Below, in pieces: positions 1 to 35,077 of a stretch of DNA of 35,077 nt. A model generated the notes under the pieces. That model saw only the letters and a program-made list of their open reading frames with translations. It was not told where the DNA came from and searched no databases. The position numbers and the translations under genes were made by a program. This DNA is from Planctomycetota bacterium (GTDB lineage: Bacteria > Planctomycetota > Planctomycetia > Pirellulales > UBA1268), in the NCBI GenBank assembly GCA_018970605.1, contig JAGWWA010000018.1, positions 1 to 35,077 on the forward strand. Direction: 5' to 3'. Every line of letters starts with the position of its first letter. Positions within the stretch are counted from its first letter, which is position 1.

Positions 1-250
1 CGAGAGTCAGCGAGGGGCTGCCCGTGCCCAGGAGCCGGCGTTGCTGACGAGCGCAGCCATGGATGGCGGAGCGAAGTCAGCATCGAGCGAGCGAAGGCCC
101 GGAGGGCCGTAGCGAGCGTCCGGCGATGGGCACGGGCAGCCCTGAGCGGCGCGGAGGTGCCAGCATGCCCCCATCGCTTAAGCGATTGGGCTTCCTGAGT
201 CCGTAGCGAGCATCCGGCGATGGGCACGGGGAGCCCCGAGCCCGACGTGT
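1..250. repeat. Left copy of a dispersed modular repeat (inverted relative to the right-end copy)
   Basis: This non-coding stretch lies past the 3' end of the GT2 gene. Positions 9-197 match, as reverse complement and in the same module order, positions 34631-34822 at the other end of the window, with most positions identical by eye. Two modules are visible. One is a hairpin core at 160-197 containing the perfect 16-bp palindrome AATCGCTTAAGCGATT (182-186 region centre). The other is a roughly 40-bp GC-rich module present twice on the minus strand, around 117-152 and 199-240. Reading frames through it encode only repeat-derived peptide, so I do not call a gene here. The origin is unknown; a REP-like or non-autonomous mobile element is possible. 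Confidence 0.75.
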
Positions 251-258
251 GACCCGTA

Positions 259-1314
259 TCAGGCAGCCTTCGACGTGGGGCGGGTGGCGGCGCGGCCGGG
301 GCCGATCGTCCGACGCACCACCCACGTGGGCCGGCCCTGGGCTTCCCGGTAGCCGCGAACGACATATTCGCCGACGATCGCCACGGCGGCCGTCTGCACG
401 GCGGTCGCGAGCGCGACGACGGCCGTGATCGCCGCCAGCGAGGGACCGGGCTGCGCAGTGGATGAGCCCCACCACGTCGTGACGGCGACGGCTATGCCAC
501 CAAGTCCGACGGCTGACAGTGCCGCCGCCGCCAGCCAGGTGAGCCGCACGGGGGCGTCGGACGAGAGGATCAGCGCATCGCCCGCGAGTTTGAGGAGTTT
601 CCACGGGGAATACTTCGTGGCCCCGGCGACGCGGGCGTGACGGTCGTACCAGACGGGTTCGTGGCGGAATCCGGCCCAGGGGACGAGGCTCCGCAGGTAG
701 CGGCGCTTCTCGGGGAGCGCGACGACCGCATCAGCCACGGCGCGGTCGATGAGCTTGAAGTCACCCGTATCGACCGGCATGGGGTACGGGATCATCCGCG
801 CGAAGAGCCTGTGGAAGAGGCTCGCGGTGACGAGTTTGAACTTCGTCTCGCCCTCGCGGGAGTTTCGCCTCCCGTAGGCCACGTCAACGCCCTCCCGCCA
901 ACGCCGAACCATCTCGGGGATCACCTCGGGTGGATCCTGGAGGTCGGCGTCGGTGATCACGATCGCGTCGCCGCGGGCGGCCGCCAGGCCGGCCGACATC
1001 GCCGCCTGCTGGCCGAAGTTTCGGGCGAGTTCGATCACCGCGACCCGCGGGTCACGGGCCGCGATCGCCTCGAGCCGTCGGAGGGTGCCGTCACGGCTCC
1101 CGTCGTCGATGTAGATGATCTCGAAGTCGAGCCCGGTGGCGGGGAGCACGGCGGCGAGCCGGGCATGCGTCGCCTCGATCACCTCTTCCTCGTTGTGGCA
1201 GGGGATCACCACCGAGAGCAGTCCATGGACGGGCCGCTCGGCCGCGGTTCTACGGAACACCGGGCTGTGGCCGTCGCCGCCATTGGCGGCCGTGGGGAAG
1301 GCGTGGTCGCTCAT
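259..1314 (-). CDS. Family 2 glycosyltransferase, polyprenyl-phosphate type (GtrB/ArnC/DPM1-like), membrane anchored
   Basis: This 351-residue protein is predicted to move a sugar from a nucleotide donor to a polyprenyl-phosphate carrier on the cytoplasmic face of the membrane. GT2 motifs are clear: VVIPCHNEE at 35-43, IDDGS at 69-73 and DADLQDPPE at 122-130, which supplies the metal-binding DxD-type acidic residues. Two hydrophobic segments near the C-terminus (about 256-283 and 295-318) match the GtrB/ArnC arrangement. The ATG overlaps the stop of the upstream GT39 gene as ATGA, and a GAGGAG site lies 8 nt upstream inside that gene, so translation is probably coupled. A lipid-linked sugar made here could be the donor for the two neighbouring GT39 enzymes; that link is inference. 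The sugar is unknown. The stop codon is the first part of a 13-bp sequence repeated at the end of the ugd gene. Confidence 0.9.
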   Translation of the reverse strand: MSDHAFPTAANGGDGHSPVFRRTAAERPVHGLLSVVIPCHNEEEVIEATHARLAAVLPATGLDFEIIYIDDGSRDGTLRRLEAIAARDPRVAVIELARNFGQQAAMSAGLAAARGDAIVITDADLQDPPEVIPEMVRRWREGVDVAYGRRNSREGETKFKLVTASLFHRLFARMIPYPMPVDTGDFKLIDRAVADAVVALPEKRRYLRSLVPWAGFRHEPVWYDRHARVAGATKYSPWKLLKLAGDALILSSDAPVRLTWLAAAALSAVGLGGIAVAVTTWWGSSTAQPGPSLAAITAVVALATAVQTAAVAIVGEYVVRGYREAQGRPTWVVRRTIGPGRAATRPTSKAA

Positions 1315-3074
1315 CGCTTGGGCTCCTCGTCGTCGAGCGTAGCGGTCCGCGGCGCAGCCTCGGTCAGCCTGCCCACGGCGAGCAGGTCGTGCGGTCGGAA
1401 CACGGGGCGTGTCCGGCCGACGATGCCAAACCCGGGCGGCACCGCCGATTCGATCGCGGCATACCTGTCTTCAGGGATCAGGAGCAGCGTGTCTGGTGCG
1501 GAGCGGAAAAACTCCGCCACCGCCGCGACGCTGCCGTCGCCGAGCCGTGTCACCGGGTGACGCGCGTAGAACACGACGTTCGGGCTGGAGACGAGGTAGG
1601 TGCCGAGGCGGGCCGATTCGCGGCCACGTTGGACGTGTTGCACGAAGCCAGGCAGCGTGTTTGCCGCCGCGAGCCGCGTCTGGGCCGGTCCGACGGCCAG
1701 GGCGGCGTAGACCAGTCCCGTGACGGTGAATGCTGCCACGGCCTCGAGCGGCCGGCGCGTCGCCAGCATCCAGCAGGCGGCGGTGCCGATGATCGGGACG
1801 ATTCCCACGGCCGCAGCCGACTCCGCCCCAGGGATGCCGAAGCGGGTGGCGACGATCACCGTCACCGCGGTGGCCACGCCTCCGAAGGCCAGCGATGCCA
1901 GGCCGGTGGCCATCCATCGCGGGTGCGGCCAATGGCCAGTCGCGGCCTTTCGTGCCGCATCGACGGCGATGATCGCCACCAGGAATGCGGCGGCGGGATA
2001 GGCCGGCAGCACGTAGTTGGGGAGCTTGGTGGCGGCGGCCGAGAATCCGCCGACCCAGACGGCCAGCCAGACGAGGGACAGGAGCGTGACGGCGGCGTTG
2101 ACGCCGGAGATCGTGCCCTTCGCGAGTCGCCACATCGCGATGACCAGGGCGAACGGCAGGAAGCACGACCACGGATAGAAGCCGACCAGCATGGTGAGCG
2201 GGTGGAACAGCGCGCCGCCGCTGTGCTTTTCCATCGGGGCCATGAAGCGGCCGACGTTGTGGACGAAGAAAAATCCGCTCGTCCACGCACCGTCGGTGCG
2301 GAGGGTCACCGCCACGTACCACGGCGCCGCCGCCGCAAGGGCACAGAGCGTGAGCGTGAGCGGCCGCAGGCACCACAGTGCATCGAGCGCCGCAGGGACG
2401 GCCTTGCCGGCGAGGCGTCGGATGTCCAAGCCTGCAGCGCCCCGGTCGGTCGTGCGGGCCCGCATCGCCAGACACCATGCCCATGGGCCGAGCACCGCGA
2501 GCGGTCCGACGAAGCCGATCGGTCCCTTGCAGACGACGGCCAGGCCGAGCAACAGGCCGGCAGTCGCGGCCGTTGTCAGGGAGCACGTCTGCAGGCGGCC
2601 GGCGGGCCCCGGCATGATCGACTCCGCCACGAGCAGCGTGGCCCAAGCGGTCAGGGCGGTGAGGATGGCGTCCGGCGTGGCGGCATGCGCCTCGATCGAG
2701 ACCAGCAGGCAGCCGACGTAGGCGAGCGCCGCGACGACCCCCGTGGTGTCGTCGAACCAGCGGCGGCCGGCACGAAAGAGCGCCACTGCCGTCAGGAGCG
2801 TGGCGATGACGGAGGGTAGCCGGGCCGCGAACTCGTTGACCCCGAAGACCTTCATGCAGGCGGCCATGCACCAGTGCATGAGCACCGGCTTGTCCACCGC
2901 CAGTTCGCCGTTGAACATCGGAACCACCCAGTCGCCGGTCTCAACCATCGACCTCGCGATCGCCGCAAAGCGGGCCTCGTCCTCGTCCCACAGCGGCGCG
3001 GGCGCGGTCGCGACGGCGAGCGTCGCCAGGGCGCCGAGCAGCACGAGGAGCAGGGCACGGTTCCAGCTGGGCAT
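1311..3074 (-). CDS. ArnT/PMT-like family 39 glycosyltransferase (first of two paralogues)
   Basis: This 587-residue polytopic membrane protein belongs to the GT39/GT83-type transferases that use polyprenyl-phosphate-linked sugars on the outer face of the membrane. After a first hydrophobic segment (about 7-24) comes the acidic loop PLWDEDEARFA, with D30-E-D-E33. The following GDWVVPMFNGELAVDKPVL is typical of the ArnT catalytic periplasmic loop. Many further hydrophobic segments follow, and a soluble tail of about 120 residues closes the protein. The length is close to ArnT (about 550). The start is an ATG at 3074 with an AGGA site about 9 nt upstream. It lies 83 nt after the second GT39 gene and overlaps the GT2 gene by 4 nt, so the three probably form one operon. 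The acceptor (lipid, glycan or protein) cannot be told from the sequence. Confidence 0.88.
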   Translation of the reverse strand: MPSWNRALLLVLLGALATLAVATAPAPLWDEDEARFAAIARSMVETGDWVVPMFNGELAVDKPVLMHWCMAACMKVFGVNEFAARLPSVIATLLTAVALFRAGRRWFDDTTGVVAALAYVGCLLVSIEAHAATPDAILTALTAWATLLVAESIMPGPAGRLQTCSLTTAATAGLLLGLAVVCKGPIGFVGPLAVLGPWAWCLAMRARTTDRGAAGLDIRRLAGKAVPAALDALWCLRPLTLTLCALAAAAPWYVAVTLRTDGAWTSGFFFVHNVGRFMAPMEKHSGGALFHPLTMLVGFYPWSCFLPFALVIAMWRLAKGTISGVNAAVTLLSLVWLAVWVGGFSAAATKLPNYVLPAYPAAAFLVAIIAVDAARKAATGHWPHPRWMATGLASLAFGGVATAVTVIVATRFGIPGAESAAAVGIVPIIGTAACWMLATRRPLEAVAAFTVTGLVYAALAVGPAQTRLAAANTLPGFVQHVQRGRESARLGTYLVSSPNVVFYARHPVTRLGDGSVAAVAEFFRSAPDTLLLIPEDRYAAIESAVPPGFGIVGRTRPVFRPHDLLAVGRLTEAAPRTATLDDEEPKR

Positions 3075-3082
3075 CGGAATGG

Positions 3083-3107
3083 TTCCTGGACGGTATTCTG
3101 GACGGTA
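3083..3107. repeat. Tandem near-repeat upstream of the GT39 gene
   Basis: TTCCTGGACGGTA (3083-3095) is followed directly by TTCTGGACGGTA (3096-3107), a 12-13 bp unit repeated twice in the short gap between the two GT39 genes. On the minus strand it forms the untranslated lead-in to the downstream GT39 gene. It may be a binding site or only a slippage product. Confidence 0.6.
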
Positions 3108-3157
3108 ACGAAGCGAGGCGGTGGAGAAGACGGTGTCGAAGAAGGACGTTCTCGCGG

Positions 3158-4924
3158 TCAGCGTCGGGCTGGCGCCAGCGCCGGCTCGGCCGCCAGCGTT
3201 GGCTCGGCCGCCAGCCGCGCCGGCGGCTCGTCATCCCTGGGGCCCAGCAGCAGCATGTGCCGCGCGGATGGGAAGCTTGTCGCAGTCCGCAGCACGCCAT
3301 AGTCCGGTGGCAGCGCCGCCGTCACCTGCTTTTCGAAGCGGGCATCGACCACAAGGTGCGCTCGCGGGTTTTCGGCGATGAAGGCGGCCACGTCTCCCGG
3401 TTCGGCGAGTTCTTCCACCGCGCCGCACGTCGTGATGCGGCCCGCGTAGAAGGCCACGCTCGCCGGTGCCCTGAGCGTCGCGATCGGCACGGCCGCATCG
3501 TGTCGGTGTCGCAGACCGGCGACGAGATCCCGGGTACCGGCTACGTGGCCGACGGCCGATGGTCCGGTGGCGAACAGGAGCGCCACCGTGCCGCAGGCCG
3601 TCGCCGCCCAGGCGGAGGTCGCGGCAATCCGCGACGAAAGCGACTGGCAGGCCCAGGCCGCGGCGGCGCCGGCGATCGGCACGAGTCCGATCAGGCCGAG
3701 CCACTCGGCACCGGGGGCGATGCGATGCGTCACGATCGGCAAGCCGATCGCCATGGCGACGCCCGAGATACCGAGCAGCATCCACGCCACCCGCATCCAG
3801 CGGTCGGTCGTCGCCGCCGGCCGGCGGATCCACTCCGCCACGAAATGCCCGACGGCCATGGCGATCGCCGGGTAGGCCGGCCAGACATAGCCAGGCAGCT
3901 TCGTGCCCGAGAGAGACAACGGCAGCACCCAGGCGGCGATCCAGCACACCGCCAACCGCATGCCGACCGCGTCGCGGGTCGCCCGCGCGGCGTGCCCGGC
4001 GACCAGTGCCGAGGCCATCGACCACGGGAACGTGCCGAGCAGGATGACGAGGGGGAAGTAGAGCAACGGTGATCCGGAATGACCCTCCATCGGCGCGGCG
4101 AAGCGGCCGACGTTGTGCACCAGGAGGAATCCCCGCAGCCATTCGCCATCGGTTCTCGCCGTGACCGCCCCATACCAGGGAGCTGCGACCACGAATGCGG
4201 AGGCACACACGAGGAGCGGCTTGATCGCGTGGATGGCCGTGCAGCTCGTCGAGGCGAGCCGCCCAGCGAGCGGGCCGATTCGACCCGGGTCGAGCCAGGC
4301 CTGCCACCAGCAGAACGCGCCGAGGCCCGCGAGCGGACCCAGCAGGCCGATCGGTCCTTTGGCGAGCATGGCGAGTCCGCAGGCCGCCCCGACGCAGGCC
4401 GCCGTGGCCGGAGAGAGGGCGATGGGGCCGTCCCGCCAGCCGCGGCCATCGTTCGTGGGGTGGCACGTCCCGCGGACGAACATCCAGAGGGACAGCGTGG
4501 TGCAGAACACGAGCGCCGCATCGGGCGTGGCGGCCCTCCCGCCCACTGCCGTCCACAGGCAGGTGGCCATGACGATGCCGGCCCAGAGCCCGACGTCCGG
4601 CCGGAAGACCCGTCCGGCGATCAGGCCCGTCAGCAGGCAGGTGCCGATCGTGAGCACGGCCGATGCGAGACGGGCCCCGGTCTCGTTCACGCCGGCGACG
4701 GCAAAGCCGGCGAGCTGCAGCCAGTTCACGAGCGCCGGCTTCTCCACCCGCAGGCGGCCGTTGAGGGTGGGAACGATCCAGTCACCACTGGCGTGCATCG
4801 CGAGGCTGCAGGCCGCGTTTCGTGGCTCGTCGTCGTCCCAGAGCGGGGCGCCGCCGAGGTTGGGCAGCAGCACGATCGCCGCCAGAGCCGCGATGGCCAG
4901 GCCGGATGAGCGTGTGATCGGCAT
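3158..4924 (-). CDS. ArnT/PMT-like family 39 glycosyltransferase (second paralogue)
   Basis: This 588-residue membrane protein is colinear with the neighbouring GT39 protein: first hydrophobic segment at about 8-24, acidic loop PLWDDDEPRN (D30-D31-D32-E33), then GDWIVPTLNGRLRVEKPALVNW. The pair therefore arose by duplication or shares a close ancestor. The gene begins at the ATG at 4924. The open frame continues far upstream, but only as antisense to gyrA and ugd, so that extension is rejected. No strong Shine-Dalgarno is visible before the ATG. The C-terminal tail contains a small internal repeat (LAAEPTLAAEPALA), encoded by a matching DNA repeat near 3175-3215. As first gene of the minus-strand cluster it probably carries the operon promoter (4991-5020). 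Donor and acceptor are unknown. Confidence 0.87.
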   Translation of the reverse strand: MPITRSSGLAIAALAAIVLLPNLGGAPLWDDDEPRNAACSLAMHASGDWIVPTLNGRLRVEKPALVNWLQLAGFAVAGVNETGARLASAVLTIGTCLLTGLIAGRVFRPDVGLWAGIVMATCLWTAVGGRAATPDAALVFCTTLSLWMFVRGTCHPTNDGRGWRDGPIALSPATAACVGAACGLAMLAKGPIGLLGPLAGLGAFCWWQAWLDPGRIGPLAGRLASTSCTAIHAIKPLLVCASAFVVAAPWYGAVTARTDGEWLRGFLLVHNVGRFAAPMEGHSGSPLLYFPLVILLGTFPWSMASALVAGHAARATRDAVGMRLAVCWIAAWVLPLSLSGTKLPGYVWPAYPAIAMAVGHFVAEWIRRPAATTDRWMRVAWMLLGISGVAMAIGLPIVTHRIAPGAEWLGLIGLVPIAGAAAAWACQSLSSRIAATSAWAATACGTVALLFATGPSAVGHVAGTRDLVAGLRHRHDAAVPIATLRAPASVAFYAGRITTCGAVEELAEPGDVAAFIAENPRAHLVVDARFEKQVTAALPPDYGVLRTATSFPSARHMLLLGPRDDEPPARLAAEPTLAAEPALAPARR

Positions 4925-4990
4925 GACAGGGGCCCGATGGAGGTGGCGGCCGGCCGCGAAGACGGCCCCCCGGCGGATTGCGGGGGCGGG

Positions 4991-5020
4991 AGAGTAGGTG
5001 CCGGAGCGGGCGCGGGTCAA
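4991..5020 (-). promoter_or_regulatory. Predicted sigma-70 promoter for the glycosyltransferase cluster
   Basis: On the minus strand, TTGACC (5020-5015) and TACTCT (4996-4991) are separated by 18 nt and lie about 67 nt upstream of the first GT39 start codon. It sits back to back with the predicted gyrA promoter. Seen by eye only. Confidence 0.45.
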
Positions 5021-5070
5021 GCCGTCACGAAGAGAGCAAAAGCGGGCGAATTCTCCGCATTTCCAGCCGG

Positions 5071-5098
5071 TTGACCGACCCCGGGGGACGGGTATGTT
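5071..5098 (+). promoter_or_regulatory. Predicted sigma-70 promoter for gyrA
   Basis: TTGACC (5071-5076) and TATGTT (5093-5098) are separated by 16 nt. A transcript from here would have a leader of about 60 nt before the gyrA TTG start. The 240-bp divergent region 4925-5164 shows nothing else that I can support. Confidence 0.45.
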
Positions 5099-5164
5099 CA
5101 AGCATCGCCGCAGGGGCCATCTGAATGGCCGACGCGGGTCCGCACGCGGCCGGAGGCCGAATAG

Positions 5165-7912
5165 TTGGCAGACGAACAGAACCCCCCGGCAGACGGTGAC
5201 GAGAGCCCCGACACGCGACCCGAGCAAGACGGACTGCGCGACATTTCCGGCGGTCGGCTCATCGAACTCCCGATCGAGCAGGAGCTCAAGGACAGCTACC
5301 TCACCTACGCGATGAGCGTGATCGTGAGCCGGGCCCTGCCCGACGTTCGCGACGGGCTCAAGCCCTCGCAGCGGCGGATTCTGGTCGCGATGAACGACCT
5401 CAACCTCTCGCCGGGCGCCTCCCGGGTGAAGTGCGCCAAGATCTCCGGCGACACCAGCGGCAACTACCACCCGCACGGCGAGAGCGTGATCTATCCGACG
5501 CTCGTCCGCATGGCCCAGGAATGGAACATGCGGCACGTGCTCATCGACAAGCAGGGCAACTTCGGTTCGATCGCGGGCCTGCCCGCCGCCGCCATGCGAT
5601 ACACGGAGGCGCGGCTCTCGCCGATCGCGGCGATGATGCTCGACGATCTCGACCTCGACACGGTCGACTACGTGCCGAGCTACGACGAGCGAAACACCGA
5701 GCCGGTCGTGCTGCCGAGCCGGTTTCCCAACCTGCTCGTCAACGGCGCCGGCGGCATCGCGGTCGGCATGGCCACGAGCATCCCGCCCCACAACCTCGCC
5801 GAGGTCTGCCGGGCCCTCGTCGCCCTGATCGACAATCCCGCCGTGTCGATGGGCGAGCTGCTGCAGATCGTGCCCGGCCCCGACTTCCCGACCGGCGGCA
5901 TCGTGATGGGCCGTGAGGCCCTCGTTCGCGGTTACATGACCGGCCGCTCCACGATCACGCTCCGGGCTCGGGCCCACGTGGAGGAGTTCGGCAAGAACCG
6001 TCACCGGATCGTGGTCACGGAGATTCCCTACCAGCAGACGCGCGACGCGATCGAGGAGAAGATCGCGGAACTCGTCAACGACGACCGCATCAAGGGAATT
6101 TCCGCAATCCGCAACGAGAGCGACCTCAAGGAGCCGGTGCGGCTGATCCTGGAGCTCAAGCGGGACGCCGACCCCGACGTCGTCCTCAACCAGCTTTACC
6201 AGTTCTCGCCGCTGCAGACGTCGTTCTCGCTGATCTTCCTGGCGCTCGTCGACGGCAAGCCGCGGATCCTTTCCTTCAAGAACATGCTGGAGGAGTTCCT
6301 CCGGCACCGCTCGGCGGTCATCCGCCGCCGGACGCAGCACCTTCTCGCCCGGGCCCGCAGCCGCAAGCACACCCTCGAGGGGCTGCTCGTGGCGCTGGCG
6401 AACATCGACGAGGTGATTCGCATCATCCGCTCGTCGAAGTCGCAGGCGGAGGCCAAGGAGCGGCTCTGTCAGCTGCAGGCGCCGGCGGCGCTGCTCGAGC
6501 GGGCGCTTGGGTCCGACGGCTTCGCCATCCTCCAGGAGGAGCGGGGCGTCGCGGAGACCTACGGGCTCTCGCCGGTCCAGGCCGACGCCATCCTGCGGCT
6601 CACCCTCGGCCAGCTCGTGAACCTCGAGCAGGAAAAGCTCGGCGGCGAGCATCGGGAGCTTCTCGCCAAGATCGGCGAGTTCCGCCGGATCCTCTCCAGC
6701 GAGGCCAACATCAAGGCCCTCATCCGCACGGAACTCACCGAGCTTGAAGCCAAGCACGGCGACGAGCGGCGGACGGAGATCAGCGGCGAGGCGGGTGACA
6801 TCCGCGACATGGCGGAACTGATCACCGAGGCGACGATGGTGGTCACGATCACCCGCTCCGGGTACGTGAAGCGGACGGCCGCCGACGTCTACCGGGCCCA
6901 GCGACGCGGCGGCAAGGGGCTCACCGGCGCGCGGACCGACGAGGAGGACCCGATCGAGCATCTGTTCGTGGCCAGCACCCACGACTGGCTGCTGGTCTTC
7001 ACGACGCTCGGGAAGGTGTTTTCGATGCGGGTCTTCGAACTGCCGGAGCTGGCGCGCGATGCCAAGGGGCGGGCGCTCGTGAACCTGCTGGAGTTCGAGC
7101 AGGGCGAGAAGGTGGCCGACTGCCGTGCGGTGGGCGGCTTCGAGGACCCCAACCAGTTCCTGATGCTCGCCACCCGCAGCGGCGTGGTGAAGAAGACCGC
7201 CCTGGAGCAGTATCGTCGTCGGCGGACGAAGGGGCTGATCGCGGTCAAGCTCCGCGACGGCGACGAGCTCGTGGATGCCGTGATCACGAAGCCCGGCGAC
7301 GAGCTGGTCCTGTCGACCGCGAAGGGCATGGCGATCCGCTTCCCCGAGTCGGATGCGAGGCCCATGGGCCGCGACACGAGCGGGGTTCGCGGCATCAAGC
7401 TCGGTGCCGGTGACCGGCTCGTCGGCATGGTGGTGGCGGATCCCGACGCCACGCTGCTCACGGTCTGCGAGAACGGGTACGGAAAGCGGACGCCGTTCGG
7501 CGCCGGCACGCCGGTGTCGGGGCCCGCGCCCGGCGAAGATGGCGACGAGGCCGCCGTCGAGCCGGAAGCCGGCGAGACCGCCGGCGACGAGGCCGAAGGG
7601 GATGCGAGTTCGAGCGGGGCGCGGTATCGCACCCAGCGTCGTGGCGGCAAGGGCATCCGTGACATCAAGGCGACCGCCCGCAACGGCTCGGTCGTTTCGA
7701 TCGTCTCCGTGCGCGACGACGACCAGGTGCTGATGATGACCGCCCGCGGCAAGATTCAGCGGGTGAACGTGCGTGAGATCCGTCCCATGGGCCGCAACAC
7801 CCAGGGCGTGCGGATCATGCGGGTTGACGACGGCGACGCGCTGGCGGCCGTGGTGCCCGTGCCGCCGAGCGAGCAGGAAGAGGCCGACGCCCCGCCGCCG
7901 GCCGATGCCTGA
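5165..7912 (+). CDS. gyrA: DNA gyrase subunit A
   Basis: This 915-residue protein is the breakage-reunion subunit of type IIA topoisomerase. The start is TTG at 5165, supported by GGAGG ending 8 nt upstream. The winged-helix region contains the quinolone-region equivalent [11 protein letters not shown] (102-112) and the catalytic tyrosine in [10 protein letters not shown] (Y146). GyrA rather than ParC identity is supported by GyrA boxes QRRGGKG in the C-terminal domain, but there are two: at 579-585 and 824-830. Between them, at about residues 779-819, lies an acidic Gly/Glu/Ala-rich insertion, and the protein ends in another acidic tail. The position matching E. coli Asp87 is Pro111, while Ser83 is kept as Ser107. 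gyrB is not in the window. The ugd gene follows after 45 nt, so co-transcription is possible. Confidence 0.95.
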
Positions 7913-7957
7913 AACGGCCGCAGCTTTTTGATCAGTCCCGGAACGAAGGGTCATGCC

Positions 7958-9265
7958 ATGAAGATCGCGGTCGTCGGAACCGGCTACGTGGGGTTGGTGA
8001 CGGGCACCTGTTTTGCCGACAGCGGCAACTCCGTCACCTGTCTCGACATCAACGCCGACAAGATCGCGCGGCTCAATCGCGGTGAGATCCCGATCTACGA
8101 GCCCGGGCTCGAGGAACTCGTGCAGCGGAACGCCAAGGCCGGCCGGCTGCGGTTCACCACCGACACGGCCGAGGCGATCGGCGGCGCGGAAGTGGTGTTT
8201 CTGGCGGTCGGCACGCCCCCTGCCGCCGACGGTTCGGCCGATCTGTCGGCGCTCTGGAAGGTCGTCGAGTCGATCGGGCCGCATCTCGACCCCCATGCCG
8301 TCGTCGTGACCAAGAGCACGGTGCCGGTGGGGACGTGTGCGGGCATCGAGCGGCGGTTGAAGGCGGCGCTCGGCCGCGACTGCCGCGTCGCCAGCAACCC
8401 GGAGTTTCTCAAGGAAGGGGCGGCGATCGAGGACTTCCAGAAGCCCGATCGCGTCGTCGTCGGCGTGCGTTCGCCCGACGTGGGCGAGATCCTGAAGACG
8501 CTCTACGCCCCCTTCCTGCGCACCGAAAACCCGTTCCTCGCGATGTCGCCCGAGAGTTCGGAGATGACGAAGTACGTGGCCAACGCCCTGCTCGCCACGA
8601 AGATCAGCTTCATCAACGAGGTGGCGAACCTCTGCGAGCGGATGGAGGCCGACATCGACGACGTCCGTCGCGGCATCGGCCACGACAGCCGGATCGGATT
8701 CGCGTTTCTGTTTCCGGGGGCGGGCTACGGTGGCAGCTGCTTCCCGAAGGACGTGCAGGCGCTGGCGTCGATGGCCCGCAGCCAGGGACTCAGCCCGCGG
8801 ATCCTGGCGGCTGTCCACGAGACGAATCTCGCCCAGAAGCAGGTGCTCGGCGAGAAGATCGACGCCCACTTCGGCGGCGACCTCGCGGGGAAGAAGATCG
8901 CCGTGTGGGGGTTGGCGTTCAAGCCGCGGACCGATGACGTCCGTGACGCCCCGGCGATCGACCTGATCGAGCGGCTCCTGGCAGGTGGCGCGACGGTGAG
9001 CGTGTACGACCCCGAGGCGATGGACAACGTCAGGGCGATCTACGGCAGCCGGCTCACCTACGCGGACGGAAGCCTCGAGGCGATCGACGGCGCCGACTGT
9101 TTGGCGATCGTGACGGAGTGGGGCGACTTCCGCAGGCCCGACTTCGATGCGATGGCCTCGAGGATGCGGGCGAAGGTGATCTTCGACGGCCGCAACCTCT
9201 ACTCGCCTCGCGAGATGAAGGGCCGCGGCTTCGCCTACCACGCCATCGGGAAGGCGCCGGTCTGA
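7958..9265 (+). CDS. ugd: UDP-glucose 6-dehydrogenase (UDP-sugar dehydrogenase family)
   Basis: This 435-residue protein is predicted to oxidise UDP-glucose to UDP-glucuronate with two NAD, supplying precursors for surface polysaccharide. The N-terminal Rossmann motif GTGYVG occupies residues 7-12. [11 protein letters not shown] and the active-site motif [10 protein letters not shown] (catalytic Cys261) are intact, and the length is typical of the family. I chose ATG 7958 because AAGGG lies 7 nt upstream and MKIAVVG is the usual beginning; an in-frame start 30 nt upstream adds ten residues unlike the family. Related UDP-ManNAc dehydrogenases share these motifs, so substrate identity is probable rather than certain. 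The product could feed the nearby glycosyltransferase cluster (inference). The stop codon opens a 13-bp sequence identical to that at the end of the GT2 gene. Confidence 0.92.
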
Positions 9266-9600
9266 TACGGGTCACGCTGGGGCCTGATTCAAGCCGTCCG
9301 GCCGGAAGGCCGCGGCGGCGCGCCGCTCCGGGCTGCCTACGCCCTCTCGCTGGACGTTCGTCTCGGCCCTCCAGGCCTCGACTCACTGCACGTCCGCTGC
9401 GCTTCGCCGGGCACCGATCCGCCGCAGGCGGATTGGTCGTGGCTGCGCTTGCTTCCATAGCCCGCTCGAGGGCATAGGCAGCCCTTCGCTGCCCCCTTGG
9501 AGCAGCCGTTTTCAGGCGGCGGGCTACCAACGGTGGAGACGGAGCCTTTTGGCGGTTCGCCCCACGCCTTACGGCGTGGGGCTTCTACGGCAGTCGTGGA
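9266..9600. repeat. Dispersed modular repeat downstream of ugd
   Basis: The gap between ugd and the hppA promoter holds a divergent member of the repeat family seen at the window ends. Positions 9327-9368 resemble the GC-rich module, and 9332-9375 match 22425-22468 with about 7 differences in 44. Positions 9432-9490 resemble the stretch around 34768-34818. A perfect 9-bp hairpin closes the element (9560-9581). No convincing gene lies here, although small open frames cross it. Confidence 0.65.
9560..9581. repeat. Perfect 9-bp hairpin with 4-nt loop (REP/IS-end-like)
   Basis: CCCCACGCC, loop TTAC, GGCGTGGGG. On the minus strand the hairpin is preceded by GTAG and GAAG and has a GTAA loop, the same architecture as the hairpins at 34631, 34838 and 160-197. 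There is no U-tract, so it is not a classical intrinsic terminator. Confidence 0.7.
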
Positions 9601-9645
9601 AGCCGACTGGCCGTCAGTCCCGTGAGGGGGATCCTTCACGGCGGT

Positions 9646-9674
9646 TTGACACGCCGGGTGGGGCAGGGTTCAAT
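9646..9674 (+). promoter_or_regulatory. Predicted sigma-70 promoter for hppA
   Basis: A perfect TTGACA (9646-9651) is followed after 17 nt by TTCAAT (9669-9674, 4 of 6 consensus positions). It lies about 100 nt before the chosen hppA start and just past the repeat element, so the repeat did not disrupt it. Confidence 0.5.
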
Positions 9675-9771
9675 CTTCGCGCATGGGAACGTTCCAGGCG
9701 ATCCGTCCCTGCGGTCGCCGTCCAGGCCGAACCCCGGCCTCATTCCTCTCTTATTCCGGAGCGTCTTGATC

Positions 9772-12384
<2,613 letters not shown>

Positions 12385-12456
12385 GCGGGTCGATCGCGGG
12401 TCGGGTCAGTCGGTCCGGGCGTTTGGTTGGCGAACTCGCGAGCAGGGCCCCGCGGC

Positions 12457-12726
12457 CGGCGGGAGACATGCTCGGACCTGGCGGCATTTGTGATTTCTAG
12501 GCTCTGACGGAATGTCGGAGTCTTGTGTCCACACATGTCACCAGGTCCTGTGCGTGCCCCCCGACCGACCGCTCCTCCGTGTGCGGTGACGAACGGGCCA
12601 GCAGTTTCGGCGGAGTGGGTCGGGGGAACGCGCAGGAGACGGTGACACTTGCGGACATTGGACTTGGCTCTACCGTTGGGGCATCGAACTCGCAAGTGCC
12701 GCCGGCTCCGAGCATTTCACCGCCCG
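12457..12726 (+). other. Long imperfect inverted repeat, candidate structured RNA between hppA and tgt
   Basis: The gap 12385-12780 has no gene but contains one fold-back structure. Base i pairs with base 25183-i from about 12457/12726 inward to 12561/12622, and the last inner helix (12575-12579 with 12611-12615) encloses a loop of about 31 nt. Runs include 12468-12475 with 12708-12715, 12478-12493 with 12690-12705, 12501-12510 with 12673-12682, and 12546-12555 with 12628-12637. I counted 11 G-T pairs and only 3 A-C oppositions between the arms. A plus-strand RNA tolerates G-U, so this asymmetry suggests a maintained RNA fold rather than decaying DNA repeats. The function is unknown; a fold-back mobile element is the alternative. 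Confidence 0.7.
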
Positions 12727-12780
12727 CTCCGAATGGGCTCCTGCATCCCCTGAGCCGATTCCCTCGATTCTGACCCCACG

Positions 12781-13911
12781 ATGCAACCCGGATTCGCATT
12801 CGAGATCGCGGCGACGGACGGTTCGGCGCGGGCGGGAACGCTCACGACGCCGCACGGCAGCGTGCCCACGCCCCTGTTCATGCCGGTGGCCACGCTCGCC
12901 AGCGTGAAGGGCGTCGATATCGGCCGCGTTCGCGAGACGGGGGCCGGCATGGTGCTCTCCAATGCCTACCACCTCCACCTGCGGCCCGGCGAGGAGCTGG
13001 TCGAGCAGGCGGGGGGCGTGGCGGCGTTCATGGGATGGAACGGTCCCACGCTCACCGACTCCGGCGGCTTTCAGGTCTTCAGCCTTGCACGGCAGGTGAG
13101 GGTCACCGAGGCCGGCGCCTTTTTTCGGTCGCACATCGACGGCCGTGCCGTGGAGTTCACGCCCGAGAACTCGATGCGGATCCAGGAGCGGATCGGCGCG
13201 GATGTCGCCATGCAGATGGATCACGTCGTCGCCCTGCCTGCCGAGCGGTCGGTGGTCGAGGACGCGATGCGGCGGTCGCTCCGCTGGGCCGAACGGTGTC
13301 GGGCGGCGCACAGGCGATCGGATCAGGCACTCTTCGGGATCGTGCAGGGCGGCCTGGATCCGGAACTCCGGCAGGAGAGCGCCGAGGGGCTGAGGGCGCT
13401 CGGGTTTCCCGGCTATGCCGTCGGCGGCTTGTCGGTGGGGGAGGGGCCCGAGGCGATGGTGGCGGCGCTGCATGCGACCATGCCCCACCTCCCTGCGAAT
13501 CGTCCGCGCTACCTCATGGGGGTTGGCCAGCCGGACGACATCATGGCGGCCGTCGCCGCCGGCATCGACATGTTCGACTGTGTGCTGCCCACGCGGTGCG
13601 GCCGCAACTCGCTGGTCTACACGTTCGCCGGGCAGGTGCGGCTGCGGAACGCCAGGCATGCGGCGGACGAGCGGCCGCTCGAGGAAGGCTGCCCCTGCAT
13701 CGCCTGTCGGCACGGTCGGCGGTATCTTCGGCACCTGTTCCTGGCGGGTGAGATGCTGGGGCCGGTGCTGGCGTCGATCCACAACCTCACCTTCTATCAG
13801 CGGCTCGTTGCCAGGCTGCGAGACGCGATCGTGGCAGGCTCGCTTCCGACCGTGGTGGCGGAACTCCGCCGGGGCATGGCCGCCGGGGATGACCGCGGCA
13901 CCGGCTCCTGA
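12781..13911 (+). CDS. tgt: tRNA-guanine transglycosylase (queuine/preQ1 tRNA-ribosyltransferase)
   Basis: This 376-residue enzyme exchanges guanine-34 of GUN-anticodon tRNAs for a 7-deazaguanine base. The general acid/base and nucleophile motifs are present: [12 protein letters not shown] (Asp93) and [10 protein letters not shown] (Asp266). GIVQGG (187-191) and the zinc ligands Cys304, Cys306, Cys309 and His335 are intact. The substrate-pocket motif is MQMDHVV (144-150), so the residue matching bacterial Cys158 (Z. mobilis numbering) is Val149, as in eukaryotic and chlamydial enzymes that take queuine, while Val219 keeps the bacterial state at position 233. It begins the tgt-yajC-secDF series common in bacteria. 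No strong Shine-Dalgarno precedes the ATG. The start is favoured because nothing upstream of it looks coding. Confidence 0.95.
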
Positions 13912-13948
13912 CCGGGAATGCGTGGCGTCCGGTCGTGACGCACCGCCC

Positions 13949-13978
13949 TTGTCGCTCGCGCGCTAGGACCACTACATT
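13949..13978 (+). promoter_or_regulatory. Weak candidate promoter ahead of yajC
   Basis: TTGTCG (13949-13954), an 18-nt spacer and TACATT (13973-13978) lie in the 128-bp tgt-yajC gap. The match is poor at -10. Read-through from tgt is equally possible. Confidence 0.25.
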
Positions 13979-14039
13979 TTCGGGCTTGGCATGACGGGGT
14001 TCCTCCCGGACCGTCGCCGTTTTTCAGCCGGATGGCCGC

Positions 14040-14426
14040 ATGACCGCACTCCTGAGCACCGTTCTCCCCCTGCCGAAGGCCGTGGCGGCGGTGTGTCTTG
14101 CGCAGGCGGCCGATCGCCCCGAACCGCCCTTCGCGCTGCAGTATCTGCCGCTGATCGCCATCGCGGCGGCGGCCTACCTGCTCCTGTTTCGGCCTGAGCG
14201 GGAGCGGATGAAGAAGCAGCAGGAGTTGCTCGGGGCCGTCAAGAAGAATGACCGCGTGGTGACCTCGTCTGGCATCTACGGAACGGTCGCCAGCGTCGAT
14301 CGGGACGCGGACCGGGTGACGCTCAAGATCGACGAATCATCGAACGCAAAACTCACCGTGACGCTCTCGAGCCTGGCGAGGGTGTTGCGTGACGACACCG
14401 CCGGCGGAGACGACGGCGGTGGCTGA
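14040..14426 (+). CDS. yajC: Preprotein translocase auxiliary subunit YajC
   Basis: This 128-residue single-span membrane protein accompanies SecDF at the Sec translocon. One hydrophobic segment (about 33-50) is followed by the YajC pattern: FRPERERMKKQQELLGAVKKNDRV region, then GIYGTVASVD and a short beta-rich domain, ending in a Gly/Asp tail. About 30 residues precede the membrane segment, more than in E. coli YajC, and contain a weakly hydrophobic stretch. Position between tgt and secDF is the usual one and supports the call. The gap to secDF is 75 nt and contains a 12-bp tandem repeat. Confidence 0.93.
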   Translation: MTALLSTVLPLPKAVAAVCLAQAADRPEPPFALQYLPLIAIAAAAYLLLFRPERERMKKQQELLGAVKKNDRVVTSSGIYGTVASVDRDADRVTLKIDESSNAKLTVTLSSLARVLRDDTAGGDDGGG

Positions 14427-14459
14427 GCGGACCCGCGGTCGCAGGGCACCGCCAAGACC

Positions 14460-14483
14460 GAGACACGGATTGAGACACGGATT
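14460..14483. repeat. Perfect 12-bp tandem repeat (two units) before secDF
   Basis: GAGACACGGATT occurs twice in a row, at 14460-14471 and 14472-14483, 18 nt before the secDF start. It probably arose by slippage; an effect on secDF translation initiation is possible but unproven. Confidence 0.8.
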
Positions 14484-14501
14484 CAGGAACGGGATTGAGG
14501 C

Positions 14502-17500
14502 ATGAACATGTCGAGCATCACAGTGGGCATCATCGCACAGGCCATGGCATCCGCCGCGGCGACCGAGACAGCCGTGCCGTGGTGGCGCGAGAGTTGGGCC
14601 ATGTGGGGCATCGCGCTGCTCACGCTGGCGGTGCCGATGTTCGTTGCGCGGCTGATCGCGGGGGCCCTGCGGGCGTCCGACATGTGGGGCCGGATCGCCA
14701 CCGTGCTCGTCGCGCTCACCGCCGGCTTGGTGATCTGCCGGCTGGGCTGGCCTCCGCGGCTGGGCATCGATCTCAAGGGCGGCCTGATCCTCGTGTACGA
14801 AGTGGACAACTCCAAGCAATCGGCGGCTCGGGCCGACGATGCGATTCGCCGCGTGGAAGGCATCCTCAAGTCACAGGACGGGTCCCAAGGCACGGTCCGC
14901 CGTCGGCAGGGAGGCGGGCTGACGGTACGGCTGGCGACGGCCGACACGCGGGCCCGCGAGGCGTTCACCGCGGCGGTCAAGGGAGCGGAGTTCGACCGGG
15001 TGCAGGTCCGCGAGTCCGCTCGCCGCGAAGCCGACGACGCCCTCGAAATCGACTACGACGTCGTCGCCGAGGCTTCCCCCGTGGCCATGGACAAGCTCGT
15101 CGCGGCCGTGAGCCGCCGCGTGAATCCGGGCGGCCAAAAGGAGGTCACCGTGCGTCAGTACGGCCTGGACCAGATCGAGGTGATCATCCCCGAGGTGGAG
15201 CAGTCGGAGGTCGATCTGATCAAGCGGGTGGTGTCGAGCGCCGGCGTGCTGGAGTTCCGGATCCTGGCCAACCGCGACGACGCCCGCCACCGGGCGGCGA
15301 TCACGCTCGCCGAGAAGACCGCGGGCCAGACCGTCCGTCAGGGCGACGAGACCCTCGCCCGTTGGGTGCAGGTTGACGTCAAGAAGATGGATCCGACGGG
15401 CGATCGCCGGCTGGTGACGCGGGAGAATGCCGACGGCGGCAGGGAGATCCTGGTGATCAACGACCCGTTCAACGTCACCGGTGGCGATCTCGGCCGCGTG
15501 AGCCCGAGCCTCGACGAGAGCCTCGCGCCGTGCGTGAACTTCACGTTCACGTCCAAGGGCGCGCCTCGGTTCGGGCTGCTCACGGGTCGCAACCTTCCCG
15601 ATCCGGCGAACGGGCTCGAGAGCCGCCTGGGAATCCTGCTCGACGACGTCGTCCAGTCGGCGCCCTCGATCAGGAGCACCATCACCTCGTTCGGCCAGAT
15701 CACTGGAAACTTCAAGCAACCGGAAGTCGATTTTCTCGTCGAGGTCCTCAACGCCGGAAGCCTTCCGGCAGCCCTCCGCAGCGAGCCGATCAGCGAGCAG
15801 CGGATCAGTTCCCAGCTCGGCGACGACACGATCAAGTCGGCCCGTCTCGCGATGATCCTCGCGACCCTGCTCGTACTCACCTTCATGCTGGCCTACTACC
15901 GCTTCTCCGGTTTCGTGGCCGACCTCGCGGTGCTCCTCAATATCATCCTTGTCGTGGCGGTGATGGTCTCCTTCAAGGCGGCATTCACCCTCGCCGGCCT
16001 CGCCGGCCTCGTGCTCTCGGTGGGCATGGCGGTCGATGCCAACGTGCTGATCTACGAGCGGATGCGCGAGGAGATGGATCGCGGTGCGGCCGTGAGGATG
16101 GCGATCCGCAACGGGTTTGCCCGCGCGTTCTCAACGATCGTCGACTCCAACCTCACCACCCTGATCACCGCGGTCGTGCTGTTCGCGATCGGCACCGACC
16201 AGCTCAAGGGGTTCGCGGTCACGCTGTTTTTCGGCCTGCTCCTGAACCTCTTCACCGCCGTGTTCTGCTCGCGGGTGGTGTTCGACCTCGCCGAGCGGAA
16301 CCGCTGGATCACGACGCTCTCGATGGCCCGGATCTTCGGCCAGCCGAACTTCCAGTTCGTGAAGTGGATGAAGCCGGCGATCATCGGCTCGCTGCTCTTC
16401 ATCCTTGCCGGCCTGGCCGCCGCCTGGCACCGTGGCCAGGGCCTGTTCGACATCGATTTCACCGGCGGCACGAGCGTGCAGGTGGAGTTCAAGCCCGACC
16501 AGCCGTTGGGAATCGCCGAGGTCCGCGATGCCGTGGCGTCGCTGAAGGATGCGGCGGTGAGTGCCGTGACGACGCCGGGGTCGGCCCCGGACCTGCGGTA
16601 CAAGATCGACACGTCGCTCCGCGGCGCCGACGCCGGCGAGGTTGAGTCGCGGATCCGTGACCTGTTTCCGGGGCGGCTTGCGACCTACGGCATGGATATC
16701 CTGGACGTCGCGTCGCGGCCACGCGATGCCGCCAAGGAGCCGGCTGCGGAGGCCCGGACCGTGACGGCGGCCACGCTGAGGTTTCCACAGAAGATCAGCC
16801 GTGTCACGCTTCGCGAGAACGTCAAGCGGGCGCTCGAGAAGGAGCAGATCGGCGACGCCGACTTCGAACTCTCGTCGGCCGATCCGGGGGCTGCGTCCGG
16901 CCGGGCGTGCAGCGACTGGACGCTGACGACCACGCTCGATCCGGCGTCGACCCGCGGGATTCTCGAGAGCGTCAAGGCGAAGCTCGCCGAGACGCCCGTC
17001 TACCTCGCGGCCAACGCGATCGGCGGCAAGGTCGCCGGCAACACGCAGCTCACGGCCGTCTACGCGCTGCTGGCCAGCCTGCTGATGATCGTGCTCTACG
17101 TCTGGGTTCGCTTCCAAAACGTGGCGTTCGGTCTGGCGGCGGTGATCGCGCTGGCCCACGACGTGCTTGTCGCGGTGGCCTGCCTTGCCCTGAGCACCTA
17201 CGTGGCCCCGTACCTCGGCTGGGCGCTCGTCGACGACTTCAAGATCAGTCTCGATGTCGTCGCCGCCCTCCTGACGATCATCGGCTTCTCGATCAACGAC
17301 ACGATCGTGATCTTTGACCGGTTGCGTGAGCTGCGCGGGAAGGGGCGATACGTGACCGCCGCCATGGTGGACAAGGCGGTCAACCAGACGCTGAGCCGGA
17401 CGATCCTGACGTCGGGCACGGCCTTCCTTGCCACGCTGATTCTCTACGCGGTCGGCGGCCAGGGAATCCACGCCTTCGCCTTCACGATGCTCGTCGGCAT

Positions 17501-17615
17501 CATCGTGGGTTCCTACAGCACGATCTACATCGCCTCCCCGATCGTGCTCTGGCTGCAGCACGCGTTCTCCGGCGAGGAGCGGCCGGCGCGGAGCGGGGCG
17601 GCCACGACCGCCTGA
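14502..17615 (+). CDS. secDF: Fused protein translocase subunit SecDF
   Basis: This 1037-residue fusion of SecD and SecF uses the proton gradient to pull exported proteins across the membrane. The SecD half shows LGIDLKGG (87-94) after the second hydrophobic segment, a large periplasmic region, and the membrane motif VDANVLIYERMREE (Asp512). The SecF half shows FDIDFTGGTSVQVEF (about 649-663) and SINDTIVIFDRLRE (Asp933). An additional N-terminal hydrophobic segment (about 34-56) precedes the canonical first helix. A second ATG at 14508 has GAGG 7 nt upstream and may be the true start; the difference is two residues. Single-chain SecDF is known in planctomycetes and some other groups, but E. 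coli has separate genes. Confidence 0.95.
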   Translation: MNMSSITVGIIAQAMASAAATETAVPWWRESWAMWGIALLTLAVPMFVARLIAGALRASDMWGRIATVLVALTAGLVICRLGWPPRLGIDLKGGLILVYEVDNSKQSAARADDAIRRVEGILKSQDGSQGTVRRRQGGGLTVRLATADTRAREAFTAAVKGAEFDRVQVRESARREADDALEIDYDVVAEASPVAMDKLVAAVSRRVNPGGQKEVTVRQYGLDQIEVIIPEVEQSEVDLIKRVVSSAGVLEFRILANRDDARHRAAITLAEKTAGQTVRQGDETLARWVQVDVKKMDPTGDRRLVTRENADGGREILVINDPFNVTGGDLGRVSPSLDESLAPCVNFTFTSKGAPRFGLLTGRNLPDPANGLESRLGILLDDVVQSAPSIRSTITSFGQITGNFKQPEVDFLVEVLNAGSLPAALRSEPISEQRISSQLGDDTIKSARLAMILATLLVLTFMLAYYRFSGFVADLAVLLNIILVVAVMVSFKAAFTLAGLAGLVLSVGMAVDANVLIYERMREEMDRGAAVRMAIRNGFARAFSTIVDSNLTTLITAVVLFAIGTDQLKGFAVTLFFGLLLNLFTAVFCSRVVFDLAERNRWITTLSMARIFGQPNFQFVKWMKPAIIGSLLFILAGLAAAWHRGQGLFDIDFTGGTSVQVEFKPDQPLGIAEVRDAVASLKDAAVSAVTTPGSAPDLRYKIDTSLRGADAGEVESRIRDLFPGRLATYGMDILDVASRPRDAAKEPAAEARTVTAATLRFPQKISRVTLRENVKRALEKEQIGDADFELSSADPGAASGRACSDWTLTTTLDPASTRGILESVKAKLAETPVYLAANAIGGKVAGNTQLTAVYALLASLLMIVLYVWVRFQNVAFGLAAVIALAHDVLVAVACLALSTYVAPYLGWALVDDFKISLDVVAALLTIIGFSINDTIVIFDRLRELRGKGRYVTAAMVDKAVNQTLSRTILTSGTAFLATLILYAVGGQGIHAFAFTMLVGIIVGSYSTIYIASPIVLWLQHAFSGEERPARSGAATTA

Positions 17616-17825
17616 GGCCTGCGGCCGACGGCGAGGTGCAGTTGCAGCGATTCTGCTCGGGGGGGGCCATGGGCAAACCCTGCGGAACGTGCCGGACGAT
17701 CGGCCGCCCTCGCCGGTGATGAAGGTTGCGGGACCCTCCCGCAGTCGGCGCAGTCGGCGGCCCGGGGGCATGGTTGCCTGGCGACGCATGCGGCCGGCAT
17801 CCGTCGCACTCGAGGCGAGGGCGAC
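17616..17825. other. secDF-LysM intergenic region with one bulged hairpin
   Basis: The 210-nt gap has no convincing gene. GCATG-GTTG pairs with CGAC-(G bulge)-CATGC around loop CCTGG at 17768-17791, giving nine base pairs just upstream of the LysM gene. It could attenuate or stabilise the transcript, or be chance in GC-rich DNA. Confidence 0.35.
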
Positions 17826-18794
17826 GTGGGCAGGCTTGCAAGCGGTGTGCGGTTTCTCGTCGGCATCGGCATGATCGCCGCGGGCGTGACGCTGGCGGTT
17901 CCCGCAGGGCGGCTCGCAGCCGAGGCCTGGACGGCGGCCCACCCGTCTGCCGCCGCGACCGGCGGTGTGCCGTCTCAACCGCCCGCGATTCTCCCGAATG
18001 TGCCGCCGCCGGCCGTGCCCGCCGCCGGGCCGGACGCCTGGCTCGTCCCCGAAGAGTCCCTGCCGCCGCCGGTCGCGCCGCGGGCCGACTACGCGCCGCC
18101 ACCCGCGCCCGATCGGCTCCCGCCGGTTCCAGCGGCGGCGGTGGTTCAGGCACCGGACATGAACGGCACGTACCGTTCCACGCTGCAGGTGCCGCCTCCG
18201 CCGCTCCTCGATGCACAGGCTCCCCCTCCGGCCATGGCTGCCTGGGCGGCCCCTTCGCCCGCACAGTCGCCGGCGGCGCCTGGGGTCGTCACCGCGGCGG
18301 AGCCAGCCGCCTCGACGTACGTCATTCGCGATGGAGATGACCTCGCCTCGATATCGGCACGGTTTTACGGCCACCCGGCCGCGGCGGCGGCACTCTGGGC
18401 CGCAAACCGAGACCTGATTCCGAATCCCGACCTGCTGCCCATAGGAGCCGAGATCAGACTCCCACCACCGTGGGCCGTTCCCGGGATCGCCTCGTCGCAA
18501 CCGGTCGGCGTTCGATCGATCGAGCCTCCGCCAACGGGTGTGTCGCCACGGCACGTCGAGGCTCTCCCCGCCTCGGCAGCCTGGCTCGAGGGTCGACAGC
18601 CTCCGCCACCTGCCGCCGTTCGATCGGGCCCTACGGCCAGCACGGTGCGTCTCGCCCCCGGCGAAACGCTCGAGACCCTGGCTGAACGGTTCTATGGCGA
18701 TCGTCGTGCCGCGATGAGGATCTGGGAGGCCAACCGCGACCGGCTCCGCAGTCCCGAACTCGCCGTCCCGGGAATGGAACTCCGCCTGCCCTAA
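17826..18794 (+). CDS. Membrane-anchored protein with two LysM domains
   Basis: This 322-residue protein has an N-terminal hydrophobic segment (about 8-30; signal anchor or signal peptide). A proline/alanine-rich linker of about 125 residues follows, then two LysM domains. The first begins at YVIRDGDDLASISARFYG and ends IGAEIRLP. The second occupies the last 50 residues (TVRLAPGETLETLAERFYG to GMELRLP). LysM domains bind glycan, usually peptidoglycan, so an envelope role is likely; there is no catalytic domain. The start is GTG 17826 with GAGG 5 nt upstream. The gene faces the hydrolase gene tail to tail. Its gene-specific function is not recognisable. Confidence 0.85.
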   Translation: MGRLASGVRFLVGIGMIAAGVTLAVPAGRLAAEAWTAAHPSAAATGGVPSQPPAILPNVPPPAVPAAGPDAWLVPEESLPPPVAPRADYAPPPAPDRLPPVPAAAVVQAPDMNGTYRSTLQVPPPPLLDAQAPPPAMAAWAAPSPAQSPAAPGVVTAAEPAASTYVIRDGDDLASISARFYGHPAAAAALWAANRDLIPNPDLLPIGAEIRLPPPWAVPGIASSQPVGVRSIEPPPTGVSPRHVEALPASAAWLEGRQPPPPAAVRSGPTASTVRLAPGETLETLAERFYGDRRAAMRIWEANRDRLRSPELAVPGMELRLP

Positions 18795-18846
18795 CACGCG
18801 TCACGCGCGATCCTGAGGCGATTCTGCGGCGGTGTCACTCCGCCAG

Positions 18847-18939
18847 GAAGCCCCGAGCGGGAGCGAGGGGATCATGCGTGGCGGCGAGCGACGCGTGCCG
18901 ATCCGCGGAGCCGTTCCCGTCGCTTCCGCTCCGGGCTTT
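18847..18939. repeat. Inverted pair of REP-like hairpin units between convergent genes
   Basis: GAAGCCCCGAGCGGGAGCG (from 18848, continuing to 18870) recurs in imperfect inverted form at 18916-18939. Each unit can fold as CCCC/GGGG with an inner GC pair and a 4-nt loop, and the GAAGCCC start matches the hairpin cores at 34631, 34838 and (inverted) 160-197. The arrangement resembles a REP doublet. The rest of the 314-bp convergent region 18795-19108 holds a 13-bp palindrome at 18970-18982 and the hairpin listed separately. Confidence 0.5.
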
Positions 18940-18990
18940 GAGGGTTCCGTGGAAAAACCCGCGAGGATCACGTGTGACACGTCGAAGGCG

Positions 18991-19029
18991 ACCCCCACGT
19001 GGTCGAGAGACGTTCACGACTCGTGGGGT
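18991..19029. terminator. Candidate bidirectional terminator hairpin between LysM and hydrolase genes
   Basis: ACCCCCACG (18991-18999) pairs with CGTGGGGT (19022-19029), and inner GTCG/CGAC extends the stem. The position between two convergent genes fits termination in both directions. There is no U-tract on either side, so the call rests on structure and location only. Confidence 0.35.
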
Positions 19030-19108
19030 CCCCGAGGAGGTGCCGGGTGTCAACCTGCACGGGCATTCCGCGTCGGGCCGGGATCCCGCGGCGGCGTTTC
19101 TGGCAGGA

Positions 19109-20149
19109 TCATTTCCGGGCGCGGGCGGCCCGCATCTGCACGAATCCAGGGATCAGCGCCATCGGGTCGATCGATCGGGTCCGCTGATCGGCTGTCTTCG
19201 TGGTCGCAAGCTGGTCGCCCGATTTCCCGGCCGGGTGGTCGATCAGGATCAGGGACGCCTCTCCGGGCTTGCGGGGCGAGCCTTCGCGATCACGGCTGTC
19301 GTGCCAATCGTCCTTGCGAGAGACCTTCATCTGCTTGAAGAGGGTCCTCGCGTCGCGGTCGTCAGCACCGGCGACGAACACCACAGGCATGCTGGTGCCG
19401 GGCTTTCGCTCGTCGTAGGGAAGAGCGTTCCTCGTGAGGGCGGGAGCGATCGCGAATCCCTTCGTCGCTATCTCAGGGCTGATCATCACGAGTCCTGCGA
19501 CCTCCCGCCCCTGCGGGCCGCTGGCGATGTCGGGCCAGGCAGCGTCAGCTGACACCCAGTGGGCAGCCACGATCGCACCCAGGCCGGAGCCGACGACGAA
19601 CAGCGGCGCCCGCGGCAGCGAACGGTCTTCGTCTCGCTTCTGCTGGCTGACGATCCAGTTTCGGACGCACTCGACATCGCCCCGGATTCCCGACTGATCC
19701 CGGACGCTTCCGCCGCGGGAGGCGGCCATCATCTCGAAATCGGGCTTTTTCAGCGACTTGAAGGCGTCGTCCCTCTTTCGATCGCCGGGCTTTCCTGGGG
19801 GCTCTGAGTCGCCGTGGCCGCGGAGATCCGGAGCGACGACGATGCATTTCGCCGCCTGCAACGCCTTGGCCAGCGGTTCGACGCTGGCATGGGAACCACC
19901 CAGATCGTGCAGAAGAATGACGATTCCTTGGGGAGTCGCGTCGTCCGGGATCCGGTAGCACCAGATCGGGATCGTCCAGCCGTCGCTGGTCGTGACCGTG
20001 TCCTCGTCGATGGTGTCCTTGGGGGTGGCGGGCGCGGGAGCCGGTGCCGGAGCGGCTGTCGGCTGGGCGTGGGCCGCGGACGTGAGGGCCAGCAGCAAGG
20101 CGAGCGGGGCGGACAGACGTGACGGCAGGCGGAGGAGGCCACGAATCAT
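19109..20149 (-). CDS. Secreted alpha/beta hydrolase-fold protein, probably lacking the nucleophile
   Basis: This 346-residue protein has a signal peptide ending in AHA (about 28) and then a Pro/Ala-rich stretch. The alpha/beta hydrolase core shows an oxyanion-type loop LLHDLGGS (79-86), the PDLRGHGDS strand-turn (107-115), and a nucleophile elbow VVGSGLGA (185-192). In the elbow the residue that should be Ser, Cys or Asp is Gly189; the only serine (188) is shifted by one. AGADDRDA could supply the acid, but no clear catalytic His motif is seen. Location outside the cytoplasm and a binding or structural role are inferred. It has no Shine-Dalgarno and is divergent from the VWA gene, with a short UUCG hairpin in its leader. 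Confidence 0.8.
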   Translation of the reverse strand: MIRGLLRLPSRLSAPLALLLALTSAAHAQPTAAPAPAPAPATPKDTIDEDTVTTSDGWTIPIWCYRIPDDATPQGIVILLHDLGGSHASVEPLAKALQAAKCIVVAPDLRGHGDSEPPGKPGDRKRDDAFKSLKKPDFEMMAASRGGSVRDQSGIRGDVECVRNWIVSQQKRDEDRSLPRAPLFVVGSGLGAIVAAHWVSADAAWPDIASGPQGREVAGLVMISPEIATKGFAIAPALTRNALPYDERKPGTSMPVVFVAGADDRDARTLFKQMKVSRKDDWHDSRDREGSPRKPGEASLILIDHPAGKSGDQLATTKTADQRTRSIDPMALIPGFVQMRAARARK

Positions 20150-20183
20150 GGGTTCAACTCAGGAGGCGGGAAACAACAAGACC

Positions 20184-20197
20184 CCGGCCGAAGCCGG
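20184..20197 (-). other. UUCG-tetraloop hairpin in the hydrolase leader
   Basis: On the minus strand CCGGC-TTCG-GCCGG lies about 35 nt upstream of the hydrolase ATG, followed by a T-rich stretch. UUCG loops are exceptionally stable in RNA. It could attenuate transcription or slow decay. Confidence 0.4.
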
Positions 20198-20306
20198 CGG
20201 CACCGATCGAGGCGACACCGATATAGAATAGATACCAAAGGGTGAGATTTTCCACCGGCCGGTCGATGGAACCATGGTCCGGCGGCGAGGCGATCGAGGA
20301 GCGGGC

Positions 20307-22283
20307 ATGGCCGTGCTGGAGTCCGCAAAACGCTGGTGGCAGGAGCAGGCGGGCGACGAGGAAATCCCGCTCGACGGCAACGCTTCAGCCTGGGGGGTGA
20401 GCCTTGTCATCCACGTCGTGCTGTTGCTGGGAATGGCCCTGATCGGCATCCGGAAGTTCGAGCCACCGTCGAACGTGATCAGCATCGTGGCCCCGGCGGA
20501 CGCGATCGAGGACGACGTGGTCGTCGCGCCGGAGATGGTGGTGGGGCCGGAAGAGTCATCGGCCGCAGCATCTGACGCGGAGAATCTCGACGTCGCAGCG
20601 GCCATCGCTCCGGTGATCGCCGACCAGCCGGTCGTCACGGTGGACGTGGTGGAGGCCCCCGAGGGCGAGATCGCCACCGCACCGCTCGACCTGCCGCCGA
20701 CCGCCGAGGAACTCGGCGAGTTCCTGCAGACCGGACGCAGCGGCAGCGGGGACACCGGCGTGGGCACGGCCGGCACGGCAGGTGCCGTCGACCGTCTCAC
20801 GCTGGAGATCGCCGCGTCACTGCAGCAACGGCCGACCATCGTCTGCTGGGTTTTCGACCAGTCGGTCAGCCTCGCCGGTCAGCGTCGCGAGATCGCCAGG
20901 CGCCTGGATCGCGTCTTCGAGGAACTTGGCGTTGCCGATCATGGGTTGAACCACAACGAACTGCTGAACCTCGTGTTTGCCTACGGGCAGAAGGTCACCG
21001 CCGTCATCAAGGAGCCGACGGAGGAGACGGCGCCGGTGATTGCGGCGATCGACTCGATTCCGGTCGATGAGTCGGGCGTCGAGATGACGTTCACCGCGAT
21101 CGCCGAGGCGGCCAAGCGAGCCAAGCAGGCCAGGGCTTCCAAGTCGAAGCACAACGTGATGATCATCGCCTTCACGGACGAAGTGGGCAATGACCAGCAG
21201 ATTGCCGACGAGGTGGCCGCCTTGTGCCGCGCCCAGGCGATGCCGGTCTATGTGGTGGGCGTTCCGGCGCCCTTCGGGATGCGCGAGGTGAGGATGAAGT
21301 TTCGGGAGTTCGACCCCAAGTATGCCGACGACGTGCAGTGGGCCGTGGTCGAGCAGGGGCCGGAATCCCTCTATCCGGAAGTCGTGCGTGTGCGTTCGGG
21401 CCGCGAGGCCGACGAGCCGATCGACTCGGGATTCGGGCCCTTCAGCCTCTCCAAACTCTGCGCGGAGACCGGCGGCATCTACTTCTGCGTGCACGCCAAC
21501 CGCGACGCGACTGGCAGGGTCGCCGACGGCGAGGTGGCCGACATGGCTTCCGGGCTCCGGTACTTCTTCGATCCCAAGGTGATGAGAACGTACCGTCCCG
21601 ACTACCAGACGGCTGCCAGGATCGACAAGATGCTTGCCGGCAACCGGGCGATGAGGTCGCTGGTCGAGGCGGCGCGGAGTTCCGAGATCGCACCGATGGA
21701 TGCACCGACGCTGGAGTTTCCGCGGCGTGACGACGGCGCCCTGGTTCTGCTTCTCGGCGAGGCCCAGAAGAAGGCTGCCGTCCTCCAGCCGAAGATCGAC
21801 GCCCTGCATGCCATCCTGGCCGCGGGCCTTCCGGACCGTGACAGGGTGCAGGAGAAGCGTTGGCAGGCCGGGTACGACCTGGCCCTCGGCCGGGTGAGCG
21901 CCCTGAAGGTGCGGACCGACGCCTACAACATCATGCTGGCCCAGGCGAAGTCCGGGATGAAGTTCAAGGATCCCAAGAACGACACGTGGAGGCTCGTGGC
22001 CGACGACGAGATTTCGGCCGTCGGCTCCCAGACGGAGAAACTCGCCGCCCAGGCTCGCACGGTGCTGACGCGAGTGGTGGACGAGCATCCAGGAACGCCG
22101 TGGTCCCACTACGCCGCGGCGGAACTGCGCAAGCCGCTCGGGTATCGCTGGGAGGAGGCCCACACCGGGGTCAACGAGAAGCAGAACGAAGGTGGCGGCG
22201 GGGGGGGCGGCAATCGGCCGCGCGACGACATGAAACGCACGCTCGCACCGCCGAAGCCGAAGCGCGACGTGAAGCGGCTGTGA
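20307..22283 (+). CDS. Membrane-anchored von Willebrand factor A-domain protein
   Basis: This 658-residue protein has a short cytoplasmic N-terminus, one membrane segment (about 29-48), an acidic linker, and a VWA domain from about 176. The metal-ion-dependent adhesion motif is DQSVS (184-188), and TDEVG follows in the second metal-contact position. After the VWA region comes a segment of about 280 residues without a recognised fold, then a glycine run and a basic tail rich in Lys/Arg/Pro. I chose ATG 20307, preceded by GAGGAG with a 5-nt gap, over an ATG 33 nt upstream. VWA domains bind protein partners through a metal ion; the partner is unknown. No MoxR ATPase or secretion gene is adjacent, which argues against the common MoxR-VWA pair here. 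Confidence 0.82.
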   Translation: MAVLESAKRWWQEQAGDEEIPLDGNASAWGVSLVIHVVLLLGMALIGIRKFEPPSNVISIVAPADAIEDDVVVAPEMVVGPEESSAAASDAENLDVAAAIAPVIADQPVVTVDVVEAPEGEIATAPLDLPPTAEELGEFLQTGRSGSGDTGVGTAGTAGAVDRLTLEIAASLQQRPTIVCWVFDQSVSLAGQRREIARRLDRVFEELGVADHGLNHNELLNLVFAYGQKVTAVIKEPTEETAPVIAAIDSIPVDESGVEMTFTAIAEAAKRAKQARASKSKHNVMIIAFTDEVGNDQQIADEVAALCRAQAMPVYVVGVPAPFGMREVRMKFREFDPKYADDVQWAVVEQGPESLYPEVVRVRSGREADEPIDSGFGPFSLSKLCAETGGIYFCVHANRDATGRVADGEVADMASGLRYFFDPKVMRTYRPDYQTAARIDKMLAGNRAMRSLVEAARSSEIAPMDAPTLEFPRRDDGALVLLLGEAQKKAAVLQPKIDALHAILAAGLPDRDRVQEKRWQAGYDLALGRVSALKVRTDAYNIMLAQAKSGMKFKDPKNDTWRLVADDEISAVGSQTEKLAAQARTVLTRVVDEHPGTPWSHYAAAELRKPLGYRWEEAHTGVNEKQNEGGGGGGGNRPRDDMKRTLAPPKPKRDVKRL

Positions 22284-22362
22284 ATCCACCTCCGTCGTGC
22301 AGGCCGCCTCGAGCCTCACGGTGCGAGGAGCTTCAGGACGGGGCGAGCCGCATTCCCTCGTA

Positions 22363-22470
22363 GGTGCAGGGTGGCAACCTGCTCAGGCATCCCATGATGG
22401 CTCGGGATCCCGTGGTGCCTCGGCGCTGCCCACGCCCTCTCGACGAACGTTTGTCTCGGCTCTCCAGCCA
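22363..22470. repeat. Dispersed repeat between convergent VWA and lipoprotein genes
   Basis: Positions 22425-22468 match 9332-9375 (about 7 differences in 44), and 22364-22416 match 19040-19092 (roughly three quarters identical by eye). A small stem GCAGG/CCTGC sits at 22366-22382. The element fills the gap between two gene 3' ends and may serve as terminator for either. Confidence 0.6.
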
Positions 22471-22475
22471 GACGG

Positions 22476-23123
22476 TCAAAACGCCAGGCTGTCTTCGGCG
22501 AAGACGTCGCGGCTTTCATAGGCGTGGAAGCATCGCGAGATCTTCTGCGACAGCATCTGGAGGAACATGCCGCGGAACTCCGCCTCCGTGCGGTCGGTGG
22601 CCGGGATCGCCGTGTTGGCCGGGAAGGCGAAATCGTCGATCCGCTTTTCGAACAGCACCTTCTTCGTGGCGACCTCGAACGCCCGGACGTGGGCGGTGGC
22701 ACGGCCACGATAGAGCGTCGAGCCCTCGTGAAGCCGGAACTGCTCGAGGTCGATCGCCACCACGATGTCGGCGTCGAGCGACTTCCCGAGGGTGGGATAG
22801 TCCACCCACGAGTTCTCGTCGATCCAGCGGGCCACCTCCTGCTGGCTGATGAGACGCGCGCGACGGACCTTGTTCTCGACCTGCATGCCGACCAGCGCCG
22901 CCAACTCCCGGGCCGATCCGGCATCGCTGAACTCGAGTTCGACGATCGGGCGGCAGACGACCGCCACGTGCTTTCCCTTGAGACCGGTGAACTCCGCCGG
23001 CACGTCGGCCGGCTGGAGCAGGTAGGCGGCGGTGAGCAGGGTCGAGCAGCCGCAGGCGGCTGGCAGCAGCATCGCTGCGGCGAGGGCTGCCAGGCGGAAC
23101 GGGCGGGCCGCGGGGGCGAGCAT
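22476..23123 (-). CDS. Putative lipoprotein, conserved function unknown
   Basis: This 215-residue protein has an N-terminal hydrophobic stretch ending LLPAACGCS, a plausible lipoprotein signal with Cys24 or Cys26 as the lipidated residue (Pro at -3 of Cys24 is unusual). The mature part of about 190 residues alternates beta and helical segments (GKHVAVVCRPI..., DADIVVAIDLEQF..., KKVLFEKRIDDFAFP...). This is reminiscent of envelope proteins that report or bind rather than catalyse; I recognise no catalytic motif. The ATG at 23123 has GAGG 8 nt upstream. It is divergent from tilS. Lipid anchoring is inferred from the signal sequence only. Confidence 0.72.
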   Translation of the reverse strand: MLAPAARPFRLAALAAAMLLPAACGCSTLLTAAYLLQPADVPAEFTGLKGKHVAVVCRPIVELEFSDAGSARELAALVGMQVENKVRRARLISQQEVARWIDENSWVDYPTLGKSLDADIVVAIDLEQFRLHEGSTLYRGRATAHVRAFEVATKKVLFEKRIDDFAFPANTAIPATDRTEAEFRGMFLQMLSQKISRCFHAYESRDVFAEDSLAF

Positions 23124-23246
23124 CGGGATATCCTCGGTGGTGTGGCCGAAATCGGGCCGTCAGGGCGAGGAGGGTAGTCGTGGCCCGCGGGCCGCTCAAT
23201 GCCGCTTCCCTGGGCGATGTCTGGCAGAATGGGCAAGTGACGAACC

Positions 23247-24314
23247 ATGGATACCGTATCTCAGACCGGTAGCGGACACGCCGCGGCCGACCGGGCGGCT
23301 GCGGCGGCGACGTTTGTCGCGGCGGTCGCGACCGCGTTGCCGGCGACCAGCTTCTGGACGATGCCGGTGCTCGTCGCCGTCTCCGGCGGCGCGGACAGCG
23401 TCGGTTTGCTCATCGCGTTGCGGAGGCTCGTGCCCGCCGGGCTCGAGCGGCGGCTGATCGTTGCCCATGCCGAGCACGATCTCCGCGGGGCCGCCCCTGC
23501 CGATCGCGAGTTCGTCGCCGCACTCGCAGCGCACCTCGGTCTTCGCTACGTGTGGCGGCGGGTCGCGGTGCGGGATGATGGTGGCGACGAGGGGCTCGAG
23601 GGCCGGGCTCGGCGGCTGCGATACGACTTCCTCGGTGAGACTGCGCTGGCCCACGGCGCCCGGCATGTCGTGGTCGGCCACACCGCGGACGACCAGGCGG
23701 AAACGATCCTGCAGCGGATGCTGCGGGGCACGGGACTGGCCGGGCTCGGCGGCATGGCGGCGGCGCGGGAGTTGGTGCCCGGCGTTTCTCTGCTCCGGCC
23801 GCTTCTTGGGCTGCGGCGCGAGGCGGCGCGTGGGTTCCTCGAGTCGATCGACCAGCCATGGTGTGAAGATGCGTCCAACGCCGACGTTCGCCATGCCCGA
23901 AACTTCATCCGCCACGAGGTCCTGCCCCGATGCGTGGCAGGACCCTTTCCGGCGGCGGCCGAGTCGCTCGTCCGGCTCGGCCACCAGGCCTCCCTGCTGG
24001 CGGCCGCCATCCGGAGCGCGGCCGATCACCTGCTGGAGGCGCACGCAAGCCGCCATGCCGACGGTGGCATCGTGCTGCGGGCGCCCGAGTTGTCGGGTCT
24101 CGACCGGCATCTCCTCGCGGAGGTGTTCGTCGCGCTCTGGCGACGGGAGGGCTGGCCGCAGCAGGGCATGACGGCCAGGCACTATGCAGCCCTCGCGGCC
24201 GTGGTGGGAGACCCTGGCAGGATTCCCACCCGGGCCGCTGCTACGGACCTGCCCGGCGGAGTGCGGGTGACGGCGCTGCCCGACGGATGGCTTCGCCTGC
24301 GGCGGATGTCCTGA
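23247..24314 (+). CDS. tilS: tRNA(Ile)-lysidine synthase
   Basis: This 355-residue enzyme attaches lysine to C34 of the tRNA-Ile CAU anticodon using ATP, changing its decoding from AUG to AUA. The PP-loop SGGADS is at 46-51. AHAEHDLRG and GHTADDQAETILQRMLRGTG follow in the usual order, and the helical central region includes RRE and NFIRHEVLPR. The C-terminal part is shorter than in E. coli TilS (about 430), ending soon after the substrate-binding domain. A leader of about 38 residues precedes the PP-loop core. It converges on the MFS gene with only 12 nt between stop codons. Confidence 0.92.
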   Translation: MDTVSQTGSGHAAADRAAAAATFVAAVATALPATSFWTMPVLVAVSGGADSVGLLIALRRLVPAGLERRLIVAHAEHDLRGAAPADREFVAALAAHLGLRYVWRRVAVRDDGGDEGLEGRARRLRYDFLGETALAHGARHVVVGHTADDQAETILQRMLRGTGLAGLGGMAAARELVPGVSLLRPLLGLRREAARGFLESIDQPWCEDASNADVRHARNFIRHEVLPRCVAGPFPAAAESLVRLGHQASLLAAAIRSAADHLLEAHASRHADGGIVLRAPELSGLDRHLLAEVFVALWRREGWPQQGMTARHYAALAAVVGDPGRIPTRAAATDLPGGVRVTALPDGWLRLRRMS

Positions 24315-24326
24315 ACGCGGCCGAAC

Positions 24327-25922
24327 TCACGCCGACATCTGAACCCGCTTGTAGCCACCGATGCTCGCGAAGTAGAGCATGAGCCCGAGGTAGATGACCG
24401 CCATCGTGGCCGGGATGTAGGAATCGGCCTTGAGCGTTTCGCGGTCGCCCTGCTGGTCGGCCTGCACCGCCTGCTTCTGGTCCGCGGTCGCCGCATTGCC
24501 GGCGTCCCGAGCGGCCTTGACCTTTGCGCCATCGAGGCCGAAGGCCTGCGAACTGGGGATGTTGAGGAACCGGCTCGGCGTTTCCGAACGGTACTGCTCG
24601 TAGACCGCCTGATTGGCCGTCAGCAGCGACTCGCCGGCGAAGCGGTCCTTGCAGTAGCCGAGCCCCGGGCCGCCGATCAGGCCGGCCGAGAGCATGCCGA
24701 TGCCGCCCATGATCGACATTGCGACCGCTCCCGTCTGCGGAAAGCGATCGCCCACCACGGCGAGCATGGTCGGCCAGAAGAACGTCTTGCCGACCGCATA
24801 GATGCCGAGGGCCGCGAGCGCTGCCGGGAACGTGTCCATGCCGCTGGCGAACCGCAGGCCGATGAACGCCAGGATGGATGAGACCAACAGCAGGCCGATC
24901 GGCGAGAGGCCGAGCCTGGTCTCGATGAAGTGGGCACAGAATCGCAGGCCGAACATGATCACCGAGGTCCAGATGAACAGGGCCTTGCCCTGCTCGGAGG
25001 AGAAGAGGTTGCCCGTGATGTTTTGGATCCAGCTGTCGGTCCCCAGCTCCACGGCACCCACCAACGCGTGCGTGACGAACAGGATGAAGAGCATCACGGA
25101 GCCGAGCGAGAACTTCGTCATCGCGGCGACGGCGAGGAGCAGCAGGCCGCCGAGGGCGTAGCCGATGGCGGCGGCGTTGTCGGGGACGAAGTTCTTGAGG
25201 ATGTCCCCGAAAAACAGCGAAAGCAGGTAGCAGGCCACGGCGGCGCCGAGGATGCCGACGTCGCGGAACATGTCCACGAAACTTGCCCCCTTCGCCGCCG
25301 CCTCCGACTTGGGGAACGTCTGGCCGAGAAACATCAATGCGTAGATCGCGGTCGGGATGAGATACAGCGCCAGCTGGAGCTTCCAGTCCAGGTGCAGCCG
25401 GTCGTCGAGGAACCAGCCCGCCACGGTCCCGAGCACCATGCCGGCCGGCCAGCTGGCGTGGAGGATGTTGAGATAGTGCGTGCGGTTGTGCGGGAAGACC
25501 GTCGCGACGAGCGGATTGGCCACGGCTTCGAGCGTGCCGTTGGCAAAGGCGAAGATGAACGAGCCCCAGAAGAGCATCTGGTACGCATTGTCGGGCGACG
25601 ACGCGCTGAAGGTGACGAGCGCCGAGAGAATGTGCCCGGCGAGGGCGAGCGCCACGAGCTTGCCGTAACCGATCCTGTCGACGATCACGCCGCCGATGAT
25701 GATTCCGAAGCAGAAGCCCGTGAGGCCGGCGCCGGTGATCTGACCCACCTGGGAGGCGGTGAACCCGAACTGCTCCCGCCAGTTGTCGAGGATGCCGCCG
25801 CGGATGGCGAAGCCCACGCCTGCCGCGAGGATCGCCATGAATCCGGCCCAGAGGAGGCGGTGGGCGTTGGGGTAGGCGCCGGCCAGGTCACCGGACGAGG
25901 GGGAGGTACGGGTGGCGGCCAT
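24327..25922 (-). CDS. Major facilitator superfamily transporter (FHS/sugar-permease-like)
   Basis: This 531-residue polytopic protein has about 12 membrane segments, the first starting at [21 protein letters not shown]. The intracellular loop [15 protein letters not shown] and the segment [26 protein letters not shown] recall the fucose/glucose-galactose permease branch. Between the last two membrane segments lies an unusually long hydrophilic stretch of about 90 residues rich in Ala, Gln, Asp and Lys, probably exposed outside. The substrate cannot be told. I chose ATG 25922 because the 74-residue upstream extension is basic, lacks family similarity and overlaps the predicted promoter. The gene is divergent from the AsmA-like gene. 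Confidence 0.85.
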
Positions 25923-26054
25923 GCGGTGGTGCCTCGTGGGTGGAGCGACTGAGAAACGGGAATGGGATCGGTGACTGGACCATGCGACGGGGGAGCACGG
26001 CCGCCGGTCGTGGCGGCGAAGCCGGTTCCCCCCGGAACCAGGCGATGTCGCGGC

Positions 26055-26063
26055 ACTATAGCA
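26055..26063 (-). promoter_or_regulatory. Extended -10 promoter element for the MFS gene
   Basis: On the minus strand TGCTATAGT fits an extended -10 box (TGn-TATAGT). No good -35 is seen. A transcript would have a leader of about 125 nt before the MFS start. Confidence 0.4.
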
Positions 26064-26193
26064 ATCGGCGCAGGCTGGTGAAATGGCGGGTTTTCCGGCG
26101 TTCCGCGGCTGCCGCCGTGGCTTGACCCCCCGCGGCCGCGGCACCTACCTTCCCGCCTCGTTTGTCAGCCTCGGGGTGCCCTTGCGCCGGCCC

Positions 26194-29100
26194 ATGAGAT
26201 CCCTCGCCGACTTCCTCTGGACGATCGTCCGCTGGGCGCTGCCGCTCTCCGTGGCGGCGGTCGTGGTGGCGGTCGTACTGGGGTCGAATCGTGTCGGGGA
26301 GGAGGTCCGCCGTCGCGTCGAGGGGAGGTTGCAGGCACTGCTGCCCGAACTCGCGGTTCACGTCGGCGGTGCGAGTCTGGTCGAGGGCGAGGGCATCGTC
26401 CTCAGACGCATCACGGTCGTCGATCCCTCCCAGCCATCCGACAGGAACTCGTTGATCACGATCGAAGAGGTGCGGGTCGCGTGTGGCACCGGGCTCAAGG
26501 ACCTGATGGCAGGCGATCCACAGATCACCTCGGTACGGGTCATGCGGCCTGTCGTGCACGCCCGTCGTGGCGCCGACGGAGGTTGGAGCCTCGGCCCGCT
26601 GGCGGCGCGGCGGCGCGCCGGCGGCCTCGCCGTACCGGTGGCCATCGACGATGCGACGCTGCTCGTCGATGCCGATGGTGTGGGGGGCCGCTTGACCCTG
26701 CGGAACATCGGCATCGACCTGCGGCCGGCGGCCGGCCTCGACGGGGAGGCCGCCATCGTCGTTCGCGGGGCGGTGGGGGGCGATCTCTTCGACAGGGCCG
26801 TGTTCGAGGGACGGATCCTGGCGGCCGGCGGGTTCGAACTCGCCGGGCAGGTCGAATCGCTCGAACTCTCGCCGCGACTGCGGAGCCTGGTGCAGGCCGC
26901 CGCCACGGCTCCCGAATGGCTCGTCGGACTGCGGGGCCGCCTCGACGTCGATTGGCGGGCTTCGGGCAACCTCGCCGCGCTCGATCGCTCGTCCTTCAGC
27001 GCGGCCGGGCGGCTCGAGTCGGGGCACTTCGAGTATCCCGGCCTGCCCTTCACGATCAGCGATGTGTCGGCGGCGTTCACGGCCGACCCCGGCGGCGTGA
27101 CGATGGAGCGGGTGGAGGCCCATTCCGGCTCGACGCTGGTTCGTGGTTCCGGCCGGCTCGTCGGCTGGGATGCAGCGGCCGACTTCGACGTGACGGTCGA
27201 GGCGGAGCGGATGCTCGTGGGCCATCACTGGGAAGGTCTCCTGCCTCAGCCGGTGGCGGCACACTGGAGCAAACTGCTTCCGGCTGGCGAGGTCGATGTG
27301 CGGGCCCATCTCGTGCGGCACGCCGGCGTGGTCACCCCCGACGTGTCGCTGCGGTGTCGCAACGTGTCGCTGACCTATTACCGCTTCCCGTACCGCGTCG
27401 ATCGCACCGTCGGCACGGTCACCCTCAAGGACGACCTCCTCTCGATGCACCTCACCGGTGAGGCCGGGGGGCATCCCGTCACCGTGGAGGGAGCCGTCCG
27501 CACGACGAACGGTGGTCGCGGGTTCGTCGAAGTTCGCGGCGACGGCATGCGGATCGACGACGCGCTGCTTGCCGCCATGCCCACGCGGAGCGCCGACATC
27601 GTGCGGTCACTTCGCGGTGCGGGCACCTTTGATTTCGTGTTCCGCCACGACCGGTCGGCCGATCTGCCCGGCGGGTTCGCCAACTCGCTGGGCATCCACC
27701 TCGCACAGTGCACGATGGCCTATGCCGGCTTTCCCTATCCGCTTGGAAACGTGACCGGCAGCATCCACATGGACCGCGGCAACTGGACGATTCGCGAGAT
27801 CACCGGCTCGAACGACACGGGTGTCGTGCGGTGCACCGGCCGCCTCCAGCGCATCGGCGAGGATGACAGCGAACTGACGCTGCACCTGGCGGGAACCCAC
27901 GTGGTGCTCGAGAAGGAACTCCGCGACGCCTTGCCGCCCGGCGTCCGTCGCATCTGGGATGACGTCACGCCCCGCGGCACCGCCGAGTTCACCGCCGAGG
28001 TGAAGCATCGCGTCAAGCAGCGACGGACCGAGGTGGAGATCGTCGCCGCGCCGCAGGGCGATACCGTGTCGATCGAACCGGCCTGGTTTCCCTACCGGCT
28101 CGAGCGGCTCCGCGGCCGCCTGCACTGGAAGGACGGCACCCTCGCCTTCGACGACGTTCGCGGCGCCCACGCCCGGACCGCGGTGTCGGCCGAGGGCACC
28201 TGCCGGTTCTCACCCGACGGCGGCTGGCACGTATCGTTCGCCCGGCTCGCCGCCGACCGGTTTCACGCCGATCACGACGTGCTCCGGGCGCTCCCGTCCG
28301 GGCTGCGGCAGGCGGTCGCCGGCGTGCGGCTGCGGGGCATGCTCTCGGTGGACGGAGCGCTCGAGATCTATTCCACGGCGCCGCAGGTCGTGGCGGGCCC
28401 CGGCGGCCGCCCGGAGGCGGTGCCCGGCCCGGCGGCCGCGGCATGGGACATGCAACTCGACATGGAGCAGGCGGCGCTCGATGTGGGGATGCCGCTGGAG
28501 CACGTGCACGGCGGGATCCGGCTCCGCGGCCAATCCGATGGCTCGACGTGGCGGAGCCTTGGGGACGTGGCGCTCGACAGCGCCATGTGGCGGGGCGTGC
28601 AGCTGACGGCCGTGCGCGGCCCTCTGGCGATGGATGCCGCCGGCGCCCGATTTGGAACCCAGGCCGCCGCCGACCAGCGGGCATCGCCCCGGCGGATGAC
28701 GGCGAAGGTTGCCGACGGCACCCTTGAGGTGAACGGCAGCGTGGCGGCCGGTGAAGACGGAGCCTTCGCGGTGACCGCAGCGCTGGCGAATGCCGATCTG
28801 GCCAGGCTCGCCGGCGACATGAGTGGCGGGCCGCACCGCTACCGGGGACGCATGCACGGCGGCATCGAAATCCGCGGATCGCGGGCCGGCACTCACTCGC
28901 TCGTCGGCAGAGGACAGGTGAAGCTCACCGATGCGGACATCTACGAACTTCCGGTGACGGTCGCCCTGCTGAAGATCCTGCGGGTGAAGAATCCCGACCG
29001 CAACGCCTTCACCAGCAGCCTCGTCGATTTCCGGATCGAGGGGCCGCATGCCTACCTCGACACGATCGAACTCTCGGGCGACGCGATCAGCCTGGTGGGC

Positions 29101-29367
29101 AACGGCGAGGTCGATTTCGACTCCCGCATCAACCTCGTGCTGCGGCCCATCATGGGCAAGGCGGAGACGCAGCTGCCGGCGATGAAGCGGCTGCTGGGCG
29201 GTGCGAGCGGGCAGTTCATGCTCGTGCACGTCGACGGCACCGTGACGGAGCCGACCACCTCGACCGAAGCCTTCCCCACACTGCCGGCCGCCGTCCAGCG
29301 ACTCCAGTCGCGGCGCAAGGCCGATGGATCGACGGCGGCGGTGTGGGAGGATCGGGTGCAGCGGTAG
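26194..29367 (+). CDS. Large AsmA-like envelope protein (AsmA/TamB/YhdP-type)
   Basis: This 1057-residue protein has one N-terminal membrane segment (about 10-30) and a very long beta-rich region. Repeated motifs of alternating hydrophobic residues and Gly-rich turns resemble the bridge-like AsmA-family proteins that link inner and outer membranes. The C-terminal region (ADIYELPVTVALLKIL to VDGTVTEP) is the AsmA-like C-terminal domain. Such proteins are implicated in phospholipid transport to the outer membrane. I chose ATG 26194 because the next upstream start adds 37 Arg/Pro-rich residues before the membrane segment; neither has a good Shine-Dalgarno. dapF follows after 95 nt and an acyltransferase next, so an envelope operon is possible. 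Confidence 0.8.
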   Translation: MRSLADFLWTIVRWALPLSVAAVVVAVVLGSNRVGEEVRRRVEGRLQALLPELAVHVGGASLVEGEGIVLRRITVVDPSQPSDRNSLITIEEVRVACGTGLKDLMAGDPQITSVRVMRPVVHARRGADGGWSLGPLAARRRAGGLAVPVAIDDATLLVDADGVGGRLTLRNIGIDLRPAAGLDGEAAIVVRGAVGGDLFDRAVFEGRILAAGGFELAGQVESLELSPRLRSLVQAAATAPEWLVGLRGRLDVDWRASGNLAALDRSSFSAAGRLESGHFEYPGLPFTISDVSAAFTADPGGVTMERVEAHSGSTLVRGSGRLVGWDAAADFDVTVEAERMLVGHHWEGLLPQPVAAHWSKLLPAGEVDVRAHLVRHAGVVTPDVSLRCRNVSLTYYRFPYRVDRTVGTVTLKDDLLSMHLTGEAGGHPVTVEGAVRTTNGGRGFVEVRGDGMRIDDALLAAMPTRSADIVRSLRGAGTFDFVFRHDRSADLPGGFANSLGIHLAQCTMAYAGFPYPLGNVTGSIHMDRGNWTIREITGSNDTGVVRCTGRLQRIGEDDSELTLHLAGTHVVLEKELRDALPPGVRRIWDDVTPRGTAEFTAEVKHRVKQRRTEVEIVAAPQGDTVSIEPAWFPYRLERLRGRLHWKDGTLAFDDVRGAHARTAVSAEGTCRFSPDGGWHVSFARLAADRFHADHDVLRALPSGLRQAVAGVRLRGMLSVDGALEIYSTAPQVVAGPGGRPEAVPGPAAAAWDMQLDMEQAALDVGMPLEHVHGGIRLRGQSDGSTWRSLGDVALDSAMWRGVQLTAVRGPLAMDAAGARFGTQAAADQRASPRRMTAKVADGTLEVNGSVAAGEDGAFAVTAALANADLARLAGDMSGGPHRYRGRMHGGIEIRGSRAGTHSLVGRGQVKLTDADIYELPVTVALLKILRVKNPDRNAFTSSLVDFRIEGPHAYLDTIELSGDAISLVGNGEVDFDSRINLVLRPIMGKAETQLPAMKRLLGGASGQFMLVHVDGTVTEPTTSTEAFPTLPAAVQRLQSRRKADGSTAAVWEDRVQR

Positions 29368-29462
29368 GCGGCGTGGACGGGGCGGGATGCCCTGGGCTGG
29401 TAGAGTGGGACGACGACGACGGCCGGGCCTCCACTCGCCCGGGATGACCTGAGGATCGACCG

Positions 29463-30332
29463 ATGAAGATCGTAAAGATGCACGGTGCCGCCAACGATTA
29501 CGTTTACGTCGATTGCTTCGACGAGCAACCGCCCTCCGACCCCGCGGCGCTGGCGCCGGTGGTCGCCGACCGTCACACCGGCGTCGGTGGTGATGGGCTG
29601 GTGCTGGTGCTGCCGTCGCGCGTGGCGACCGCCCGGATGCGGATGTTCAACGCCGATGGCAGCGAGTCGGAGATGTGCGGCAACGGCGTTCGCTGCGTGG
29701 CCCACCTGGTGGTCGCCCGCGGTCGGGCGCCGGCCGGCCCGGTGACGATCGAGACGGGCCGCGGCGTGCTCGCGCTCGACGTGGTTCGCACGGGACCGCG
29801 GACATCGCAGGTGCGAGTCGACATGGGCGAGCCCTTGCTCGAGGCCGCCGCGATTCCGGTGACTGGATGCGGCACGGATCGCGTGGTCGACGCCCCGTGC
29901 GCAGCGCTGGGCGGCGAAGAGCCGTGGTGGCGCGACTGCGGCCTGGACCCGCGGATGACCTGCGTGTCGATGGGCAATCCCCACGTCGTGCTCTACTGCG
30001 AGGACGTGGACCGAGTGCCGCTCGAATCGGTCGGGCCTCGGATCGAGACGCATGCGAGTTTTCCGCGCCGCGTGAACGTGCACTTCGTCGAAGTTCGCGG
30101 CCGCGACCACGTGAAGATGCGGACCTGGGAACGTGGCAGCGGCATCACGATGGCCTGCGGCACCGGCGCGTCGGCGGTCTGTGTGGCCGGCGTGCTCACC
30201 GGCCGCTCCGCCAATGCGATCGCGGCCGATCTCCCCGGCGGACGGCTGGAACTCGTCTGGCAGCCCGGCGGCCATGTCTTCATGACGGGGCCGGCCGAGG
30301 AAGTGTTCGAGGGTACGTGGTGGGGCGGCTGA
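29463..30332 (+). CDS. dapF: Diaminopimelate epimerase
   Basis: This 289-residue enzyme interconverts LL- and meso-diaminopimelate, the last shared step toward lysine and DAP-type peptidoglycan. Both catalytic cysteines are present: Cys72 in MCGNG and Cys232 in ACGTGAS. The N-terminal MHGAANDYV motif keeps the Asn but has Ala in place of the common Gly before it. The ATG has GAGGA 7 nt upstream. Presence of DapF is consistent with a peptidoglycan wall. The next gene starts 38 nt downstream, so the two are likely co-transcribed. Confidence 0.95.
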   Translation: MKIVKMHGAANDYVYVDCFDEQPPSDPAALAPVVADRHTGVGGDGLVLVLPSRVATARMRMFNADGSESEMCGNGVRCVAHLVVARGRAPAGPVTIETGRGVLALDVVRTGPRTSQVRVDMGEPLLEAAAIPVTGCGTDRVVDAPCAALGGEEPWWRDCGLDPRMTCVSMGNPHVVLYCEDVDRVPLESVGPRIETHASFPRRVNVHFVEVRGRDHVKMRTWERGSGITMACGTGASAVCVAGVLTGRSANAIAADLPGGRLELVWQPGGHVFMTGPAEEVFEGTWWGG

Positions 30333-30370
30333 AGGCCCGTCGCCTCGGCGTCCAGGGAAGGACAACGACC

Positions 30371-31189
30371 GTGAAGCTCAAGAGTTCGTTCGCGATCGGC
30401 TGCTGGGCGCTCGCCGCGACGGCCGTGATCCGTCGCTGGATGGGGACGCTCGACTACAAGGTCGACTACGGCGACCCCGACGTCGATCCCGTGAGCGGCA
30501 CGTATCGCGGCGCGAAAATCTACGTGTTCTGGCACGAGAACATCCTGATGCCGCTCTATCTCCGCGGCCATTCCAACATCTCGATGCTGCTCTCGCGGCA
30601 CTGGGACGCCAACATCCTCGACCGGGTGGCGCGGATGATGGGATTCGGCGTGGTCCGCGGCAGCACGTTCCACGGAGGTTCGGCGGCCCTGCGCGAACTC
30701 GCCGAGCGGGCCGCCGAGGGCAACCTCACGATCACGCCCGACGGGCCGCGCGGGCCGCGGCGGCGGCTGGCTCCAGGCTGCGTGTTCCTCGCGAGCACGC
30801 TCGGCATCCCGATCGTGGTCATGGGCATGGGCTATGATCGGCCCAGGCGAGTGGGCACGTGGGACCGGTTTGCGATCCCGCGTCCGTTCTCGCGAGCCCG
30901 CGGCATCGTCAGCCGGGCGATTGCCGTGCCGCCGAACCTCGATCGCGACGGCATCGAACGATATCGGGCCGGGATCGAACGGTTGCTCTCGCATCTCTCC
31001 GACGAGGCCGAAGCCTGGGCGACTTCAGGCAGCCGGCGGCCGAACCAGCGGCCCGTGTGCAAGGAACCGTCGCGAGTCGCCCGCCGAAACGCCGCGTTGA
31101 AGGGAGACGCGGGCGTTGAACTCGAAGCGGAGTTGGCGAGGGTCGGGCTGTCGGCCACCCTCGACGCTCGGGATCGTCCCGCCGCCTGA
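30371..31189 (+). CDS. DUF374-type lysophospholipid acyltransferase family protein
   Basis: This 272-residue protein is related to lipid A and phospholipid acyltransferases. An N-terminal hydrophobic stretch (about 8-22) is followed by FWHENILMP (His55, matching the WHG-type motif), GSTFHGGSAALREL, and the family signature TPDGPRGP (122-129). The start is GTG 30371 with AAGGA 8 nt upstream; the open frame that runs further left is antisense-free read-through of dapF in another frame and is rejected. The C-terminal 45 residues are basic and variable. It probably adds an acyl chain to an envelope lipid, but the acceptor is unknown. Confidence 0.83.
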   Translation: MKLKSSFAIGCWALAATAVIRRWMGTLDYKVDYGDPDVDPVSGTYRGAKIYVFWHENILMPLYLRGHSNISMLLSRHWDANILDRVARMMGFGVVRGSTFHGGSAALRELAERAAEGNLTITPDGPRGPRRRLAPGCVFLASTLGIPIVVMGMGYDRPRRVGTWDRFAIPRPFSRARGIVSRAIAVPPNLDRDGIERYRAGIERLLSHLSDEAEAWATSGSRRPNQRPVCKEPSRVARRNAALKGDAGVELEAELARVGLSATLDARDRPAA

Positions 31190-31229
31190 CGCGGATCCCA
31201 CGCGGCACCGGGGCGTCGCGTCGAACTGC

Positions 31230-32708
31230 CTACCGGCCGATTCGGTCGAGACGGCGTTCGAGGGATTCGAGCAGCGCTCGAACCCGGACCACTTCCCGGC
31301 GAATCTCATTCGCGTCGGCCGCGCCCGGTGACTCGGGGCGTTGGCTGGTGCGGGCATTGGGGCTTGGCTGGAACACCGGGGCGGATGAGGGCTGGAGTGC
31401 CGGTTCGCCGATCAACGCCTCCTCGAGCGGCCGTTCAAGCGACTGCAGGACGACGTCGGCCCGTTTTTCCGTCCCGCCGGGGAGGATGTAGTGGAGTGGC
31501 ACCGGGCGATCCGTCGGTCCCGCGGCGACCAGTTGGGTGAGTTCCTGCGGCGAGCGAACCGGTCGATCGGCGATCGCCACGATCACGCTGCCAGGAGGGA
31601 TTCCCGCCTTCGAAGCGGGCAACTCGCCGACCACGCCGATCACGTAGGCGCCCGCCTGCGCCGGCAGACGAAACCGCTCTTGGATGTCGCGGTCGATCGG
31701 CACCGTGCGGACGCCGAGAGCCGTGCGGCCTCGCGTCGCTGCCGCCGATCCTGTCGCGGGTGACCATGGCGCGGGTGACACCGGCCCCGGCGACACTGTC
31801 GCCGGTTCTGCGAAGCCGGTTCGCCCTGCGGGGATCGCGGCCGTCCCCGGGGTGGCGGTGCTCAGCGGGGCCGAGTTCAAGGGGGCCGGAGCCGATGCGG
31901 CGATCGGCGGCGCGGTGGTCGTCGCCAGGGGGGCGTTTGGCAACGGCGGATTGGTGAGCACCGAAACCGTGGCCGCGCCGTTCGGGGCCGATGCAGCCAC
32001 TGCAGGCGGCGTCTCGGTGGCCGGCTGCCAGCCGCGGCCGACGGCCGGGCCGCCCGAGGGCGGCGTCATGACCGCAGGCATGGGGCCAGTGGTGCCTGCG
32101 GGCAGACCGGTCGTCGAGAGACCACCAGGGGCCGAGGCAGAGGGTCGGGGCATGGCGACGACGTCGATGTCGCTCACCCGCTCGGCTCGCGCCATGCTCA
32201 GCCGAACCTGCTGCCCGACGGTGATCGCCGTGATCGCCTCCGAGACGTCGTCGGCGCTGGCCAGAGTCCGCCCGTTCACGCCGCGGAGTTCGTCACCGGT
32301 GACGATACCAGCCACGGCGGCGGGCCCCGACGGCACGACCTCCACGATCGTCCAGCGGCCCGGGGTGGCCGATTCGGCAACCGACATCCCCAGCCAGCCG
32401 GGAGCAGCCGTCGCGCTCGCCGGAGGCGCTGCGGTGCGGGCCGCGCTCGGCGGTGCCGAGGCGGATGGCACCGTGGTCGGCTCGGAGAAGGGGAGGGCGA
32501 TCGGCTCGCCGATCGAGATATCGCCAGGCTGGAACGCTGTCGGGGGCGGGGAGACTGGCTCCGCGTCAGCCGCGCGCGTCATGCAGGGGGCCGCGAGTGG
32601 CACGACGACACACGCCGCGACCAGCAGGGATACGATCCCATCACTCGCACGCCTCGCGTGACGTGACGAATCCTCGAATCCTTTCGGTGGAGACGCGGCA
32701 TCCTGCAT
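31230..32708 (-). CDS. Secreted protein with two PDZ domains and C-terminal coiled coil
   Basis: This 492-residue protein has a long n-region and a signal peptide (hydrophobic about 24-43, cleavage near TRAADAE). PDZ1 lies at about 104-187 (GWLGMSV... to VVAMP). A Pro/Ala/Thr-rich linker of about 140 residues follows, then PDZ2 at about 328-426 (TALGVRTVP... to VVLQSLE). A heptad-like coiled coil occupies 466-490. There is no trypsin-like protease domain, so it is not a DegP homologue. It probably binds C-terminal peptides in the envelope as an adaptor. The start ATG 32708 lacks a Shine-Dalgarno and lies just past a -10-like box, so a nearly leaderless transcript is possible. It converges on the acyltransferase gene. 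Confidence 0.8.
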   Translation of the reverse strand: MQDAASPPKGFEDSSRHARRASDGIVSLLVAACVVVPLAAPCMTRAADAEPVSPPPTAFQPGDISIGEPIALPFSEPTTVPSASAPPSAARTAAPPASATAAPGWLGMSVAESATPGRWTIVEVVPSGPAAVAGIVTGDELRGVNGRTLASADDVSEAITAITVGQQVRLSMARAERVSDIDVVAMPRPSASAPGGLSTTGLPAGTTGPMPAVMTPPSGGPAVGRGWQPATETPPAVAASAPNGAATVSVLTNPPLPNAPLATTTAPPIAASAPAPLNSAPLSTATPGTAAIPAGRTGFAEPATVSPGPVSPAPWSPATGSAAATRGRTALGVRTVPIDRDIQERFRLPAQAGAYVIGVVGELPASKAGIPPGSVIVAIADRPVRSPQELTQLVAAGPTDRPVPLHYILPGGTEKRADVVLQSLERPLEEALIGEPALQPSSAPVFQPSPNARTSQRPESPGAADANEIRREVVRVRALLESLERRLDRIGR

Positions 32709-32715
32709 GCGGCCT

Positions 32716-32721
32716 AGTATA
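32716..32721 (-). promoter_or_regulatory. -10-like box for the PDZ gene (possible leaderless transcript)
   Basis: TATACT on the minus strand is 8 nt from the PDZ start codon; transcription would begin at or just before the ATG. No -35 is recognised. Confidence 0.3.
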
Positions 32722-32774
32722 CGATCTCTGAAGGCCTCCGCGACCCTGCGTTGCGGCCGCGAAATAGCGGGGTT

Positions 32775-32820
32775 GTCGCTGCAGCGACCGAATGCCGTGC
32801 ACAAGTTCTGCACCGTGCAC
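32775..32820. promoter_or_regulatory. Palindrome and repeated CCGTGCAC boxes in the PDZ-dnaA divergent region
   Basis: GTCGCTGCAGCGAC (32775-32788) is a perfect 14-bp palindrome. CCGTGCAC occurs at 32795-32802 and 32813-32820, 18 bp apart. They resemble protein-binding sites; no consensus DnaA box is present. The binding factor is unknown. Confidence 0.4.
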
Positions 32821-32884
32821 GGATGGACGCATCGAGACCGGTGAACCAGCGCAGGACTCGCCGGACACCGGCGTCGCATGAGAC

Positions 32885-32928
32885 TCGCGGCGTTGATTAC
32901 GCCGCGATGCTGTCATGGTTTGACAGCA
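32885..32928 (+). promoter_or_regulatory. Two abutting inverted repeats overlapping the dnaA promoter (candidate operator)
   Basis: TCGCGGCGT (32885-32893), 5 nt, ACGCCGCGA (32899-32907) is a perfect 9-bp arm palindrome. It is followed with no gap by TGCTGTCA (32908-32915), 5 nt, TGACAGCA (32921-32928). The second right arm contains most of the -35 box TTGACA, so a bound protein would block RNA polymerase. Function as hairpins in DNA is an alternative. Confidence 0.6.
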
Positions 32929-32947
32929 CAGCATGCACTCCTATACT
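32920..32947 (+). promoter_or_regulatory. dnaA promoter
   Basis: Perfect TTGACA (32920-32925), a 16-nt spacer, and TATACT (32942-32947). This is one of the strongest promoter matches in the window. Transcription would start near 32954, giving a leader of about 90 nt. Confidence 0.65.
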
Positions 32948-33042
32948 CGCGCCGCGTTGCGGACAGTCGGAGTGATTTCCGCGACGCGACGCACGGAAGA
33001 ACATCACCGAAGGGTCTCACCTTCGGGCCGCAGGAAGGATCC

Positions 33043-34581
33043 ATGGGGAACGCAACCGACCTCGTCGCGTCTGCCGGCATGCCGGCGGCCTTCGCGGCCA
33101 GCGTGCTGGATGCGTTCCGGGCGAGGATCGGCGAGGATCGGTTTGCGGTGTGGTTCGGCGATGCCGTCTGCGCGGTCGAGTCCTCCGCCGATCAGAGTGC
33201 GGTTCAGGTGGTGCTCACCGCGGGAAGCGGGTTCACGCACGAATGGCTGCGGCGGACGTTCCACGCCGAGTTCGCAACGGCGGTTCGGGAAGCCGGCGGC
33301 CCCGCCATCGCCACAGTCTGGCGGCCGCAGGCCGCGTCGGTTTCCGCCGAGCAGGCGGTCGCCTCCGGTCCTGACGAGGGACAGGGGGGGGCCACGCGAA
33401 CCGGCCGAAGCCAGCCGTCGGCCCGCGGGTCGAAACCGGTGCCCCGCGGCCGTCGCGGCGACACACCGCCCGCCGCGGCCCCCCGGCCGGGCCGCGAACT
33501 GAGCGTCGTTTCCCGCCCCGTCGCGTCCGCGGCCAACCCCGCGCGTCGGCAGCCACTGCGGCTGGGCGATTTCGTGGTCGGCCCGAGCAACCGGATGGCA
33601 TTTGCGGCGGTCGAACTCGCCGCGGCCCGGCCCGGCGAGATGTCGCCGCTGGTGGTTCATGGGCCGAGTGGCGTCGGGAAAACGCACCTCGTGGAGGCCG
33701 CCTGCGACCGGGCCCGCGAACTGCATCCGGGCCTGACCGCGGTCTGCCTGTCGGCCGAGCAGTTCACGACCGCCTTTCTGCAGTCGCTGCACGCCGGCGG
33801 CCTGCCGGGATTTCGCCGCACCTGCCGCTCGGCGGATGTGCTGGTCATCGACGACCTCCAGTTTTTCGTGGGCAAGAAGGCGACCCTGCTCGAACTGCAG
33901 CAGACGCTCGACGCGTTGCTTCGGCAGGGCCGGCAGGTGATCTTTGCCTGCGACCGCGAACTCGACGCCCTCCCCGATCTGGGCGCCGACCTGCTCACGC
34001 GGCTGCGGGGAGGCATGGTGGCCCGCCTGCTTCCGCCCGACTTCGACGTCCGCCGCGGCATCGTGGCCGCCGTCTGCGGCAAACGCGGTCTGGCCCTGCC
34101 CGACGACGTGATCCACTATGTCGCCACGTCGATGACGCGGCACGCGCGGGAACTCCTCGGCGCCGTCAATCGTCTCGAAGCCACGAGCCACATGCTGGGC
34201 GTGCCCGTCACGCTCGAGATGGCGCAGGAAGCCCTCTCCGATCTGGTCCGCTCGAGCGGACGAAGCGTCAGGCTCGCCGACATCGAGCGGGCGGTCTGCA
34301 AGGCATTCGGCATCGAGAGCGGCACGCTGCAGTCGTCGCGGCGAGCGCGATCGGCAAGCCATCCGCGGATGCTCGCGATGTTCCTCGCGCGAAAGCACAC
34401 CCAGGCGGCACTGGCAGAGATCGGTGGCTACTTTGGCCGACGCAGCCATTCGACGGTGATCGCGGCGCAGAAGGCCGTTGGGGAGTGGGTGGCGAAGGGC
34501 TCACCGGTGGTGCTCGCCGATGCGACGTGGGACGTGGAGGAGGCGATCCGCCGCGTCGAAGACGTGCTCCGCGCCGGCTGA
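33043..34581 (+). CDS. dnaA: Chromosomal replication initiator DnaA
   Basis: This 512-residue AAA+ protein opens the replication origin. Domain I (about 1-95) is followed by a Pro/Ser/Arg-rich domain II linker (about 96-170). The AAA+ core has Walker A GPSGVGKT (207-214), Walker B VLVIDD (266-271) and the arginine finger of box VII (TR, Arg320). The C-terminal helix-turn-helix is divergent: the signature is RRSHSTVIAAQ (466-476), where E. coli has GGRDHTTVLHA, and ALAEIG replaces SLPEIG. The start ATG 33043 is preceded by AGGAAGGA; an upstream in-frame start would cover the promoter and is rejected. No consensus TTATCCACA box is seen nearby, so this is probably not an origin. Confidence 0.95.
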   Translation: MGNATDLVASAGMPAAFAASVLDAFRARIGEDRFAVWFGDAVCAVESSADQSAVQVVLTAGSGFTHEWLRRTFHAEFATAVREAGGPAIATVWRPQAASVSAEQAVASGPDEGQGGATRTGRSQPSARGSKPVPRGRRGDTPPAAAPRPGRELSVVSRPVASAANPARRQPLRLGDFVVGPSNRMAFAAVELAAARPGEMSPLVVHGPSGVGKTHLVEAACDRARELHPGLTAVCLSAEQFTTAFLQSLHAGGLPGFRRTCRSADVLVIDDLQFFVGKKATLLELQQTLDALLRQGRQVIFACDRELDALPDLGADLLTRLRGGMVARLLPPDFDVRRGIVAAVCGKRGLALPDDVIHYVATSMTRHARELLGAVNRLEATSHMLGVPVTLEMAQEALSDLVRSSGRSVRLADIERAVCKAFGIESGTLQSSRRARSASHPRMLAMFLARKHTQAALAEIGGYFGRRSHSTVIAAQKAVGEWVAKGSPVVLADATWDVEEAIRRVEDVLRAG

Positions 34582-34630
34582 GTCTGGTCCCAGCGTGGTG
34601 CGTCGCTGGCCGTGTCTTCGCCGTCGACCC

Positions 34631-34892
34631 CAGGAAGCCCAATCGCGTAAGCGATGGGGGCACGCTGGCTCTGCTGCACCGCTCGGGACTGCCCATGCCC
34701 GTCGCCGGACGCTCGCTGCGCCCATCCTGGGCTTCGCTCGCTCGATGCTGACTTCGCTCCGCCATCCATGGCTGCGCTCGTCAGCAACGCCGGCTCTCGG
34801 GCACAGGCAGCCCCTCGCTCATCGAGGTTGGTGTAGTCAGGAAGCCCAATCGCGTAAGCGATGGGGGCATGCTGGCTCTGCTGCATCGCTCG
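34631..34892. repeat. Right copy of the dispersed modular repeat, with duplicated hairpin core
   Basis: Positions 34631-34685 and 34838-34892 form a direct repeat of 55 bp with two differences. Each contains GAAGCCCAATCGC, loop GTAA, GCGATGGGGG, a hairpin core. Between them lies the module also found, inverted, at the left end: 34631-34822 matches 9-197 as reverse complement in the same order. The stretch fills most of the region downstream of dnaA (34582-35015), which holds no gene. Confidence 0.78.
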
Positions 34893-35015
34893 CGGTCGAA
34901 GCTTCCTGGCGGAGGGGCCACGGTGTACGGCGCTCCCCATGAAGAGTCCTGGATCTTCCACTGCCCCCGCGCGGTGGCGATTGAGCGGGCCTCGACAGAC
35001 CTGCCGTTGATCGTC

Positions 35016-35077
35016 CTACTCTTCGACCGGCGTCTCGGCGAGGCTCGCCTTGTAGCGGACGCTCGACTGCGGGCCGC
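35016..35077 (-). CDS. Possible 3' end of a gene cut by the window edge
   Basis: On the minus strand, a frame enters from the right edge and ends at TAG (35018-35016), encoding a 19-residue tail ending LAETPVEE. Nearly all third codon positions are G or C, as in the other genes. Too short to identify. Confidence 0.35.
   Translation of the reverse strand, partial: GPQSSVRYKASLAETPVEE

Follow-up and report, generated by a model that had tools for sequence, protein, structure and literature searches.

The long fold-back in the hppA-tgt spacer of an uncultured planctomycete is formed by two facing copies of a dispersed hairpin repeat

A contig of 35,077 nt from a Planctomycetota bacterium (GenBank accession number JAGWWA010000018.1, assembly GCA_018970605.1), here analysed over its whole length and called the window, was found to carry a 270-nt fold-back between the genes hppA and tgt. 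Two copies of a dispersed repeat face each other there and produce this fold-back as a by-product, and it appears from the comparison of many copies that evolution kept the short hairpin formed by a single copy, not the long fold-back. Probably the two opposite copies were acquired independently, and belong to a non-coding, non-autonomous palindromic repeat that resembles the REP and MITE elements.

The fold-back had been noticed in a sequence-only reading of the window, in which its arms were said to pair base i with base 25183-i over more than 100 positions. A repeat search recovered inverted arms of 105 nt at 12457-12561 and 12622-12726, 70% complementary and 60 nt apart, and in the register i + j = 25183 there were 74 Watson-Crick pairs; the 11 G-T and 3 A-C oppositions claimed earlier were exact on recount. 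As also claimed, the element lies in no gene, beyond the stop of hppA and before tgt (Table 1). The minimum free energy predicted for the RNA 12447-12736 was -180.5 kcal/mol, compared with a mean of -123.0 for shuffled sequences (z -10.1; 0 of 200 shuffles as good). Folding of both strands of 12457-12726, a check that the first reading had proposed, gave -173.9 for the plus strand versus -145.9 for the minus strand, the plus strand being the more stable. The pairing in the window is real and far beyond chance. No curated Rfam covariance model matched the region at its gathering score, in agreement with the view that it belongs to no recognised structured RNA class; permissive Rfam thresholds gave only chance-level matches for the repeat, and the plasmid and phage collections searched gave none.

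Table 1 Features of the window discussed in the text.
Feature	Coordinates	Strand	Remarks
gyrA/parC-type gene	5165-7912		strand opposite to the 2027-aa minus frame
UDP-glucose dehydrogenase-type gene	7928-9265		strand opposite to the 2027-aa minus frame
hppA, proton-pumping pyrophosphatase	9622-12384	+	Pfam PF03030 (H_PPase); flanking gene; start codon uncertain
Hairpin repeat, left copy	12454-12572	-	model R1, 106.1 bits
Long fold-back of the sequence-only reading	12457-12726	.	formed by the two facing copies
Spacer separating the facing copies	12573-12610	.	from the copy coordinates
Hairpin repeat, right copy	12611-12729	+	model R1, 109.5 bits
tgt, queuine tRNA-ribosyltransferase	12781-13911	+	Pfam PF01702 (TGT); flanking gene

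Two other features of the window were recorded. A 2027-aa open frame on the minus strand (3158-9241) is largely spurious, because gyrA/parC-type and UDP-glucose dehydrogenase-type genes occupy the opposite strand, and a PMT_2 domain is present in its last part only. A second dispersed repeat of about 135 nt, GGGGCTGCCCATGCCC...GGGCACGGGCAGCCCCTCGC, is located at both contig ends (10-142 and 34685-34818); it is 92% identical to a copy elsewhere, has dozens of copies in congeners and probably broke the assembly at the ends of the window, which is the whole contig.

Each arm of the fold-back is itself a palindrome, and at many places in the genome a good match to one arm is therefore accompanied by a poorer match to the other on the opposite strand; from these matches it follows that the window holds two opposite copies of a palindromic repeat of about 120 nt. 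With the fold-back region as query, 20 matches including itself were obtained in the window's own genome (G000), and 25 with a consensus-like copy; about 16 of the copies in this genome are good, the others being fragments. A covariance model, R1, was built from 21 copies, with E-values from a short calibration. Among the genomes compared, which are draft MAGs, R1 matched 18 of 22 in the genus, G017 having the most matches (up to 105), and 28 of 72 in the family, distributed over 4 of 12 genera; the loosest of these counts also take in weak matches to the reverse strand of copies already counted. No R1 match was found in any other family among 197 genomes sampled across the order, and when a named genome collection was scanned with an exact pattern, planctomycete MAGs were hit. 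The family was shown to be multicopy, intergenic, patchy across species and polymorphic in its sites, and a covariance model is now available for what is apparently an undescribed repeat family of intergenic regions in uncultured planctomycetes.

Copies inside one genome are often just 66-80% alike. In G016 many copies are 86-94% identical to the copy on contig C34 of the window's own genome, which suggests a recent spread. Half-copies, possible ends of longer elements, were located in the window's own genome. At a second locus a copy was found in G000, G005 and G016, in the opposite orientation in the latter two, and none was detected in G004, G021, G017, G010, G009 or G002; comparison of L150 (1332-1658) with L268 and L177 showed that the whole repeat-bearing insert is opposite in G000 with respect to G005 and G016, as if it had been inverted in place. 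Hairpin repeats at L167, L171, L177 and other loci of G016 are adjoined by a third palindrome, a short one (AGGTTTTCAACCT, contained in CACAGGTTTTCAACCTGTG), and the two form mosaic repeat clusters between genes.

The history of the hppA-tgt site was deduced from the congeners. A facing pair is present in G000, G004 and G021, the first two being near identical at this site and thus counted as one observation. The nearest kin of the left copy is its G004 orthologue (99%), and the right copy has orthologues in G004 (97%) and G021 (85%). The left copy of G021 is only 57% identical to that of the window and closest to other G021 copies (84%), and the facing arms of G021 contain 6 G-T versus 9 A-C oppositions, with equal fold energies on both strands. 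Since the left copies differ and the right ones are orthologous, the facing arrangement would have arisen by separate events, or else the left copy was replaced. At least one copy occupies the site in five more congeners, as called by the model in four of them (G017, G008, G018 and G015) and by eye in G003; G016 and G005 have a different repeat there, while in G012 and G014 the element is missing and hardly any spacer separates the two genes.

It had been proposed that a single RNA of 270 nt is maintained at this site. Such a unit, or a long DNA fold-back specific to hppA-tgt, would agree with the recurrence of the facing pair in three genomes, with the 11:3 ratio and with the stable long fold, but it now appears extremely improbable. 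Neither the long pairing nor the G-U bias was maintained, because in G021 the copy on the left is from another subfamily and the arms have a ratio of 6:9; moreover, the arm identity in G021 is no higher (0.63 against 0.66), the two near-identical genomes add a single observation, and the other relatives have a single copy at the site or none.

The 11:3 bias alone is marginal (two-sided binomial p = 0.057). In a fold-back of this kind a transition difference between the arms is seen as G-T or A-C depending on the arm that holds each base. Of the ordered copy pairs, 9 of 186 within this genome and 103 of 9378 over all copies had a G-T share of 11/14 or more, so that the window pair is in the tail of the distribution, yet not unique. 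Within single hairpins the weighted oppositions were G-T 40 versus A-C 11, and about 32 of the 40 came from two conserved pairs, which are G-T in the sense strand; by weight, about 8 G-T to 11 A-C were left outside these pairs. The idea that an overall G-U excess points to RNA was rejected, as the excess is confined to the two conserved pairs and vanishes elsewhere. A G-U bias seen in one inverted repeat can be misleading if that repeat consists of two facing copies of a dispersed element.

The unit is about 120 nt long, or about 155-200 nt with the outer ends present in one subfamily. Each copy was shown to be capable of forming a hairpin, in which the lower stem is GC-rich and conserved, the inner stem varies and covaries, the loop is large and some unpaired residues are conserved. 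In 103 copies, aligned by fitting to the covariance model and counted as independent in spite of their phylogenetic relatedness, 95.5% of cells were paired versus 82.9% in shuffles, changes on both sides occurred in 16 of 24 pairs versus 9.4, and the covariation score was 0.342 versus 0.118. Slid registers were paired at 34-45% and the signal was destroyed, and a first alignment, unfitted to the model, had compensatory changes in 11 of 29 pairs. Covariation was thus found within single hairpins. Of the proposal of a maintained structured element, the part that holds is a fold kept by compensatory change; its unit is the single-copy hairpin of about 120 nt and not the 270-nt fold-back.

Covariation inside a palindrome can arise without selection by arm-to-arm templated repair, which is an established source of paired changes. 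The repeat might accordingly be read as a decaying palindrome with no current function or mobility, the paired changes of which came from repair of the quasi-palindrome arms, and the divergence of copies within one genome is compatible with this. However, the unpaired and asymmetric residues C22, G25, C26, A27, G138, A139 and A142 are 94-100% conserved across subfamilies, and repair would have erased them; as these and the lower stem are unchanged, the conserved mismatches seem to argue against simple palindrome repair towards perfection. In addition, G016 and G005 hold many copies near one another's type, and decay of this kind is considered very unlikely.

All copies but one (102 of 103) were located between predicted genes. 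Those with genes called on both sides were convergent (26), tandem (57) or divergent (6), while control gaps of at least 100 nt were convergent in 11 cases and divergent in 23 (Fisher p 7e-5), as judged with a simple home-made codon-usage caller and a small control set. Only 25 of the 57 tandem copies were in the sense orientation; for this lack of sense bias a strand-specific RNA is unsupported, and the G-U bias, carried by two conserved pairs, does not serve as its sign. An intrinsic terminator was rejected, as the hairpin is not followed by a run of T in the flanks seen.

A role in stabilising or ending mRNA has been proposed for some REPs. The repeat could likewise be a 3' untranslated hairpin serving the host, co-transcribed with the upstream gene, the mRNA of which it would stabilise or end, and with a fold kept for that purpose. 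This would fit the preference for convergent and tandem over divergent contexts, the very stable folds and the sense-strand G-T of the two conserved pairs, but it was judged unlikely given the tandem copies without sense bias, the missing T-run and a patchy presence across congeners, two of which (G012 and G014) have no copy at hppA-tgt.

A non-autonomous REP/MITE-like element is the preferred reading. Its copies would multiply with the help of a putative trans-acting enzyme recognising the single strand in its folded form, and such recognition would select for the hairpin; insertions hitting promoters would be purged, so that copies would survive mainly between convergent or tandem genes. Two divergent copies that came to face each other would then give the 270-nt fold-back and its G-U excess. 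In naming a recent fold-back transposon as an alternative, the earlier reading was partly right. Near-identical copies with terminal target duplications had been named as evidence against a maintained RNA: many copies do occur elsewhere, and no target-site duplication was evident in 35 copies with flanks, where boundaries are vague and other repeats adjoin.

Y1 transposases are the proposed mobilisers of REPs. No mobiliser was found for the present repeat: of 22 congeners, 9 have Y1 transposases, and these do not track copy number, several copy-rich genomes have no Y1 match, and at 11 Y1 loci in the genus there was no repeat copy at E <= 0.01. A Y1 (RAYT-type) transposase was thus rejected as the mobiliser, being sporadic and unlinked to copies. 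In the window's own genome, a Y1 transposase-like ORF at L061 (contig C85) is found amid other GC-rich repeats with the recurring translated motif ASPERxRGDGRGGG, which are unrelated to the hairpin repeat. It is conceivable, though doubtful, that a recombinase so far tied to no known repeat family acts on the folded strand of a mobile hairpin, a reading that takes in the conserved unpaired bases, the freely covarying inner stem and a genome-wide presence in several planctomycete genera. If a mobiliser is found, the strong covariation would make recognition of the folded strand testable.

Among known systems, integron attC sites act as single-strand hairpins in which unpaired bases are conserved and the stem varies. 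The repeat hairpin shares these two features, a resemblance in the way of working only; its copies are scattered singly and not in cassette arrays, and its consensus has no GTTRRRY-type end boxes.

REPs are palindromes tagged GTAG or CGTC that favour convergent and tandem contexts and have G-T pairs in their stems, which was read as a sign of transcription (PMC3733652); REPINs are described in PMC3116915. The present repeat is likewise dispersed, intergenic, hairpin-forming and present in many copies, and shares the context preference and the G-T stem pairs (PMC3733652). Its facing dimers, too, can fold singly or as one large hairpin, and some REP families are similarly species-specific. It differs in its unit of about 120 nt versus 20-40 nt, in that its consensus (alignments A1 and A3) ends in neither GTAG nor CGTC, in that none of the Y1 transposase genes tested had a copy next to it, and in that just two independent facing pairs were found, dimers not being its usual form. 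As Y1 is unlinked and the REP end tags are absent, the repeat was not filed as a REP.

No parent insertion sequence and no target-site duplication of the kind expected of MITEs turned up in the searches made, and the sequence appears unrelated as far as Rfam, plasmid and phage collections were searched. Of the small mobile repeats of enterobacteria, RU-1 is given as 127 bp and RU-2 as 168 bp (PMC2759123), and with MITEs and such elements the repeat has in common its length, its palindromic non-coding body, its intergenic location, its many copies and the polymorphism of its sites. Like a MITE, it is a short non-coding element with terminal inverted repeats, the palindromic body being present in all copies and the outer ends of the G016 subfamily being TCGCATGTGATTCC...GGATCACGTGTGA.
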